From an uncultured Bacteroidia bacterium (GTDB taxonomy: Bacteria > Bacteroidota > Bacteroidia > Bacteroidales > UBA932), in the NCBI GenBank assembly GCA_902801885.1, contig CADCJX010000005.1, forward strand, positions 1 to 64,000: DNA of 64,000 nt, read 5' to 3'. The position numbers were made by a program, and so were the translations under genes. The notes under the pieces are model-generated. The model worked only from the letters and a program-made list of their open reading frames with translations, had not been told where the DNA came from and searched no databases. Within the stretch, counting starts at the first letter, position 1; every line of letters begins with the position of its first letter. Positions 1 to 64,000 of the stretch are shown piece by piece.

Positions 1-67
1 AGAAAATCATGCAATTTGGGCGTAAAAACTTAACAACTGAAAGTAATTATTAATAATCTATAACACA

Positions 68-244
68 ATGAAAAAGAAACTGTATGTCTCTCCGTTGGTC
101 CGGGTGTTTTCATCTCTGGATATGGAAAGCCAGATTCTTGCAGGATCCATACTCCAAGTGACCATGAAAGTAGATCCTGTGCAAGAGAAGTACTGGAACT
201 GGAATGAAGGTGATGCCTCTGAAGATCACCTCCTTGAATTCTAA
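68..244 (+). CDS. 58-aa peptide at the head of the fimbrial cluster
   Basis: An ATG-started reading frame of 58 codons ends 19 bases before the fimbrillin start. The product begins MKKKLYVSPLVRVFSS and continues with an MESQILAGS segment, then an acidic, Trp-containing tail. No signal peptide or membrane segment is visible. From memory, short proteins with a lysine-rich start, a Y-x-S/A-P-x-x-x-V motif and a small-residue LAGS-like stretch are common in Bacteroidales, often near surface-protein genes, but their role is unknown to me. The LAGS segment resembles a double-glycine-type leader cleavage site, so an exported peptide is possible (inference). It is probably co-transcribed with the next two genes. 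Confidence 0.6.
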   Translation: MKKKLYVSPLVRVFSSLDMESQILAGSILQVTMKVDPVQEKYWNWNEGDASEDHLLEF

Positions 245-263
245 CCGTTAAAACATGACTGAA

Positions 264-2012
264 ATGAAAACAAAACACATTGCTTTAACATTTGTTGCGA
301 GCGTGGCCTTGATGCTCACCGCTTGCATTAACGAGACTGAATTCAACGAGGTTAAACTCGACAAGAACGGCATTGCATTCAGGATCAGCACAGTCCAGAC
401 AAGGTCAGCTGCCGAGAATCAAGGACTTGGAACTTTCGAGGTCGCCACAGTCCAGACTGGAGATGGTGACACTTTCGTGTTCGAAGAGAGTGTTGAGTCT
501 CTGGATGCCGGTCTGGCCACCCGTGGTACCCCTGCTTTCACCGCGAATGTCCTCGATCTCTACGGGACATTCAATGCAGTTGCACCCAATACTGTCGATG
601 GAAGCAAGACCCTCCCCGATGCAGAATTCGAATTTGACGGAACCACATGGTGGACCCATCATTATCCCGGTATGGGCGAACTCTTCCCGGCCAAATATCA
701 GCTCTTCATGAGGATGCCTAGCGATATCGCGAGTGGTAAGTATGGACTTACCAGTGCCCCGGCATACAACACTGATGGATCAATTGAGTTTGACTACACA
801 TCGCCTACCACTGCAGCCGGACAGACAGACATCCTTTTCACTTCGAAAACGATCGAAAAGAACCAGGAGGACATTTATTTCTACCACGTCCTCACCGGAG
901 TGAAGTTCCAGAACTTCTTCACGAATGTGGAAAATGAGGACAGGACTGTAGCCAAGACAAACATCACTGGCGTAACGATCGAAGGTATCAAGAACTCCGG
1001 TCATTGCAAGGTTACCCCTGGGGCAACGACTGCAGGTTCGAGTGCTACGGTTTCTGTTTGGAGCGACCAGACGGGGAAAGCTACGTTCTCCATGACTGCC
1101 ACTGACACGACCAATTACAAGAATAGTACTGTTGGCCTTGACACGCTTCTGAACAAGACCGCAGGTGCCAGGAATGTCAATGACGATGACGGTACACTTA
1201 CCTTCTGGTTCGTCCCCCAGACAATTGCGGCATCTGACAGTGTCAAGATTACCGTCGATTTCGATGTCGAGCTCGTAAATGCGAGCGGTAATACAACATC
1301 AACCAAAGACACCACTCTTACATTATTACTAGGAGCCAGGGAGTGGAAGGCTGGAGAACTCCACACCTTCACTCTTAAGCCGACCGTGGTAGGCGTTACG
1401 ATTGTGGACGACATGGCCAACTTTACCAAGTCAGATGTAGTGGTTGCTAACACTGGCAATGTCTGGGAATATGTCCGCGTCAACATGATTGCAAACTGGG
1501 TTGGTAATGTGCAAACTGCGGCCGGAGTCTTCAGTTCTGATACGACAGTCCTTATGGGCTATGCCAAAGAGCATGCTGACTCCATGAGAATGGTTGAACC
1601 GTGGAATGACAAGGACGGAAAGACGACGTATGGCACCTTTGTTAAATTAACTCCCCAGAGCCATCAGGTCCCGGCAGTGAACGGCGTAGCAGATTCAATC
1701 GTAAACAATTGGGTAAGATACGACAAGTATTACTATTATATCAAGCCTATCGGTCCCGATGATTCAATTACAGACGATCTCTTTGAGTCTTACACAGTAG
1801 GAGTTTCTCCCGAATACTGGATTACTGACAAGTGGGGAACCAGAAGAAAGGCTGGGAACGTACATCTTGTTATGGATCTTATGGTACAGGCTATTCCTGC
1901 TCCAGTCGACAAAGATGGTAATATCTTGGATAATGACGACGATGAGGGGTATATCAGGGCATGGGTCAAGGCTCTTGGCAAGAGCCAACCTGCTGATTTG
2001 TTAGATCTTTAA
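264..2012 (+). CDS. Fimbrillin-like surface lipoprotein (FimA/Mfa1-like family)
   Basis: A 582-aa lipoprotein. The start at 264 gives a clean type II signal peptide with lipobox LTAC (Cys21); an in-frame ATG lies 9 bases upstream. The N-terminal region carries the fimbrillin pattern of a hydrophobic strand followed by T-R (FRISTVQTRSA, Arg47), where arginine-specific processing occurs in Porphyromonas fimbrillins. The rest is rich in Thr, Val and Asp and predicted beta-sandwich, with no enzyme motif. It sits 42 bases upstream of a vWA protein, which parallels fimbrial operons with a shaft or anchor subunit plus a vWA-bearing minor subunit (Mfa5-like). The role as fimbrial subunit or anchor is inferred; exact subfamily is uncertain. 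Confidence 0.75.
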   Translation: MKTKHIALTFVASVALMLTACINETEFNEVKLDKNGIAFRISTVQTRSAAENQGLGTFEVATVQTGDGDTFVFEESVESLDAGLATRGTPAFTANVLDLYGTFNAVAPNTVDGSKTLPDAEFEFDGTTWWTHHYPGMGELFPAKYQLFMRMPSDIASGKYGLTSAPAYNTDGSIEFDYTSPTTAAGQTDILFTSKTIEKNQEDIYFYHVLTGVKFQNFFTNVENEDRTVAKTNITGVTIEGIKNSGHCKVTPGATTAGSSATVSVWSDQTGKATFSMTATDTTNYKNSTVGLDTLLNKTAGARNVNDDDGTLTFWFVPQTIAASDSVKITVDFDVELVNASGNTTSTKDTTLTLLLGAREWKAGELHTFTLKPTVVGVTIVDDMANFTKSDVVVANTGNVWEYVRVNMIANWVGNVQTAAGVFSSDTTVLMGYAKEHADSMRMVEPWNDKDGKTTYGTFVKLTPQSHQVPAVNGVADSIVNNWVRYDKYYYYIKPIGPDDSITDDLFESYTVGVSPEYWITDKWGTRRKAGNVHLVMDLMVQAIPAPVDKDGNILDNDDDEGYIRAWVKALGKSQPADLLDL

Positions 2013-2054
2013 TCGGAGAAGAAGGAAATCAGCTATTTAAACAAGAATCATATT

Positions 2055-4274
2055 ATGAAAAATACATTTAAATATATAGCAGCCCTTGCGGCATTTTCCG
2101 CAGCGGCCCTTGCATCCGGAATCACCGTATCCGCCCAGAACCTCGATGACGGTAAGTACAAGGAGGAAAACGGAATCGCCTACGCCAAAAGGGCTATAAC
2201 CAACCCTGATGGCACCTATACCATCGACCTGGAAACATTCGTAACCGGAGCTGTGGAAGTCGAGAGTAATCCAATCCCTGCCGATATTGTACTGGTGCTG
2301 GACGTTTCAGGATCTATGAGTGATAATATCGTTTCTTATACATATACCGCCAGGACCTCACAAGCATACTCCTACAATAATTATCCAGGGCAAAATAATA
2401 GCAGGTATTATTATTTGCATTCAGATGGTAAATACTATCCTGTGAGCAGAAGTCGTTATGATACATGGTCCTGGGGAGGAAGGACATATCATTATATTCT
2501 ATCCTTTACAGCTTCAGGCAAGACGTATTATCTTTCTGGAACTGGGGTCACAGATGAAAGACCTTCCGATCCGACTTCAGGCTCAGATCCCATCTGGACA
2601 GGAGTACTTTACACGCGTACAGCAACTCCTTCAGGGCAAACTAAACTTGCGGCACTTAAGGAAGCGGTGTTAAATTTCATTGATATTATTGACCAGAATG
2701 ACACGGATAATGCTCCTGAAGGAAAAGAGCGGCTGGGCAACCGAATAGGCATTGTGACATTCTCTTCCGATTCAGATATAGAAAACCAGCTAACGGCTTT
2801 ATCAGATAAGCAGAGTTTGATCACTACAATTAATAACTTAAGCGCAGGCGGTGGAACGAATGCCCATTTAGGCATGAATGATGCCCTTACGCTTCTTACA
2901 CCTGCTACTGGGCCAGACGGTGAACTAAGGCAATTGAAAACGACTGTTATGTTCACGGACGGCAATCCGGGATTATATGGTGATTGGGAGGGTAATAATA
3001 GGCAAGGAACCTGGGACAGTGCAAATAATACAATCAACTACGCCAGCCAGATCAAGGCCCTTGCTGTTGAAAGCGAGGATCCTGATGAGGCCGTCTATTC
3101 TAAGGTGTACACTGTTGGTGTTTTCAGTGAATCTTCAGTATTCACGGATGTATATATGGGCAAGACCTCTTCCAATTACAAGGCTGACGCCACCAGCATG
3201 GGGACTTTCGATGCTTGGGATTCTGACGACCCTTGGTCGAATGGGGGCGGTACAGCCCTTCCCGCGGTTGAGCAAACATACTCTTTCATGGCTTCTGACG
3301 CAGAAGCTCTGAATGATATTTTCGAATCAATCGCACATGCATCAGGTGGTAGCGGCAATACTAACGTTTCCGGAGGCTCCTCAGTTACTGTGGACATCGT
3401 TTCATCTTCTTTCTCCGTTCCACAGGGATATGCATCTCATCCTCAGGATGCTATTACGGTGCTTGTAGCGCCATGCGTCAGCAAGACCACGATTGATGGA
3501 AAAGAATACCTTGAATTTGGAGAGGCAAAGGCGCCAACTGAGTATGGCCTTCCTGCAATTACTCCGTCCATCAACGAGGCCGACAATAAAGTTTCCACAA
3601 CTGGTTTCGACTACTCTGCAAACTGGTGCGGTCCCGATCCGACATCAACGAGTACGATCCAGCCGGGCTATCATGGATTCAAACAGATAATCCGATTCAT
3701 TATCAATGTCAAGGATGATGCTGTTGGTGGACCTGCCGTAGAGACCAATGATCCTGACTCCGGTATCTATCTTGAAGGATCAGATGAGCCGCTCATAAAG
3801 TTCAACCGCCCTAATGTCAAACTTCCTGTCCAGATCTGGATCCAGAAGCAGGGACTCCAAGGCGACGACAGTGCTGTCTTCACCATAAGGAGGATCAAGT
3901 ACAGAGGCACCTTTGAAACGGACGAGAACGGAGACTATATACTCGATGCGAATGGCAACCCTATCCGTATTGACTACTCAAAGATCCAAAAGGCCGAGTG
4001 GGATACCTTCACTAAGGTAGTTGTTAATAGCAAGGACCTCGATGCCAATGGAATGGTCAAGATAGTCGGACTGGATCCGGATTATGTCTACAAACTGGAG
4101 GAAGACGCCTGGGCCTTCGGCTACACTTATCAGGATGGCGGTATCCAGTACACAATAGGTGACAACGTCGATAATCCGTTTGTCTTCGTGAATATACCCA
4201 ACAATACTAAGTTCGACGAGGCTACTGCACGCAACGTCTTCACGGAGAAGAAGGCAAGCACTGAAACGAAATAG
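2055..4274 (+). CDS. vWA-domain minor fimbrial/adhesin protein (Mfa5-like)
   Basis: A 739-aa secreted protein with a type I signal peptide (residues 1-28, ending VSAQ). A von Willebrand A domain is explicit: MIDAS motif DVSGS at 83-87, Thr268 in GGGTN and Asp302 in MFTDG. About 100 residues unusually rich in Tyr, Asn, Ser and Arg (roughly 93-190) are inserted right after the MIDAS loop. The C-terminal half (from about 595) contains segments such as IWIQKQGLQGDDSAVFTI that resemble Cna/SpaA-like beta domains. No sortase signal is present. With the upstream fimbrillin it forms a likely two-component surface fibre. Adhesin function is inferred from the domain and context. A strong terminator follows 27 bases after the stop. 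Confidence 0.8.
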   Translation: MKNTFKYIAALAAFSAAALASGITVSAQNLDDGKYKEENGIAYAKRAITNPDGTYTIDLETFVTGAVEVESNPIPADIVLVLDVSGSMSDNIVSYTYTARTSQAYSYNNYPGQNNSRYYYLHSDGKYYPVSRSRYDTWSWGGRTYHYILSFTASGKTYYLSGTGVTDERPSDPTSGSDPIWTGVLYTRTATPSGQTKLAALKEAVLNFIDIIDQNDTDNAPEGKERLGNRIGIVTFSSDSDIENQLTALSDKQSLITTINNLSAGGGTNAHLGMNDALTLLTPATGPDGELRQLKTTVMFTDGNPGLYGDWEGNNRQGTWDSANNTINYASQIKALAVESEDPDEAVYSKVYTVGVFSESSVFTDVYMGKTSSNYKADATSMGTFDAWDSDDPWSNGGGTALPAVEQTYSFMASDAEALNDIFESIAHASGGSGNTNVSGGSSVTVDIVSSSFSVPQGYASHPQDAITVLVAPCVSKTTIDGKEYLEFGEAKAPTEYGLPAITPSINEADNKVSTTGFDYSANWCGPDPTSTSTIQPGYHGFKQIIRFIINVKDDAVGGPAVETNDPDSGIYLEGSDEPLIKFNRPNVKLPVQIWIQKQGLQGDDSAVFTIRRIKYRGTFETDENGDYILDANGNPIRIDYSKIQKAEWDTFTKVVVNSKDLDANGMVKIVGLDPDYVYKLEEDAWAFGYTYQDGGIQYTIGDNVDNPFVFVNIPNNTKFDEATARNVFTEKKASTETK

Positions 4275-4300
4275 GACACCTAAACACAGCTTTTGAGTTT

Positions 4301-4337
4301 GTGCGGCAACGGGGTTATCCGTTGCCGCACTTTTATT
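4301..4337 (+). terminator. Rho-independent terminator of the fimbrial cluster
   Basis: A perfect 12-bp stem (GTGCGGCAACGG with its complement at 4319-4330), a 6-base loop and a TTTTATT tract. The T tract lies only on the plus-strand side, so it should act on the fimbrial operon and not on the convergent transposase-family gene. Confidence 0.92.
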
Positions 4338-4375
4338 GAATAAATCAATGACTAATGGTTGTTTGATCGCTCAAT

Positions 4376-5365
4376 TTATTCCATTAGGCTACGAATCTTT
4401 GCATCTGATAGACCAGTATATAGCGCAATAGTGCTATAAGGGACATTGTCAGCAATCATCTTGCGGGCAATCTCCTCAGACTTTAGCTCTGCACCTTCTG
4501 CGCGACCTTCCTGGCGTCCTTCATTGAGCCCTTGTCTTTGGCCTCTTTTGAGCCCTTCGGCAAGACCTTCTTCGCGGGCGTATTCCTGCTGTGCAATTAT
4601 GTCAATTATAGTCGTCATGGCTCTATCGTATTGTCTTCGTTGTTCTTGTGTCATTCCGGTCAGCTCGCTCGCTTTGTAAAGCATCAGCAGGAACTCATCA
4701 TCAAATCCCTTGGGGGCAGCGTCAAGCTCGTGCATGTATTTCAGCGAATATGCCATCTTCTGAAGCGGTGTCATGCACTTCGCAAAGTCCCTCTTCCTCA
4801 GACCCAAGCGCCCCAGTTCCAGGAAGATGAAGTGCAGTGCCTCCGTCATCAGTTCTCCATCGTTGTCATTACGGATCGAGTACCGGCTGATCATTCCTTC
4901 TTCAAGCGCCTCATTACTATCATGCTGAAGGCTGAAATTCAGCAAACTGATGACATAGATCGGATGCAACCCGTAATTCATCTTATCATGCTTCCTACCC
5001 CTCGCTTTCATAGCCTCTTCATTTCCTCTCGCCAGTTTAGCAGCTTCTTTCAGCCTTTTGTCCATCTGCATCCGAATCGGATACGTTGCGTACACCAGCA
5101 TCCTCTCCTTGAATGTAGCCTGACTGGAGAATTGCATTTCTACGATGAACTGCTCACCTTCTTCCGAAGTGCAGAACAGGTCAAAGGTCGTATTCTTGTC
5201 CGAGAGGACCAGCCCGTGATTCTCCTTGTCAAGGTTGGTCAGCTCACGTATCTTCTTCCCTGGAATCAGCATCTCGATGAACTTGATCACAAGCAGCTCG
5301 TTTCCCGGAGCCCCTACAACAATCTTGAAAGTCTCGTCGTGGAGCAAGTTGGCAAAGATTTGCAT
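4376..5365 (-). CDS. PD-(D/E)XK nuclease-family transposase-like protein
   Basis: A 329-aa protein of the Rpn/PDDEXK_2 group. The nuclease core is visible as Asp62 in TFDLFC, then Glu76-x-Gln78 in FIVEMQ, the Glu-x-Gln variant usual for this family. The C-terminal quarter has repeated GLxEG and GRxEG segments (about residues 263-300), typical of these proteins, and a final helix-turn-like segment (YSTIALYTGLSDAKIRSLM). An in-frame TAG lies two codons upstream of the ATG, so the start is fixed. Families of this kind are multicopy in Bacteroidota; the annotation as transposase is conventional and mobility is unproven. No terminal inverted repeats typical of an insertion sequence were found close to the gene. 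Confidence 0.8.
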   Translation of the reverse strand: MQIFANLLHDETFKIVVGAPGNELLVIKFIEMLIPGKKIRELTNLDKENHGLVLSDKNTTFDLFCTSEEGEQFIVEMQFSSQATFKERMLVYATYPIRMQMDKRLKEAAKLARGNEEAMKARGRKHDKMNYGLHPIYVISLLNFSLQHDSNEALEEGMISRYSIRNDNDGELMTEALHFIFLELGRLGLRKRDFAKCMTPLQKMAYSLKYMHELDAAPKGFDDEFLLMLYKASELTGMTQEQRRQYDRAMTTIIDIIAQQEYAREEGLAEGLKRGQRQGLNEGRQEGRAEGAELKSEEIARKMIADNVPYSTIALYTGLSDAKIRSLME

Positions 5366-5645
5366 AATCTAAAGTTTAAGGTCAAGGATAAGGTCAGGCT
5401 TGACGCCAGCCTTATCGCTGGCAAGATTACCAAATCTTCAGGAATTCGTCAAGAGACGACCGGACTCAGAAGGGGGTTTCTTTTGAAAAATCTTTTTTTT
5501 ACCCCTTTTTACGCCCAAATGGTATAATGTCTTGGATTGGTTTTCGATTAGAAGTCGTTTGTTACAAAGCTGTGCTGCTGGTATGTGGTAACGAATTGGA
5601 GACGATAAGGGGCCAGACTCAGGGAGCGGGAAAGGGGGCAAAATC

Positions 5646-5730
5646 TGCTCTAAGAGTATTATTCGATACTGTGGGAGCGGGGAATAGGCGCAATCCTGCT
5701 CTGGGAGTACTGCGAAATACTCCCGGAGCA
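5646..5730. repeat. Two copies of a degenerate hairpin repeat
   Basis: The right copy (5697-5730) pairs TGCTCTGGGAGTA with TACTCCCGGAGCA, 13 pairs with one wobble and an 8-base loop. The left copy (5646-5678) keeps the same order, GCTCTAAGAGTAT then ATACTGTGGGAGC, with arms AGTAT/ATACT and GCTC/GAGC but imperfect pairing between them. The likeness suggests duplication of a small palindromic unit. Confidence 0.65.
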
Positions 5731-5753
5731 GAAAAATGGCCTTTTCCGGCTTG

Positions 5754-5797
5754 CGGAGTCCGGAACGAACCTGAACGGAGTCCGGAACGAACCTGAA
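5754..5797. repeat. Exact 22-bp tandem duplication
   Basis: CGGAGTCCGGAACGAACC followed by TGAA occurs twice head-to-tail without a mismatch (5754-5775 and 5776-5797). Each unit contains the palindrome TCCGGA. The second unit ends just before the recombinase stop codon. Confidence 0.85.
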
Positions 5798-5801
5798 TAA
5801 C

Positions 5802-6995
5802 TTAGTATTCCTTCGTCAGGTGCGAGTAATCCTGTTCGAGGCGGGTTGAGGTGATCTTGGCGTAGATCTGGGTGGTCTGCAGGTCTGTGTGGCCGAGAAC
5901 CTGCTTAAGACTTTCCATGGACATGCCTTTGGAGAGGGCGAGGGTGGCGAAGGTGTGTCTTCCCATATGGAATGTAAGGTTGTCCGACACTCCGCTGAGG
6001 ATCCCGACCCGCTTCAGCCTCTTGTTCACGGTACAATATTCACCGACATCGAATAACGGCTTTCCTGGTTGCATATTCCCGTATTTCTTGATGATTGCCA
6101 TCGAGATCGGCAGCAGCTTTGCCTGGAAGTGCACACCTGTCTTCTGCCTTCTGGCTATGATCCAGTGGCTTCCATTGATTTCGACGATGTCGTTGGATTT
6201 TAGCTTCTTGAGGTCTATGAACGACAGGCCTGTGAAGCATGAAAAGAGAAACATGTCCCTGACCTGGTTCAAGGCTTTCTTACGAGGCGAGTTGAAGTCC
6301 ATGAGCTTACTGAGCTGTTTTTCTGTCAGGAACTGCCTTTCTTTCACGTCAGGGCTGACGTGGAACTGGGTGAAAGGATTCTTAGAGATAACTCCTTCAT
6401 TGAAGGCGGAGGTGACAACTGTCCTCAGAGGCATCTGGTAGACCCAGACGGATGACTGAGACACGCCGACTTCGTCGCGGAGGAAGTTGCAATAGCACCG
6501 GATAAATGCTTCATCGAGTTCTCCCAGGAATATGTCCTTACGGTGGTACTTCCATTGGATGAAGTCGGAAAGGTGCCGGTGCACGACCCTGTATTTGTTG
6601 AGAGTGGAAGAGGCCCTGTCTTTCCCAACCCTTGATTCGATGGCCTCTATGTGCCTTTCAAGTGCTTCCAAGACCGTTTTGCCAGTTCCGATCTTTCCGA
6701 AATAGACTTCCTTGATCTTTCCTGCGGTTCTTGTCTCTCCGCGAAAGGCTAGTTCGTGGTAGATTACAGTGACACGTGCACGGATTCCGTCCAGGATGCC
6801 ATTGATGATAGGGATCTGCCGTCCTTTCCCGACGAGCTTTCCGGCTTTCGGGTCCCAATCGCTTAGTGGGACGGACAACTTACAACTGAATTGCGCCACA
6901 GTACCGCTGACTGTGACTCTGCACAGGACCGGGACCAAACCCTTTCTTTCCTTGCTTCTGTTCACGTAGAACAAAATGTTAAAAGTACTTCTCAT
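5802..6995 (-). CDS. Tyrosine recombinase/integrase (IntDOT-like)
   Basis: A 397-aa protein counted from MRSTFNILFYVNRSKERKG, the N-terminus usual for Bacteroidota integrases; an ATG seven codons upstream is less likely. Order: arm-binding domain (about 1-85), SAM-like core-binding domain (about 105-205), catalytic domain (about 220-385). Catalytic residues visible are Lys285, His343-x-x-Arg346, His369 and Tyr378 (QIYAK). The first catalytic arginine is replaced by Ser258 (CFTGLSFIDL), as known for the CTnDOT integrase, where I recall Ser259 and Tyr381. No conjugation or cargo genes are nearby, so it is a solitary recombinase, an element remnant, or a DNA invertase acting on local repeats. 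Confidence 0.9.
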   Translation of the reverse strand: MRSTFNILFYVNRSKERKGLVPVLCRVTVSGTVAQFSCKLSVPLSDWDPKAGKLVGKGRQIPIINGILDGIRARVTVIYHELAFRGETRTAGKIKEVYFGKIGTGKTVLEALERHIEAIESRVGKDRASSTLNKYRVVHRHLSDFIQWKYHRKDIFLGELDEAFIRCYCNFLRDEVGVSQSSVWVYQMPLRTVVTSAFNEGVISKNPFTQFHVSPDVKERQFLTEKQLSKLMDFNSPRKKALNQVRDMFLFSCFTGLSFIDLKKLKSNDIVEINGSHWIIARRQKTGVHFQAKLLPISMAIIKKYGNMQPGKPLFDVGEYCTVNKRLKRVGILSGVSDNLTFHMGRHTFATLALSKGMSMESLKQVLGHTDLQTTQIYAKITSTRLEQDYSHLTKEY

Positions 6996-7049
6996 GGCTT
7001 TTGAGTTTGGGCCCAAAATATGAAATGTGGCTAATCAGTCATTTGTGCG

Positions 7050-7099
7050 AATTATTTATTAAATTTAATACATTTTAATAAAAATTTTAATAAATAATT
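7050..7099. repeat. 14-bp inverted repeat in the AT-rich region upstream of the recombinase
   Basis: AATTATTTATTAAA at 7050-7063 is the exact reverse complement of 7086-7099, with a 22-base AT-rich spacer. It begins 55 bases upstream of the recombinase start. It could be a recombinase or regulator binding site, but low complexity makes a chance match plausible. Confidence 0.5.
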
Positions 7100-7144
7100 A
7101 AATTATTTACTTATATTTTTAAAGCAAATAGGTGGTGTTCTATA

Positions 7145-7184
7145 AAATTGCGCAACTTATGAATATACTCCATAAATTGCGCAA
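7145..7184. repeat. Two direct copies of AAATTGCGCAA
   Basis: The 11-mer AAATTGCGCAA lies at 7145-7155 and 7174-7184, 29 bases apart, close to three helical turns. Each copy contains the palindrome TTGCGCAA. The pair lies downstream of the dehydrogenase stop and upstream of the recombinase, so it may be a dimer-binding site or a recombination core (inference). Confidence 0.55.
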
Positions 7185-7204
7185 AAAATCTTGGTCAGCT
7201 ACCT

Positions 7205-8131
7205 TTACCAGCCTTTCCGGATGTTGGCTGCAATCTCCTCCGCAAGACGAAGGCGGGTTTCTTCGCTTGCCCAGGCAACGTGGGGTGTGAGAATCATCCG
7301 TTCTGGATGTTTCGAGTTGAGTAGGGGACTTTCTGCGGGGAGCGGCTCCTCGACGTAGACGTCTATTCCGACACCGGCTATCCTTCCTTCGTCAATGGCT
7401 CTGGCCAGATCGGCTTCGACTGCAATTCCTCCGCGTCCGGTGTTGACCAGGAAGGCGGTGGGTTTCATGAGACGGAGTCCCTCGTAGTCTATCAGGCCGG
7501 CGGTCTTCTCATTATAGGGGGCATGGATGCTGACCACGTCAGCCTCGCGAAGAAGGGATTCCAGTGAGACTGAAGGATATTCAGTGCAATGAGAAGTCCC
7601 TGAGGTTGAGTAATACAATACCTTCATCCCGAAGACTTCGGCAATACGGGCTACCTTCTGACCGATAGCACCCATCCCGACTATTCCTATGGTCTTTCCG
7701 GAGAGTCCTGTGTAGGGGTGGTCGGAGTCGGTGTGGAGCCTGGCCCGGGTGTAGCGTCCGTCCTTTACGTAGCTGTCGTAGTGGAACAGCCTGCCGGCCA
7801 AGGCAAGGATCAGCATCCAGGTGTGCTGGGCAACTGCGTCGGTGGAATAGCCGGCTACGTTCCGCACTTGGACTCCGCGCTTCCGGCAGAGCTCTGCGTC
7901 GATGTTGTTCATCCCGGTTCCGGCCTCGCAGACCAGCATAAGCTTAGGTGCAGCATCCAGGAATGCCTGGTCGACAATCACCTTGTTGACTATGGCCACG
8001 TCGGCATCACGGACCCTCATCCGAGCCTCCTCGGCAGTGGAATTGTCGAAGCGTTCAAACTCTCCGAGACTTTCTATCGATGTCAGCGGCGTGGTACCCA
8101 TAGTGGCCGCGTCGAGGAAGACTATCTTCAT
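7205..8131 (-). CDS. D-2-hydroxyacid dehydrogenase (NAD-dependent)
   Basis: A 308-aa cytosolic oxidoreductase that should interconvert a 2-oxoacid and a D-2-hydroxyacid using NAD(H). The Rossmann fingerprint GIVGMGAIG is at 149-157. The catalytic triad of the family is present as Arg233 (NTGRGG), Glu262 (VEEPLP) and His284 (TPHVAWAS). The overall pattern, including GTGMNNID near 71-78, is closest to the glycerate/hydroxypyruvate-type branch, but substrate cannot be assigned. It is the last gene of a tightly packed minus-strand operon, two bases after the esterase stop. Confidence 0.88.
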   Translation of the reverse strand: MKIVFLDAATMGTTPLTSIESLGEFERFDNSTAEEARMRVRDADVAIVNKVIVDQAFLDAAPKLMLVCEAGTGMNNIDAELCRKRGVQVRNVAGYSTDAVAQHTWMLILALAGRLFHYDSYVKDGRYTRARLHTDSDHPYTGLSGKTIGIVGMGAIGQKVARIAEVFGMKVLYYSTSGTSHCTEYPSVSLESLLREADVVSIHAPYNEKTAGLIDYEGLRLMKPTAFLVNTGRGGIAVEADLARAIDEGRIAGVGIDVYVEEPLPAESPLLNSKHPERMILTPHVAWASEETRLRLAEEIAANIRKGW

Positions 8132-8133
8132 GA

Positions 8134-9090
8134 CTAATCCGATGAATACAGCTGCCTGCGGTTCGTCGGACCGCTGCTCTTGAACACTTCAGGGTCGTCG
8201 ATCGTGGAATCCACTATGCGGGCCATTCCGCGGATTACATTGGTCTCAAGGAACCTGATCTGCTCAGGGAAAGTACTGATGAATGTAGACGCTATCTCGT
8301 GGGAGTGACCGTCGTAGCGATAGATGTTGTAGGTGTAGCCGTTTTTATTAAAGATCTTCGCCAATTTATGGGCTCCGAAAAGGCCCCATTTGAGGACATG
8401 GACCTGCTTGTAATTCACGATTTTGTCATCTGTCCCATGGAAAAAAGCCGTGGGTGCCGGAGGGGTTTTATAAGAAGGAACCCCCTCCACTGAGATGATT
8501 GCTCCGGCAAATGGCATGGCTCCTGCATAGCGGAAATCTTCAGGGAGGAAGTCTTTTGCCTTGCCGTTATTGAGGAGCCAGTCGGCTTCCAGGATGGCAA
8601 TGGCTCCGGCGGAAGAGCCGCTAGTGACAAGTTTCGCGGGATCTATTCCGAAAACATCCTTGTTGGCGGTGAGGTAGGCCGTGGCAGAGAACAGGTCTTC
8701 GGCAGCGATCTGTGCACTGTGACGGAAGGCTTTGACGGAACTGATCCCTCCGGAGGTCTTTACGTCCTTCATCCCAAGCCTGTAGTCCAGGCTGAACACC
8801 TTGTAGCCGGCATCGTTGAGTTTCTTGAACCAGGGGGAGTAGAACTTGTCGTTCCTGGTGCCGGTGATAAAGCCTCCTCCGAACATGAATATTATCGCGG
8901 GCTTCGATTTCCCGTCGAGAGTTGTCTCACTTTCCGGAGACGCATCATAGTAATCAAGGTACAACTCCTGACCGTCCTTTGTGGAATAAAGGTAGGTCCC
9001 GGTGGGGAAGTAAACTTCCTGGGCGGCCAGGCTTGAAAACAAGGCGAGGCATGCCCAAACGAGTGTTATGATTTTTTTATTCATGTTCAT
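8134..9090 (-). CDS. Secreted alpha/beta-hydrolase esterase
   Basis: A 318-aa protein with an N-terminal signal peptide ending SLAAQ (about residue 24). It has the carboxylesterase/BD-FAE pattern: an oxyanion motif MFGGGFITG (69-77), nucleophile Ser160 in GSSAG, an acid in HGTDD (221-222) and a histidine in GHSH (262-264). It should hydrolyse an ester outside the cytoplasm; the substrate is unknown. The ATG overlaps the upstream permease stop (TGATG), which indicates translational coupling. An alternative start two codons later (MNKKIIT) is equally good. Confidence 0.82.
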   Translation of the reverse strand: MNMNKKIITLVWACLALFSSLAAQEVYFPTGTYLYSTKDGQELYLDYYDASPESETTLDGKSKPAIIFMFGGGFITGTRNDKFYSPWFKKLNDAGYKVFSLDYRLGMKDVKTSGGISSVKAFRHSAQIAAEDLFSATAYLTANKDVFGIDPAKLVTSGSSAGAIAILEADWLLNNGKAKDFLPEDFRYAGAMPFAGAIISVEGVPSYKTPPAPTAFFHGTDDKIVNYKQVHVLKWGLFGAHKLAKIFNKNGYTYNIYRYDGHSHEIASTFISTFPEQIRFLETNVIRGMARIVDSTIDDPEVFKSSGPTNRRQLYSSD

Positions 9091-10244
9091 CAGTCTTCGT
9101 CACTGGTGGCTTCGATAAGCCGTTTGACTGGTTTGAAACCTTTGAGGAAGCGCGCGGCAACGACCCTGATTACTGTGTAGGTGGGTATTGCTACAAGCAT
9201 TCCGAGGATGCCTCCGACATGTCCTGCCATGAGCAGTACTATGAAGATCTCAAGGGGTGTAGACTTGATACTGGTCGAATAAATGAAAGGCTGGAAGAAG
9301 AAGTTGTCTACCATCTGGGTAACTGCGAAGATCGCGACAAGGGTGATGAGTATGACCCAGAAATTGGGGAAGACTCCCAGGGCGGCAGCGCTGCTGAATT
9401 TCAAGACCAGGCCAAGGACCACGCCTATTGCAGCTCCGATCCATGGGCCTACATAAGGAATGACGTTGAGCAGGCCGGCCATGAAGGCGATACCGATTGC
9501 CGGGTAGAACCCGATTTTTGCTATCAGCCAGAGACCCAGGAAGTTGAGTGTCGCAACACCGAGTACTTCAATCAGAAGGCCTCCGAAGTAGCGGGAGAGA
9601 AGATGCTCGATGTCACCGATAGCCTGGATGGCCTCGTCTTCAACCTTGTCCGGGACAAGGGAACCGACGATCCTGCGGAAAAGCTTGTCATCCTTTATGA
9701 AGAAGAAGCCTATGAACACGACTGAGAAGAGCCCGACTCCAAATGATCCGAGAGCCGAAGCTACCGAGCCGACGACAGAAGTGATGGAGGACATGTCAAA
9801 GGCATTCTTCAACCAGGTGACAAGGGCCTCCTGCAGCTTGAAGTCCCTGCCCAGGGTCGGGAACCTGTCGATCAGCCAGATGTTCAGCTTTTCCATCCAT
9901 CGGGCTATTTCCGAGGCGTTGAACGAGGCTGTCTGGAGGTTTCCTGAGACACTCTGGATAATGCTGGACACGACTGGGATGACCTGGGTGACGATGCCAA
10001 GGAATATTCCGAGGATCAGGACGAGGGACAGGATGGCAAGCAGCCAGTCCGGTGCGGACTTCCCCTTGACCTTTATCTTCCGGAGGAGTTTCATCACCGG
10101 CCTTGCCAGCAGGGACACCACCGCTGCCAGGATTATGTAGACCAGGACGCTCCTGAAATACCAGCAGAACGCAATGATGATTGCCGCAGCTGCTGCCCAC
10201 ATTATGTATCTTGCCAGTTTATCCGAACTTCTTTCTTCTGCCAT
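9090..10244 (-). CDS. AI-2E family transporter (PerM/YdiK-like permease)
   Basis: A 384-aa membrane protein with about eight hydrophobic segments and the family layout: an N-terminal membrane pair, a long amphipathic middle (about 95-160), and a C-terminal block with the conserved NVIPYVGPWIGAAIG segment. Members include proposed autoinducer-2 exporters and Na+/H+ antiporters; the family name does not prove a substrate. It is the first gene of a three-gene minus-strand operon with the esterase and dehydrogenase. The region upstream is shared divergently with a small ORF and carries a 12-bp palindrome. Confidence 0.88.
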   Translation of the reverse strand: MAEERSSDKLARYIMWAAAAAIIIAFCWYFRSVLVYIILAAVVSLLARPVMKLLRKIKVKGKSAPDWLLAILSLVLILGIFLGIVTQVIPVVSSIIQSVSGNLQTASFNASEIARWMEKLNIWLIDRFPTLGRDFKLQEALVTWLKNAFDMSSITSVVGSVASALGSFGVGLFSVVFIGFFFIKDDKLFRRIVGSLVPDKVEDEAIQAIGDIEHLLSRYFGGLLIEVLGVATLNFLGLWLIAKIGFYPAIGIAFMAGLLNVIPYVGPWIGAAIGVVLGLVLKFSSAAALGVFPNFWVILITLVAIFAVTQMVDNFFFQPFIYSTSIKSTPLEIFIVLLMAGHVGGILGMLVAIPTYTVIRVVAARFLKGFKPVKRLIEATSDED

Positions 10245-10298
10245 AGCGTTATTCTTTCCCCTAAACTTACGAAAAAGTTATGAATATGATAAAAAATA

Positions 10299-10341
10299 TT
10301 CAGCTTGTGCAGCGAATTGGCACAAGCTGAACTTACCTTTG
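10299..10341 (+). promoter_or_regulatory. Promoter -7 box with adjacent 12-bp operator-like palindrome
   Basis: TTCAGCTTGTGC (10299-10310) is perfectly repeated in inverse at 10320-10331 with a 9-base spacer. TACCTTTG, a perfect TAnnTTTG -7 box, follows at 10334-10341, 38 bases before the 42-codon ORF. No -33 TTG is correctly spaced. The palindrome lies upstream of the expected start point, so it is more likely an operator than a terminator. Confidence 0.65.
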
Positions 10342-10379
10342 CATCAGAAACAGAAGTAGAACTATTAAATCATACAGCC

Positions 10380-10508
10380 ATGAAGAACACAGAGTACAAT
10401 CCAGTCGACCTCGCTTCGATGATCTCTTCCGAATCTTCGTTCAACGCCCTTCTCGAGATGATGGGCGACATGGGCCTCGAACTCGATTCCGCCTCCCGCC
10501 TGGGCTAG
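10380..10508 (+). CDS. 42-aa acidic small protein with its own promoter
   Basis: An ATG-started frame of 42 codons (MKNTEYNPVDLASMISSESS then a Met- and Asp-rich C-terminus) follows a perfect -7 box. Third-position GC is high, as in neighbouring real genes, which supports coding. The product is acidic, without signal peptide or membrane segment; the segment ASMISSESSFNALLEMMGDMG could form an amphipathic helix. Its stop overlaps the stop of convergent clpC. A longer version from upstream would start before the -7 box and is rejected. Function is unknown to me; a small regulator or a peptide precursor is possible. Confidence 0.5.
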   Translation: MKNTEYNPVDLASMISSESSFNALLEMMGDMGLELDSASRLG

Positions 10509-12856
10509 TCTTCGCGCAGCGAGACCAGGGTGTTGTCTTTCTCGGGAGTCAATCCGACCTTGAGGGTACGAAGCTCCGTCGAGCCTTTCTTGCGGCGTCC
10601 CTGCAGGATCCTGTCGGAGATGATGAACTCGGAGACCGGATCTTCCACGTACCTCATTACGGCCCTCTTGAGCGGCCTGGCTCCGAATGCCGGATCGTAG
10701 CCGGCATCGGCGATGAATCTCTTGGCAGAAGGAGTAATCGTCAGTTTGTAGCCGGATTCCTCAGCCCTTTCCTTGAGGTCTTTGAGCTCGATGTCGATAA
10801 TCTTCTCTATGTCTTCCTTGGAGAGGGAATTGAAGAATACCTGCTCATCCACCCTGTTGATGAATTCCGGAGGGAAACTCTTCTTTATGGCCTTTTCGAG
10901 AACCGTCTGGCGGTTCTGTGCAACGTTCTTTCCGGCAGTGGCGAAGCCGACTCCGGTACCATATTCATCAAGCTCGCGGCTTCCCACGTTGGAAGTCATG
11001 ATCACAATGGTATTCTTGAAGTTTACCACGCGTCCGTTGCTGTCCGTGAGGTGACCGTCGTCCAGGACCTGGAGGAGGATATTGAATATGTCCGGATGGG
11101 CCTTTTCGATCTCGTCCAGGAGTACGACGCAGTAAGGCTTGCGGCGCACCCTCTCGCTGAGCTGTCCGCCCTCCTCGTAACCGACATATCCGGGCGGCGC
11201 TCCGATAAGACGGGAGACCGTGAATTTCTCCATGTACTCGCTCATGTCAATGCGTACCATATTCTCCTCAGAATCAAAGAGATATTCGGCAAGACACTTG
11301 GCGAGCTGGGTCTTTCCGACTCCGGTAGGACCGAAGAAGAGGAATGTTCCGATCGGTCGGTCGGGGTCCTTCAGTCCGGCACGGTTGCGGCGTATGGCGC
11401 GAACCACCTTGTCTATGGCCTCGTCCTGGCCGATGATCCTGCCCTGAAGGCGGTCCTTCATCTTCAGGATCCTGTTGCCTTCGCTCTCTGCAACCTTGTT
11501 GACCGGGATTCCCGTCATCTTCGAGACTACGGTGGCGATGTCCTCTGCGTCGACCACGTTACCCGTCTTCTTGTCCTTTGTAAGACTGAGACGTACCATC
11601 GAACCAGCCTCGTCCATGGCATCTATAGCCTTGTCCGGCAAGAACTTGTCGGTTACGTAACGGTCGGTCAGGCGGGCGCAGGCTTCGATGGCTTCGTCGT
11701 TGTAGGTAACCTTGTGGAAGTCTTCGTAATTGGCCTTAATGTTATTCAGGATAGCGATGGACTGCTTGATGTCAGTGGGTTCCACGACGATCTTCTGGAA
11801 TCTCCTGTCGAGGGCTCCGTCCTTCTCGATGATCTTGGCGAATTCATCCATCGTCGTGGCGCCGATGCACTGCAGTTCACCTCGAGCAAGGGCAGGCTTG
11901 AGCATATTCGCGGCATCCAGACTGCCTTGGGCCCCTCCGGCTCCGACGATTGTGTGGAACTCGTCGATGAACAGGATGATGTCAGGATTGGTGCTGGCCT
12001 CCTTGATAATGGCCTTGAGTCTCTTCTCGAAGTCGCCGCGGTACTTGGTCCCGGCCACGACTGAGGCTATGTCCAGGGAGATCAGCCTCTTCTTGGCCAG
12101 TACGGGCGAAATGCTGCCGCTGGCTATTCTCTGTGCTATTCCTTCGACTATGGCAGACTTCCCGACTCCAGGTTCTCCGATCAGCATGGGGTTGTTCTTC
12201 TTCCTCCTTCCGAGGATCTCGATCACGCGGGCGATCTCGATGTCCCTGCCGACCACCGGGTCAAGCTTGCCCTCGGCTGCAGCCTTGGTCAGGTCATAAC
12301 CGAAGTCTTCCATGTTGACCTTCCCGGACGGGTTGTTGCCCTGGGCAGGCCCCTCTCCCTCCTCTTCGTCGTCACCCTGTGGGGCTTCCGGCTGCGGCCT
12401 TTGGCCGGGCTGACCGAGCAGCCCTTCGTCGCGCATGTGTGCCAGGAGCCTGCCGTAGTCCACTCCGTGCTGCCGCAGATAGGCCTGGCCATAATTCTCA
12501 GTGGTGCGACACAGGGCCAGCAGGAGGTGGAGGGAAGTCGCTTCTGAAGCATTCATTTTGGACGCCTCCATCACCGTGATGCTGAGCACGTTCTGGGCAT
12601 AGCGCGAGAAGGAGATCTTGTCAGCCTCCGAGTAAGGTATGGATTCGTTCGTGAATATGTGGCTGTCGATGAATCTCTTGAATTCGTCAAGGTCGACACC
12701 AAGGTTCACGATAACCTTGCATGCCTCGTTCTCTGCCTGTCGCATCATCCCCAGGAACAGGTGGTCGGGTCCGATGCCGTAACTACCGGTCCGCATGGCT
12801 TCTTCGCGGGCGTACCGGATGATATTATTCAGTTCGTCGGATATTTTTATTTCCAT
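10505..12856 (-). CDS. clpC: ATP-dependent Clp protease ATP-binding subunit ClpC
   Basis: A 783-aa AAA+ unfoldase. The start at 12856 (MEIKISDELNNIIRYAREEA) matches the family; the 29-codon extension upstream does not. Order: two Clp_N repeats (about 1-145), D1 with Walker A GEPGVGKSA, a short middle region, then D2 with Walker A GPTGVGKTQ and Walker B VVLLDEIEKA. The loop TGVGFATAG contains the VGF tripeptide used by ClpA/C/X proteins to dock on ClpP, so it should deliver substrates to ClpP in the cytoplasm. An acidic, Gly/Pro-rich linker (about 150-185) is less conserved. It is transcribed divergently from gyrA. Confidence 0.95.
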   Translation of the reverse strand: MEIKISDELNNIIRYAREEAMRTGSYGIGPDHLFLGMMRQAENEACKVIVNLGVDLDEFKRFIDSHIFTNESIPYSEADKISFSRYAQNVLSITVMEASKMNASEATSLHLLLALCRTTENYGQAYLRQHGVDYGRLLAHMRDEGLLGQPGQRPQPEAPQGDDEEEGEGPAQGNNPSGKVNMEDFGYDLTKAAAEGKLDPVVGRDIEIARVIEILGRRKKNNPMLIGEPGVGKSAIVEGIAQRIASGSISPVLAKKRLISLDIASVVAGTKYRGDFEKRLKAIIKEASTNPDIILFIDEFHTIVGAGGAQGSLDAANMLKPALARGELQCIGATTMDEFAKIIEKDGALDRRFQKIVVEPTDIKQSIAILNNIKANYEDFHKVTYNDEAIEACARLTDRYVTDKFLPDKAIDAMDEAGSMVRLSLTKDKKTGNVVDAEDIATVVSKMTGIPVNKVAESEGNRILKMKDRLQGRIIGQDEAIDKVVRAIRRNRAGLKDPDRPIGTFLFFGPTGVGKTQLAKCLAEYLFDSEENMVRIDMSEYMEKFTVSRLIGAPPGYVGYEEGGQLSERVRRKPYCVVLLDEIEKAHPDIFNILLQVLDDGHLTDSNGRVVNFKNTIVIMTSNVGSRELDEYGTGVGFATAGKNVAQNRQTVLEKAIKKSFPPEFINRVDEQVFFNSLSKEDIEKIIDIELKDLKERAEESGYKLTITPSAKRFIADAGYDPAFGARPLKRAVMRYVEDPVSEFIISDRILQGRRKKGSTELRTLKVGLTPEKDNTLVSLRED

Positions 12857-12953
12857 AGTGAGCTTTCTTGAGAGTCCAAAAGGACAATATAGCAATTTAT
12901 GGCCAGAAATGCAACTTCCATGCACGCCGGAACTCACTGTCAAATTGGCATAC

Positions 12954-12984
12954 TTGCCAGTGTCCTAATTTTTGATTATATTTG
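12954..12984 (+). promoter_or_regulatory. Promoter of gyrA
   Basis: TTG at 12954-12956, a 20-base spacer and TATATTTG at 12977-12984 match the Bacteroidota housekeeping promoter (TTG, about 19-21 bases, TAnnTTTG). The box ends 36 bases before the gyrA ATG. Confidence 0.8.
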
Positions 12985-13020
12985 CATGTTTAACCAATAA
13001 GGTAAGAATACTACGTATTT

Positions 13021-15543
13021 ATGGATAGTGAGGACAAGATTGTAGAAGGACAGACAGGTATCATAGAGCAGGTCGAGATAGATCAGGAAATGCGTTCGGC
13101 TTACATTGACTATTCAATGTCGGTCATCGTTTCCCGTGCCCTCCCTGATGTCAGGGATGGACTCAAGCCGGTTCAGAGGAGGGTTCTCTTCGGAATGGAC
13201 GGTCTCGGTCTGCTATATTCAGGACCCACGAGGAAGTGCGCGAAGATAGTCGGAGAAGTTCTTGGAAAATATCACCCGCATGGAGATTCCAGCGTCTATG
13301 ACGCCCTTGCCAGGCTAGCCCAACCTTGGAACCAGCGTTATCCCACCGTGTTCGGCCAGGGTAACTTCGGTTCGATGGACGGCGACCCCGTGGCTGCCAT
13401 GAGGTACACTGAGGCAAAGCTCCAGAAGATCACCGAAGAGATCCTTGGCGACATCGACAAGGACACTGTCGACATGGTCAATAACTTCGATGACACTGAG
13501 CAGGAACCTACCGTCCTTCCGACCAAGGCTCCGCTCCTTCTTCTCAACGGATCGGCCGGTATCGCCGTCGGTATGGCGACCAACATGGCCCCTCACAACC
13601 TGGGCGAGTGCTGCGATGCGATCTGCGCCTACATCGACAATCCTGACATCGACACCGACGGCCTGATGAAGTACATCAAGGGACCTGATTTCCCTACCGG
13701 TGGCATCATCATGGGCATGAGCGGTATCAAGGAAGCCTACGAGACAGGCCGAGGCAGGGTAGTGGTCCGGTCAAGGACCGAGATCGAGGTGGCTGACAAC
13801 GGACGTGAGACGATCGTTGTGACTGAGATCCCCTACATGGTCAACAAGAAGGAGATGATCGAGAAGATCGGCCAGATGGTCGAGGACAAGAAGATCGAGG
13901 GTATTACCTACATCAACGACGAGACTTCCCGCGAGGGAGTGCGTGTCATCCTGAGGGTTAAGCAGGGAAGCAACTCCAACGTTGTCCTCAATACCCTCTT
14001 CAAGTACACGTCCCTCCAGTCCAGCTTTGCGTTCAACAATGTGGCCCTTGTGAACGGCCGTCCGAAGACCCTGTCCCTGAAGGAACTCATCGCCAATTTC
14101 GTGGATTTCCGTCACGAGGTGGTTGTCCGCAGGACAAAGTTCGAACTTGACAAGGCCCAGAAGAGGGCGCATATCCTCGAAGGACTCCTCAAGGCTATCG
14201 ACGTCATCGATGAGATCATCAGGATCATCCGCCATTCGGCCAGTGTGGACGAGGCCAAGGCCGAGCTCATCAGCCAGTTCGCTTTCACCGAGATTCAAGC
14301 TACTGCCATCGTCGAGATGAGGCTGAGGCAGTTGACCGGACTCGAAAGGGAAAAGCTCCAGGCTGAATATGACGAACTTGAGAAGTTCATCGCCCGCTGC
14401 AACGAGATCCTCGCCAGCGATGCCGAGCAGCTCAAAATCGTCAAGCAGGAGACCCTCGAGCTCAAGGCGAAGTATGCTGACCCTCGCAGGACAGAGATAC
14501 GTCCTTCCGAAGAAGAATTCAATCCCGAGGACTTCTATCCGAACGAGGATGTCGTGATCACGATTTCCCACTACGGCTACATCAAGAGGACTCCTCTTAC
14601 TGAATATCGTACACAGGCACGCGGCGGCGTAGGAATGAAGGGCAGTTCCACCAGGGATGAGGACTTCATAGAGCACATCTACATCGCCAACATGCATTCC
14701 ACGATGCTGCTCTTCACCCAGAGCGGCCGTTGCTACTGGCTGAAAGTCTATGAGATCCCCGAGGGATCGAGGGCCTCTAAGGGCCGTGCAATCCAGAATG
14801 TGCTTAGCATCCCTGACGACAAGATCAAGACCTACATCAATGTCAAGACCCTCAAGGATGAGGAATATGTCAACTCCCATAGCATCGCTCTGGTGACCAA
14901 GAGGGGTATAATCAAAAAGACTGCCCTGGCCGCATATTCACATCCCAGGACCGCCGGTGTCAATGCCGTGAACCTTCGCGATGGAGATGAACTGGTCGAA
15001 GTCATGCTCACCTCCGGCAACGATGAAATCCTTATCGCGGCCCGTGACGGTCGCTGCTGCCGCTTCAATGAAACGGATGCCAGGGAGATGGGCCGTACTT
15101 CAACCGGTGTCCGTGGCATCAATATTGAAGACTCCGATGAAGTGATAGGTGCAATCAACTACGATCCTTCTGCTGAGGATGCTGCAGACCACACTGTACT
15201 GGTAGTCAGCGAACATGGATTCGGCAAGAGGACTGACTTTGACGAGTACCGTATCACCAAGAGGGGAGGCAAGGGCGTAAAGACCATCAACATCACCGAC
15301 AAGACAGGAAAGTTGATCGCCATCAAGAATGTGACCGAGAGGGATGACTTGATGATCATCGAGAAGTCCGGACTTACGATCAGGATGGCAGTCTCTGACA
15401 TAAGGGTAGCCGGAAGGGCTACGCAGGGAGTCAAGCTGATCAACATCAAGGAAGGTGATTCGATAGCTGCAGTCTCCTCTGTGGAAAAAGGGAATGAAGA
15501 AGAAACAAACAACGAAGTCATCGACAACGACGACAACAACTAA
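13021..15543 (+). CDS. gyrA: DNA gyrase subunit A
   Basis: An 840-aa type IIA topoisomerase subunit that breaks and rejoins DNA to introduce negative supercoils with GyrB. The winged-helix catalytic segment with the tyrosine of AAMRYTEA is present. The quinolone-resistance region reads [19 protein letters not shown], so the Ser and Asp equivalent to E. coli Ser83 and Asp87 are retained, which predicts no classical GyrA resistance change. The C-terminal beta-pinwheel includes the GyrA-box-like [10 protein letters not shown]. The tail is acidic ([15 protein letters not shown]). The TPR gene follows after 13 bases, a common arrangement in this phylum. Confidence 0.97.
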
Positions 15544-15556
15544 AATACCAATAATC

Positions 15557-16873
15557 ATGAAAAAGATTTTGATAGTTTTGGCATTGATCGCTTCCGTACA
15601 GGTCGCGAATGCCCAGGGTGGTGCAGCCGCCAAGAAAGCCCTTGACGCAGCCATCGAAGCTTCACAGAATGCGAAGAAGGCCACCAAGGTCGCAACTTGG
15701 ACCAAGCTGGCCGAGACTTATCTGGATGCATACAATGCTCCTTCAGCCAATGTCTGGGTTGGTGCCAACGAGAGCGAGCTCAGGCTTGCCATGGGCAACG
15801 ACAAGGCTTCATCTTCCGAGAACGTTGAACTTGGTGGAGAGCAGTATGTAAAGCAGACTTATGCTGACAAGAACCTGTATTTCAATTCCAAGGGCCAGCT
15901 CGAGATCATCGAGGTCACAAAGCCTGTGGTCGAGAACGCACTTACCAAGGCTCTTGAGGCTTACAAGAAGGCTTACGAGATTGACACCAAGGCCACAAAG
16001 ACCAAGGATATCGCTGCTGGTATCAAGAAGATCGTCGAGAAACTGAACGGCGAGGCTTATAATGCCTACACTTTTGGCAATGTAGCCGCTGCAGAGCGTT
16101 TCTTCGAGAGAGCTTACCAGGCTTCCATGCAGAAGCCCAGCGAGTCCATCGACACCAGCGCCCTTTACAATGCTGGTTTCACCTCATTCAGCGCTGAGAA
16201 TTACGGCAAGGCCAAGATCCTCTTCGACCAGTGCCTTGACCTTGGTTACTATGCCAAGGACGGCGAGGTCTATGCAAAACTTGCTGACTGCGTCGCGAAA
16301 CTTGACACCACTGCAGCCGGAAAGGCTCTCCAGAAGGATTATCTTGAGAAGGGATTCACCAAGTTCCCTCAGAGCCAGGGCCTCCTCATCGGTCTGATCA
16401 ACTACTATGTGACCAGCGGCGAAGACACCGACAGGCTTTTCTCCCTCATCGCAGATGCCAAGAAGAACGAGCCCAACAATCCTTCCCTTCCTTATGTCGA
16501 GGGTAACATCCACGCCCAGCTCGGCAACTATGACAAGGCCGTCGAGGCTTACGAGAAGTGCAGCCAGATCGATCCTAACTATGAATATGGTTTTATCGGA
16601 GAAGGTCTGATGTTCTACAAGCAGGCAGAGGAATTCGTCGAGAAGGCCCAGAACGAAATGGACGATGCCAAGTACATGGCTCTTGTCCAGCAGTTCGAGA
16701 AGGCCCTCAAGGGATGCATCGAGCCTTTCGAGAAGGCCTTCAACATCACCAAGGATGAGAACATCAAGTCCAGCATCGCTGAGTACCTGAAGAACGCCTA
16801 CTATCGCTTCCGTGACGAGGATGCCAAGTACATGGCCGGTTACGAGAAGTACAACAAGATTCTCGGTAACTAA
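15557..16873 (+). CDS. Exported tetratricopeptide-repeat protein
   Basis: A 438-aa protein with a signal peptide (MKKILIVLALIASVQVANAQ). The start at 15557 is chosen because the longer frame begins inside gyrA. Several TPR-like helical pairs are visible, for example AYKKAYEIDTKATKTKDIAA, ALYNAGFTSFSAENYGKAKI and the best one, NIHAQLGNYDKAVEAYEKCS followed by QIDPNYEY. It should be periplasmic and act as a protein-interaction scaffold; no catalytic motif is present. Probably co-transcribed with gyrA, and a terminator follows. Confidence 0.85.
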   Translation: MKKILIVLALIASVQVANAQGGAAAKKALDAAIEASQNAKKATKVATWTKLAETYLDAYNAPSANVWVGANESELRLAMGNDKASSSENVELGGEQYVKQTYADKNLYFNSKGQLEIIEVTKPVVENALTKALEAYKKAYEIDTKATKTKDIAAGIKKIVEKLNGEAYNAYTFGNVAAAERFFERAYQASMQKPSESIDTSALYNAGFTSFSAENYGKAKILFDQCLDLGYYAKDGEVYAKLADCVAKLDTTAAGKALQKDYLEKGFTKFPQSQGLLIGLINYYVTSGEDTDRLFSLIADAKKNEPNNPSLPYVEGNIHAQLGNYDKAVEAYEKCSQIDPNYEYGFIGEGLMFYKQAEEFVEKAQNEMDDAKYMALVQQFEKALKGCIEPFEKAFNITKDENIKSSIAEYLKNAYYRFRDEDAKYMAGYEKYNKILGN

Positions 16874-16891
16874 TACCTTGGAATAGAAAAG

Positions 16892-16921
16892 AAAAAGCCT
16901 GCGGATTCGCAGGCTTTTTTT
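16892..16921 (+). terminator. Rho-independent terminator of the gyrA-TPR operon
   Basis: Stem AAAAAGCCTGCG pairs with CGCAGGCTTTTT across a 4-base loop (GATT), followed by a run of T. It is followed immediately by a new promoter. Confidence 0.9.
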
Positions 16922-16929
16922 GTTGGGGC

Positions 16930-16958
16930 CGTCAGAATTATTATTTTTGCTTCTGACG
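16930..16958 (+). promoter_or_regulatory. Promoter with -7 box enclosed by an 8-bp inverted repeat
   Basis: TATTTTTG at 16942-16949 fits the -7 consensus and lies 31 bases before the next ATG. It is enclosed by CGTCAGAA (16930-16937) and its reverse complement TTCTGACG (16951-16958). A repressor bound there would cover the promoter (inference). Confidence 0.6.
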
Positions 16959-16980
16959 ATTATCTGTATTCCATAATAAC

Positions 16981-18096
16981 ATGAGATTGAAGCTTTTGTA
17001 CTTGTCCGTCACGTTGCTGGCGTTCGCCTGCTCCCCGAAATCGGACGACACCACCAAAATAGTGGGACAGTTCAAGGAGAACGCCCCTCAGACAGTGAGA
17101 TTTGTGAGAGGATATTACGATGGTTCCTTAGAGAGCAATGCGTTTGTATCTTCCTTTGACACCACAGTTGCGGTCGTGAACGGACAGTTCGAGGTCGAGA
17201 TTCCGAAATATGTCGTTATGCCCACGGATTTCGAGTCCGGCTCCATACATATTCCCATCCTTTCCGACGGAACCACCATCACCATCGACCCGGAATCCGG
17301 TACCGCTGTGTCTTCGGATGAGAATGGGCATCATTCCCAGTATATGGATTTCGGCAAACGGTGGAACGACTATCAGGCAATGATGGCGGGGTTTGATGAT
17401 GAGGAAGCCCGTGAGAAGTATCGCAATGAGAATTACGGCACTCTCATAGAGTACACGAAAGAGGTTGCCCGGAACAACCCTGATAATTACAATGGCCTGA
17501 ATGCTCTTGAGATACTCCATTTCAGCAGCCTGGGCCAGGGTGCCGAGTCGGATCCGGAGGAGATTCTCTCCCTTCTGAACGGTCTGTCCGATGAGATGAA
17601 AACGTCACCGATGTCCTCCATGATGTTTTCCGAGTTGTACAATATTTATAATGGCAGGGTCAATACAGTGGAAGGCAAAACCTTCATAGACTTCACTGTC
17701 GTCCAGGACCCGGAGAATCCTGAGACATCAACGGTCAAGTTTTCAGACTATATCGGCAGGGGCAAGTATGTGCTCGTTGATTTCTGGGCCTCCTGGTGCA
17801 GCCCCTGCCTGGCTGAGATGCCTAATCTCGTGAACGTGTACAACACCTATCACGGGGACAGGTTCGACATGCTCAGCGTCGCTGTCATGGATGATGTGGA
17901 GAATACGCTCGCAGCGGCCAAGGAACATGGAGTCGTCTGGGACCAGATCGTCAATGCCCAGCAGATTCCTGGTAACGCGTACGGATTCAATGCAATTCCG
18001 CTTACCATCCTTTTCGGCCCTGACGGCACAATCCTCAAGCGGGACCTTCGCGGAGACCAAGTCGGCGCAGCCGTGAAGGAGGCTCTGGGGTTGTAG
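16981..18096 (+). CDS. TlpA/ResA-like thiol-disulfide oxidoreductase lipoprotein
   Basis: A 371-aa lipoprotein with lipobox AFAC (Cys17). Residues about 22-120 resemble the DUF4369 domain that precedes thioredoxin folds in Bacteroidota; a helical linker follows. The C-terminal domain is thioredoxin-like with the active site WASWCSPC (Cys273, Cys276) and a cis-proline region (NAIPLTILFGPDG). It should reduce or isomerise disulfides at the periplasmic face of a membrane, with an unknown partner. It is a single-gene unit with its own promoter. Confidence 0.88.
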   Translation: MRLKLLYLSVTLLAFACSPKSDDTTKIVGQFKENAPQTVRFVRGYYDGSLESNAFVSSFDTTVAVVNGQFEVEIPKYVVMPTDFESGSIHIPILSDGTTITIDPESGTAVSSDENGHHSQYMDFGKRWNDYQAMMAGFDDEEAREKYRNENYGTLIEYTKEVARNNPDNYNGLNALEILHFSSLGQGAESDPEEILSLLNGLSDEMKTSPMSSMMFSELYNIYNGRVNTVEGKTFIDFTVVQDPENPETSTVKFSDYIGRGKYVLVDFWASWCSPCLAEMPNLVNVYNTYHGDRFDMLSVAVMDDVENTLAAAKEHGVVWDQIVNAQQIPGNAYGFNAIPLTILFGPDGTILKRDLRGDQVGAAVKEALGL

Positions 18097-18190
18097 GGTG
18101 ATGATATGGCGCATGCTTCGGCGTGCTCGGACTATGTCATCTCGAACTCGTTCTTGGAGGACTTGGAACGCCTCTGGGAATTGCGTTTTA

Positions 18191-18235
18191 TAAAAGAGTA
18201 GGCTACCTTTCGGTACGGGTTCAGAACGAACCTAC
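18191..18235 (-). terminator. Possible minus-strand terminator or structured RNA end
   Basis: Read on the minus strand, outer stem GTAGG/CCTAC (18231-18235 with 18198-18202) encloses two smaller hairpins, one with arms TTC/GAA and one TACC-GAAA-GGTA with a GNRA tetraloop. It is followed by TCTTTTA. This would suit the end of a minus-strand transcript starting near 18480. Confidence 0.4.
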
Positions 18236-18246
18236 TTCAGACACCT

Positions 18247-18468
18247 CTAATATCTGCGGTAGTGGCTCCGAACCTTTACTTGCCTGCCATTGCGCCAGCG
18301 TGTGTACGCTCTAACTTTGACAAGCCTCACAACCTCCACTCTCACGGAGATTTTATAGGTTGCCGTCCGGCAAGATATAGCTCCTGATTCTAACCTTTTG
18401 ACCACCCAAGGTACCTGAGAAGCGACGTTTTCACGGAAAACGTTCCCGCAGAATAACCTGCCGAGCAA
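18247..18468 (-). pseudogene. Possible remnant of a small basic protein
   Basis: A 73-codon open frame begins directly after a stop and has only TTG or GTG as possible starts. Its last 24 residues contain two related units, VKVRAYTRWRNGRQ and VKVRSHYRRY, a Tyr/Arg-rich pattern that from memory ends several small Bacteroidota proteins. The first half shows no recognisable motif. It may be the tail of a degraded gene, or an accident within a structured RNA. A terminator-like hairpin follows. Confidence 0.25.
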
Positions 18469-18525
18469 TCAGCGTTATGAGTGGATGCAGGTTAAGGGCC
18501 TTTTTAAAGCAAAACAGACATCGGA

Positions 18526-18584
18526 GGCGCTACGCGCCGACCGAGGGGATAGCTGCGAAGCAGCGCAAGGGGAATCTTCCCCTT
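18526..18584. repeat. Cluster of three tight hairpins
   Basis: Perfect hairpins are GGCGC-tac-GCGCC (18526-18538), GCTGC-gaa-GCAGC (18552-18564) and AAGGGGAA-tc-TTCCCCTT (18567-18584). GGGGATAG occurs on both sides of the cluster. Such packing suggests a mosaic palindromic repeat or a structured RNA rather than unconstrained DNA. Confidence 0.6.
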
Positions 18585-18618
18585 GTCCCCTGGGGGTGCA
18601 GGGGGATAGTCAGGCGCG

Positions 18619-18676
18619 ATCGCACCCCAAAACAAAAGGCCTCCCATTGGGAAGGCCTTTTGTTTTGGGGTGCGAT
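18619..18676 (-). terminator. 24-bp inverted repeat: tRNA-His terminator extended into the tRNA 3' end
   Basis: Bases 18619-18642 are the exact reverse complement of 18653-18676, with a 10-base centre that pairs further. Read on the minus strand, the inner AAAAGGCCTTCCC hairpin ends in TTTTGTTTT and is a good terminator for tRNA-His. The outer part of the left arm is a copy of the last tRNA bases (ATCGCAC-C-CCA in complement), so the stem can also pair with the tRNA acceptor 3' strand. Confidence 0.8.
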
Positions 18677-18741
18677 GTGGGGCTCGAACCCACGACACCC
18701 AGAACCACAATCTGGTGCTCTACCAACTGAACTAATCGCAC
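18666..18741 (-). tRNA. tRNA-His (GTG)
   Basis: The minus strand folds as a cloverleaf: acceptor GTGCGAT/ATCGCAC, D-arm GTTC-AGTTGGTA-GAGC, anticodon loop TTGTGGT with anticodon GTG, and T-arm GTGGG-TTCGAGC-CCCAC. The CCA end is encoded. The base before position 1 is G, opposite discriminator C, as required for the histidine identity element G-1:C73. Confidence 0.95.
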
Positions 18742-18755
18742 CGTGTTAGAGGTTG

Positions 18756-18763
18756 CAAAGATA
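18756..18763 (-). promoter_or_regulatory. Promoter -7 box of tRNA-His
   Basis: TATCTTTG on the minus strand lies 14 bases before the tRNA 5' end. A minus-strand TTG at 18782-18784 is 18 bases further upstream and can serve as the -33 element. It is divergent from, and overlaps, the phoH promoter region. Confidence 0.75.
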
Positions 18764-18777
18764 CAAAAAAATCTTTC

Positions 18778-18809
18778 TTTGCAAGAATTTCCGATAATAT
18801 TTATTTTTG
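18778..18809 (+). promoter_or_regulatory. Promoter of phoH
   Basis: TTTG at 18778-18781, a 20-base spacer, then TATTTTTG at 18802-18809, 25 bases before the ATG at 18835. Confidence 0.78.
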
Positions 18810-18834
18810 TGTACGAAATGATTTGTTCTGCCTA

Positions 18835-19794
18835 ATGAAGAAAACCATCACTTTGGACGCTGTCGACCCCGTAGAGATATTCGGGGCAGGGAACAGGATC
18901 CTGAACGAGTTCGAAAGCTATTTCCCAGGTCTCAAGATTGTTGCCAGAGGCAATGAGATCCATCTTGACGGCCGCCAGGAGGATGTACACAAGTTCGAAA
19001 CGAAATTCGCCGAACTTGTCCAGAGGCGACTCCACAAGATGAATCTCACGGTCTTTGATGTTGAGGACATCTTCGATGGAGAGAGTTCTCCGGACAGCTT
19101 TGTCAAGGAAGGAGATGCTATCATAGTGCATTCCACGGATGGGAAACCTATAAAGGCTCGCAACAAGAACCAGCAGGAGATGGTGAAGGCCTATTTCAAC
19201 AGCGACCTTGTTTTTGCCGTGGGACCGGCTGGAACAGGTAAGACCTATGTGGCTATCGCGCTGGCAGTAAGAGCTTTGAAGAACAGGGAGATAAAGAGGA
19301 TCATCCTGACTCGTCCTGCTGTCGAGGCAGGGGAGAGACTGGGTTTTCTTCCTGGAGACCTCAAGGACAAGCTTGATCCTTATCTCCAGCCCTTGTACGA
19401 CGCCCTTGGTGACATGATCCCACCTAAAAGGCTTCAGGAGTTCATGGCTGAAGGAACAATCCAGATCGCTCCCTTGGCTTATATGCGTGGTAGGACGCTT
19501 GACAGGGCTTGTGTGATCCTGGACGAGGCCCAGAACACCAACATGGCCCAGTTGAAGATGTTCCTCACCAGGATGGGTACGAATGCCAAGTTCATCGTTA
19601 CCGGAGACGCGACCCAAGTCGATCTTCCACGTAAGGAAGATTCAGGACTTCTTAGGGGAATATCCCTTCTTCAGGGGATAAAGGGGATAAGCACCATATT
19701 CTTCACCAATGAAGACATCGTGCGTCACCCGCTCGTGACCAAGATCGTGAAGGCCTTCGACAGGAAGGAAGCCAGGGGAAACGAAGAGGAATAG
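18835..19794 (+). CDS. phoH: PhoH-family ATPase
   Basis: A 319-aa cytosolic protein. The ATG at 18835 gives the family N-terminus; the upstream TTG lies too close to the promoter. An N-terminal KH-like segment (about 1-100) precedes a P-loop ATPase with Walker A GPAGTGKTY, Walker B CVILDEAQN and the sensor-like VTGDATQVDLP. Family members are RNA-linked ATPases, often beside ybeY, but no ybeY is seen here. The stop is two bases from the convergent Fur-family stop. Confidence 0.92.
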   Translation: MKKTITLDAVDPVEIFGAGNRILNEFESYFPGLKIVARGNEIHLDGRQEDVHKFETKFAELVQRRLHKMNLTVFDVEDIFDGESSPDSFVKEGDAIIVHSTDGKPIKARNKNQQEMVKAYFNSDLVFAVGPAGTGKTYVAIALAVRALKNREIKRIILTRPAVEAGERLGFLPGDLKDKLDPYLQPLYDALGDMIPPKRLQEFMAEGTIQIAPLAYMRGRTLDRACVILDEAQNTNMAQLKMFLTRMGTNAKFIVTGDATQVDLPRKEDSGLLRGISLLQGIKGISTIFFTNEDIVRHPLVTKIVKAFDRKEARGNEEE

Positions 19795-19796
19795 GT

Positions 19797-20246
19797 TTAT
19801 TTCCTCCTTCTTGAAGTAGGATGGGCCAGGATCTGGATGTCCATTCCGTCTACCTTGTAGCCTTTGAAACGCTTTGAAAGCAGTTTGTCGGCTATGCTCT
19901 TGTAGAGAAGGTCGTCGTAAATGTCTATGTAGACGTGATTGACGGTGTCGTAAAGATGCATGTGGCCTGTCGTGTTGACGTCGAAGTACATCTTGTTGTT
20001 GGAACTCATCCGATGCTGGTAGATATCTATCATGGAGAGTTGGGTCAGGATGTTGTAGACGGAGGCGACAGTCACCTTTGTTTTACCTTCCTTGACTATT
20101 TCTTCAGTCACCATGTCCGCGCTGGCATGGCCGAGCTTCAACATGGCTTCATGAACGGCATATCGCTGTTGAGTCACCTTGAGCCCATGTTTCTTGAGGC
20201 GGATACGGAATTCCGCCATGCGCTTTTCTAAGTCAACATTTTCCAT
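19797..20246 (-). CDS. Fur-family transcriptional regulator lacking cysteines
   Basis: A 149-aa protein with the Fur winged helix (about 10-85: RIRLKKHGLKVTQQRYAVHE, VTVASVYNILTQL). The dimerisation/metal domain keeps Tyr-Phe-Asp (87-89) and a His-Met-His motif (95-97), but the whole protein has no cysteine, so the structural CxxC zinc sites of classical Fur or PerR are absent. The usual E-rich/CxxCG segment is replaced by HLYDTVNHVYIDIYDD. It may be a Har-like heme or redox regulator or use another metal set; this is inferred. A -7 box lies only 7 bases before the ATG. Confidence 0.85.
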   Translation of the reverse strand: MENVDLEKRMAEFRIRLKKHGLKVTQQRYAVHEAMLKLGHASADMVTEEIVKEGKTKVTVASVYNILTQLSMIDIYQHRMSSNNKMYFDVNTTGHMHLYDTVNHVYIDIYDDLLYKSIADKLLSKRFKGYKVDGMDIQILAHPTSRRRK

Positions 20247-20253
20247 CCTGACA

Positions 20254-20261
20254 CAAATTTA
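20254..20261 (-). promoter_or_regulatory. Promoter -7 box of the Fur-family gene
   Basis: TAAATTTG on the minus strand, with TTG at 20284-20286 about 22 bases upstream. The box ends 7 bases before the ATG, so the mRNA would have almost no leader. Confidence 0.6.
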
Positions 20262-20298
20262 TACAAAAGCAACGTAAGTCCATCAAAAAAATTATACC

Positions 20299-20306
20299 TA
20301 TCTTTG
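20299..20306 (+). promoter_or_regulatory. Promoter -7 box of trxB
   Basis: TATCTTTG ends 25 bases before the trxB ATG, in the intergenic region shared with the divergent Fur-family gene. Confidence 0.75.
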
Positions 20307-20331
20307 TAAATTAAGTCAATTATAGATTGGA

Positions 20332-21255
20332 ATGGAGAATATAAGATGTCTGATCATAGGTGGCGGACCTGCGGGATACACCGCTGCCATCTACGCTTCC
20401 AGGGCAGGATTGAACCCTGTCGTCTACGAGGGCATGGAACCCGGAGGCCAGCTTACAACGACCACTATAGTCGAGAATTTCCCCGGTTTCCCCGAAGGAG
20501 TCGATGCCAACCAGCTCATGACCGACATGCGTGCCCAGGCAGCCCGTTTCGGTGCCGACATAAGGAGGGGAACTGTTACTTCAGTGGACTTTTCCTCCAG
20601 GCCATTCAAGCTTACGATAGATTCCGATACCCTCATCGAGGCCCAGGCCGTCATCATAGCGACAGGAGCCACAGCCAAGTACCTCGGGCTTCCTTCCGAG
20701 CAGGAGTTCCGCGGCATGGGTGTAAGCGCATGCGCCACGTGTGACGGATTCTTCTACCGCAAGAAGGATGTTGCCGTGGTGGGCGGCGGAGACACTGCAT
20801 GCGAGGAGGCTACCTATCTTGCCAATCTCTGCAACAAAGTCTACATGATCGTGCGCAGGGACGTCTTCAGGGCTTCCCAGGCCATGCAGGACAAGGTCAG
20901 GAACACTCCCAACATCGAGATTCTCTGGAACTGCAACACGCAGGAGATCCTCGGTGATGCCTCAGGAGTTACCGGAGCCAGACTGGTCCGTAAGGATGGT
21001 AAGGTTTTTGATATCCGTATTGACGGATTTTTCCTTGCAATCGGCCATCATCCGAATTCCGATGTATTCAAGGAGTTTATTGACACCGATGAGCTTGGCT
21101 ACATAGTCACTTCCGGCAAGTCCAGCAGGACAAATGTCGAGGGAGTGTTTGCGGCCGGGGACGTCCAGGATCCGAGCTTCAGGCAGGCTATCACTGCTGC
21201 AGCTTCCGGATGCAAGGCTGCCCTTGAAGTGGAAAAATTCCTGCTGTCGCATTGA
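20332..21255 (+). CDS. trxB: Thioredoxin reductase
   Basis: A 307-aa flavoprotein that passes electrons from NADPH to thioredoxin in the cytoplasm. The FAD fingerprint GGGPAGYTAAIYASRAG (about 9-25), the redox-active CATC (in SACATCDGFF), the NADPH fingerprint VGGGDTACEEA and the C-terminal GVFAAGDVQD are all present. Length is normal for low-Mr bacterial TrxB. It is followed closely by bamD and may share its transcript. Confidence 0.96.
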   Translation: MENIRCLIIGGGPAGYTAAIYASRAGLNPVVYEGMEPGGQLTTTTIVENFPGFPEGVDANQLMTDMRAQAARFGADIRRGTVTSVDFSSRPFKLTIDSDTLIEAQAVIIATGATAKYLGLPSEQEFRGMGVSACATCDGFFYRKKDVAVVGGGDTACEEATYLANLCNKVYMIVRRDVFRASQAMQDKVRNTPNIEILWNCNTQEILGDASGVTGARLVRKDGKVFDIRIDGFFLAIGHHPNSDVFKEFIDTDELGYIVTSGKSSRTNVEGVFAAGDVQDPSFRQAITAAASGCKAALEVEKFLLSH

Positions 21256-21260
21256 TATTT

Positions 21261-22160
21261 ATGAAAATGTTCAAGTCAATACTGAAGTTTGCGTCCGTCA
21301 CCTTGCTGGCGGCAATTTCCTTGCAGTCGTGCAAGTCCCAGTACGATGCACTTCTGAGCAGCAGCGACGTAGATGCCAAGTACGCCGCGGCCTTCGATTA
21401 TTTCAACAATGGCAAATACAACAAGGCTGCCCGCCTTTTCGAGAACATGGCAGTGCAGACCAGCGGAACTGAGAAGGATGACACCGTACAGTTCTACTGG
21501 GGACTGAGCAACTACCGTTTCAAGGATTATTACACGGCAGAGACCAATTTCTCCAAGTTCCTTTCGAATTTCCCGAGAAGCCCTTTTGCCGACGAGGCTG
21601 CCTTCCTCCGCATAGACTGTCTCTACCGTTCCACCTACAGGTCCGAACTTGACCAGAAGCCGACATACTCAGCTTTGAGCGTCATTTCCCAGTACATGGT
21701 GGAGAATCCTGAGAGTTCGCATTACCCGATCTGCAAGAGGATGCTGCAGGAACTCAACGAGAGACTTGACAAGAAGGCTTATGACAATGCCCGCCTCTAT
21801 TTCAAGATGGAGGATTACAAGGCAGCAAGGGTCGCTTTCAAGAACATCCTGAAGGACGATGCGGATAATATCTACAGGGAAGACATACTCTATTACGTTG
21901 CCAAATCTTCCTACAAGTTTGCGCAGATGAGTGTGGAGGCGAAGCAGAAGGAACGTTATCTCACCTTCGTGGATGACTACTACAACTTCGTAGGCGAACT
22001 CCCCGATTCACCTTATCGCAGGGAGCTTGACGTCCTCTACAAGCGTTCGCAGAAGGCTCTGGGCCGCTATTCCGGTTCTGAAGAAGAGCTTGAGGCCAAG
22101 GACAAGGATTTCGAGAAGGAAAGAAAGAAATTATTGAAACAATCCGAGTCCGAGGAGTAG
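21261..22160 (+). CDS. bamD: Outer-membrane assembly lipoprotein BamD
   Basis: A 299-aa lipoprotein with lipobox LQSC. TPR-like segments are visible (AAAFDYFNNGKYNKAARLFE, then YRFKDYYTAETNFSKFLSNF), as in BamD, the essential partner of BamA in barrel insertion at the inner face of the outer membrane. An earlier TTG overlaps the trxB stop, and the ATG at 21261 is preferred. It precedes rpoZ, the usual gene order in Bacteroidota. Confidence 0.9.
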   Translation: MKMFKSILKFASVTLLAAISLQSCKSQYDALLSSSDVDAKYAAAFDYFNNGKYNKAARLFENMAVQTSGTEKDDTVQFYWGLSNYRFKDYYTAETNFSKFLSNFPRSPFADEAAFLRIDCLYRSTYRSELDQKPTYSALSVISQYMVENPESSHYPICKRMLQELNERLDKKAYDNARLYFKMEDYKAARVAFKNILKDDADNIYREDILYYVAKSSYKFAQMSVEAKQKERYLTFVDDYYNFVGELPDSPYRRELDVLYKRSQKALGRYSGSEEELEAKDKDFEKERKKLLKQSESEE

Positions 22161-22191
22161 TACTATTAATGGATAACAATTAAGAATCGAT

Positions 22192-22512
22192 ATGGAAGTC
22201 AAGAAGAAAACCCCGGTGAACACGATCACCAGGGATGTGAAGTATCTCGCCGAACCTACCGGCAACATCTATGAAACAGTTGTACTTCTTTATAAAAGGG
22301 CAAACCAGATAGCTCTCGAGGAGAAGAAGGAGCTTGCCAAGAAGCTCGAGGATTTCCGCTCCGACCGTGACACCATGGACGAGGTTTTTGAAAACCGTGA
22401 GCAGATCGAGATCTCGAAGTACTACGAGAAGCTCCCGAAACCGGACCTTATCGCCATCACTGAATTCGAGGATGGTGAACTCTATTACAGGATGGCCGGA
22501 AAGGAGGAATAA
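22192..22512 (+). CDS. rpoZ: RNA polymerase omega subunit (Rpb6-like)
   Basis: A 106-aa protein of the extended omega form found in Bacteroidota. The central segment NIYETVVLLYKRANQIALEE corresponds to the conserved omega/Rpb6 helices that hold the beta' subunit. The C-terminal acidic part ends AITEFEDGELYYRMAGKEE. It lies between bamD and recN. In many relatives coaBC separates rpoZ from recN; here it is absent from this position. Confidence 0.85.
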   Translation: MEVKKKTPVNTITRDVKYLAEPTGNIYETVVLLYKRANQIALEEKKELAKKLEDFRSDRDTMDEVFENREQIEISKYYEKLPKPDLIAITEFEDGELYYRMAGKEE

Positions 22513-22521
22513 TCCGGGGCT

Positions 22522-24174
22522 ATGCTGAGGTCCCTTCAGATCAGGAATTACGTTTTGATAGACTCTCTGGATGTCTCTTTTCCGGAGGGTCTCGTCATTA
22601 TTACCGGCCAGACCGGAGCTGGCAAGTCCATAATCCTGGGAGCACTATCCATGCTCCTGGGCTCGAAGGCTGATGCCTCCGTGATCGGGCGGAAAGGGGA
22701 CAATTGTGTGGTTGAGGCTGAATTCGTCGTTCCGGTTGAAGACAGTCTTACCCTCGGGATCCTGGATGAGAATGAGATAGACTCGGATGGCGGCAGTATC
22801 CTGATGCGCAGGGTGGTCTCCAGGACCGGGCGTTCCCGCTCTTTCATCAATGACTGCCCTGTGAACCTTCAGGTCATGCAGGCCGTCTCTTCCAAGCTCC
22901 TGGACATCCATTCCCAGCATCAGACGCTTCTTCTCTCAGACCGCTCCTACCAGCTTGGAATGCTCGACCACTTTTGTGGAAATATAGGCCTGCTTGAGGA
23001 GGCTGCTTCGTGCTTCTCCGCTTTCCGCTCACTCCAGAAGGAACTTTCGGAAGTCACTTCCAAACTGGAGAGGATAGAGGCTGACAGTGAATATGCCCGC
23101 TCAAGATGGAAGAGGCTTGATGATGCCGGCCTGAAAGAAGGCGAACTGGAAGAACTCGAGGCTGAGCAGAAGCAGCTCGCCAATGCCGAGGCCATCAAGG
23201 AGAATCTTTACGAAGTCGAGGAAGTACTCGGAGGACTGGACCTCAAGGAAGTCCGGAAGAAACTTGAAAAAGCCGGGAATTATCTGCCAGAGGCCGCAGC
23301 CCTGGCTGAAAGGCTGGAGTCTTCCAGGATGGAGATAAAGGACATCCTGGATGAGGCGGCTTCCCTTAATTCCAGAACCGAGCTTTCCCAGAGCAGGCTC
23401 GAAGCGGTGGAGAATAGGATGGGCCTTCTCTATGACCTCATGAACAAGTATTCCGTCTCATCTGTCGAGGGATTGATTGCCGAAAGGGACAGGCTCTCCG
23501 GAGAACTGACGGACACGGACTCCTTGTCTGCGCGCAGGGAGGAACTGTTGCTCCAGGTGTCTACCTTGAATGAGAAGATGGAAGGAATATGTCTGCGCCT
23601 GCATGAATCCAGGGTCTCATCCAGCGAGGCTTTTGCTGCAGCTGTCTCTTCCGATCTCAGGTCCCTTGAACTTGAGAGGGCGGTTTTCGAAGTTTCTGTC
23701 GAAGAAGCCCCAATGTCGGCAACAGGCTCGGATGCTGTGCGTTTCCTTTTCTCCGCGTCAGGAGCCAAACCTGAAGATGTCGCAAAGTGTGCTTCAGGCG
23801 GAGAGCTTTCCCGCCTTATGCTGAGCTTGAAGGCAATGATGGGCCGTTTTATGAATATGCCTACTCTTATCTTCGACGAGATCGATTCCGGAGTGTCCGG
23901 AAGCGCAGCAGACAAGATGGGACAGATGATCTGCTCCATGGGACGAAACATGCAGGTCTTTGCAATTACCCATCTTCCTCAGGTCGCTGCCAAAGGTGAT
24001 GCACATTATCTTGTCGAGAAAGGTTTCGACAGCGAAGACCTGGCTACGACAACCATTCGTCCCATCCATGGGGAGGAACGAGTGATGGAGATTGCCAGGA
24101 TGCTAAGCGGCAGCCAGATCAGCACTGCCGCAGTCGAAAATGCGAAAGCGCTTCTATCTGACCAGCGAAACTGA
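22522..24174 (+). CDS. recN: DNA repair protein RecN
   Basis: A 550-aa SMC-like ATPase for double-strand-break repair. Walker A GQTGAGKSIILGA is near residues 30-42, the conserved IHSQHQTLLL follows, a long antiparallel coiled coil spans about 150-365, then the ABC signature CASGGELSRLMLS and Walker B TLIFDEIDSGVSG with ITHLPQVAA. All family hallmarks are intact. Its last 21 bases overlap the end of the convergent LysM gene. Confidence 0.95.
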   Translation: MLRSLQIRNYVLIDSLDVSFPEGLVIITGQTGAGKSIILGALSMLLGSKADASVIGRKGDNCVVEAEFVVPVEDSLTLGILDENEIDSDGGSILMRRVVSRTGRSRSFINDCPVNLQVMQAVSSKLLDIHSQHQTLLLSDRSYQLGMLDHFCGNIGLLEEAASCFSAFRSLQKELSEVTSKLERIEADSEYARSRWKRLDDAGLKEGELEELEAEQKQLANAEAIKENLYEVEEVLGGLDLKEVRKKLEKAGNYLPEAAALAERLESSRMEIKDILDEAASLNSRTELSQSRLEAVENRMGLLYDLMNKYSVSSVEGLIAERDRLSGELTDTDSLSARREELLLQVSTLNEKMEGICLRLHESRVSSSEAFAAAVSSDLRSLELERAVFEVSVEEAPMSATGSDAVRFLFSASGAKPEDVAKCASGGELSRLMLSLKAMMGRFMNMPTLIFDEIDSGVSGSAADKMGQMICSMGRNMQVFAITHLPQVAAKGDAHYLVEKGFDSEDLATTTIRPIHGEERVMEIARMLSGSQISTAAVENAKALLSDQRN

Positions 24175-25833
24175 ATAATCCGGGTTGTAGACCACCCTGC
24201 GTACGGCAGTGTTGATGAAGCTGCCGCTCGCAGTCCTTTCCAACTTGAAATCACTCTGCAAGCCGGTGAAGTCAACCCGGTCAAGGGCCTTCGGCCACTT
24301 TTTCCCGTACTTGTAGGAAAGGGTTGAGAAATACCTCATCAGATCATAGCCGGAGTAAGCGGAACGGCTGGGCTCAGCCATGAACAAGGCCCTGTATTGA
24401 AGGAGGAAGTCCTTTACATCCTTGCTGTTGTAGTCGACGAAGTAAGTCACGCATGCATGCAGGTTGAGTTTGTGCAGCTGCTCGACATCGATCTGGTCGT
24501 AGGTCCTGATCTTCGATGTACTGTAGAGGACTATGTTCGGCCTCCTGCTGGAGAGCATGTAGAGGTTCCTGACAGCTTCTATGAGGAATACTGTACTCCT
24601 GTCGGTGTAGTCGCAGGCCAGGATGATCCTGTTCGTTCCTGCGGAGTTCATATGGGAGGACGCCGATCCAGGTGTGCTTGAAGAATAGGGAATACCTGCT
24701 TTTTCAAGTTCTTTCAACACCGTGTCGGTGTAGGAAGATGTCTGACCGGATGGACTGACCACGATAACCTTGTCTCCGGAACGTAAATCCTCCCGTATCC
24801 ATTCCACCATGTCCTTTATTTGCACCGAAGTAGGAGTCGGGGCCTGGATCAGGTTGCTAAGAGAATCGGCCAGGGGCTCCACCTGCATGTCAAGAGGGGA
24901 TACTATCCACGCAGCTCCTCTGTTGTGGTAAGCTGTCTTCATGATGTCCGCCCTTGAGACGGGACCGATTGAGAAGTCGCTCCCGGACAGGTCCGGTACA
25001 GTACCCTGACTCACGTCATAGGCGCGGATGTCAATGTTGGTGCCATGGCTTCCCATGGTTCGGGCTGCGAGCAGTGAACCGCAATAGAAATCCATGAACG
25101 AAACCTTATCTCCTTTCCTGGGAGAGGAGAAAGGAAGAAGGATGGAGACGTTGACATCGTGTTTGCCTTCCCTGACGAACAGGTCGTCTAAAAGGCCTCC
25201 TTCTTCTCTGTCTTCATTGTCTCCCAATGTGTCACTGACCTCGGCCTCGACCGGCTCTGTTACTTCAGGTTCCCGGACTGCAACCGACCTTCCTTCCCAC
25301 TCTTCTGGATGACGCGGGATCTTGAGTTCCTGCTTACGCTTGACCTTGTCGGAGGTCATTCCGTTGATGTTGATGATCGACTCCTTGGACACTCCGTATT
25401 TCTTGGCTATGGCATCCAGGTCTTCAAACCATTTGACCCTATGGATGAAGTAGTCTTCCTGATCTGCGGCTGCAGGTTGGGGGGCAGGCTGTTGTACCTG
25501 GACAGTCGATGCTTCTGCCGGCATGGCCTCCTGCTGGACATTCTCCTTTACAGGAATCATCAGGATCTGGTTCTTCTTGAGCCCTTCGGTCGGGAGGTTG
25601 AGAGCAGGATTAGATTCATAGATCTCCTCGATCGTCACTCCGTAGGCCTTGCTGATTGAATATAGCGTCTGGCGTTCCTGAACGACATGGGAATAGTAAA
25701 CCTTGCCTCCGGAGCGTACCTTCTCTTTGGAGACGACAACTTGCGGGGCGATGTACTCCTGTGCGAAGACAGCCGTGTCCGCGGCTGCGATGAGGAGTGA
25801 AGCGGCCAGGATGTGGATTATCTTTCTGTTCAT
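24154..25833 (-). CDS. LysM protein with periplasmic-binding-protein-like domain
   Basis: A 559-aa exported protein, counted from MNRKIIHILAASLLIAAA with a signal peptide ending VFAQ. Two LysM repeats are visible: residues about 48-95 (YYSHVVQERQTLYSISKAYG) and about 130-178 (HRVKWFEDLDAIAKKYGVSK). After a low-complexity linker, the C-terminal 330 residues look like a type 1 periplasmic-binding fold (VNVSILLPFSSPRKGDKVSF, IDIRAYDVSQG, NIVLYSTSKI). LysM should bind peptidoglycan. The C-terminal domain resembles LpoA-like or branched-chain-amino-acid-binding folds, so a cell-wall regulatory role is plausible but unproven. The upstream glycosyltransferase stop overlaps its ATG. Confidence 0.85.
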   Translation of the reverse strand: MNRKIIHILAASLLIAAADTAVFAQEYIAPQVVVSKEKVRSGGKVYYSHVVQERQTLYSISKAYGVTIEEIYESNPALNLPTEGLKKNQILMIPVKENVQQEAMPAEASTVQVQQPAPQPAAADQEDYFIHRVKWFEDLDAIAKKYGVSKESIININGMTSDKVKRKQELKIPRHPEEWEGRSVAVREPEVTEPVEAEVSDTLGDNEDREEGGLLDDLFVREGKHDVNVSILLPFSSPRKGDKVSFMDFYCGSLLAARTMGSHGTNIDIRAYDVSQGTVPDLSGSDFSIGPVSRADIMKTAYHNRGAAWIVSPLDMQVEPLADSLSNLIQAPTPTSVQIKDMVEWIREDLRSGDKVIVVSPSGQTSSYTDTVLKELEKAGIPYSSSTPGSASSHMNSAGTNRIILACDYTDRSTVFLIEAVRNLYMLSSRRPNIVLYSTSKIRTYDQIDVEQLHKLNLHACVTYFVDYNSKDVKDFLLQYRALFMAEPSRSAYSGYDLMRYFSTLSYKYGKKWPKALDRVDFTGLQSDFKLERTASGSFINTAVRRVVYNPDYSVSLVR

Positions 25834-26963
25834 GCGTTCTTGTACAAATTGTCGGTGAAGTCCAGCAGTTTCCTGCTGAATGATTTCCAAGAGAGCCTGT
25901 CTTTTTCGGCCTTAATAGAGCTGATGCAGAGTGTCCTGATGTTCTCGTCGGAGAAGAAGCGCCGGATCTCTTCGACGACACAGTCCGGATCAGGCCTTTC
26001 GGCGACGAGTCCGGTTCCTGTGTCTCCGACCGACTGCTTGAGTCCGCCGACATCAGTCACCACCATGGGCACTTCAAAGTGCCATGAGATTGCGCTGATT
26101 CCGCTCTGAGTGGCGGAACGGTATGGAAGGACTGCAAGGTCGGCTGCCGAGAAGTACAGCTTCACTTCGGAGTCCTTGATGTAATTCGTAAACAGCTTGA
26201 TCCTGTCCTTGGCAGGAGAGTGACGAATGATCTCCTCGTATTTGACAAATGAACCGTAAGGTTCGCCAGCGACAATCAAGGTGTAACTCTCGTCCAGCTT
26301 GCCGAAGGCTTCGAGGAGGATGTCAAGCCCTTTGTAATCCCTGATAAGCCCGAAGAAAAGAAGATTCTTCTTCCCATGCTCCAGCCCTAGGATGTTCTCG
26401 GCTTCTTCCCTCGGGATCCTTTCTCCGAAATGAGCGTAGACAGGATGGAACAGGGTGACTTGCGGAGCCTTGGGCATGATCTTCCCGAGATCGTCGGAAA
26501 CCTCGTCGCAGAGGGTTACGTTTCCGCTGCAGCCACTCAGGAAATACTTTGTCAGGGGAGCGTCGAAGAACCTGGGCTCATGGGGGATGACATTGTGAAG
26601 GATCGAAATGACCTTGCAATACTTTTTCAGCCTTCTTGCGATGTAGCCAAGCGAAGGTCCGAAATAGGACATCCAGTAACTTATGATCACCAGATCCGGT
26701 TTCCAGTCCCGGATCGCCCTGTAGGTTCTGCCGTAGGTAAAAGGATTAGCCGTATCCAGGAGAGCTTCGCTCTCGATGGGTACGGCATCATCGTCCTTGG
26801 TTACGTACTGGGTCTTCCCGGGAAAAAGGAAGCCAGGGTACTGCCTTTTGAAATTGAACGCCTTGACCGTGTTTTCCTTTCCCAGTTCCAAGTAGAGACT
26901 TGCGTTGAACTGAGAAATCCCTCCTCTGAAAGGGTAGAAACAGGAAAGGAGCGCGATTCTCAA
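25830..26963 (-). CDS. Glycosyltransferase family 4 protein
   Basis: A 377-aa GT-B fold enzyme without membrane segments. The N-terminal domain begins MRIALLSCFYPFRGGISQFN, with the glycine-rich acceptor loop. The C-terminal domain has NLLFFGLIRDYKGLDILLEAF and the donor-binding block ADLAVLPYRSATQSGI then VPMVVTDVGG. Donor and acceptor sugars cannot be deduced. ATGA overlap with the LysM gene indicates coupling, so it may glycosylate an envelope component (inference). Confidence 0.85.
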   Translation of the reverse strand: MRIALLSCFYPFRGGISQFNASLYLELGKENTVKAFNFKRQYPGFLFPGKTQYVTKDDDAVPIESEALLDTANPFTYGRTYRAIRDWKPDLVIISYWMSYFGPSLGYIARRLKKYCKVISILHNVIPHEPRFFDAPLTKYFLSGCSGNVTLCDEVSDDLGKIMPKAPQVTLFHPVYAHFGERIPREEAENILGLEHGKKNLLFFGLIRDYKGLDILLEAFGKLDESYTLIVAGEPYGSFVKYEEIIRHSPAKDRIKLFTNYIKDSEVKLYFSAADLAVLPYRSATQSGISAISWHFEVPMVVTDVGGLKQSVGDTGTGLVAERPDPDCVVEEIRRFFSDENIRTLCISSIKAEKDRLSWKSFSRKLLDFTDNLYKNA

Positions 26964-26964
26964 G

Positions 26965-27624
26965 TTATTCGGCCTTGGTGTCTGTGCTGGCGGCAGGGGT
27001 TGTTGTGTCCTTGCCCTTGTTCTTTACATATTCGCTGTTCAGTCCTGCGAGCAGGGCGTCAGTGATGTCGAGGTCGGGATCACCGCATGAAACGGGGGCG
27101 GGAAGAATGCCACCCTGGGTGGCGATGATCATTGCATACTTGTGCTCCTCGTTGAACTGGTCGATGAAGGTCTTGATTGCGTCGGCAATCTGGTTCATCA
27201 TGACCTGCTGCTCTTCGGCCATCTCCTGCTGCTTCTGGGCGGCGTAGTTGTTGAAGTTGGCCTGCTGCTGCTGGAGCTTCTGGTTCCTCTGTTCTGCTAC
27301 GGAACGGATAAGGACACCCTTGTCGAGATCGCTCTGGAACTTGTTGACATCGCTCTGGAGCTTGTTGCCCCTGCGGTTGATCTCATCCTGGATGCTCTGT
27401 GCCTTGGTCTCGACGACGGATCTGAGGTCGTTGGCCATGTCATATTCATTGAGAACCCTGTCGAGATCGTACCAGACGATGGCTCCTTCTTTAGCGGTGA
27501 CTTCGGCAACCTCGCCTTCGGCGGCCTTTTTCTTGCCGTTGCCGTCAGCGGTGAGCTGGATAATTCCGAGAGCAGCAACTGCCACAAGGGCTATGATGCT
27601 GAGGATCAGTGGTGTTTGTTTCAT
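26965..27624 (-). CDS. OmpH/Skp-like periplasmic protein
   Basis: A 219-aa protein with an N-terminal hydrophobic anchor or uncleaved signal (LILSIIALVAVAALGIIQL). The core WYDLDRVLNEYDMANDLRSV and a long Gln-rich coiled coil (about 70-150) match the OmpH/Skp family, whose members chaperone outer-membrane proteins. The C-terminal tail is Thr- and Lys-rich. The N-terminal anchor is unlike the second OmpH-like gene at 32765. One base separates it from the glycosyltransferase start. Confidence 0.82.
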   Translation of the reverse strand: MKQTPLILSIIALVAVAALGIIQLTADGNGKKKAAEGEVAEVTAKEGAIVWYDLDRVLNEYDMANDLRSVVETKAQSIQDEINRRGNKLQSDVNKFQSDLDKGVLIRSVAEQRNQKLQQQQANFNNYAAQKQQEMAEEQQVMMNQIADAIKTFIDQFNEEHKYAMIIATQGGILPAPVSCGDPDLDITDALLAGLNSEYVKNKGKDTTTPAASTDTKAE

Positions 27625-27665
27625 TTTATGATAACTTTAAATAATAATCAAGTCTACAAAAATAA

Positions 27666-28385
27666 TTAAAAAATCTTAATCTCCGAAAGATAGGCCTGTA
27701 TTGTTTTCTCCAGCCCCATGTAGAGGGCATCGCAGATGACTGCATGGCCTATCGAAACTTCGTCAGTCCATGGGATGGTCCTGATGAAGAATTTGAGGTT
27801 GTCAAGGTTGAGGTCGTGGCCTGCGTTAAGCCCAAGACCCAGTTCCCTGACCTTCTCGGCAGTCCTCAGGTAGGGCTCGATTGCCTTCTGGGGGCCTGAA
27901 GGGTAAAGGGCTGCGTAATCGGCCGTGTAGAGTTCCACCCTGTCACAGCCGCAGGCCTTGGCCCCTTCGGCCATCGCAGGGTTCGGATCTATGAATATGG
28001 AGGTGCGGATCCCCTTGGTTTTGAATGTCTTGCAGATCTCCGTAAGGAATTCCCGGTTGCGGATGGTGTCCCAACCCTTGTTGGAGGTGATTGCATCGTG
28101 TGCGTCGGGCACCAGCGTCACCTGGTCGGGAACGACCTCGAGGACCAGGTCGACGAAACTTGGAATAGGATTGCCTTCAATGTTGAATTCCGTCTTTACC
28201 AGAGGCCTTATGGCCCTTACGTCGGAGTAGCGTATGTGCCTTTCATCCGGCCTCGGATGGACAGTGATGCCTTCCGCTCCGAACCTTTCACAATCTACTG
28301 CAGCCTTTTCTACATCAGGCATGTTCCCTCCGCGAGCGTTGCGGATGGTGGCTATCTTGTTGATGTTTACACTCAGTCTTGTCAT
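27666..28385 (-). CDS. pdxJ: Pyridoxine 5'-phosphate synthase
   Basis: A 239-aa TIM-barrel enzyme that condenses 1-deoxy-D-xylulose 5-phosphate with 3-amino-2-oxopropyl phosphate in vitamin B6 synthesis. Family motifs are present: LSVNINKIATIRNARGG at the N-terminus, ITVHPRPDERHI with the catalytic His, TEFNIEGNP, and GLGLNAGHDLN. Length is normal. It is divergent from nadK. Confidence 0.96.
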   Translation of the reverse strand: MTRLSVNINKIATIRNARGGNMPDVEKAAVDCERFGAEGITVHPRPDERHIRYSDVRAIRPLVKTEFNIEGNPIPSFVDLVLEVVPDQVTLVPDAHDAITSNKGWDTIRNREFLTEICKTFKTKGIRTSIFIDPNPAMAEGAKACGCDRVELYTADYAALYPSGPQKAIEPYLRTAEKVRELGLGLNAGHDLNLDNLKFFIRTIPWTDEVSIGHAVICDALYMGLEKTIQAYLSEIKIF

Positions 28386-28389
28386 GTGA

Positions 28390-28397
28390 CAAAAGTA
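28390..28397 (-). promoter_or_regulatory. Candidate promoter -7 box of pdxJ
   Basis: TACTTTTG on the minus strand lies four bases before the pdxJ ATG, which would give an essentially leaderless mRNA. No good -33 element is seen. Confidence 0.4.
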
Positions 28398-28430
28398 GTG
28401 ATTTCTATTCAGATTTTATCAGATTTATGC

Positions 28431-28438
28431 TAATTTTG
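28431..28438 (+). promoter_or_regulatory. Promoter -7 box of nadK
   Basis: TAATTTTG fits TAnnTTTG and ends 26 bases before the nadK ATG. Confidence 0.65.
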
Positions 28439-28464
28439 AAAATTGTAACGTTAGCATCCTGAAA

Positions 28465-29298
28465 ATGAAGATCGCAATATATTCCAGGGACGAATCGACA
28501 CTTTCGCATCCAAGGTTTGTCTCCTTGCTTGAGGCCTTGTATTCCGGCCCGTTCGATTTTTATGGGATTAAGTCAGGGGAAGACATACGTACCGGGACTG
28601 ACATGGTGATGAGCGTCGGTGGCGACGGAACCTTCCTTTCTGCTGCGAAGAGGGTGGGGGATTCCGGGATCCCGGTGCTCGGTGTCAACCTGGGCCGTGT
28701 AGGCTTCCTTTCTGAATACAGTCCGGAAGAGGTGATTGAAGCCTTGATTGACGGCTCCTATTCCCTTGAAGACAGGGAACTTCTGGAAACGGCCATCAGT
28801 GGGGAAATCCTGGATTCCGAGACTTCTTTCTGGCCCTATTCGCTCAACGAGATCTCCATCCTGCGCCGCGGTGCGGCCATCCTTGGCATTGATGTATCGA
28901 TCGATGGGAATCCTCTTCCTACTTATTGGGCGGACGGTCTCCTGGTCTCGACCAGCTCGGGTTCCACTGCTTATTCCTTGAGTGTGGGCGGCCCTATCTG
29001 TGTCCCGTCTTCCAAGGTCCTTATAGTTGCTCCTATTGCACCGCACAACCTGAATGTGCGTCCCCTTGTGGTTCCCGACACTACCAGGATTTCGATTTCC
29101 ATGAGGTCCCGTGACGAGAAGGTTACGATGTCGATGGACAACCGCAACCTTCTGCTTTCTTCTTCCGCCAGAATCGATGTCGGGGTGGCACAGTTTTCGC
29201 TGAAAAGGGTTCGTCTTGAAAGATCTAGTTTCGTCAAGGCGCTCACGACAAAGCTATTCTGGGGAGAAGATATCCGGAACGGCGGAGAACAACTATAA
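28465..29298 (+). CDS. nadK: NAD kinase
   Basis: A 277-aa enzyme that phosphorylates NAD to NADP. The signature GGDGTFLSA is near residues 53-61, followed by VLGVNLGRVGFLSEY and the second conserved block LVSTSSGSTAYSLSVGGP. Length is typical. It starts a run nadK-uppS-bamA-ompH, the order familiar in Bacteroidales. uppS begins four bases after the stop. Confidence 0.95.
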   Translation: MKIAIYSRDESTLSHPRFVSLLEALYSGPFDFYGIKSGEDIRTGTDMVMSVGGDGTFLSAAKRVGDSGIPVLGVNLGRVGFLSEYSPEEVIEALIDGSYSLEDRELLETAISGEILDSETSFWPYSLNEISILRRGAAILGIDVSIDGNPLPTYWADGLLVSTSSGSTAYSLSVGGPICVPSSKVLIVAPIAPHNLNVRPLVVPDTTRISISMRSRDEKVTMSMDNRNLLLSSSARIDVGVAQFSLKRVRLERSSFVKALTTKLFWGEDIRNGGEQL

Positions 29299-29302
29299 GG
29301 AA

Positions 29303-30028
29303 ATGAACGACAAGAGCAAGGTTCCCGTGCATGTGTCCATCATCATGGACGGAAACGGAAGATGGGCCCGGCAGAGAGGGCAGGAAAGAGTCTATGGTCA
29401 TTCGCATGGAGTTGAAAGCGTCCGTGCGTGTGTTGAGGCAGCAGTCGAGACCGGAGTGCGCTATCTTTCCCTTTTTGCGTTTTCAGAGGAGAACTGGGGC
29501 CGTCCCGATTCTGAAGTCAGCACTCTGATGGGATTGATGTTCAAAGCAATAGCTAATGAGATGGCGGCTCTTAAGAAGCAGGGAGTCCGGTTCCGCGTGC
29601 TTGGCAATGTGGACCGCCTGGACAAGGAACTTCTCACTTCTATCCGCGATGCCGAGGCCATGACCGCTCCCGCTCCTGGGGTGGAACCGGTGCTTGACCT
29701 TATTATATTCCTCAGCTACAGCGGTAAGTGGGACATCCTCCAGGCTGCCAAGAAATTGGCGAAGAAATATGCCTCCGATCCCGAAGGCCTTGAAAATGCA
29801 AGCCTTGACGATCTTTCAGGGCTCCTTGTGACCGCCGGGGTCCCGGATCCTGACCTTATCATCAGGACTTCCGGGGAGCAGAGAATCAGCAATTACCTGC
29901 TGTGGCAGGCTGCATATTCAGAACTGCTCTTCGTCGATACCCTTTGGCCCGATTTCCGCAAGGAAGAGTTCCGTTCCGCCCTTGAAGAATACTCAAAGCG
30001 GAACCGCAGGTATGGAAAAGTTAAATAA
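29303..30028 (+). CDS. uppS: Undecaprenyl diphosphate synthase
   Basis: A 241-aa cis-prenyltransferase that makes the C55 lipid carrier for peptidoglycan and surface polysaccharides. The start at 29303 (MNDKSKVPVHVSIIMDGNGR) follows nadK by four bases; the longer frame overlaps nadK. Motifs: IMDGNGRWA with the catalytic Asp, YGHSHGVES, FAFSEENWGRP and the C-terminal PDLIIRTSGEQRISNYLLWQ. Confidence 0.95.
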   Translation: MNDKSKVPVHVSIIMDGNGRWARQRGQERVYGHSHGVESVRACVEAAVETGVRYLSLFAFSEENWGRPDSEVSTLMGLMFKAIANEMAALKKQGVRFRVLGNVDRLDKELLTSIRDAEAMTAPAPGVEPVLDLIIFLSYSGKWDILQAAKKLAKKYASDPEGLENASLDDLSGLLVTAGVPDPDLIIRTSGEQRISNYLLWQAAYSELLFVDTLWPDFRKEEFRSALEEYSKRNRRYGKVK

Positions 30029-30033
30029 TTGCG

Positions 30034-30041
30034 TATATTTG
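30034..30041 (+). promoter_or_regulatory. Promoter -7 box before bamA
   Basis: TATATTTG lies between uppS and bamA, ending 15 bases before the bamA ATG, so bamA may have its own promoter besides read-through. Confidence 0.6.
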
Positions 30042-30056
30042 CATTCTTGAATTTCA

Positions 30057-32669
30057 ATGAAGCTTTTTTTGATGAAGATATATCGTCTGTTATGTCTTAT
30101 AGCCCTTTCGCTGGTCTGCTTCACGGCTTTCGGCCAGGAAGTGGAGACTGCCAGCGAGCCGGTAGAGGTGAATTATGACCAGCCGCAGACCTATTATGTC
30201 GGCGGTGTCCTGGTTGAAGGAAACACTCATTTCGGTGATCAGCAGATCATCTCCCTGACCGGCCTTCAGAAAGGTATGCAACTGACAGTCCCGAGCGACG
30301 AAATCACATCGATTGTTCAGAGGCTCTGGAGCCAGAGGTATTTCGAGGACGTAGCACTGGCAATCGACCATCTGAATGCAGCCGGGGATTCGGCTTGGTT
30401 CAAGATCAGCATCAAGGAGCGTCCGAGAGTCTCCGCGTGGTTGTTCTCGGGAGTCAAGAAAGGAGAGGAGAAGGACCTGAGGGACAGGCTGAGCCTTCGC
30501 AGGGGAGGCGAGTTCTCTGAATATGTGGCCACGACTTCTACCGGTATCATCAAGAAATACTATTCCGAGAAAGGTTTCCTCAATTGCGAGGTCGACGTCC
30601 AGACCCAGAAGGACAGCATTATCAAGAATGCTATCAGGGTCAATTTCGCAGTGGACAAGGGTGAGAAGGTCAGGATCAGGGATATCAACTTCGAAGGCAA
30701 TGAAGGAGTTTCCGACTTCAAGCTGGCCCGCTCCATGAAGAAGACCAAGGCGAAAAAGATCTACAACTTCTTCAACAGCAAGAAATTCAACGAGAAAGAA
30801 TATCCTCAGGACAAGCTCAACCTTATCAGCAAGTTCAACGAGGCAGGTTTCCGTGATGCAAGGATCCTCAAGGATTCCATCTACTACGTAGAGCCAGGAC
30901 GCCTTGGAATCGACTTCAAGTTCGACCAGGGAAAGAAATACTATTTCAGGAATATTACCTGGACCGGAAACTCGGTCCATTCCGCCGACCAGCTCAATTC
31001 CATCCTCCAGATCAAGAAGGGTGACCCTTATGACATGGTGACCATGCAGAAGAGGCTCACGGGAGGTGGAAAGCAGACAGACTATGATGTCTCCAAACTT
31101 TACCGCGACGAGGGCTATCTTTTCTTCAATGTCACGCCGGTCGAGCTCAACATAGACGGAGATTCCGTGGATGTGGAGATGAGGATTTCAGAAGGCAAGC
31201 AGGCCACTCTGAACAACATCGTGATCAATGGCAACGATCTGACGAGTGAAAAGGTTGTCCGCAGGCAGATCTACACGAGGCCGGGCGCACTCTTCAGCCA
31301 GACCAACTTCGAGAGGTCCATCAGGGAAATTGCATCCCTGGGACAGTTCGATCCGGAAGCCATAGCCGGGGAAGGTGGTTATTCCATTGTGCCTAACCAG
31401 CTGAACAATACAGTCGACCTCGTCTACAATGTCACTGAGAAGCCTTCCAGCCAGCTGGAACTTTCCGGAGGTTGGGGAGCCAATACTTTCGTGGCTACCG
31501 TAGGTGTCAGCTTCAACAACTTCTCTACCAGGAGGATGCTGGACAAGAATGCGTGGAGGCCAGTTCCTCTTGGAGACGCCCAGAACCTTTCGCTGCGTTT
31601 CCAGACCAACGGTACCTACTACACTTCCCTCATCTTCAGCTTTACGGAGCCTTGGCTCACACAGAAGAAGCCGACTTCGCTCAGCCTGCAGTCGTACTAT
31701 ACCAGGCAGACTGACTCCTACCTGGCAATCGGTATCCTGAGCAACGACAAAGTCATGCAGGTCTACGGTTTTACCGGTGGCATCGGTACCCGTCTCAAGT
31801 GGCCGGATGACTATTTCACTTTCTACAATGGTCTCAGCTGGCAGGTCTATAACCTGAAGAACTGGTTCAGCGGTTATTTCATGTTCACTGACGGTATTTC
31901 GCATAACCTCAGTTACACCTCTACGCTCAGCAGGACATCCACCGACCAGCAGATCTATCCAAGGTCGGGTTCCATCTTCACTGCCAGCGTGCAGCTGACT
32001 CCTCCTTATTCATTGTTCAGGAAGAAGGATCTGGGTACCCTGGATGCCTCGGGCAATCCGACACGGGTGTCTAACTACAAGGACATAAACTACGACAACT
32101 GGACCTCCCAGCAGCGTTACAAGTGGATTGAGTACCATAAGTGGAAGTTCAGTGCAGAGACTTACACCAAGGTTATCGGTGACCTCGTGGTCATGGGCAG
32201 GGCCCAGTTCGGTTACCTGGGTTACTACAACCGCAGGTGGGGTTATTCTCCGTTCGAGGGATTCCGCCTTGGTGGTGACGGTATGTACGGTTACGACACT
32301 TACGGATCCGATGTCATCGCAATGCGTGGTTATGAGAATTACTCCCTTACTCCTTGGGAGGCAACTCCATACAACACCAACGGCTATTATGCGGGTAATG
32401 TCTATGACAAGTTCACCATGGAGGTGCGCTACCCTGTAATCCTCCAGCCTCAGTCCACGATCTTCGTGCTGGCATTCCTTGAAGGAGGTAATTGCTGGTC
32501 AGACATTAAGAAATTCAATCCATTCCAGATCCAGAGGTCTGCAGGAGTCGGTGTGAGGGTCTTCCTCCCGATGATCGGCTTGCTAGGAATCGACTGGGGA
32601 TATGGTTTCGACAACCCTGTCAAGAAGGAGAGAAGCCAGTTCCACTTCATGATAGGTCAGCAGTTCTGA
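30057..32669 (+). CDS. bamA: Outer-membrane protein assembly factor BamA
   Basis: An 870-aa Omp85 protein that inserts beta-barrels into the outer membrane. A signal peptide ends at AFGQ (about residue 27); an alternative ATG lies five codons in. POTRA domains cover about residues 45-460 (VEGNTHFGDQQIISLTGLQK, INFEGNEGVSDFKL, ITWTGNSVHSADQLNS, IVINGNDLTSEKVV). The barrel includes the lid-lock-like motif FRLGGDGMYGYD, and the chain ends HFMIGQQF with a terminal Phe. It is followed by an OmpH/Skp chaperone gene. Confidence 0.95.
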   Translation: MKLFLMKIYRLLCLIALSLVCFTAFGQEVETASEPVEVNYDQPQTYYVGGVLVEGNTHFGDQQIISLTGLQKGMQLTVPSDEITSIVQRLWSQRYFEDVALAIDHLNAAGDSAWFKISIKERPRVSAWLFSGVKKGEEKDLRDRLSLRRGGEFSEYVATTSTGIIKKYYSEKGFLNCEVDVQTQKDSIIKNAIRVNFAVDKGEKVRIRDINFEGNEGVSDFKLARSMKKTKAKKIYNFFNSKKFNEKEYPQDKLNLISKFNEAGFRDARILKDSIYYVEPGRLGIDFKFDQGKKYYFRNITWTGNSVHSADQLNSILQIKKGDPYDMVTMQKRLTGGGKQTDYDVSKLYRDEGYLFFNVTPVELNIDGDSVDVEMRISEGKQATLNNIVINGNDLTSEKVVRRQIYTRPGALFSQTNFERSIREIASLGQFDPEAIAGEGGYSIVPNQLNNTVDLVYNVTEKPSSQLELSGGWGANTFVATVGVSFNNFSTRRMLDKNAWRPVPLGDAQNLSLRFQTNGTYYTSLIFSFTEPWLTQKKPTSLSLQSYYTRQTDSYLAIGILSNDKVMQVYGFTGGIGTRLKWPDDYFTFYNGLSWQVYNLKNWFSGYFMFTDGISHNLSYTSTLSRTSTDQQIYPRSGSIFTASVQLTPPYSLFRKKDLGTLDASGNPTRVSNYKDINYDNWTSQQRYKWIEYHKWKFSAETYTKVIGDLVVMGRAQFGYLGYYNRRWGYSPFEGFRLGGDGMYGYDTYGSDVIAMRGYENYSLTPWEATPYNTNGYYAGNVYDKFTMEVRYPVILQPQSTIFVLAFLEGGNCWSDIKKFNPFQIQRSAGVGVRVFLPMIGLLGIDWGYGFDNPVKKERSQFHFMIGQQF

Positions 32670-32691
32670 TAGTATTTTATGTTTTTATTTT

Positions 32692-32699
32692 TAAATTTG
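32692..32699 (+). promoter_or_regulatory. Promoter -7 box before the OmpH gene
   Basis: TAAATTTG fits the -7 consensus, 65 bases before the ATG. A near match (GACCTTTG) follows at about 32703-32710. Confidence 0.5.
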
Positions 32700-32764
32700 C
32701 ACGACCTTTGCATAACACTGTTTCGTAACGTTACAATTTAGCAAACTATAAAATTGAATTTGAT

Positions 32765-33322
32765 ATGAAAAAGATCTTTTTGTTTGCCGCAATGGCATTG
32801 TTCACTCTCACTGCTTCAGCACAGGTGAAATTCGCCTATGTCGACTTCAATGAAATCGTGATGCTCATGCCTGAATCCGACGCAGCGAGGACTCAGATGC
32901 AGACCGCTCAAAAGGAGGCTAACGAGACTTACGAGAGCATGGTCAACGAGGGTAATGCCAAGTTCACCGAGTACCAGCAGAAGCAGTCTACCTGGACTCC
33001 GGCCATCAAGGAGAGCAAGGAGAAGGAACTCACTGACATCCAGAACAGGATCCAGGAATTCCAGCAGACTATCCAGGTCGAGCTTCAGCAGCAACAGCAG
33101 CAGCTTATGGAGCCTATCCAGAAGAAGGCTCTTGAGGCTGTCGAGAAGCTTGCGAAGGCCGGTGGCTACACCATGGTCTTCGATCCCAGCCAGTTCATTT
33201 ACTTCGACAAGTCCCAGTGCAAGGATCTCACTCCCGACGCCAGGAAGGCTCTCAACATCCCTGCCGGAAGGACTATCGAGGCTCTCCAGAAGGAGCTCCA
33301 GGCACAGCAACAGCAGCAATAA
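32765..33322 (+). CDS. OmpH/Skp family periplasmic chaperone
   Basis: A 185-aa protein with a cleaved signal peptide (MKKIFLFAAMALFTLTASAQ). The core VKFAYVDFNEIVMLMPESDA and a long Gln/Glu-rich coiled coil (about 45-125) are classic for Skp, which holds unfolded outer-membrane proteins for the Bam complex. A poly-Gln tract ends the protein. Its position right after bamA matches its role. Confidence 0.9.
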   Translation: MKKIFLFAAMALFTLTASAQVKFAYVDFNEIVMLMPESDAARTQMQTAQKEANETYESMVNEGNAKFTEYQQKQSTWTPAIKESKEKELTDIQNRIQEFQQTIQVELQQQQQQLMEPIQKKALEAVEKLAKAGGYTMVFDPSQFIYFDKSQCKDLTPDARKALNIPAGRTIEALQKELQAQQQQQ

Positions 33323-33339
33323 TTTGATTATTCCATAAA

Positions 33340-33368
33340 GAGAGGCAGGCCATCGGCCTGTCTTTTTT
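33340..33368 (+). terminator. Rho-independent terminator after bamA-ompH
   Basis: Arms GAGGCAGGCC and GGCCTGTCTT pair (with wobbles) around ATC, followed by a T tract. Confidence 0.8.
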
Positions 33369-33432
33369 TGCTCTTAGCTCAAAAATCTTCCTTTTTTCTT
33401 CGAGTTTGTTGTTATTTATGTATTTTATTCTT

Positions 33433-33440
33433 TACATTTG
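33433..33440 (+). promoter_or_regulatory. Promoter -7 box of korA
   Basis: TACATTTG fits TAnnTTTG and ends 40 bases before the korA ATG. Confidence 0.65.
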
Positions 33441-33480
33441 CAACAATATTCAAAGAATAGGTAAACTTTCATAATTAGTA

Positions 33481-35331
33481 ATGCAACATAAGGTTATTGA
33501 TGCCAAGGATGTCGTAATCAGGTTCGCAGGTGATTCGGGAGACGGAATGCAGCTCACCGGTACCTTGTTCGCCAACCTCTCAGCCATCTACGGCAACGGC
33601 CTCTCCACATTTCCGGACTATCCGGCAGAGATAAGGGCCCCTAAGGGCACCGTCGCCGGCGTGTCCGGTTTTCAGGTTCATATAGGGAGCGGCAAGGTTA
33701 ACACCCCCGGCGATTTCTGCGACATGCTGGTCGCCATGAATCCTGCAGCCTTGAAGGCAAATGCCAAGTGGCTCAAGAGAAACGCTACGGTCCTTGTAAA
33801 CGAGGATGCTTTCGATGACATGGGCCTGGACAAGGCCGGCTTCAAGGGCAATCCGTTTGAGGAACTCCACATCGAGGACAGGAACATCATCATAGCGCCG
33901 ATCACCAAACTGACGGAAGAAAGCCTTAAGGACAGCGGACTTGACATCGCTTCGATCCACAAGTGCAAGAACATGTTCACTCTCGGAATGGCTTGTTTCA
34001 TCTACAACCGTCCCCTGGACTACGTCTACACTTATCTCGAGGGCCGCTTCAGGAAGAAGCACCCGGAGATGATCGAGCCTAACCGCAAGGTTGTCAACGA
34101 CGGCTACAACTATGCATCCAACATTCAGGCTGTGGCTGACACCTACACGATTGTCCCCGAGGCCAAGGAGAAGGGCATCTACAGGAACATCACCGGCAAC
34201 CAGGCTCTTGCGTGGGGCCTTATGGCTGCATCCGAGAAATCAGGCCTTCCTCTTTTCTGCGGTTCCTATCCTATCACTCCTGCGACAGCCATTCTCGAGG
34301 AACTTGCAATTCACAAGAATCTTGGGGTCAAGACCATGCAGACAGAGGACGAGATCGCAGGAATATGTTCCGCCATCGGTGCCTCCTTTGCAGGCAGCCT
34401 TGCTGTCACCACTACTTCAGGTCCCGGTCTTTCACTCAAATCCGAAGCTCTCGGACTGGCCGTGATGACAGAACTTCCATTGGTCGTAGTCGACGTACAG
34501 AGGGCAGGCCCCTGCACCGGTATGCCTACAAAGACGGAGCAGACCGACCTGAACGAGGCCCTTTATGGACGTAACGGTGAAAGTCCCGTTGTGGTCATGG
34601 CTGCCCATTCTCCAGCCAACTGCTTCGATGCTGCTTTCAATGCAGCCAAGATAGCCCTTGAGCACATGACTCCGGTGCTCCTCCTCTCAGAAGGCTTCCT
34701 CGGGAACGGATCAGAGCCCTGGAAGATTCCTTCGATGAGCGATTATCCCGTCATCAGGCCACGTATCGCGAAAGCTGACGGAACCAAGTTCCAGCCTTTC
34801 CGCAGGGACGAAAAGACTCTTGCGAGGGATTGGGCACCTGCAGGCACTCCCGGTCTTGAACATCGCGTCGGAGGGCTCGAGAAGACTCATTCAGGAGTCC
34901 TTTCCACGGATCCGGACAACCATGCCCTCATGGTAGCAGAGCGTGCTGAAAAAGTCGCCCGTGTCGCTGAAGCCATTCCGGATCTCGTCATCGACGGTCC
35001 TGAAAGCGGAGACGTACTGCTCGTCGGTTGGGGCGGTACCATGGGACATATCCTCACCGCAGCGGAAGAGCTCAGGTCCCGTGGCATTAATGTAAGCCGT
35101 GTTCACTTCGATTACATCAACCCTCTTCCTAAGAACACTCGAGAGGTTCTCTCGGGATTCAAGAAGATCATAGTCTGCGAACTCAACAGCGGACAGTTCG
35201 AGGCTTATCTCAGGAGCTGCTTCCCTGAGTTTGAATATATCGGCTGCGACAAGGTCCAGGGCCAGGTCTTCCTGGTGAGGGACATCATAGGTGCCGTGGC
35301 ACCCGAACTATTGAAAGAACAGGAGGACTAG
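33481..35331 (+). CDS. korA: 2-oxoacid:ferredoxin oxidoreductase, gamma-alpha subunit
   Basis: A 616-aa fused subunit. Residues about 10-185 are the gamma-type domain (VIRFAGDSGDGMQLTG); the rest is the alpha subunit with GSYPITPATAILEELA and the TPP pyrimidine-binding region (TTTSGPGLSLKSEALGLA, GPCTGMPTKTEQTDL). It pairs with KorB two bases downstream. The complex oxidatively decarboxylates a 2-oxoacid, most likely 2-oxoglutarate, to its CoA thioester with ferredoxin reduction. The substrate is inferred from family and from adjacency to gdhA. Confidence 0.92.
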   Translation: MQHKVIDAKDVVIRFAGDSGDGMQLTGTLFANLSAIYGNGLSTFPDYPAEIRAPKGTVAGVSGFQVHIGSGKVNTPGDFCDMLVAMNPAALKANAKWLKRNATVLVNEDAFDDMGLDKAGFKGNPFEELHIEDRNIIIAPITKLTEESLKDSGLDIASIHKCKNMFTLGMACFIYNRPLDYVYTYLEGRFRKKHPEMIEPNRKVVNDGYNYASNIQAVADTYTIVPEAKEKGIYRNITGNQALAWGLMAASEKSGLPLFCGSYPITPATAILEELAIHKNLGVKTMQTEDEIAGICSAIGASFAGSLAVTTTSGPGLSLKSEALGLAVMTELPLVVVDVQRAGPCTGMPTKTEQTDLNEALYGRNGESPVVVMAAHSPANCFDAAFNAAKIALEHMTPVLLLSEGFLGNGSEPWKIPSMSDYPVIRPRIAKADGTKFQPFRRDEKTLARDWAPAGTPGLEHRVGGLEKTHSGVLSTDPDNHALMVAERAEKVARVAEAIPDLVIDGPESGDVLLVGWGGTMGHILTAAEELRSRGINVSRVHFDYINPLPKNTREVLSGFKKIIVCELNSGQFEAYLRSCFPEFEYIGCDKVQGQVFLVRDIIGAVAPELLKEQED

Positions 35332-35333
35332 CC

Positions 35334-36353
35334 ATGGCAAAATACACATTCAAGGATTTCAAGAGCGACCAGGAGATCAGGTGGTGCCCGGGATGCGGAG
35401 ATTTCTCCGTGCTGGCGGCCCTGCAGAGGACACTCCCGGTAGTTTGTGAAGAGAAAGGAATAGACAAGGACAAGATAGTGGTAGTTTCCGGAATCGGTTG
35501 CTCCTCCAGGCTCCCGTATTACATGGACACCTATGGCTTCCACAGCATCCATGGACGTGCCACTGCGATTGCGACCGGAATCAAGGTCGCCAATCCGGAC
35601 CTTTGTGTCTGGCAGGTGAGCGGTGACGGTGACGCACTTGCAATCGGTGGCAACCATTTCATCCATGCCATCCGCAGGAACATCGACATCAACCTGATGT
35701 TGTTCAACAACCGTATCTATGGCATGACCAAGGGACAGTATTCTCCGACGTCAAGGCTCGGAACTGTCACGAAGACTTCTCCTTACGGTACAGTTGAGCC
35801 TCCGTTCAATCCCGGAAGCCTCGTTTTGGGAGCCAAGGGAACCTTCTTTGCCAGGAGCATAGACACCGAACTTGCCCTTAATCAAGAAATCATGCTGGCC
35901 GCTTCCAGGCATCATGGCACTGCTGTCATGGAGTTCCTGACGAACTGCATGATATTCAACAACGGCTCCCATGCCGAGATCTCCGCAAAGGATGTCAAGG
36001 CGGACAGGACCATAGTTCTCCGCGACGGAGAGAAAATGATATTCGGAAAAGACCGCAACAAGGGCATCATGCTGGACGGCTGGAAGCTGAAGGTCGTGAC
36101 CATAGGCGAGGATGGCGTCACTGAAGATGACATCCTGACTCATGACAGCCATTCAGACAATCTTGGTCTGCAGACCATGCTTGCTGAGATGAGATGGCCG
36201 GAATTCCCTGTCGCCCTTGGCGTCATCCGCCAGGTGCCTGCGCAGACCTACGAAGACGAGGTCGCAAGGCAGGTCGAGGAGGTCTCTGCCAAGGCCAGGA
36301 TCCACGACATGGATTCCCTTCTTGTGAGCGGTTCTACTTGGGAACAGAAATAG
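35334..36353 (+). CDS. korB: 2-oxoacid:ferredoxin oxidoreductase, beta subunit
   Basis: A 339-aa TPP-binding subunit. WCPGCGDFSVLAAL (17-30), GIGCSSRLPYYMDT and the TPP-Mg motif GDGDALAIGGNHFIHA followed by NLMLFNN are diagnostic. No 4Fe-4S ferredoxin domain is attached, as usual for KorB. It is co-transcribed with korA, and gdhA follows 37 bases later without a clear -7 box, so the three may form one unit around 2-oxoglutarate. Confidence 0.93.
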   Translation: MAKYTFKDFKSDQEIRWCPGCGDFSVLAALQRTLPVVCEEKGIDKDKIVVVSGIGCSSRLPYYMDTYGFHSIHGRATAIATGIKVANPDLCVWQVSGDGDALAIGGNHFIHAIRRNIDINLMLFNNRIYGMTKGQYSPTSRLGTVTKTSPYGTVEPPFNPGSLVLGAKGTFFARSIDTELALNQEIMLAASRHHGTAVMEFLTNCMIFNNGSHAEISAKDVKADRTIVLRDGEKMIFGKDRNKGIMLDGWKLKVVTIGEDGVTEDDILTHDSHSDNLGLQTMLAEMRWPEFPVALGVIRQVPAQTYEDEVARQVEEVSAKARIHDMDSLLVSGSTWEQK

Positions 36354-36390
36354 ATTAATCCATAAATATTACGTAACACTTTCATACATC

Positions 36391-37734
36391 ATGAAAACCA
36401 CAGAAATAATGGCCCGTCTCCAGGCCAAGTATCCTACAGAGAAAGAATATCTCCAGGCGGTACAGGAGGTTCTTGAGTCCATCGAGGATGTCTACAACCA
36501 GCATCCTGAGTTTGAGAAGGCAAAGATCGTCGAGAGAATCGTCGAGCCCGACAGGATCTTCACTTTCCGTGTTACCTGGATTGACGATAACGGTGATGTC
36601 CAGACCAACCTGGGCTATCGCGTACAGTTCAACAGCGCTATCGGACCCTACAAGGGAGGTCTCCGTTTCCACAAGGCTGTCACTCCTTCCATGCTGAAGT
36701 TCCTCGGTTTCGAGCAGACTTTCAAGAATGCCCTTACAACCCTTCCTATGGGTGGTGCTAAGGGAGGTTCCGATTTCGACCCGGTCGGCAAGTCCAACGC
36801 TGAGATCATGCGTTTCTGCCAGGCCTTCATGCTTGAGCTCTGGCGCTGCATCGGTCCCGACCAGGACATCCCTGCAGGTGACGTGGGTGTCGGCGGCCGT
36901 GAGATCGGTTTCCTTAACGGAATGTACCAGAAGCTTGCCCGCCAGTACCACACCGGTGTTCTCACCGGCAAGGGCGCTACATGGGGTGGCTCCATCCTTC
37001 GTCCTGAGGCCACCGGTTTCGGTGCCCTCTATTTCACCCAGCACCTTCTCCACAAGGCAGGCAAGGACATCGAAGGCAAGAAGGTCGCTCTCTCCGGCTT
37101 CGGTAACGTCGCTTGGGGTGCAGCTACCAAGGCCCGTGAGCTTGGCGCCAAGGTCGTGGCTATCTCCGGTCCCGATGGTGTCTGCCATATTCCTGACGGA
37201 ATCACCAAGGAAATGATCGACTACATGCTTGAGATGCGTGCTTCCAACCGTAACAAGGTCGAGGACATGGCAACCAAGTTCCCTGAGAAGGCATTCTTCA
37301 CCGCCGGAAAGAAGGCTTGGAGCATTCCTGTCGACATCGCTCTTCCTTGCGCATTCCAGAATGAGCTTAGCGAGGACGACGCAAAGGAACTCGTCGCCAA
37401 TGGCTGCTGGTGCTGCTGCGAGGTGTCCAACATGGGATGCCAGCCCGGTGCTATCCACTATTTCCAGAACAATGGCATTCTCTTCGCTCCAGGCAAGGCT
37501 GTCAACGCAGGTGGCGTCGCCACTTCCGGTCTTGAGATGACCCAGAACGCCGCTCACCTCAGCTGGTCTGCCCAGGAGGTCGACGACAAACTTCACTGGA
37601 TCATGCAGAGCATCCACGAGCAGTGCGTCAAGTACGGAACCCGCGAGGATGGAACCATTGACTATGTCAAGGGAGCCAATATCGCAGGCTTCATGAAGGT
37701 GGCTGAGGCCATGCTCGAGCAGGGCGTTATCTAG
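36391..37734 (+). CDS. gdhA: NADP-type glutamate dehydrogenase
   Basis: A 447-aa hexameric-type enzyme interconverting 2-oxoglutarate plus ammonia and glutamate. The substrate-binding block GPYKGGLRFHKAVTPSMLKF, catalytic-lysine region LPMGGAKGGSDFDPVGKS and Rossmann segment VALSGFGNVAWGAATKARE are all clear. The long form with IHEQCVKYGTR near the C-terminus fits the anabolic NADP type (inference). Codon usage is strongly biased, suggesting high expression. Its long antisense open frame is an artefact of that bias. Confidence 0.96.
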   Translation: MKTTEIMARLQAKYPTEKEYLQAVQEVLESIEDVYNQHPEFEKAKIVERIVEPDRIFTFRVTWIDDNGDVQTNLGYRVQFNSAIGPYKGGLRFHKAVTPSMLKFLGFEQTFKNALTTLPMGGAKGGSDFDPVGKSNAEIMRFCQAFMLELWRCIGPDQDIPAGDVGVGGREIGFLNGMYQKLARQYHTGVLTGKGATWGGSILRPEATGFGALYFTQHLLHKAGKDIEGKKVALSGFGNVAWGAATKARELGAKVVAISGPDGVCHIPDGITKEMIDYMLEMRASNRNKVEDMATKFPEKAFFTAGKKAWSIPVDIALPCAFQNELSEDDAKELVANGCWCCCEVSNMGCQPGAIHYFQNNGILFAPGKAVNAGGVATSGLEMTQNAAHLSWSAQEVDDKLHWIMQSIHEQCVKYGTREDGTIDYVKGANIAGFMKVAEAMLEQGVI

Positions 37735-37753
37735 TCCTTCCCGGCATATTCCT

Positions 37754-37791
37754 AAAACAGGTGAATCGGCAGGTCCGGTTTGCCTGTTTTT
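37754..37791 (+). terminator. Probable terminator after gdhA
   Basis: AAAACAGG pairs with CCTGTTTT across 21 bases, followed by a short T run. The loop can form a competing GGCA/TGCC pairing, so strength is uncertain. Confidence 0.5.
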
Positions 37792-37804
37792 CGTTTATAT
37801 TGTT

Positions 37805-37812
37805 TATATTTG
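37805..37812 (+). promoter_or_regulatory. Promoter -7 box of the M49-like gene
   Basis: TATATTTG fits the consensus and ends 47 bases before the ATG. Confidence 0.65.
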
Positions 37813-37859
37813 CAAGATATTCCCGTTAGTGGATAATTAATGTAAATAACTATATCAAA

Positions 37860-39458
37860 ATGAAAAGAATAGTTCTGGCAATGATGCTGCTTCCCCTTGT
37901 GGTTTCTTGCAATACGGGGAGCAAGTCCGCTGTCCAGAAAAAGGCCGATGAGTACGCCCTCGTGAAGATCGCGGCCCCTGACCTTTCCGGAATAACGGAC
38001 AATGGCAAGGAAGTCCTCAATCTTTACAAGTTCGCTGCCGACCAGGCGGACTCTATCTATTGGATGCAGAGTTTCGGTGACAAGAAGGCGATCGAGTCGC
38101 TGACGGATGAGGATCTGAAGGAATTCGCCCTTATCAATTATGGACCATGGAACCGTGTTGACGGTGAACCTTTCATAGAGGGTTACGGTCATGAACCGGC
38201 TGGTGCCAACTTCTATCCCGCAGACATGACTTCCGCCGAGTTCGACGCTCTGGAGGATCCTGCAAAGAGCAGCCCGTATACCCTTATCAGGAGGACCCCC
38301 GAAGGTGCTCTCGAGACCGTGTGGTTCCATGATGCCTACAAGCACAACATCGACAAGATCTGCAACTATCTCATCGCAGCCGCTGACATCACCATCAAGG
38401 AGAGCGTGAGGAATTATCTCCTTTCCAAGGTAGACGCTCTCAGGACTGACAATTACTACGACTCCGACTGTGCCTGGCTGGACATGACAGACAGCAAGAT
38501 GGACCTTATCATCGGCCCGAACGAGATCAATGACGACCATCTCTATGGAATGAAGAGGTCCTACGAGGCCTATGTCCTTCTGAAAGACATCAAGCGTACA
38601 GAACTTGTGAACACTTTTGCGGACATGCTCCCTGATTTCCAGAAAGCCTTGCCTTGCGAGGATCAGTACAAGACTTTCGTGCCCGGGAAGGACTCCGACA
38701 TCTACACTTATGATGCCATCTATTGCTCAGGCCATGCGAATGCCGGAATAAAGCTCATGGCTCTCAACCTCCCTTATGATCCCAAGGTCCAGGCGGAGAA
38801 GGGCACTCGCACAGCCTTGCTCCATAACGTGATCGTCGAGAAATTCAACAGGTTGGTAAGTCCGGTCGGAATGGTTGTCCTTAGTGCTGATGACCAGGCT
38901 ACTCTCGATGCCGAGTCTTTCTACTGGAATGTCGTATTCCGTGAGATAGCACATGCTCTTGGAGTCAAGCAGACTGTCAATGGTAAAGGCCCTGTCTATG
39001 AAGCCATGGGCAACAAGAATCTTACATGGGAGGATGCCAAGGCCAATGTGCTGGGACTTTATCTCGTCTGCAAGATGATAGACGAGCACAAGCTTCCCGG
39101 TATTAATTCAAAGGCTTCGGCTATCAACACCTTTGTGGCCAACCTGATCCGTTCACAAAGATTTGGTGCGGAATCCCTTCTTGGAAGGGCTTATGTCATG
39201 GTCTTCAACTATTTGTATGAGCAGGGCGCTTTCAAGCGCGGAGACAGTGGGAAGTACAGTATCGACCAGCAGAAGCTGCTCGATGCCGCTGCCGAACTGA
39301 CCGGAATCATCATCAGGACCCAGGCTACCGGAGACTATGAGTTCGCCGAGCAGTTCGAACAGAAGTATTGCTCCCTCTCAGACGCCTTCAAGGCGGACCT
39401 GGTGAACATCCGTCTCGAGAACATTCCTATAGACATCAAGTTCGAGTTCCAGAAATAA
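37860..39458 (+). CDS. M49 (dipeptidyl-peptidase III)-like lipoprotein with altered metal site
   Basis: A 532-aa lipoprotein (lipobox VVSC, Cys17). The fold pattern matches the Bacteroidota M49-related peptidases, whose consensus as I remember it is HEVAHGLG...EEGKADILGLY. Here the equivalent segments read FREIAHALGVKQTVNGKG (Arg361, Glu362, His365) and WEDAKANVLGLYLV (Glu391, Asp392, Asn396). The first zinc histidine is Arg, the Glu ligand is Asp and the following Asp is Asn, so it may be catalytically dead or bind metal differently. It has its own promoter and precedes the DASS transporter by 21 bases. Surface or periplasmic peptide binding is possible. Confidence 0.72.
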   Translation: MKRIVLAMMLLPLVVSCNTGSKSAVQKKADEYALVKIAAPDLSGITDNGKEVLNLYKFAADQADSIYWMQSFGDKKAIESLTDEDLKEFALINYGPWNRVDGEPFIEGYGHEPAGANFYPADMTSAEFDALEDPAKSSPYTLIRRTPEGALETVWFHDAYKHNIDKICNYLIAAADITIKESVRNYLLSKVDALRTDNYYDSDCAWLDMTDSKMDLIIGPNEINDDHLYGMKRSYEAYVLLKDIKRTELVNTFADMLPDFQKALPCEDQYKTFVPGKDSDIYTYDAIYCSGHANAGIKLMALNLPYDPKVQAEKGTRTALLHNVIVEKFNRLVSPVGMVVLSADDQATLDAESFYWNVVFREIAHALGVKQTVNGKGPVYEAMGNKNLTWEDAKANVLGLYLVCKMIDEHKLPGINSKASAINTFVANLIRSQRFGAESLLGRAYVMVFNYLYEQGAFKRGDSGKYSIDQQKLLDAAAELTGIIIRTQATGDYEFAEQFEQKYCSLSDAFKADLVNIRLENIPIDIKFEFQK

Positions 39459-39479
39459 TAATCAAAAACAATATTCAAT

Positions 39480-40952
39480 ATGGCTGAAAAGACAATTGAA
39501 ACAGCTGGGAAGAAGAAATTCAATGTAAAATATTGTGTTCTTCTTCCGATCGTACTCCTGGTCACGCTTTTCTTGTGGTGCGTGCCTACATCTTTCTACG
39601 GAATTGACGCCCTGACGGTCAGTCAGCAGAGAGTCATCGCCCTTTTCGCCTTTGCGGCTCTGATGTGGATGTTTGAAATCATCCCTAACTGGACCACTTC
39701 CGTCCTCTTGATAGTCATAGCTTTGCTGACAGTTTCGAACAAGGGAATAGGTTTCTTCTGCACTCCCGAGGCTGGACAGTTGGTCAACTACAAGAACATC
39801 ATGGCTGCTTTTGCGGATCCAGTGGTGATGCTCTTCCTCGGAGGCTTCGTACTTGCCATCATGGCTGAGAAATACGGTCTTGACGTGACTCTCGCCAGGT
39901 TCCTGCTCGCTCCTTTCGGAACAAATCCCAAGATGGTTCTCCTTGGTTTCCTCATCGTGATCTCCGTGTTCTCGATGTTCATGAGCAACACTGCCACCGC
40001 GGCCATGATGCTGGCTTTCCTCGCACCTGTCCTTTCGGTTCTGCCGAAGGACGACAAGGGTAAGGTAGGACTCGCTCTGGCTATTCCGATCGCCGCCAAC
40101 ATCGGAGGTATCGGTACCCCTATCGGAACTCCTCCGAACGCTACTGCTGTCAAGTTCCTGGCCGAGGCCGGTGCCGAGGTCTCCTTCGTCGAGTGGATGG
40201 GCAGGATGATTCCATACGTGATCATCATGATACTCTTTGCGTGGATCCTCCTCCAGCTTTTCTTCCCCTTCAAGTCTAAGGAAGTCAGGCTTGAGATCCC
40301 CAAGAGCAACAAGGAAAAAGACTGGAGATACTATCTCGTCTGGATCACCTTCATCGGAACCATAGTCCTTTGGGCTACTGAGCAGATCACCAAGATCAAC
40401 TCCAACGTGGTTGCCCTCATCCCCCTTGCCGTCCTGACTTGTACTGGAATATTCACAAAGGAGGACATCAAGGACATTAACTGGAGCGTGCTGTGGCTGG
40501 TGGCAGGAGGTTTCGCCCTCGGAACTTGTCTCCAGGAGACAGGTCTTGCGAAAGTGCTTATCGAAGCCATTCCTTTCGGTTCGATGTCAGTCGTGCTCGT
40601 TCTGGTTGTCGCCGGCCTCGTCTGCTACTTCCTCTCCAACTTCATCAGCAACTCTGCTACTGCAGCCCTGCTGATCCCTATCCTGATTGTCGTGGCTGAA
40701 GGCATGGCAGATCCGTCTGCAGCCAATAACGCACAGTTCCTTGCTGCCGGAGGTACAAAGGCCATGATTTCCTTCATCGCCGTCTGCGCCTCCATCGCAA
40801 TGTGCTTCCCGATATCGACCCCTCCGAATGCCATCGCGGCTTCAACAGGCCTGGTCGAGACCAAGGACATGGCCAAGGTCGGCATCATCATAGGTGTCGT
40901 AGGCTTTGTCCTCGGCTATTTCTGGCTTACAACAATTTTCCCTTTTGCATAA
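39480..40952 (+). CDS. DASS/SLC13-family sodium:carboxylate transporter
   Basis: A 490-aa inner-membrane protein with about 11-12 hydrophobic segments. Two internally repeated cation/substrate motifs are visible: MSNTATAAMM with GTPIGTPPNATA in the first half, and ISNSATAALL with STPPNAIAAS in the second. These SNT and TPPNA pairs define the divalent-anion:Na+ symporters (VcINDY-like), so a C4-dicarboxylate or similar anion is the likely substrate. Two paralogous outer-membrane barrels follow immediately, the first after one base, suggesting a combined outer and inner membrane uptake route. Confidence 0.92.
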   Translation: MAEKTIETAGKKKFNVKYCVLLPIVLLVTLFLWCVPTSFYGIDALTVSQQRVIALFAFAALMWMFEIIPNWTTSVLLIVIALLTVSNKGIGFFCTPEAGQLVNYKNIMAAFADPVVMLFLGGFVLAIMAEKYGLDVTLARFLLAPFGTNPKMVLLGFLIVISVFSMFMSNTATAAMMLAFLAPVLSVLPKDDKGKVGLALAIPIAANIGGIGTPIGTPPNATAVKFLAEAGAEVSFVEWMGRMIPYVIIMILFAWILLQLFFPFKSKEVRLEIPKSNKEKDWRYYLVWITFIGTIVLWATEQITKINSNVVALIPLAVLTCTGIFTKEDIKDINWSVLWLVAGGFALGTCLQETGLAKVLIEAIPFGSMSVVLVLVVAGLVCYFLSNFISNSATAALLIPILIVVAEGMADPSAANNAQFLAAGGTKAMISFIAVCASIAMCFPISTPPNAIAASTGLVETKDMAKVGIIIGVVGFVLGYFWLTTIFPFA

Positions 40953-40953
40953 T

Positions 40954-42243
40954 ATGAAAAGAATCTTAACAATCTCAATCTCCCTGCTAGCTATCTGTGC
41001 TTCACTAGGTGCTCAGGAGAAGGCTGTAACCCTCAAGCCCTACGGCTTCGTCCGTAACTACTTCGCCTTCGACACCCGCGAGAGTGTAGCTGGCACCGAG
41101 GATTTCTTCTACTATGTCCCCAAGGATGAACTGATCGTAGACGGAGAGGATCTTAACGAGCAGGCAACCTTCCGCTTTGCTGCACTTACTACCCGTCTTG
41201 GCCTCGACCTCATTGGATATGAATTCGACGGTTTCAAGATCGGAGGCAAGATCGAGACCGACTTCTACAGTGGAGTGTCAGGCGTGACCGGTACTGCCCA
41301 GCTCCGCCTTCGCCAGGCCTTCGCTACTATCGGTAAGGGCGACTGGCTCGTTACAGCAGGCCAGACATGGCATCCCATGGCTGCCGACATGCCCGATGTG
41401 TTCTCCCTGAACACCGGAGCACCGTTCGGTCCTTTCTCACGTACTCCTCTTGTGAAGCTTGATCTCAGCATGGCTGAGAACTTCTCGATCACTGCTGCCG
41501 CCATCTGGCAAATGCAGTACACTTCCGCCGGACCTGGCGGTGCTTCCGCCAACTATATCAAGTATAGCGGCATCCCCGAGCTCTATCTTGGTGCCAACAT
41601 CAAAGGCGGTGACTTTTCTGCCAAGGTCGGAGTAGACATGCTTTCCATAAAGCCCCGCTGGAACGATGGCAAGAAGAAGGTCAGCGACAGGATCACTACT
41701 GTCTCTCCCTTCCTTTTCGCACAGTACAAGAAAGGCCTCTTCTCGGCTAAGTTCAAGACTATCTATGCCCAGGCCGGTGAGCACTTCAACCTCAACGGAG
41801 GCTACGGTATTTCCGATATCAATCCAGACGGCAGCTATGACTACACTCCTACCGTCAACTCTTCATCCTGGCTCAGCCTGGCATACGGCAAGAAGACCCA
41901 GGCTATCCTGTTCGCCGGTTTCGTGAAGAACTTCGGAACATTGAAGGATCTCTACAGCGGGACAGTCCTGAAGGACGTCATTGATTATGTCCCTGCTTCC
42001 GAGCTCTACTTCAGCAAGAACAGTTTCTCCAACATGAATATGATGTGGAGGCTCACCCCCACCGTAATACATAACATCGGCAAGTTCGCCATCGGTCTTG
42101 AATATGAGGTGACGAGCATCCAGTACGGAGACTACAAGACCTTTGCCGGCCAAAAGTACATTGGAAAGAATGGTCTTGCACAGGACAATCTCCACTGGAT
42201 CACCAACAACCGTGTCCAGGCCCTGGTGAAATTCACCTTCTAA
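40954..42243 (+). CDS. Outer-membrane beta-barrel porin-like protein A
   Basis: A 429-aa protein with a signal peptide ending SLGAQ. The start at 40954 immediately follows the transporter stop. Alternating hydrophobic strands fill the sequence and it ends VKFTF, a terminal Phe being the usual barrel signal. WHPMAADMPDVFSLNTGAPF and LHWITNNRVQA are shared with the next gene. It appears to be a large monomeric or trimeric porin of a family I cannot name with certainty (DcaP-like overall). It probably gives outer-membrane access to the substrate of the adjacent DASS transporter. Confidence 0.8.
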   Translation: MKRILTISISLLAICASLGAQEKAVTLKPYGFVRNYFAFDTRESVAGTEDFFYYVPKDELIVDGEDLNEQATFRFAALTTRLGLDLIGYEFDGFKIGGKIETDFYSGVSGVTGTAQLRLRQAFATIGKGDWLVTAGQTWHPMAADMPDVFSLNTGAPFGPFSRTPLVKLDLSMAENFSITAAAIWQMQYTSAGPGGASANYIKYSGIPELYLGANIKGGDFSAKVGVDMLSIKPRWNDGKKKVSDRITTVSPFLFAQYKKGLFSAKFKTIYAQAGEHFNLNGGYGISDINPDGSYDYTPTVNSSSWLSLAYGKKTQAILFAGFVKNFGTLKDLYSGTVLKDVIDYVPASELYFSKNSFSNMNMMWRLTPTVIHNIGKFAIGLEYEVTSIQYGDYKTFAGQKYIGKNGLAQDNLHWITNNRVQALVKFTF

Positions 42244-42264
42244 AACCTTAATCTGAACCTGGCT

Positions 42265-43593
42265 ATGAAAAAGTCATATTTCATTGCATTGATTATGACC
42301 GCGACGCTTTCCTGGGCCCCCTCAATGAAGGCCCAGGATGCCTCCGCGGGATTGTTGGGACATGTCCATCCCTACGGCTCGGTACGTTCTTATGCCATCT
42401 TCGACACCAGGGACGTAAAAGCCGGTGCTGAGGACATGTTTTTCTACGTACCTCGCGATTACAGCCATAATCTTGAAGGACAGGATGTCTATTCCAATCC
42501 ATCCATTAAGATGTGCGCGCTTACATCCCAGCTTGGATTGGAGTTTGCCGGGTTTAACTACGGTAGCCTGGATGTGAGCGGCAGGGTAGAGGCGGATTTT
42601 TATCTGCTTAACGGAACTTCTGCCTCGATGCGCTTCCGGCAGGCATATGTCGACCTTGTTTGGAATCATGTGGGATACATGGAGAACAAGTTTTCCATCA
42701 GGGCAGGCCAGGCATGGCACCCCATGGCAGCAGACATGCCCTATTGTGTCAATGTCGAGTCCGGTTCTCCTTTCAGCCCCCACTCGAGGAGTCCTCAGCT
42801 CATTCTGGATTTCACTCTGTTCAATGGCATCAGCCTGACGGCAGGAGCTTTGTATCCTTTCCAGTTCCTTCCCACAGGACCGGCCGGTCCCTCTTCAGCC
42901 TATGTCAAATACGGCTTGATCCCGGAACTTTATGCTGGCCTGTCTTTCCGTTCCTCTCATTTCCTCGCCAGGGTAGGTGCTGATTTCATCAGTCTCAGGC
43001 CAAGATGGAGGACTACCACTGCCAATTATACTGAGGACAATCCTTACGATGTTGGCTCGAAGGTTTATGACAGGATAAACATGATCAGCCCCTTCGCTTA
43101 TCTTCAGTTTGAAAGCGGGGACTTCAAGATCAATGCAAAGTCGGTTTTCGCCCAGGGAGGAGATCACATGCAGCTGATGAGCGGATACGCCTTGTACGAC
43201 TGGCGTGACCCTTGGAACTACCTCTACACTCCTCTGAGGGCTTCCGTCTCGTTCCTGTCTATCAGCTATGGGCGAAAACTCCGTTTCATGTGCATGGGAG
43301 GCTATCACAAGTCTCTTGGGACCCAACATAACCTTTCAGTCAACGATGCCGGATACTGCCGTCCAACTGACATTTATTTCTTCTCCGCCGGAACCAGGGA
43401 CCTTGCGCAGATGTTCCGGCTGACTCCTACCATTTCTTACAATGTCGGCAATCTTACCGTTGCCCTGGAGTACGACAATACCTGCGTCCAGTACGGAAAC
43501 GTGGCTAAGCTTGACAACTATGCACGCCCGTTGGAAGACCTTCATTGGATCACCAACCACCGTGTGCTGGGTGTAGTGATGATGAGATTCTAG
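42265..43593 (+). CDS. Outer-membrane beta-barrel porin-like protein B
   Basis: A 442-aa paralogue of the preceding barrel, with a signal peptide ending SMKAQ. Conserved blocks are in the same order: PYGSVRSYAIFDTRDVKAGA, WHPMAADMPYCVNVESGSPF, GPAGPSSAYVKYGLIPELYA and LHWITNHRVLG, ending MMRF. The middle loops (for example around TTTANYTEDNPYDVGSK) differ, consistent with another ligand or immune-exposed loops. The gap to the first paralogue is 21 bases, so they are co-transcribed. It meets the CE15-like gene stop-to-stop. Confidence 0.8.
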   Translation: MKKSYFIALIMTATLSWAPSMKAQDASAGLLGHVHPYGSVRSYAIFDTRDVKAGAEDMFFYVPRDYSHNLEGQDVYSNPSIKMCALTSQLGLEFAGFNYGSLDVSGRVEADFYLLNGTSASMRFRQAYVDLVWNHVGYMENKFSIRAGQAWHPMAADMPYCVNVESGSPFSPHSRSPQLILDFTLFNGISLTAGALYPFQFLPTGPAGPSSAYVKYGLIPELYAGLSFRSSHFLARVGADFISLRPRWRTTTANYTEDNPYDVGSKVYDRINMISPFAYLQFESGDFKINAKSVFAQGGDHMQLMSGYALYDWRDPWNYLYTPLRASVSFLSISYGRKLRFMCMGGYHKSLGTQHNLSVNDAGYCRPTDIYFFSAGTRDLAQMFRLTPTISYNVGNLTVALEYDNTCVQYGNVAKLDNYARPLEDLHWITNHRVLGVVMMRF

Positions 43594-44835
43594 CTATTTC
43601 AGGAAGCGGTCAGCGAAAGCGACGTAGTTTTCCCAGTCATAGAGGCGGACATTGTGTTCGCCTTTTCTTATGTGGTGACCCATCCTTCCGACAACCACCG
43701 GATGCTCGATTCCAGGGACATTCCTGTCTGTGATGCCGTCGTAGCCGAACAGGTTATAGACGGAAGCTGCGCCGACCAGGCTGAAATACTCTCCGACCGG
43801 ATCGGCCCATGAATCTTCGCTGGCACTTGCAACGTACACAGGTCTGGGAGCTATCATGGCGATGAGTTCATGCTGGTCCCAGGGCATCATTTCCTCCCTG
43901 CCACCGTAAGCCTTGTAGTTGTCGCAGAACCAGTGAGGGAAACTCTTGTTGATAGCGGCGACTGTCTCTCCGAACTTCCTCCTTGCTATTGCAGCGCCGG
44001 AGCAACCAGAATCGTTGGAGATGACAAGTGCGAACCTCTGGTCGGTGGCACCTGCCCACAGGGATGTCTTTCCGAGGCGTGAGTGGCCGATGACTGCTAC
44101 CTTCTTGGCATCGATCTCCTTCACTGTCTCCAGGTAGTCGAGGCACCGTGACAGGCTCCAGGCCCATGCCGAGATCGACCCCCAGGATTCACCGTTGCGG
44201 GGCTTGTCACCATCGATCAGTCCGTGGATTCCGTTATGGAAACCATCATGGAAGTCTGGATCCACGTCGTTATAGCAGAATGTCGCAACAGCGTAGCCAT
44301 GTGATAGGATGTATTCATATTCCCAACGGTGACCATTGGCATCGCGAGGTTCGACCTTATAGCCGGGAGCGAAGGTCGCAAGCTTCTCTTTTGTAGGCAT
44401 GAGCACCTCCGGGTCGTCGGTCGTGGCATGGTTGCCCTTGAAGTTGGGACCGAGGAAGGCCGGGACCGGGCCGTTGTGCTTGTTGGGGATGTACATCAGG
44501 AGGACAAGATAGTAATTCTCGTCCTTGTCGAAGCTGATCTTCACCTGGCGCCTTGTAGCGAGGCCTCCGAAGGCATCCTTGCTTTCTTCCAGGAGAGTGT
44601 AATGGATGTCCGGAGCAGCATCAGCAGCAGGTTCGCGTCCGAACATCTGGGAGCGAAGCATTTCCATCAGTTCGGGGCGGCGTTCGTTGATCCATTGGCG
44701 CTTGTTTTTGACAATCCTTCCGTCTTCCATCTTCAAGGGATCCGGAAGCTCGTAGGGATTGGACGGCTGGGCGTAGGAAGATAATGCAATGACGGACAGT
44801 GCCGCGGTCGCAGCCAGTTTCAGTAATGTATTCAT
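43594..44835 (-). CDS. Secreted CE15-like glucuronoyl esterase
   Basis: A 413-aa protein with a signal peptide ending SSYAQ. It has the glucuronoyl-esterase pattern: nucleophile Ser252 in IGHSRLGKT, an oxyanion/acid region NDSGCSGAAIARRKFGE, Glu340 in SASEDSWADPVGEYFS, and the histidine in GRMGHHIRKGEH (387-388). Enzymes of this family cleave the ester between glucuronoxylan and lignin; other uronic-acid esters are possible. It is third in a minus-strand run after two GuaA genes, which gives no pathway hint. Confidence 0.82.
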   Translation of the reverse strand: MNTLLKLAATAALSVIALSSYAQPSNPYELPDPLKMEDGRIVKNKRQWINERRPELMEMLRSQMFGREPAADAAPDIHYTLLEESKDAFGGLATRRQVKISFDKDENYYLVLLMYIPNKHNGPVPAFLGPNFKGNHATTDDPEVLMPTKEKLATFAPGYKVEPRDANGHRWEYEYILSHGYAVATFCYNDVDPDFHDGFHNGIHGLIDGDKPRNGESWGSISAWAWSLSRCLDYLETVKEIDAKKVAVIGHSRLGKTSLWAGATDQRFALVISNDSGCSGAAIARRKFGETVAAINKSFPHWFCDNYKAYGGREEMMPWDQHELIAMIAPRPVYVASASEDSWADPVGEYFSLVGAASVYNLFGYDGITDRNVPGIEHPVVVGRMGHHIRKGEHNVRLYDWENYVAFADRFLK

Positions 44836-44850
44836 GTCACAGTTGTTTTA

Positions 44851-45834
44851 TTACTCCCACTCAATGGTTCCGGTCGGCTTCGGAGTGAGGTCGTAAAGGA
44901 CGCGGTTCACCCCCGGAACTTCAGTGACTATTCGCTTTGTGATGTGATGCAGCAGTTCGTAGGGGATCTCCTCGATGGTTGCAGTCATTGCATCGCGGGT
45001 GTTGACGGCACGGATGATGACAGGCCAGTCCCAGCTGCGCTTGCCATCCTTGACTCCCGTTGACTTGTAGTCGGGAACCACTGTGAAGTACTGCCACACC
45101 TTCCCTTCCAGACCGTTCTTGGCGAATTCCTCACGCAGGATTGCATCGCTCTCGCGCAGTGCCTCGAGCCTGTCGCGGGTGATGGCTCCGGTGCAACGGA
45201 CTCCCAGGCCCGGGCCGGGGAACGGCTGGCGGTAGACCATGTTGTCGGGCAGTCCAAGTTGCTTGCCTACGACGCGGACTTCGTCCTTGAAGAGCAGCTT
45301 GATAGGCTCTACGAGCTCGAACTGCAAGTCTTCTGGCAGACCGCCGACATTGTGGTGGGACTTCACAGGTCCGGATTCGATGATGTCAGGATAGATTGTC
45401 CCCTGGGCCAGGAAGCTTATGCCATCCAGCTTGCGGGCCTCTTCTTCGAACACGCGGATGAATTCAGCACCGATGATCTTGCACTTCTGCTCGGGATCTG
45501 CCACTCCGGCAAGCTTGTCGAGGAAGCGGTCCACGGCGTCAACGTACACCAGGTTGGCTCCAAGCTCATCTCGGAACACCCGCACCACCTGCTCGGGCTC
45601 ACCTTTGCGGAGGAGTCCATGGTTGACATGGACAGAGACCAGTTGTTTACCCACAGCCTTGATCAGCAAGGCGGCAACCACTGATGAGTCTACACCGCCA
45701 GACAAAGCAAGGAGAACCTTCTTGTCGCCGATCTGGGCGCGCAGCTCCTTAATCTGTTCTTCAATGAATTTCTGCGCCAGTTCGGCAGTAGTGATCCGCT
45801 CCATGTCAGCGGGACGAACGTTGCTTGTTGTCAT
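44851..45834 (-). CDS. GuaA-like ATP pyrophosphatase without glutaminase domain
   Basis: A 327-aa protein matching only the synthetase half of GMP synthase: the PP-loop [51 protein letters not shown] and the C-terminal ending PTGTIEWE typical of GuaA dimerisation domains. The class I glutaminase domain is absent, though a complete guaA lies 20 bases upstream. It might make GMP from XMP with free ammonia, work with a separate amidotransferase, or act on another nucleotide. The sequence is clearly diverged from the neighbour, so this is not a recent partial duplication. Confidence 0.85.
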
Positions 45835-45853
45835 CTTGATTATGTGTTAAGAA

Positions 45854-47437
45854 TTATTCCCATTCTATGGTTGCCGGTGGTTTGGACGAGATGTCGTAAA
45901 CTACCCTGTTGACCCCCTTGACCTTGTTGATAATGTCATTGCTGACCTGGGCAAGGAAATCATAGGGGAAGTGGAACCAGTCTGCCGTCATGGCGTCGGT
46001 CGAGACGACTGCCCTGAGTGCTACTGGATTCTCGTAAGTGCGTTCATCTCCCATGACTCCGACGCTCCTTACCGGGAGCAGGATCACTCCGGCCTGCCAG
46101 ATCGCATCATAGAGGTTTTGTGCCTCGACTCTAGGATCGGAAGCAGAAGGGAGGTGGAGGGAAGTGCAGTCGTAGTTCCGCAGCCCTTTTATGAATATGT
46201 CATCGGCTTCCCTGAGTACGTCCAGCTTTTCCTTCGTGATGTCGCCTATGACCCTGACAGCGAGGGAAGGTCCCGGGAAGGGATGCCTTCCGACAAGTTC
46301 TTCCTTGATTCCGAGGGCCCTGCCGACGCGACGGACCTCGTCCTTGAAAAGCATCCTGAGGGGCTCCACTATTCCCATGTTCATCCTTTCTGGCAGTCCA
46401 CCCACGTTGTGGTGGGATTTGATCTTTGAGGCTATTCCCTCGATGCCAGCGGATTCTATGACATCCGGGTAGATGGTTCCCTGGGCTAGCCAGCGGGCTC
46501 CCTCGATCCGGCGGGCATATTTTTCAAATGTCTCTATGAAAAGCCTGCCGATGATCTTTCTCTTGGCCTCCGGCTCGGTGACTCCGGCAAGTTCGCGCAG
46601 GAAGTCCTCCGAGGCGTCCGCTCCGATCACGTTGAGGTTCATGTCCCTGTAGGAAGCGAGGACGTCTTCATATTCATTCTTCCTCAGGAGACCGTTGTTT
46701 ACGAATATGCAGGTGAGGTTGTGGCCGATTGCCTTGTTGAGAAGGACTCCTGCCACGGTGGAGTCGACACCTCCGCTGAGACCTAGGATCACCTTGTCGT
46801 CTCCGATCTGCTTTTTCAGAGCCGTCACCGTCGTCTCTATGAAGGAATCAGGAGTCCAGTCACCCTTGCAGCCGCAGATTTCGAATGCAAAATTGCCAAG
46901 GATCTTGGAGCCTTCAGTTGTGTGGAAGACCTCCGGATGGAACTGTACTGCATAGGTGGGCTCTCCTTCGAATGAATATGCTGCATTCGCTACATTTTCC
47001 GTAGATGCTATGACTCTGGCTTCTTTCGGCAGGGAGGAGATTGTGTCACCATGCGACATCCAGACCTGAGTGCGTGTTGAGAGGCCCTTCAGAAGGGGAG
47101 ATGTGGCATCCTTGACTTCCAGCATCGCCCTCCCGTATTCCCTGGCAAGGGAACCTTCAACCTTGCCTCCGAACTTATTGGCAAGATACTGGGCTCCGTA
47201 GCATATTCCGAGCAGGGGAAAATGACCTTTTATGCCTTCGAGATTGATCTGGGGAGCGTTGGCATCGCGTACCGAGCACGGACTGCCGGAAAGGATGACC
47301 CCCTTCACGCTTACATCGAGCGTCGGGACCTTGTTGAAAGGGTAGATTTCACAATAGACATTCAGCTCCCGGAGTCGTCTGCCGATGAGTTGGGTGACCT
47401 GGGAACCGAAATCAAGGATGATGATTTTTTCGGTCAT
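45854..47437 (-). CDS. guaA: GMP synthase (glutamine-hydrolysing)
   Basis: A 527-aa enzyme that aminates XMP to GMP. The start at 47437 ([20 protein letters not shown]) fits the family and the -7 box at 47462-47469 rules out the longer form. The class I glutaminase has Cys79 in LGICYGAQY and the His-Glu of QFHPEVFHT; the PP-loop is [13 protein letters not shown]; the C-terminus is PPATIEWE. About 20 residues ([20 protein letters not shown]) are inserted where most GuaA proteins read directly into LYDxIWQA. It is the first gene of the run. Confidence 0.95.
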
Positions 47438-47461
47438 TTTGCTCTTGATGTTTCCAAATAA

Positions 47462-47469
47462 CAAATTTA
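47462..47469 (-). promoter_or_regulatory. Promoter -7 box of guaA
   Basis: TAAATTTG on the minus strand ends 24 bases before the chosen guaA ATG. The intergenic region is shared with divergent argR. Confidence 0.7.
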
Positions 47470-47506
47470 CGATAAAATCATAAGACTGAAAAATATTATG
47501 AAATGT

Positions 47507-47561
47507 GAATATTTTTTGAAAAAATATCCGTATATTTGCGAGAGTGAATGAATAAAAATTC
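47507..47561 (+). promoter_or_regulatory. argR operon promoter with ARG-box-like sites
   Basis: TATATTTG at 47531-47538 is the -7 box, 28 bases before the argR ATG. Between it and the start lies TGAATAAAAATTC (47549-47561), close to the enterobacterial ARG-box core TGAATwwwwATTCA. A second AT-rich palindrome, ATATTTTTTGAAAAAATAT (47509-47527), lies just upstream of the -7 box and overlaps a TGTGAAT half-site. The two GAAT half-sites are 43 bases apart, about four turns. Autoregulation by ArgR is inferred. Confidence 0.6.
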
Positions 47562-47566
47562 TTGAA

Positions 47567-48046
47567 ATGGCCAAAGAAAAGCTTGACAGACAGCGAATTA
47601 TCAGAGATCTAATACGGAATGGCAGGATCGCCAATCAGGAAGAACTCTCTTCTAAACTTCAGGAATTGGGGTTGATTGTCGCCCAGGCTACGCTTTCCCG
47701 CGACATCAAAGAGATGCAGATTTCGAAACTTCATGACGATGAAGGCTATTACTACAGCCTTGCCCGTCCTGCTTTCGTCCGCAAGGGAGGATCTCTGGCC
47801 ATGGATTCTTCAGACAGCATCCTGAGCATCGAGTTCTCAGGTGTCATGGCAGTCATCAAGACAAGACCAGGCTATGCCAACATGGTGGCTGCAATCATCG
47901 ATTCCAGGGAGATTGAAGAAATAGCAGGGACCATTGCCGGAGACGACACGATACTCATCGTAATCAGGGAAGGCAGCACGAAGGAGGACTTGCTCAAGTC
48001 GCTCGGAAAGCTATTCCACCAGATAGGTAAGAAAAGACTGAATTAG
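47567..48046 (+). CDS. argR: Arginine repressor ArgR
   Basis: A 159-aa regulator. The N-terminal winged helix includes [20 protein letters not shown] and [10 protein letters not shown], the characteristic ArgR DNA-binding segment. The C-terminal arginine-binding, hexamerising domain includes [20 protein letters not shown] and [12 protein letters not shown] with the conserved Asp pair. It heads the arginine operon and probably represses it when arginine is abundant. ARG-box-like sites lie in its own promoter. Confidence 0.93.
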
Positions 48047-48068
48047 TATATAATAACGGACTGAACAA

Positions 48069-48677
48069 ATGAAATTGGATGACATCACTGTTGAGGTGGC
48101 TTCAGAGGAGCATCTCTTCTACGTCGATCAGATTTTGGAGACTATCGAGAATGCAGCAAAGGTAAGGGGGACGGGAATAGCCCGGCGCAAACCCGAATAC
48201 CTTGCCCAGAAGATAAAGGAAGCTAAGGCGGTAATAGCCTTGTGTGATGGACGCTTTGCGGGTTTCAGCTACATCGAGACCTGGGAGCACAAGCGCTACG
48301 TCACCACTTCGGGACTTATCGTCCATCCTGATTTCAGGGGACTGGGCGTGTCCAAGAAGATCAAGGACCTTACCTTCTCGCTGGCCCGTACGCGCTGGCC
48401 CAATGCCAAGATATTCAGCCTCACGAGCGGAGCTGCTGTGATGGTCATGAACACACAGCTGGGCTACAAACCGGTCACCTTTGCCGAGCTCACGACGGAT
48501 GATGCTTTCTGGAAGGGATGCGAGGGCTGCGTCAATGTAGATGTCCTCAAGAGGACCGACAGGCATTTCTGCATCTGCACCGCCATGCTCTTCGATCCCG
48601 AGGAGCACTTGCCGGCCAAGATTCCGCAGGAGGTCCTGGACAGGATAGCTCTCCTCGAATCGCAATCAAAGGAATAA
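48069..48677 (+). CDS. GNAT N-acyltransferase, likely N-acylglutamate synthase
   Basis: A 202-aa acetyltransferase-fold protein. The acyl-CoA loop region is LIVHPDFRGLGVSKKIKDL, resembling the V-x-P-x-x-RGxG pattern, and the C-terminal part has a cysteine-rich stretch (WKGCEGCVNVDV, HFCICTAML). No classical argA or argJ is in the operon. From memory, homologues in the same position in Bacteroides have been implicated genetically as the missing N-acetyl- or N-succinyl-glutamate synthase. The position between argR and argG fits the first committed step. Confidence 0.78.
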   Translation: MKLDDITVEVASEEHLFYVDQILETIENAAKVRGTGIARRKPEYLAQKIKEAKAVIALCDGRFAGFSYIETWEHKRYVTTSGLIVHPDFRGLGVSKKIKDLTFSLARTRWPNAKIFSLTSGAAVMVMNTQLGYKPVTFAELTTDDAFWKGCEGCVNVDVLKRTDRHFCICTAMLFDPEEHLPAKIPQEVLDRIALLESQSKE

Positions 48678-48695
48678 TGAAAACGATCTGACGAT

Positions 48696-49919
48696 ATGGA
48701 CAAGAAGAAAAAAGTTGTAGTCGCATTCAGCGGCGGTCTGGACACATCATTCACAGTGATGTACCTGGCCAAGGAAAAGGGTTATGAAGTCTATGCTGCA
48801 TGCGCGGACACGGGCGGATTCAGCGAGCAGCAGCTAAAGGACAATGAAAAACATGCCTATGAACTTGGTGCCAAGGGATATGTGACTCTTGACGTGACCA
48901 AGGAATATTACGACAAGAGCCTCAAGTACATGATTTTCGGCAATGTCCTGAGGAACGGCACCTATCCGGTGTCCGTCTCTTCTGAGCGTATTTTCCAGGC
49001 CATGGCCATCGCCCGCTACGCCAAGGAGATCGGGGCCGATGCGATAGCTCACGGTTCCACCGGGGCCGGTAACGACCAGGTCCGTTTCGACATGACTTTC
49101 CTGGTGATGGCCCCCGGCATTGAGATCATTACTCTCACCCGCGACATGGCCCTTACACGCCAGTTCGAGGTAGACTATCTCAACGAGCATGGTTTCAAGG
49201 CCGATTTCAAGAAGCTGAAATATTCCTACAACGTTGGTCTCTGGGGGACTTCCATTTGTGGAGGTGAGATCCTTGATTCCAAGCAGGGTCTTCCGGAGAG
49301 CGCTTATCTGAAGCAGGTTACCAAGGAAGGTTCCGAGATCATCGAACTCGAATTCGACAAGGGAGAGATCTGCGGAGTCAACGGAGAGAAGTTCTCTGAC
49401 AAGGTGGCGGCTATCCAGAAAGTGGAGTCCATTGCGGCCCCTTACGGAATTGGACGTGACATGCATGTGGGTGACACGATCATCGGCATAAAGGGTCGTG
49501 TCGGCTTTGAGGCGGCAGCTCCGATGCTGATCATGGCGGCTCACAAGTTCCTCGAGAAGTTTACTCTCAGCAAGTGGCAGCAGTACTGGAAGGACCAGGT
49601 CGCCAACTGGTACGGGATGTTCCTGCATGAGAGCCAGTACCTTGAGCCGGTGATGAGGGACATCGAGGCAATGCTGACCGAGAGCCAGAGGAACGTGACC
49701 GGAAAGGTTACGATGGAACTCCGTCCGTGGTCGTTCTCGACAGTCGGAGTTGACTCTCCGTGCGACCTTGTCAAGACCAAGTTCGGTGAATATGGCGAAA
49801 TGCAGAAAGGCTGGACCAGCGAGGATGCCAAGGGCTTCATCAAGGTCAGTTCAACTCCGCTGAGGGTTTACTACACGGCCCACAAGGATGAGGGGGAGAA
49901 ACTGGAAAAAGAACTCTAA
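48696..49919 (+). CDS. argG: Argininosuccinate synthase
   Basis: A 407-aa enzyme condensing citrulline and aspartate with ATP. The PP-loop VVAFSGGLDTSFTVMYL is at residues 7-23 and the second signature AHGSTGAGNDQVRFDM follows. The C-terminal ELRPWSFSTVGVDSPCDLVK extends the usual core. It is directly adjacent to argC, whose ATG follows the stop without a gap. Confidence 0.95.
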   Translation: MDKKKKVVVAFSGGLDTSFTVMYLAKEKGYEVYAACADTGGFSEQQLKDNEKHAYELGAKGYVTLDVTKEYYDKSLKYMIFGNVLRNGTYPVSVSSERIFQAMAIARYAKEIGADAIAHGSTGAGNDQVRFDMTFLVMAPGIEIITLTRDMALTRQFEVDYLNEHGFKADFKKLKYSYNVGLWGTSICGGEILDSKQGLPESAYLKQVTKEGSEIIELEFDKGEICGVNGEKFSDKVAAIQKVESIAAPYGIGRDMHVGDTIIGIKGRVGFEAAAPMLIMAAHKFLEKFTLSKWQQYWKDQVANWYGMFLHESQYLEPVMRDIEAMLTESQRNVTGKVTMELRPWSFSTVGVDSPCDLVKTKFGEYGEMQKGWTSEDAKGFIKVSSTPLRVYYTAHKDEGEKLEKEL

Positions 49920-51032
49920 ATGACAGCGGACGGTAAAATAAAGGTTGGGATCGTCGGAGCTGCCGGCTACACTGCCGGGGAGCTACTGAGGATCCTCGTG
50001 AACCACCCTTGCGTGGAGATCCTCTTCGCGCAGAGCGGCAGCCATGCCGGCGAACCTGTCTGGTCAGCCCACGCCGACCTCCTCGGTGAAACGGATTTAC
50101 GGTTTATTCCTTCGGTTCTTCCTGGTGAGGGCAAATCGGCCAATGAGGACAATGCCACCCTCGGCACTAGAGGGGGGACCGGAGCGGAACTTAGTGGAGC
50201 GAGCGGTGGGGCCTCGCGGAGCGAGGCGTCCGAATGGCCGATATTGCCCTCACTGGATGAAATAGACGTGTTATTTCTTTGCTCAGGTCATGGAAAGGCG
50301 AAGCCGTTCGTGGCGTCGCTGCCGGAAAGCTACAAGGGCGCAATCATCGACCTGGGCAACGACTACCGTCTTGCAGCCGATGCCGAAGACTTCGTCTACG
50401 GCCTTCCCGAGGCCTTCCGTGACAAGATCAAAGGCGCCCGGCATATTGCCAACCCAGGCTGCTTTGCCACTTCGATCCAGCTGGCCCTCCTGCCGATGGC
50501 TAAGGCGGACCTCCTCCCCGAAATCCACGTTACAGGCATCACCGGATCGACCGGGGCCGGCCAGGCTCCTTCCGAGACAACACATTTCAGTTGGAGGACC
50601 GACAACCTGTCAGTCTACAAGGCATTCACCCACCAGCATCTGGGCGAAATCAACGAGACTCTCCACGCCCTGGCTCCAAACTATGCCGGGCAGATGAATT
50701 TCGTCCCGGTCCGGGGCGACTTCGCCAGGGGAATCCTTGCCTCGGTGTACTTCGACTGCGACCTTGGCGAAGAGGAGGCGGTGGCTCTTTACAAGGACTA
50801 CTACAAGGACGAGCCGTTCGTACACGTGATCGACTCCAATCCTGACGTCAAGATGGTCGTCAACACCAACAAATGCGTGTTGAACGTCCGTAAACATGGC
50901 GGGAAACTCCACGTTATCAGCGTGATAGACAATCTGGTAAAGGGGGCTTCCGGCCAGGCTGTCCAGAACATGAACCTTATTTTCGGCCTGCCTGAAGACG
51001 CTGGCCTGCACCTGAAAGCAACAAGATTCTGA
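49920..51032 (+). CDS. argC: N-acyl-gamma-glutamyl-phosphate reductase with inserted repeat peptide
   Basis: A 370-aa NADPH enzyme of arginine synthesis. The Rossmann start VGIVGAAGYTAGELLRIL, the catalytic Cys in ANPGCFATSIQLALLPM, and the C-terminal KGASGQAVQNMNLIFGLPE are normal. Residues 75-107 (EDNATLGTRGGTGAE and onward to SEASEWP) are foreign to the family and lie between two strands of the Rossmann domain, just before EIDVLFLCSGHGKAKPF, where a surface loop is expected. Nearly the same peptide is in ArgD. The acyl group may be succinyl rather than acetyl, as known for Bacteroides. Confidence 0.93.
   Translation: MTADGKIKVGIVGAAGYTAGELLRILVNHPCVEILFAQSGSHAGEPVWSAHADLLGETDLRFIPSVLPGEGKSANEDNATLGTRGGTGAELSGASGGASRSEASEWPILPSLDEIDVLFLCSGHGKAKPFVASLPESYKGAIIDLGNDYRLAADAEDFVYGLPEAFRDKIKGARHIANPGCFATSIQLALLPMAKADLLPEIHVTGITGSTGAGQAPSETTHFSWRTDNLSVYKAFTHQHLGEINETLHALAPNYAGQMNFVPVRGDFARGILASVYFDCDLGEEEAVALYKDYYKDEPFVHVIDSNPDVKMVVNTNKCVLNVRKHGGKLHVISVIDNLVKGASGQAVQNMNLIFGLPEDAGLHLKATRF
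50142..50240 (+). repeat. In-frame coding repeat, copy 1 (in argC)
   Basis: These 99 bases (33 codons) are about 90% identical to 51965-52063 in argD, with the first 47 bases after the boundary (50144-50190) identical. They encode N/S-EDNATLGTRGGTGAE, then S-G/E-ASGGA and RSEASE. A 7-bp palindrome GCCTCGC-gga-GCGAGGC lies at 50211-50227, and CCCTC/GAGGG can form another hairpin in both copies. Confidence 0.92.
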
Positions 51033-52291
51033 TGAAACTTTTCGACGTATACAACCTGTTTGACGTGACCCCGGTGAAGGGTCTCGGCACCCGTGTCTGG
51101 GACGACAAGGGCACTGAATATCTCGACCTCTATGGTGGCCACGCCGTAATCTCCGTCGGCCATTGCCATCCGAAGTACGTATCGGCCGTAACCGACCAGC
51201 TTGGCAAACTGGTATTCTATTCCAACAGCGTCCGCAACCCACTCCAAGAGGAACTTGCGGAGAAAATAGGGGAACTGTCCGGCTACCAGGACTATTCCAT
51301 CTTCCTATGCAATTCCGGGGCTGAGGCCAATGAGAATGCCTTGAAGCTGGCTTCTTTCCACACCGGGGAGAGACGTGTGCTTGCTTTCAAGGGTGCTTTC
51401 CATGGCCGTACATCAGGGGCTGTCGCCGTCACCGACAATCCCAGGATCAGGGCTCCGTTCAACAGCTGGCATGAGGTTACCTTCGTTGGGATGAACGACA
51501 TCGAGTCCGTAAGGGATGAACTTTCCAAAGGGGACATCGCTGCCGTGATCATCGAGGGTATCCAGGGTGTCGGGGGAATAATCATCCCTGATGACAACTT
51601 CATGCGTGAGCTCAGGGTGGCCACCGAAGACGCAGGAGTCCCGCTGATCCTTGACGAAGTCCAGAGCGGATATGGCCGTACGGGCAAGTTCTTCGCCCAT
51701 CAGTGGGCCGGGATCAAACCGGACCTCATCACGATGGCGAAGGGCATGGCCGGAGGATTCCCGATCGGTGGTGTACTGATTTCGCCAGAGTTCGAACCTG
51801 TCAAAGGCATGCTGGGCACGACTTTCGGCGGCAACCATCTCGCAATGGCCGCTGCAATAGCCGTTGCCGACATCATCAAGGACGAAGACCTCGTCTCCAA
51901 CGCCCTCACTGTCGGTACTTACCTCAAGACCCGCCTCCAGGCATTGTCAGATGGCGCCCCGGCAAGTGAGGACAATGCCACCCTCGGCACTAGAGGGGGG
52001 ACCGGAGCGGAACGAAGTGAAGCGAGCGGTGGGGCCGAGCGCAGCGAGGCGTCCGAACTGCCGGGGGCACCATCTGACCATCAACCGATGATCAAGGAGG
52101 TCCGGGGAAGGGGACTGATGACAGGAGTGGAGTTCGACGGGCCGGTGGCGGAGATAAGGAAAAAGCTCCTGTTCGACAAGCATATATTCACAGGTGTATC
52201 AGGCAAGAACATGATCCGCCTTCTCGCCCCTCTCGTTCTCACCAAGGACGACGTCGACATATTCATTAAAGCATTGGAGGAAGTGTTATGA
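51032..52291 (+). CDS. argD: N-acylornithine aminotransferase with inserted repeat peptide
   Basis: A 419-aa PLP enzyme (fold type I). Conserved blocks include YLDLYGGHAVISVGHCHP, FLCNSGAEANENALKLA, the PLP-aspartate region LILDEVQSGYGRTG and the Schiff-base lysine in ITMAKGMAGGFPIGG. Residues 312-344 repeat the foreign segment of ArgC and sit between the helix GTYLKTRLQAL and the strand IKEVRGRGLMTGVEF, again an expected surface loop. The ATG overlaps the argC stop (TGATG). It should convert N-acylglutamate semialdehyde to N-acylornithine. Confidence 0.94.
   Translation: MKLFDVYNLFDVTPVKGLGTRVWDDKGTEYLDLYGGHAVISVGHCHPKYVSAVTDQLGKLVFYSNSVRNPLQEELAEKIGELSGYQDYSIFLCNSGAEANENALKLASFHTGERRVLAFKGAFHGRTSGAVAVTDNPRIRAPFNSWHEVTFVGMNDIESVRDELSKGDIAAVIIEGIQGVGGIIIPDDNFMRELRVATEDAGVPLILDEVQSGYGRTGKFFAHQWAGIKPDLITMAKGMAGGFPIGGVLISPEFEPVKGMLGTTFGGNHLAMAAAIAVADIIKDEDLVSNALTVGTYLKTRLQALSDGAPASEDNATLGTRGGTGAERSEASGGAERSEASELPGAPSDHQPMIKEVRGRGLMTGVEFDGPVAEIRKKLLFDKHIFTGVSGKNMIRLLAPLVLTKDDVDIFIKALEEVL
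51965..52063 (+). repeat. In-frame coding repeat, copy 2 (in argD)
   Basis: This is the second copy of the 99-base repeat, in the same reading frame relative to the host gene as copy 1. About nine substitutions separate the copies, clustered at 52014-52020, 52037-52042 and 52058-52059. It contains GAACGAAGTGAAG, a 13-mer also found in the interspersed repeat at 56457-56469. At least one other forward frame and one reverse frame are also free of stops. Confidence 0.92.
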
Positions 52292-53253
52292 AATCATTCC
52301 TGCACGTAGGTGACATAGGCGACCTCGGAAAGGCGCTCGAAGAAGCACGCAAGGTGAAGGAAAACCCTTTCGCATGGAAAGACCTCGGAAGGAACAAGAC
52401 CATCATCCTGATCTTCTTCAACAACAGCCTCCGTACCAGGCTGAGCAGCCAGAAAGCTGCACTCAACCTGGGCATGGACCCGATAGTCCTGAATGTAAAC
52501 GGTGACAGCTGGAAGCTGGAGACCAGTATGGGAGTGGTCATGGATGGCGACAAGAGCGAGCATCTCAGGGAGGCTATCCCGGTGATAGGGAGCTACTGCG
52601 ACATGATCGGAGTGCGCTCCTTCGCAGGATTGCAGGACAGGGAGTTCGATTATGCCGAATCCATCCTTAACCAGTTCATCGAATATTCCGGCAAGCCCGT
52701 GATCAGTCTCGAATCGGCTACGGTCCATCCATGCCAGGCGTTCGCCGACCTTATTACCATAGAGGAATATAAGACGAAGGCCCGCCCTAAAGTCGTCATG
52801 ACCTGGGCCCCTCATCCACGAGCCCTGCCGCAGGCCGTCCCGAATTCCTTTGCCGAGTGGATGAATGCCGCGGATGTGGATTTCGTGATCACCCACCCCG
52901 AGGGCTATGAACTTGATCCAAAATTCGTAGGGAATGCAAAGGTGGAATACGACCAGATGAAAGCCCTGGAAGGAGCAGACTTCGTCTATGCCAAGAACTG
53001 GAGCTGTCCAGGAACCGTCAACCATGCTGATTACGGCAAGATTCTCAGCAAGGACATGGACTGGATCGTGGATTCCAGGCACATGGCCGTGACGGATAAT
53101 GCTTATTTCATGCACTGCCTGCCAGTGCGGAGGAACATGATTGTCTCGGACGAGGTGATCGACTCGCCCCGCAGCATAGTGATCCCCGAGGCGGCGAACC
53201 GTGTCGTTTCCGCCCAAGTCGTAATGAAGAGGATGTTGGAGGACATGCAATGA
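52288..53253 (+). CDS. argF: N-acyl-(probably N-succinyl)ornithine carbamoyltransferase
   Basis: A 321-aa transcarbamylase. The carbamoyl-phosphate loop is FNNSLRTRLSSQKA rather than the STRTR of ordinary ornithine transcarbamylases, and HCLPVRRNMIVSDEVIDSP with WAPHPRALPQAVPNS matches the AOTCase/SOTCase group. Bacteroides is known to use the N-succinyl substrate; I cannot place the specificity residue without an alignment. Its start overlaps argD (ATG within the last codons) and its stop overlaps argB. Confidence 0.92.
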   Translation: MKSFLHVGDIGDLGKALEEARKVKENPFAWKDLGRNKTIILIFFNNSLRTRLSSQKAALNLGMDPIVLNVNGDSWKLETSMGVVMDGDKSEHLREAIPVIGSYCDMIGVRSFAGLQDREFDYAESILNQFIEYSGKPVISLESATVHPCQAFADLITIEEYKTKARPKVVMTWAPHPRALPQAVPNSFAEWMNAADVDFVITHPEGYELDPKFVGNAKVEYDQMKALEGADFVYAKNWSCPGTVNHADYGKILSKDMDWIVDSRHMAVTDNAYFMHCLPVRRNMIVSDEVIDSPRSIVIPEAANRVVSAQVVMKRMLEDMQ

Positions 53254-54038
53254 TCAAGGAGGAACTGAATATAATCAAGGTTGGAGGAGCCATAGTCGAG
53301 GACGAGGATTCCTTGAAGGGGCTTCTGATGTCTTTCTCAGGGCTTCATGGGAAGAAGATCCTTGTTCATGGGGGAGGAAAGATCGCTACTGAAGTCGCAT
53401 CGAAACTCGGGATCGAAACCCAGATGATCGATGGCCGCAGGATCACCAGTGCCGAGATGCTCAAGGTCGTGACAATGGTCTACGGCGGCCTCGTCAATAA
53501 AGACATAGTGGCAAGGCTCCAGGCTCTCGGTGAAAATGCGATCGGCCTTACCGGGGCTGACATGAACCTCATAATGAGCGTGAAAAGGCCGGTAGAACTT
53601 ATAAACTTCGGCTTTGTCGGGGATGTGAAATATGTGAATACCAGATCGTTGAAGTCATTGCTCGAGGTGGGCGCCGTGCCGGTGCTCGCCCCTCTTACCC
53701 ATGACAAGGAAGGTACGATGCTGAACACAAATGCCGACACCATTGCCTCCTCGGTGGCCAGGGCCCTTTCGGAAGAGTACTCGGTCACCCTGACCTTCTG
53801 CTCCTCGATTCCGGGAGTCCTACGTGATTTGAAGGATCCGTCTAGCGTGATCAGAACGATTTCCAAGGCTGATTTTGCTCCTATGGTCGCAGATGGAACC
53901 ATTTCGGAAGGAATGATCCCGAAACTCCAGAACGCATTCGATGCAATCAACGACGGAGTCGCAAAGGTGGTAATCACTTCTCCATCGGACCTCTCCGGCG
54001 GAACTACTATCCTTGCTGACCCTGAAACCGACGATTAG
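53250..54038 (+). CDS. argB: N-acylglutamate kinase
   Basis: A 262-aa amino-acid kinase. IIKVGGAIVEDEDSL supplies the phosphate-binding glycines, LVHGGGKIATEVASKLG the second glycine-rich segment, and DGTISEGMIPKLQNAFDAI the C-terminal signature with the catalytic Lys. It phosphorylates N-acylglutamate, the step feeding ArgC. ATGA overlaps with argF. Confidence 0.94.
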   Translation: MIKEELNIIKVGGAIVEDEDSLKGLLMSFSGLHGKKILVHGGGKIATEVASKLGIETQMIDGRRITSAEMLKVVTMVYGGLVNKDIVARLQALGENAIGLTGADMNLIMSVKRPVELINFGFVGDVKYVNTRSLKSLLEVGAVPVLAPLTHDKEGTMLNTNADTIASSVARALSEEYSVTLTFCSSIPGVLRDLKDPSSVIRTISKADFAPMVADGTISEGMIPKLQNAFDAINDGVAKVVITSPSDLSGGTTILADPETDD

Positions 54039-55091
54039 ATGTCATTCATGGACACCATAACGCTTTTGGAGGATCTTATCCGCATCCCTTCCTTCAGCAG
54101 GGAGGAGGGTGCCGCATGCGATCTCCTGGAGGCCTGGCTGGAGGCCCACGGCTTTGAGGGTGTGCACAGGGTCGGCAATAATCTTTGGATGGAGTCCGAG
54201 TCGCCCTCCGGAAAGCCTACGATCCTTCTCAACGCCCACATCGACACAGTGAGGCCAGCAAGCGGTTATACCCGTGATCCGTTCGCTCCTTCGGTTGAGG
54301 ATGGCAGGCTGTATGGCCTTGGGAGCAATGATGACGGAGGTTCGCTCGCCGCCCTTCTGGAGGCATATTCAAAACTGATTTCTGCCCCTCAACCCTACCG
54401 GCTGGTGTTTTCTGCTACCGCAGAGGAAGAAGTCTGCGGGAAGGGCGGTTTCGACCTTCTCCTTCCTGAGATAGGGAAGGTTGATTTCGGAGTGATAGGG
54501 GAGCCGACTGGAATGAATATGGCCGTGGCTGAGAAGGGCCTTATGGTCCTGGACTGCATGGCTCATGGAAAGAGCGGACACGCGGCGAGGAACGAAGGCG
54601 TAAACGCCATCTATGAGGCCCTGAAAGACATCGAGTGGTTCAGGACATACCGTTTCCCGAGAGTCTCCGACTTCCTTGGGCCTGTGAAGATGAGCGTGAC
54701 AATGATTTCCTCCGGAACACAGCACAATGTGGTCCCGGACTCCTGCAGTTTCGTCGTGGATGTTCGTTCCAACGGACTTTACACCAATCCGGAATTACTG
54801 GAACTTATTAAAGAGGCCGTCAGATGCGATGTCAAGGAACGTTCGACCAGGATCGGAAGTTCCCATCTACCGATGGAACATCCGGTCGTTAAACGCGGCC
54901 TGTCCCTGGAACTTGAGCCCTTCGGTTCACCGACGACCAGCAACCAGGCCCTCTGCACGTTCCCTACTCTCAAGATCGGGCCAGGAGATTCCGCCCGTTC
55001 CCATGGTCCGGACGAGTTCATAGGCCTTGACGAGATCGCTTCTGGCGTTGATATTTATGTCAAACTTCTTGATGGATTGATAATTGAATAG
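54039..55091 (+). CDS. argE: M20-family N-acylornithine/N-acylcitrulline deacylase
   Basis: A 350-aa di-zinc amidohydrolase. Metal and catalytic residues are in place: LLNAHIDTV, GLGSNDDGGSLAALL, TAEEEVCGKGG, VIGEPTG and the C-terminal HGPDEFI. The absence of argJ and presence of argF' imply a linear pathway in which this enzyme removes the acyl group after carbamoylation (N-acylcitrulline to citrulline). It starts directly after argB. Confidence 0.9.
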   Translation: MSFMDTITLLEDLIRIPSFSREEGAACDLLEAWLEAHGFEGVHRVGNNLWMESESPSGKPTILLNAHIDTVRPASGYTRDPFAPSVEDGRLYGLGSNDDGGSLAALLEAYSKLISAPQPYRLVFSATAEEEVCGKGGFDLLLPEIGKVDFGVIGEPTGMNMAVAEKGLMVLDCMAHGKSGHAARNEGVNAIYEALKDIEWFRTYRFPRVSDFLGPVKMSVTMISSGTQHNVVPDSCSFVVDVRSNGLYTNPELLELIKEAVRCDVKERSTRIGSSHLPMEHPVVKRGLSLELEPFGSPTTSNQALCTFPTLKIGPGDSARSHGPDEFIGLDEIASGVDIYVKLLDGLIIE

Positions 55092-55093
55092 CT

Positions 55094-56431
55094 ATGGCAA
55101 ATAAACTTTGGGACAAGGGATACGACGAGGACGCCAGGATTGACGCCTTCACCGTCGGCCATGACCGTGAGCTGGACCTGGAACTGGCACCTTATGATAT
55201 CTTGGGCACCATGGCCCACATTACCATGCTCGAGACCGTAGGGCTCCTCTCCAAGGAAGACTTGGAAGCGCTGCTCCCGGAACTCAAGGGATTGTATTCA
55301 TTGGCGGAGGAAGGAAAGTTCACCATAGAGGACGACGTCGAGGATGTCCATTCCCAGGTGGAACTTATGCTGACCCGCAAGCTCGGCGACATAGGCAAGA
55401 AAGTGCACACAGGGCGTTCCCGAAACGACCAGGTACTTGTAGACCTGAAGCTCTATGCCAGGGCGCGGATCGAAAAGACGGTCCGTAAGGTGGAGAGCCT
55501 GTTCAGGACCCTCCAGGACGCGAGTGAAAAGTACAAGGATGTCCTGATCCCCGGGTACACCCATCTCCAGGTGGCAATGCCCTCGTCCTTCGGACTCTGG
55601 TTCGGAGCCTATGCTGAAAGCTTGACAGGGGACATGACCATGCTGAAGGCAGCCTGGGATGTAGTGAACCGCAACCCTCTTGGTTCAGCCGCTGGCTATG
55701 GATCGTCAGCGCCGCTGGACCGCACCCTCACCACGAAACTTCTGGGTTTCGATGACCTGGATTACAATTCCGTCTATGCGCAGATGACCCGTGGGAAGAT
55801 GGAAAGGGCTGTGGCGTTTGCATATTCATCGGTCGCAGAGACCGTAGGCCGTCTCGCATATGACGGCTGCCTCTATTCAAGCCAGAATTTCGGTTTCCTG
55901 AAACTGCCCGATGCCCTGACTACCGGTTCCAGCATCATGCCGCACAAGAAGAACCCGGATGTGTTCGAACTTGTACGCGCCCGTTGCAATAAGATCCAGG
56001 GAGTCCAGAACACTGTCCGTCTGATTACCGGCAACCTGCCTTCGGGCTATTTCCGGGACATGCAGGTACTGAAGGAAGTCTTCTTCCCCCTGTTCGATGA
56101 AATGGATTCCTGCCTGGATATCGTCGAATATGCCGTCAAGGGCATGGAGGTGCGCACGGATGCGATGGACGATCCGAAATACAAGCTAGCCTTCAGTGTG
56201 GAGAAGGTGAATGACCTTGTCAGTGAAGGAGTCCCTTTCAGGGATGCCTACCGTCAGGTCGCAGCCTCCATATCAGGTGGTACCTTCGACTACCAAGGGA
56301 CCTTGAACCATACCCATGAGGGTTCTATCGGCAACCTTTGCAATGACCGTATAGCCGCAAGGATGGATATCCTGGTTGATAGCTTCGATTTCGGGAAAGT
56401 CGCCGCAGCGATCTCAGAACTGCTCGCCTGA
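55094..56431 (+). CDS. argH: Argininosuccinate lyase
   Basis: A 445-aa member of the fumarase/aspartase superfamily releasing fumarate and arginine. VHTGRSRNDQV, PGYTHLQVAMPSSFG, NPLGSAAGYGSSAPLDR and the signature GSSIMPHKKNPDVFELVRA are all present. It is the last gene of the operon. An interspersed repeat and T tract follow. Confidence 0.95.
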   Translation: MANKLWDKGYDEDARIDAFTVGHDRELDLELAPYDILGTMAHITMLETVGLLSKEDLEALLPELKGLYSLAEEGKFTIEDDVEDVHSQVELMLTRKLGDIGKKVHTGRSRNDQVLVDLKLYARARIEKTVRKVESLFRTLQDASEKYKDVLIPGYTHLQVAMPSSFGLWFGAYAESLTGDMTMLKAAWDVVNRNPLGSAAGYGSSAPLDRTLTTKLLGFDDLDYNSVYAQMTRGKMERAVAFAYSSVAETVGRLAYDGCLYSSQNFGFLKLPDALTTGSSIMPHKKNPDVFELVRARCNKIQGVQNTVRLITGNLPSGYFRDMQVLKEVFFPLFDEMDSCLDIVEYAVKGMEVRTDAMDDPKYKLAFSVEKVNDLVSEGVPFRDAYRQVAASISGGTFDYQGTLNHTHEGSIGNLCNDRIAARMDILVDSFDFGKVAAAISELLA

Positions 56432-56446
56432 TAGTTTATCCTTTCC

Positions 56447-56480
56447 ATGTCATTCTGAACGAAGTGAAGAATCTTTTTTT
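56447..56480. repeat. Dispersed short repeat of the GTCATTCTGAACGAAG type
   Basis: GTCATTCTGAAC followed by GAAGTGAAGAATC (56449-56473) is, from memory, a sequence found repeatedly in intergenic regions of many bacteria, often recognised by its reverse translation ILHFVQNDM. ATTCT/AGAAT arms fold a weak hairpin, and CTTTTTTT follows, so it may also act as the terminator of the arginine operon. Confidence 0.7.
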
Positions 56481-56500
56481 CAGTTTCCTTCGAAAATCTG

Positions 56501-56508
56501 TAAATTTG
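56501..56508 (+). promoter_or_regulatory. Promoter -7 box of typA
   Basis: TAAATTTG ends 22 bases before the typA ATG. Confidence 0.7.
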
Positions 56509-56530
56509 TAAGATTTTTCCAAAAAAGAAT

Positions 56531-58342
56531 ATGCAGGAAATTAGAAATATAGCGCTTATCGCGCATGTCGACCACGGCAAGACCACCCTCGTGGACAGGA
56601 TGATCTACCAGGCTAACCTGGTCCGTCAGCCTGAGAACCTGGGCCAGTTGATTCTCGACAACAATGACATTGAGAGGGAAAGAGGCATCACCATCCTCGC
56701 AAAGAACGTATCCGTGACCTATAAGGGTGTGAAGATCAATATTATCGACACTCCTGGCCATAGCGACTTCGGTGGAGAGGTGGAAAGGGTATTGAATATG
56801 GCTGACGGCGTTCTGCTTCTCGTAGATGCATTCGAAGGCTGCATGCCGCAGACCCGTTTCGTCTTGCACAAAGCCCTTCAGCTCGGGAAGAAACCCATCG
56901 TAGTAGTCAATAAGGTGGACAAGCCCAACTGCCGTCCTGACGAGGTCCAGGAAGAGGTGTTCGACCTCATGTGCGCCCTGGATGCCAACGACGAGCAGTT
57001 GGATTTCAAGACTATCTTCGGAAGTGCCAAGCAGGGCTGGATGTCGGAGGACTGGAAGAATCCGACTTCTGACATTACTCCCTTGCTCGATGCCATACTT
57101 GAAGTCATTCCGGCACCTAAGGTGGTGGAAGGTACCGTGCAGATGCAGGTTACTTCTTTGGAATATTCCCCCTATGTCGGACGTATCGCGGTGGGGAAGG
57201 TCACCCGCGGCAGCCTGCACACCGGCAGCCAGGTGAGCCTCTGCAAGAGGTATGACCAGATCGAGAAACACAAGGTCAAGCAGCTGATGGTGTTCGACGG
57301 CCTTGGCAAGACAAATGTCGACGAGGTGCTGTGCGGGGACATCTGTGCCGTAGTGGGAATAGACGGCTTCGAGATCGGTGACACCATTGCCGATTTCGAG
57401 AATCCGGAGGCCCTTCCTCCTATCTCGATTGACGAGCCTACGATGAGCATGCTCTTCACCATCAACAATTCCCCTTTCTTCGGGAAGGATGGCAAGTACG
57501 TGACTTCCAGGCATATCAAGGATCGTCTTGACAAGGAACTGGAGAAGAACCTTGCACTCAAGGTAAAGCCTGGTCTCAATGCTGATTCTTTCATCGTCTA
57601 TGGACGAGGAGTCCTTCACCTCTCGGTCCTTATCGAGGAGATGCGCCGGGAAGGTTTCGAACTCCAGGTCGGTCAGCCCAAGGTTCTGGACAAGACCATC
57701 AACGGGCAGAGATGCGAGCCTATCGAGGACCTGTCCATCGAGGTCCCTGAGAATTTCGTGGGTACGGCAATCGAACTTGCCACACGTCGCAAAGGTGCCC
57801 TTATCCACATGGAACCCAGGGGAGACAGGACCCTGCTCCAGTTCGACATACCCACCAGGGGACTTATGGGACTTAGGAGCAACCTCCTCACTGCTACTCA
57901 GGGTGAGGCTATCATGGCCCACCGCTACAAGGAGTACCAGCCGTTCAAGGGCGAGATCGACAACCGTACAAATGGATCGTTGGTTTCACTGGAGACAGGA
58001 GACGCTATCGCATATTCAATGAACAAGCTCCTGGACAGGGGCAAGTTCTTTGTCGAGCCCGGCGAAGAAATCTATTGCGGCCAGGTTGTCGGAGAGCACA
58101 CTCGCGAGAGGGATCTCAACATCAACATCTGCAAGACAAAGAAGCTTACCAACGTTCGTGCAGCCGGTTCCGATGAAAAGATCATCCTGCCTCCTGCAAT
58201 AAAAATGTCCCTTGAGGAGATGCTCGAGTACATCCGTGAGGATGAACTTGTCGAGGTCACGCCTCATCACATGAGGATCCGCAAGATCCTTCTGGATCCC
58301 ATGGACAGGAAGCGTTCCGGAGGCAGTGCGGACGAAGAATAA
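56531..58342 (+). CDS. typA: Ribosome-associated GTPase TypA/BipA
   Basis: A 603-aa translational GTPase. G1 [14 protein letters not shown] is at the N-terminus, G2 RERGITI, G3 [15 protein letters not shown]4 VVNKVDKPN, then EF-G-like domains and the BipA-specific C-terminus ([24 protein letters not shown]). It acts on the ribosome in assembly and stress adaptation. Length is typical. It has its own promoter. Confidence 0.96.
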
Positions 58343-58385
58343 TCGAAACTATTCGAAAAAGATTTTTATTAAGGATTTTTTTTTA

Positions 58386-58393
58386 TACCTTTG
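58386..58393 (+). promoter_or_regulatory. Promoter -7 box of the YceD-rpmF unit
   Basis: TACCTTTG fits TAnnTTTG and ends 26 bases before the ATG at 58420. Confidence 0.75.
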
Positions 58394-58419
58394 CAACCCT
58401 TAATCTGTTTGGCGAAGCG

Positions 58420-58950
58420 ATGAACGACGTTTTTATAGTTCCTCTGAACGGGTTGGCGCAAGGTCGGACACAGTTCCGAAGGCGCATAGGGAAAGAGTTC
58501 TTTGAACATTTTGAGAATTCAGAGATTCTGGACGCAGGTCTGGATGTCGACGTGGAAGTGGAAAAGTCAGGCCGATTCATCGGCGTCGACTGCTACATCT
58601 CCGGAGATGTCACAGTGACATGCGACAGATGCCTCGAAGACTTGAAGATCCCGGTGAAGACGGATTTCAAGCAAAGCGTGAAATTCGGCTCCGGTGATCC
58701 TTCTTCCAGTGAGGTCGAAGGCGACAGGGAAATAGTCTGGCTTCCGATGACGGATGCAGACCTTGACCTGAGCCAGGCAGTATATGATTACATCTGCCTT
58801 TCGCTGCCTGTACAAAGGGTTCACGAAGAAGGGGAGTGTGATCCAAAGGCTCTTGAGTATCTGACTTCTGAAAGTGGTGAAGAGCGTTTGCAGAAGGATT
58901 CTGCGACCCCTTTTGCGGGCCTACAGGACCTTCTTGGAAAGATAGAATAA
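58420..58950 (+). CDS. YceD/DUF177-family protein
   Basis: A 176-aa protein with the family centre VTVTCDRCLEDLKIPV (Cys68, Cys71) and the later QAVYDYICLSLPVQRVHEEG. DUF177 proteins usually precede rpmF and have been linked to 23S rRNA accumulation in other lineages; the molecular role is not fixed. It ends 18 bases before rpmF, the expected gene pair. Confidence 0.88.
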   Translation: MNDVFIVPLNGLAQGRTQFRRRIGKEFFEHFENSEILDAGLDVDVEVEKSGRFIGVDCYISGDVTVTCDRCLEDLKIPVKTDFKQSVKFGSGDPSSSEVEGDREIVWLPMTDADLDLSQAVYDYICLSLPVQRVHEEGECDPKALEYLTSESGEERLQKDSATPFAGLQDLLGKIE

Positions 58951-58968
58951 AATTAAAAGATATTTGAT

Positions 58969-59151
58969 ATGGCACATCCGAAACACAAAGTCTCCAAGCA
59001 GAGAAGAGACAAGAGAAGGACTCACGACTTCGCTCCTGTACCGACTCTGGCCACTTGCCCTAACTGCGGTGCGACTGTGATGTATCATCACGTTTGCCCT
59101 GAGTGCGGCTACTACAGAGGTCGTCAGATCATCGAGAAGAGCGCTGAATAA
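58969..59151 (+). CDS. rpmF: 50S ribosomal protein L32
   Basis: A 60-aa ribosomal protein. MAHPKHKVSKQRRDKRRTH is the conserved N-terminus. A four-cysteine zinc ribbon is intact (Cys30, Cys33, Cys43, Cys46). The usual downstream plsX and fabH are absent here; a tRNA gene follows instead. Confidence 0.96.
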   Translation: MAHPKHKVSKQRRDKRRTHDFAPVPTLATCPNCGATVMYHHVCPECGYYRGRQIIEKSAE

Positions 59152-59171
59152 GCTATCTCTTCCTTAATTAT

Positions 59172-59243
59172 GGCCTCATAGTTCAACGGATAGAACGGAA
59201 GTTTCCTAAACTTTAAATCGAGGTTCGATTCCTCGTGGGGCTA
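59172..59243 (+). tRNA. tRNA-Arg (CCT)
   Basis: Cloverleaf: acceptor GGCCTCA/TGGGGCT with G-T wobbles, D-arm GTTC-AACGGATA-GAAC, anticodon loop TTCCTAA with anticodon CCT, variable AAAT, T-arm CGAGG-TTCGATT-CCTCG, discriminator A. CCA is not encoded, unlike the tRNA-His in this window. Confidence 0.92.
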
Positions 59244-59276
59244 CGAAAGAGCATCGCGGAAGCGGTGCTCTTTTCG
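59244..59276 (+). terminator. Terminator of tRNA-Arg
   Basis: CGAAAGAGCA pairs with TGCTCTTTTCG around TCGCGGAAGCGG, with a short inner GC/GC pairing and T-rich right arm. Confidence 0.8.
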
Positions 59277-59484
59277 TGTTTGGTGCCCTTATTAAAAAAT
59301 ATTAGTTTTAGCTAGTGGTTATTAAAATATTTTAGAGTTAAAAACGCAATTGCGACGGCTTGCAGAAGTCTTTTGTAGAATTGTGATATTATTTGGATAA
59401 TTATAGAAAATATCGTAATTTAGCATGGATTTACCAATTTTGGGGTGAAATCAATATACTTGTAAAACCACATTAGAGTATAAC

Positions 59485-60624
59485 ATGGACAGAAGACAAT
59501 TCCTATCTCTTTCAGCTACCGGCGCCTTAGGTCTCAGCCTTGGGGCAGGGTTCGTTTCATGCAGTCAGGATGGAAAACCGGGCAACGGGAAAATGCGTGA
59601 TAAATACTCCGTCATCATTCTTGGAGACACTCATTTCGACACCGAGCCGGCTGACGTCTATCACTCGAATTACAATGAGCCCGTAGAGTGGTTGAACAGG
59701 GTCCAGAGGGCTGAGTTTGCCCGTAACGGAGAAATGTGGCGTGAGCGTTGCCCACGTCTTGTGAAGAGGGCTGCACAGTTGGTTGACAAGAACACCAGGA
59801 TGGTTTTCCAGATGGGTGACCTTATCCAGGGAGACTGTGGAAAGGGTGAAGTCCATCAGAAGATGCTGACCGATGTCATGGATAATTTCAAGGGCCAGTT
59901 CGGAGGTCTTCCCTTCGTGACAGTCGTCGGCAACCATGACATCCGTGGCGTTGATGCGAAGGAGACCTATCACAGGTTCATGCCCCAGCGCATGAGCCAG
60001 GAAATCGGCAAGCAGGTCTCAAAGACCACCTTTGACTTCTTCATCGGCCCTGACGCCTACATTTTCATCGACTTCAACGATCCGGATGATGCGGAAGTCG
60101 AAAAATTGCTAAAGGAGACGGAAGGAGCCCGCTATACCTTCATTGTCACTCATGGCCCTGTCTTCCCTGCCGACAGCGGCAACTGCCGTTGGTTCTATCA
60201 CGGATCGGAGAAGGACACCGAACAGCGCAGGCATTTCCGCAGGCTTTTTGCCGAGCGTGATGCCATCTGCCTCTGCGGTCACATCCACACCACAGAGTTC
60301 TACGACTGGTACGGAGACGGTGGTAGGATCACCCAGATGACCATGAACAGTGTGTGGTCCAGGGAAGAACTCGGCAAGTACGAAGTGGTTTCCGAGGGTG
60401 CTGCTGACTATGGTGAGCTTCGCAAGAAAGTCACAGCTCTCGACAACGGTTCTGCTCCCAAGGACGAGCAGGCACTCTTCGATGAGTACCGTCCCGGCCT
60501 CAAGCAGTACAGCCGTTCATCTGCAGCCGGATCTTATAAGATGAATGTTTCCAAGTCCGGCGTCTCCATCGATTTCTATGCCGGAGATTCACAGGAGGTA
60601 AGTAAGCAGTTTATCCTAAGGTAG
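59485..60624 (+). CDS. Tat-type lipoprotein metallophosphoesterase
   Basis: A 379-aa calcineurin-like phosphoesterase. The N-terminus MDRRQFLSLSATGALGLSLG has the twin-arginine pattern and is followed by FVSC (Cys26), so it is probably a Tat-exported lipoprotein. Metal motifs in order: ILGDTHFD (Asp48, His50), MGDLIQGD, VVGNHDI, VTHGP and CGHIHT. The substrate is unknown. It lies beside GH43 and SusC genes, suggesting a part in processing phosphorylated glycans or an accessory function. The 241 bases upstream are AT-rich, with a partly repeated TTATTAAAA motif. Confidence 0.85.
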   Translation: MDRRQFLSLSATGALGLSLGAGFVSCSQDGKPGNGKMRDKYSVIILGDTHFDTEPADVYHSNYNEPVEWLNRVQRAEFARNGEMWRERCPRLVKRAAQLVDKNTRMVFQMGDLIQGDCGKGEVHQKMLTDVMDNFKGQFGGLPFVTVVGNHDIRGVDAKETYHRFMPQRMSQEIGKQVSKTTFDFFIGPDAYIFIDFNDPDDAEVEKLLKETEGARYTFIVTHGPVFPADSGNCRWFYHGSEKDTEQRRHFRRLFAERDAICLCGHIHTTEFYDWYGDGGRITQMTMNSVWSREELGKYEVVSEGAADYGELRKKVTALDNGSAPKDEQALFDEYRPGLKQYSRSSAAGSYKMNVSKSGVSIDFYAGDSQEVSKQFILR

Positions 60625-60632
60625 TTTCATCG

Positions 60633-61721
60633 ATGCGGACTTACTGCCATTTCCCCGATATTGCATGGCGCCTCCCTTTGGTCGCCATGCTTGTCGTGTG
60701 TTTCATGGCAGTCTCGTCTTGCAATGGCAATAAGACCGTAGAGCCCGAAGTCGTTGAGGAAGAAGGGCCGTTCTACACCAATCCAGTAATTCCGAATAAC
60801 TGCGCTGACCCGAGCATCATTGACAATCGTGCCAGGGACGGCTATTTTTACGCCTATTCAACAAGGAATGGTACCAACGGCACTCCGACCGTAGTTTATC
60901 TCCCAGTATATCGTTCTAAGGACATGATACACTGGGAGCCTTTGGGTAATGCCTTCGGAGGTCTCAACCGTCCTGAATGGGTGAGTGAGAGCAGCCTCTG
61001 GGCCCCGGACATTAATTATATCAATGGCAAATACGTCCTGTACTATGCCCTTGGGTGTTGGGATGAGTCAGACCGGTCGGCCAGCGGTGTGGCCTGGTCA
61101 GACCGTCCGGAAGGACCCTTTACGGATGTAGGAATGCTTGTCGACATTGAGACGCAGGGCGTCGGTAATTCAATTGACCCGAATTTCTTCGATGACGGCG
61201 ATCACAAGTACCTCTTCTGGGGAAGTTTCGGTGCGAAGTCAGGAATATTTGCCATCGAATTGTCTGCCGACGGCCTTTCCATCAAGGAAGGTGCACAGAA
61301 GGTGAAGATCGGGACCAGCATGGAAGGTACCTATGTCTATAAGCGTGGTGACTGGTACTATGTCTTTGGATCCAAGGGGAGTTGCTGCAGCGGAGCCGCA
61401 AGTACATATCATATAATCGTGGCACGTTCCAAGAATGTCCTCGGACCCTATGTCGGTCCTGACGGGAAGCAACTTACCGATGCAAGTTTCGACTACACCA
61501 TCCTGTCAGGGACGGAAGCTTTCAGGGGACCCGGCCATAACGGTGAAATCATTACGGATGACAACGGACAGGACTGGATGATCTATCATGCCTTCTGCAA
61601 GAGCAACAACTACAACGGACGTTGTCTTGTACTGGACAAGATTTTCTGGACGAAAGACGGTTGGCCTTATTTCAACCTTGCAACTCCGACACCTTCAGGA
61701 CATGGTCCGATACTAAAATGA
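60633..61721 (+). CDS. GH43-family lipoprotein (arabinanase/arabinosidase type)
   Basis: A 362-aa lipoprotein (lipobox VSSC, Cys30). The five-bladed propeller fold of GH43 is indicated by the three acidic residues: Asp59 (CADPSI, base), Asp182 (SIDPNFF, pKa modulator) and Glu231 (SMEGTYVYK, acid). WAPDINYINGKYVLYY is also typical. Endo-arabinanases and arabinofuranosidases are the most frequent activities; subfamily is not assigned. The start lies 8 bases after the phosphoesterase stop, and a SusC gene follows. Confidence 0.88.
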   Translation: MRTYCHFPDIAWRLPLVAMLVVCFMAVSSCNGNKTVEPEVVEEEGPFYTNPVIPNNCADPSIIDNRARDGYFYAYSTRNGTNGTPTVVYLPVYRSKDMIHWEPLGNAFGGLNRPEWVSESSLWAPDINYINGKYVLYYALGCWDESDRSASGVAWSDRPEGPFTDVGMLVDIETQGVGNSIDPNFFDDGDHKYLFWGSFGAKSGIFAIELSADGLSIKEGAQKVKIGTSMEGTYVYKRGDWYYVFGSKGSCCSGAASTYHIIVARSKNVLGPYVGPDGKQLTDASFDYTILSGTEAFRGPGHNGEIITDDNGQDWMIYHAFCKSNNYNGRCLVLDKIFWTKDGWPYFNLATPTPSGHGPILK

Positions 61722-61786
61722 TTTATCAAAACTATACTACACCATATTTTATTAAACAAACCATTTAACAAAAAAACTTTATCGTA

Positions 61787-64000
61787 ATGAGTAAAGCATT
61801 AAGATTCTTCGCGATTCTTTCGCTGCTTCTCCCGCTCGGTCTCCGCTCGTTCGAGGCCAGCGCCCAGCAGTCGAACAGGATCACGGTGACCACTGTTGTC
61901 AAAGACAACGTGGGTGCTCTCCCCGGAGTCGGAGTCGTGGTCAAGGGAACGACCAACGGCACCATGACCGACGAGAACGGATCGGCAACGCTGAACAATG
62001 TGCCCGCCAATGGGACAATCGTAGTCTCCTATCTTGGTTACACTACGGTTGAAGTTCCGGTCAACGGCCGCGCACAGATTGCAGTGACCATGGAAGAGGA
62101 CGCCCTCGCCCTTGAGGAAACGGTTGTCGTCGGATACGGCGTACAGAAGAAGGTCAACCTGACCGGTTCTGTCTCCGCTGTCGATTTCGACAAGGTAGCG
62201 ACCAAGTCACGTCCTATCGTCAACGCCTCCCAGGCTCTCACCGATGCATCCCCTGGTCTGCAGGTCATGCAGAGCCGCGGTATGCCTGGTGACGAAGGTA
62301 TTTCCATGAATGTACGTGGTATCGGTACCCTCAACTCTTCCGGTCCCCTCGTGCTCGTGGACGGTATTGAGCAGGGTATTAACAGTGTCAACCCTGCCGA
62401 TATTGCCAACGTTTCCATCCTTAAGGATGCTGCCTCCTGCGCCATCTACGGTAACAGGGGTGCTAACGGTGTTATCCTCGTGACCACCAAGAATGGAAGC
62501 AAGGACGGAAAGGTCTCTGTTACCTATGACGGCAACTTTGCTTATAGCGAACCCTTCAAGGTAATCCACACCATCAGCAGCTACGTGGACTACATGAACC
62601 TTTTCAATGAGGCACGTGAGAACGTCGGTGGAAGCCATATCTACTCCGATTCCAATATCGAGAAGTGGACCGCCGCTTCCAAGGATCCTAACGGAAAACT
62701 ATCTTCCGATCAGGCCTATCCCAACTACGTCGCCTATCCTAACATCGATTGGTGGGATTACATTTATCTGAATAAGTGGCAGCAGACTCACACCGTATCC
62801 ATCAGCGGAAAGGAAAAGAGGAGCGGCTACACCATGAGTTTCGGTTATGTTGACAACCCTGGAATCGTCAGAAATGCTGGTTTCAAGCGCTTCAACGGCC
62901 GTGTCAACCTCTACAGCGATGTGACCGACTGGCTGCGCGTCGGTGCCAGAATCAGTGGCAACCGCACCAACCACGACGTCAGTTCCATGAGCTCCGGCTT
63001 CTTCGGATCCCTCTCCACCCAGAAGATGGTTCCTGCCACCTACCCGATTTACGACGGCAAGTACGGTGCTCCTGAGTGCGACCAGGAAGACCCTCAGTCC
63101 CACAACCCTCTTTGGGATGCCGACGGCAACGTGGGTCATGACTACAGGACAAACCTTGTCACCGACTGGTATGCCCAGGTCAAGTTCCTGAAGCACTTCA
63201 CTTACAACTTCGACTACTACTACACTGACAACCGCCGCGAGAAGAAGACCGCTCCGAAGCCCCTCGGTAAGTATTCCTTCCAGAAGGACACCTACACTAC
63301 CGGTGCCGATGATCCGGCCACCCTGTACACCTACATGTACTACACCCGCAGCAACCAGTACAAGATGGTCAACACCCTGAACTACAACCAGACCTTCGGC
63401 AGCCACGATGTCGCTGCCATGCTCGGTTACGAGGAGCAGGAATATGACTATAGGGTCACTGATGTCAGCAAGCTCGGCCTTACCGACGCTGCCGTCAACG
63501 ACCTTAACAATGCTGCCAACCCTTACAGCACATCTGGTTATGGAAACGGTTATACTGCCCGTTCCTGGTTCGGCCGTGTCAATTACTCCTTCAAGAACCG
63601 TTACCTCTTCGAGGCTAACTTCCGTTATGACGGTTCTTCACGCTTCGCTCCGGATTATCGTTGGGGTTTCTTCCCTTCATTCTCTGCAGGTTGGAAGATC
63701 AGCGACGAACCTTGGTTCAATGTCAACAATATCAACAACCTGAAGCTCAGGGCATCATGGGGTAAGCTCGGCAACAACTCCGTCGGTTACTATGCATGGC
63801 AGAGTGTTTACAACGGAGCCAACTATGCAGCCGGATCCGCTTCAGCCAACGGTATCGCCATTACTTCCCTTGCCAATGACAAGATCCAGTGGGAGGAGAC
63901 CGCAGTCACCAACCTCGGTCTTGACTTCGGCTTCTTCAACGGACGTCTCTCCGGTAGCATTGACGCTTACAACAAGCTCACTACAGGTATCCTTTATGCC
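61787..64000 (+). CDS. SusC/RagA-type TonB-dependent receptor (3' end outside the window)
   Basis: The frame is open from ATG 61787 to the window end, 738 codons without a stop. A signal peptide ends near SFEASA (about residue 26). A carboxypeptidase-like regulatory domain (about 31-105: GVVVKGTTNGTMTDENGSA) is followed by the TonB-linked signature EETVVVGYGVQKK and a plug domain (VRGIGTLNSSGPLVLVDGI, ILKDAASCAIYGNRGANGVI). Barrel strands follow. It should import oligosaccharides with a SusD partner expected just beyond the window, and forms the core of a polysaccharide utilisation locus with the GH43 gene. Confidence 0.95.
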   Translation, partial: MSKALRFFAILSLLLPLGLRSFEASAQQSNRITVTTVVKDNVGALPGVGVVVKGTTNGTMTDENGSATLNNVPANGTIVVSYLGYTTVEVPVNGRAQIAVTMEEDALALEETVVVGYGVQKKVNLTGSVSAVDFDKVATKSRPIVNASQALTDASPGLQVMQSRGMPGDEGISMNVRGIGTLNSSGPLVLVDGIEQGINSVNPADIANVSILKDAASCAIYGNRGANGVILVTTKNGSKDGKVSVTYDGNFAYSEPFKVIHTISSYVDYMNLFNEARENVGGSHIYSDSNIEKWTAASKDPNGKLSSDQAYPNYVAYPNIDWWDYIYLNKWQQTHTVSISGKEKRSGYTMSFGYVDNPGIVRNAGFKRFNGRVNLYSDVTDWLRVGARISGNRTNHDVSSMSSGFFGSLSTQKMVPATYPIYDGKYGAPECDQEDPQSHNPLWDADGNVGHDYRTNLVTDWYAQVKFLKHFTYNFDYYYTDNRREKKTAPKPLGKYSFQKDTYTTGADDPATLYTYMYYTRSNQYKMVNTLNYNQTFGSHDVAAMLGYEEQEYDYRVTDVSKLGLTDAAVNDLNNAANPYSTSGYGNGYTARSWFGRVNYSFKNRYLFEANFRYDGSSRFAPDYRWGFFPSFSAGWKISDEPWFNVNNINNLKLRASWGKLGNNSVGYYAWQSVYNGANYAAGSASANGIAITSLANDKIQWEETAVTNLGLDFGFFNGRLSGSIDAYNKLTTGILYA

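Follow-up and report, generated by a model that had tools for sequence, protein, structure and literature searches.

In-frame hairpin elements with site-specific arms and a conserved core in argC, argD and other genes of a Bacteroidales genus

Two copies of one element in argC and argD

The window, a stretch of 64,000 nucleotides from an uncultured Bacteroidia bacterium (Bacteroidales, UBA932; contig CADCJX010000005.1 of assembly GCA_902801885.1), carries the genes argC and argD, whose products were assigned by Pfam to Semialdhyde_dh and Aminotran_3, respectively. The genus is presumably Cryptobacteroides. The longest direct repeat in the window spans 104 nt at 90% identity and has one copy in each gene, at 50137-50240 in argC (copy A) and at 51960-52063 in argD (copy B), with a start-to-start spacing of 1823 nt, and both open reading frames are intact despite the copies that they contain (Table 1). 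Both copies are translated as EDNATLGTRGGTGAE..SEASE, which occupies residues 75-107 of ArgC and residues 312-344 of ArgD, and two mismatch-free occurrences of an 18-mer from the unit were counted in the window, against an expectation of 0.06 with up to three mismatches allowed. A sequence-only reading of the window had proposed a unit of about 33 codons, approximately 90% identical and read in one frame at these residues; the repeat search and the open reading frames confirmed the repeat and its frame, but the size was understated, as site-specific arms extend beyond the 33 codons. Since the frame is the same in both copies, recombination between them would fuse argC to argD in frame.

Table 1. 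Features of the two element copies and their host genes in the window
Feature	Positions	Strand	Basis
argC, N-acetyl-gamma-glutamyl-phosphate reductase, 370 aa, with copy A	49920..51032	+	ORF, Pfam
Copy A, left arm of site-specific stem, ending GAGGAC	50116..50150	+	arm pairing
Copy A, H-type pseudoknot	50153..50174	+	TGCC 50153-50156/GGCA 50163-50166; CCCTC 50158-50162/GAGGG 50170-50174
Copy A, hairpin H2, variable, ACCG..CGGT	50178..50207	+	helix count, sequence
Copy A, hairpin H3, GNA tip, GCCTCGC GGA GCGAGGC	50211..50227	+	helix count, sequence
Copy A, right arm of site-specific stem	50228..50261	+	arm pairing
argD, acetylornithine aminotransferase, 419 aa, with copy B	51032..52291	+	ORF, Pfam
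Copy B, left arm of site-specific stem	51943..51973	+	arm pairing, hairpin scan
Copy B, pseudoknot region	51976..51997	+	copy A positions + 1823
Copy B, hairpin H2	52001..52030	+	copy A positions + 1823
Copy B, hairpin H3, GCCGAGC GCA GCGAGGC	52034..52050	+	helix count, sequence
Copy B, right arm of site-specific stem	52051..52081	+	arm pairing, hairpin scan

The segment had also been held to be normally absent from both enzyme families, and the comparison with relatives agrees. Sister species have a shorter ArgC open frame, of 327 aa in G033 and of 322 aa in both G013 and G001. In ArgD, residues 306-350 map between residues 324 and 326 of 1vef, the closest solved structure, in which they have no counterpart. 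It is plausible that the peptide of the element sits in a surface loop; the single-sequence AlphaFold2 model of ArgC was poor (mean pLDDT 40). The argD copy is also present in G033 and G017, and G096 has a copy in argC (locus L357).

Each of the two copies possesses arms that pair with each other, and the arms differ between the two copies. Single-strand folding was strong for the argC copy (z -4.0) and not for the argD copy (z 0.0). A gapless hairpin scan of the window returned three hairpins, compared with none or one per shuffle in eight Markov shuffles. One of the three is the argD copy, and the other two lie at 7050 and 18619; the argC copy was missed because its arms contain gaps. The sequence-only reading had overlooked that the arms are site-specific, that a pseudoknot core is conserved and that cores are inverted, as described below.

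A copy consists of a conserved core of approximately 85 nt, made up of an H-type pseudoknot (TGCC/GGCA crossing CCCTC/GAGGG) and two variable hairpins, H2 and H3, and closed by a site-specific stem of approximately 20 bp, P1. In an alignment of 58 rows (the 62 profile hits less three with E > 1e-3, which gives 59 copies, and less L037), 88.3% of the structure cells pair and P1 alone reaches 70.7%, its arms being out of register in some rows of the fixed alignment. Sliding the structure by one to three columns lowered the pairing to 35-47%. Double changes were found in 171 cells compared with 74.3 (sd 7.4) in shuffles, none of 500 shuffles being as high, although related rows in the alignment inflate both the pairing and the double-change counts. 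RNAalifold recovered the CCCTC/GAGGG helix alone; the full structure was derived by visual inspection of the sequences before its pairs were counted, and it is therefore not independent of them.

The tip of H3 fits the search pattern in 128 of 161 copies, and 119 of these 128 are GNA, with all four bases at N; 42 GNA tips were found among the 62 copies that fit the pattern for H2. GNA tips and tandem G-A mismatches stabilise DNA mini-hairpins, and because of this the tip sequences hint at single-stranded DNA.

Copies, host genes and range of the family

The genome of the window (2.46 Mb, 31 contigs) gave 31 matches to the argD unit at E <= 10, of which 21 were below 1e-5. A profile of the core detected 23 cores in the loci of this genome and 62 distinct hits across all loci examined. 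The hosts in this genome include argC, argD, recQ, rsmF, miaA, ispH, ftsK and dnaX. Host products identified by Pfam comprise RecQ, RsmF, a periplasmic binding protein, MiaA, IspH, a phospholipase-D-like protein, FtsK, MATE, a family-3 glycosidase, a 2-oxoacid dehydrogenase acyltransferase, DnaX, DsbD and a formyltransferase, the DsbD and formyltransferase genes of the window genome matching pieces of the element only. The host of L025, which gave no Pfam match at 1e-8, is probably manA, as judged from its sequence. A dispersed, in-frame, protein-coding palindromic family had been predicted from the two window copies, and the many copies in unrelated housekeeping genes bear this out; further copies in the genome were indeed found, orthologues that lack the segment exist, and ordinary homology confined to ArgC and ArgD does not describe its distribution.

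Most copies lie in genes. In a first set, 50 of 59 copies were inside open reading frames of 150 aa or longer. A second set comprised 110 loci and 57 distinct copies, after duplicates and copies close to locus ends were dropped, and 50 of the 57 were inside frames of at least 250 aa. The genic share of the second set matches that of random 90-nt windows in its 8-kb loci (246 of 280 inside frames of at least 250 aa), and the element is therefore not depleted in genes. Both strands are used, the forward one in 33 of the 50 coding copies of the second set and the reverse one in 17. The best forward frame is open in 104 and the best reverse frame in 110 of 118 cores, in line with the earlier remark that further frames are open in the argD copy. 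The median arm-to-arm interval is 142 nt (121 coding copies).

A DNA search detected the element in 8 of 61 genomes, own genome included. With a covariance model at E <= 1e-5 and strict filters, it was detected in 280 of 400 genomes of the genus (103 of the 151 good ones), the other 120 having no core at this threshold. A sample of the order (covariance model, E <= 1e-6) gave 4 positives in 295 genomes, own genome included; one of the other three (of 294) is from the same family and two are from other families. A genome scan gave at least 117 matching stretches, and the 80 listed were all titled Bacteroidales or Bacteroidia; among those listed, one is Candidatus Coprenecus and many come from rumen or other ruminant samples.

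No match was obtained in viral contigs by exact-pattern search or in plasmids and phages by blastn, and carriage by phages or plasmids was set aside on this ground. The Rfam covariance models gave 0 matches at E <= 1 in eight loci (24,302 bases), and no known RNA family was recognised in them. A published description of this hairpin family was not found in the literature searched, in which subscription journals were thinly covered.

Site-specific arms and core orientation

The arms belong to each other and to their site. In the first set, the own-arm pairing score was 17.5 on average compared with 6.5 (sd 1.6; largest 19) for swapped arms, and the own partner arm was the best in 51 of 59 copies; for two of the 59 (L017 and L037), the arms were no better than chance. 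The corresponding values in the second set were 18.2 compared with 6.6 (sd 1.9; largest 27), the own partner being the best in 45 of 57 copies and the score at least 12 in 54 of 57. Orthologous copies were included in both sets. The inner stem is common to the members of a subfamily and varies in step, and the outer stem is mostly private.

The arms of this genome's copies were compared with 27 orthologous sites that are free of the element (ispH 9, manA 2, MATE 2, bglX 1, miaA 6, argD 4, argC 3; three further ispH sites were left out), and neither arm was above chance at 26 of them. The single exception is miaA of G114, which contains a core-less hairpin matching the left arm (score 19, equalled by 0 of 300 controls); in the whole of the 54 comparisons, three were equalled by at most 14 of 300 controls, two of them in G114. 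Twenty-one left arms of the own genome gave no match outside their own sites below E 0.5, and copying of the arms from elsewhere in the genome was rejected for lack of a donor at that level.

Stems are shared between sites in a few cases. One stem recurs in argD of G301 and in MATE of both G236 and G170, which are unrelated genes, and these copies supply the first and the third best of the 12,649 pairs compared across unrelated sites. A single stem is also common to the three copies read in G576. Two copies read in G606 have different stems, and two read in G524 have stems that are partly alike. Since a stem can thus travel with the core, the whole hairpin is taken as the mobile unit, and the site-specific arms would be the result of later drift in step.

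Such drift can be followed in orthologous copies. Between L016 and L096, the same two bases and one paired one-base indel are changed in both arms, and L201 and L229 differ by one paired arm change, A-T to G-C. A crude count over same-orientation orthologous pairs gave more one-sided breaking changes (358) than paired double changes (155). Template switching that creates and repairs stems was described by Monttinen and Loytynoja, as far as the consulted part of their paper goes (PMC8794818).

The orientation of the core is not fixed at a site. Pairs of copies at orthologous sites were taken from different loci, with a flank identity no higher than 97% and an alignment of 130 nt or more on either side. 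Of the 157 such pairs, the core has the same orientation in 79 and is inverted in 78; the pairs derive from no more than 27 sites and are not independent of one another. Among the sites represented by at least three copies, 11 of 12 show both orientations. In twelve of the 78 inverted pairs, including several in miaA, the resemblance of the arms exceeds the 99th percentile for unrelated pairs; as their arms are still recognisable, these twelve are true inversions. The clearest is L201/L229, a pair that looks intergenic, in which the flanks are 80.6% identical, the arms of approximately 22 nt differ by the one paired change mentioned above, and the core plus its inner ends is reversed. In the inverted pair L389/L122, the stems are unrelated. 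Stem similarity is absent in 66 of the 78 inverted and 46 of the 79 same-orientation pairs, so that independent insertion into a hot loop could account for many of them; the remaining 66 inverted pairs could be either old inversions with drifted arms or such insertions. Assembly error is possible behind single cases in metagenome assemblies.

A plain inversion between the arms would leave 76 of 121 coding copies open, compared with 594 of 1803 control intervals. After such an inversion, argD of the window would stay open and argC would not.

Origin, persistence and relation to known systems

We consider it likely that the family is a mobile, selfish-like hairpin element that behaves as Rickettsia palindromic elements (RPEs) do, with arms that copy each other and a core that inverts. 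The mobile unit would be the whole hairpin, an approximately 85-nt core inside a long stem. Insertions, which fall in genes about as often as random positions do, would survive where they are in frame, without benefit to the host, since both strands of the core offer several open frames and a loop tolerates the peptide. The stem would subsequently drift, the arms changing together, most likely through replication template switching, in which one arm is copied from the other. The core would be turned round probably by template switching as well, or by recombination between the arms, giving either orientation at one site. Some elements would finally be lost, with short in-frame hairpin scars left behind: argD of G321 and G236 carries at the site a 7-bp hairpin from which the core is absent and may be such a remnant in comparison with the element of G423, and the hairpin in miaA of G114 may be another.

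A further step would be that the copies act as genus-wide protein switches, flipping in living populations by template switching within their unique stems, so that dozens of housekeeping enzymes would exist in two sequence forms with no dedicated invertase. This is conceivable, but we regard it as speculative and somewhat doubtful.

In another explanation, the loops themselves are hot spots, into whose pre-existing hairpins or tolerant sequence the core inserts repeatedly, and opposite orientations are mostly independent insertions. The sister-site comparison, which leaves out recQ and dsbD of this genome, provides evidence in this direction, as the loops in question are occupied by different, unrelated hairpin inserts in argC of G033 and G017 and in dnaX and dsbD of G033. 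Several sites were likewise omitted where core-less orthologues such as argD of G321 and G236 were compared. The unrelated stems of the 66 inverted pairs, the core-less argD hairpins of G321 and G236 and the G114 miaA hairpin would also be expected from it. However, arms were at chance level at 26 of the 27 element-free sites, the twelve inverted pairs have kept the same arms, and the argD hairpins can equally be read as excision scars of the G423 element, so that hot spots as the general explanation are unlikely.

The core is well conserved, and selection for a host function of its RNA or DNA structure (regulation, chromosome organisation or an uptake signal) has been considered in place of selfish spread. 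Between argD of G000 and G033, 2 of 86 core positions are changed compared with 77 of 365 and 58 of 360 in the flanks, and the corresponding numbers for MATE of G000 and G017 are 6 of 86, 89 of 365 and 74 of 360; the cores of same-orientation miaA pairs differ at 0-3 of 75-84 positions, with flanks that are mostly 71-82% identical. The prevalence of GNA at the H3 tip also speaks for selection on structure. Against this, sites are gained and lost between sister species, both orientations occur, and 120 of the 400 genus genomes are without a core under the strict filters. In addition, core divergence among G000, G033 and G017 at the same site (median 10.3%, 15 pairs) is no lower than that between different sites within a genome (9.4%, 371 pairs), which also fits homogenisation. 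Core conservation is compatible with both selection and homogenisation between copies, and a host function as the reason for the family seems rather improbable. Snap-back synthesis, in which the arms are made at insertion by backward copying of the host flank, was suggested by miaA of this genome, where the 12 nt preceding the insert recur reversed after it and of which the usual MiaA sequence would presumably need just one of the two stretches, but it is very improbable as a general source of arms and was rejected as such, since neither arm matches host sequence beyond chance at 26 of 27 element-free sites and the exception, miaA of G114, also has a hairpin there that lacks the core and whose arm is similar.

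The search for a transposase or other mover gave none; Y1 transposase gave two weak hits in the own genome and hits also in core-less genomes such as G007, G010 and G024, and a Y1/RAYT transposase as partner was rejected because these hits are not separable from background. A MITE with uniform terminal inverted repeats was likewise rejected, as the arms are site-specific, though the three copies read in G576, which belongs to another family, share one common stem.

Protein-coding palindromes were reportedly called unique to Rickettsia by Ogata in 2002. Wolbachia was added as a host according to the part of a further paper that was available (PMC3767692). In the available parts of two papers, RPEs are palindromic repeats of 100-150 bp that lie in frame in unrelated protein genes, and orthologues are hit at the same loci, sometimes by different families (PMC3767692; PMC10969869). 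The present family is likewise a dispersed palindromic repeat of approximately 100-150 bp, in frame in unrelated genes, and the RPE-like character proposed in the earlier reading holds for behaviour, which is what was compared here. Unlike RPEs, the matches listed here are from Bacteroidales or Bacteroidia and not from Rickettsia or Wolbachia, and a conserved pseudoknot core, a site-private stem and a core in both orientations set the family apart from the RPE descriptions in those parts. We regard it as a real and large family that works like RPEs and do not file it as RPE. A protein-coding palindrome family is common here in a large genus of Bacteroidales, and its arms change yet remain complementary; comparison of sister genomes makes testable the persistence of hairpins in coding DNA, the rate of correction and inversion by template switching, and the gain of protein loops.

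Three other systems share single traits with the family. Intragenic invertons, reportedly described by Chanin et al. in 2024, are also short segments between inverted repeats inside an open reading frame, with both orientations at one locus. The orientation difference here, unlike theirs, is seen between species (one genome per species), and since the arms are different at each site, a shared recombinase site is not apparent. REP sequences, which are moved by RAYTs, are palindromic, non-autonomous and present in many copies, as is the present element. They are short, at 20-40 bp, and carry a GTAG or CGTC tag in the part of the source available (PMC3733652), and the element differs from that description by its length of approximately 140 bp, its core and the fact that no linked transposase was seen. 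The mitochondria of Nematomorpha contain perfect inverted repeats embedded in protein genes (PMC6649704); unlike the present family, both arms of these palindromes encode conserved protein and a shared core is not described in the accessible part of that paper, and the likeness lies in the position of inverted repeats within protein genes.

Other hairpin repeats at the sites of the element, and a mini-hairpin

Short hairpin repeats distinct from the element, with the cores TTCGACAAGCTCA and ATGCCCGATCTGGTCGGGCAT, were found to occupy the same protein loops as the element, and extra pairing bases again accompany them in the argC, dnaX and dsbD loops. A literature search on sequence strings returned no paper for the core TTCGACAAGCTCA. 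Six loci (L063, L064, L190, L219, L321, and L337) carry a mini-hairpin with the pattern TCATTCT-GAGCGNAGCGA-AGAATCT, whose stem varies in step; the tip of this mini-hairpin is identical to H3, the small hairpin with a GNA tip in the core of the element.

Stems, paired copies and compound inserts

Related cores were also detected in a distant genome of another family (G576, loci L302, L306, and L309), where one identical long stem is shared by the three copies read; this contrasts usefully with the window's genus, in which stems are site-specific. One periplasmic-binding-protein gene in the window's own genome carries two copies of the element in opposite orientation, spaced about 0.1 kb apart. 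The miaA genes of three relatives (L143 in G017, L373 in G186, and L376 in G321) contain an additional insert, about 150 nt long and adjoining or within the element, which has hairpins of its own.

Other repeats of the window

Among the simple hairpins in the window, the strongest is an inverted repeat whose 27-base arms are 96% complementary and enclose a loop of 4 nt; it may be a terminator. Elsewhere in the window, 22 nt are duplicated in perfect tandem.

Locations of the paired copies and of the other repeats
Feature	Genome or locus	Position
Two opposed element copies	L004, own genome, C15	about 29.35-29.62 kb
Other hairpin repeat, argC site	L107 (G033), L108 (G017)	
Other hairpin repeat, dnaX	L139	
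Other hairpin repeat, dsbD	L121	
Inverted repeat	window	18619-18676
Tandem duplication	window	5754-5797
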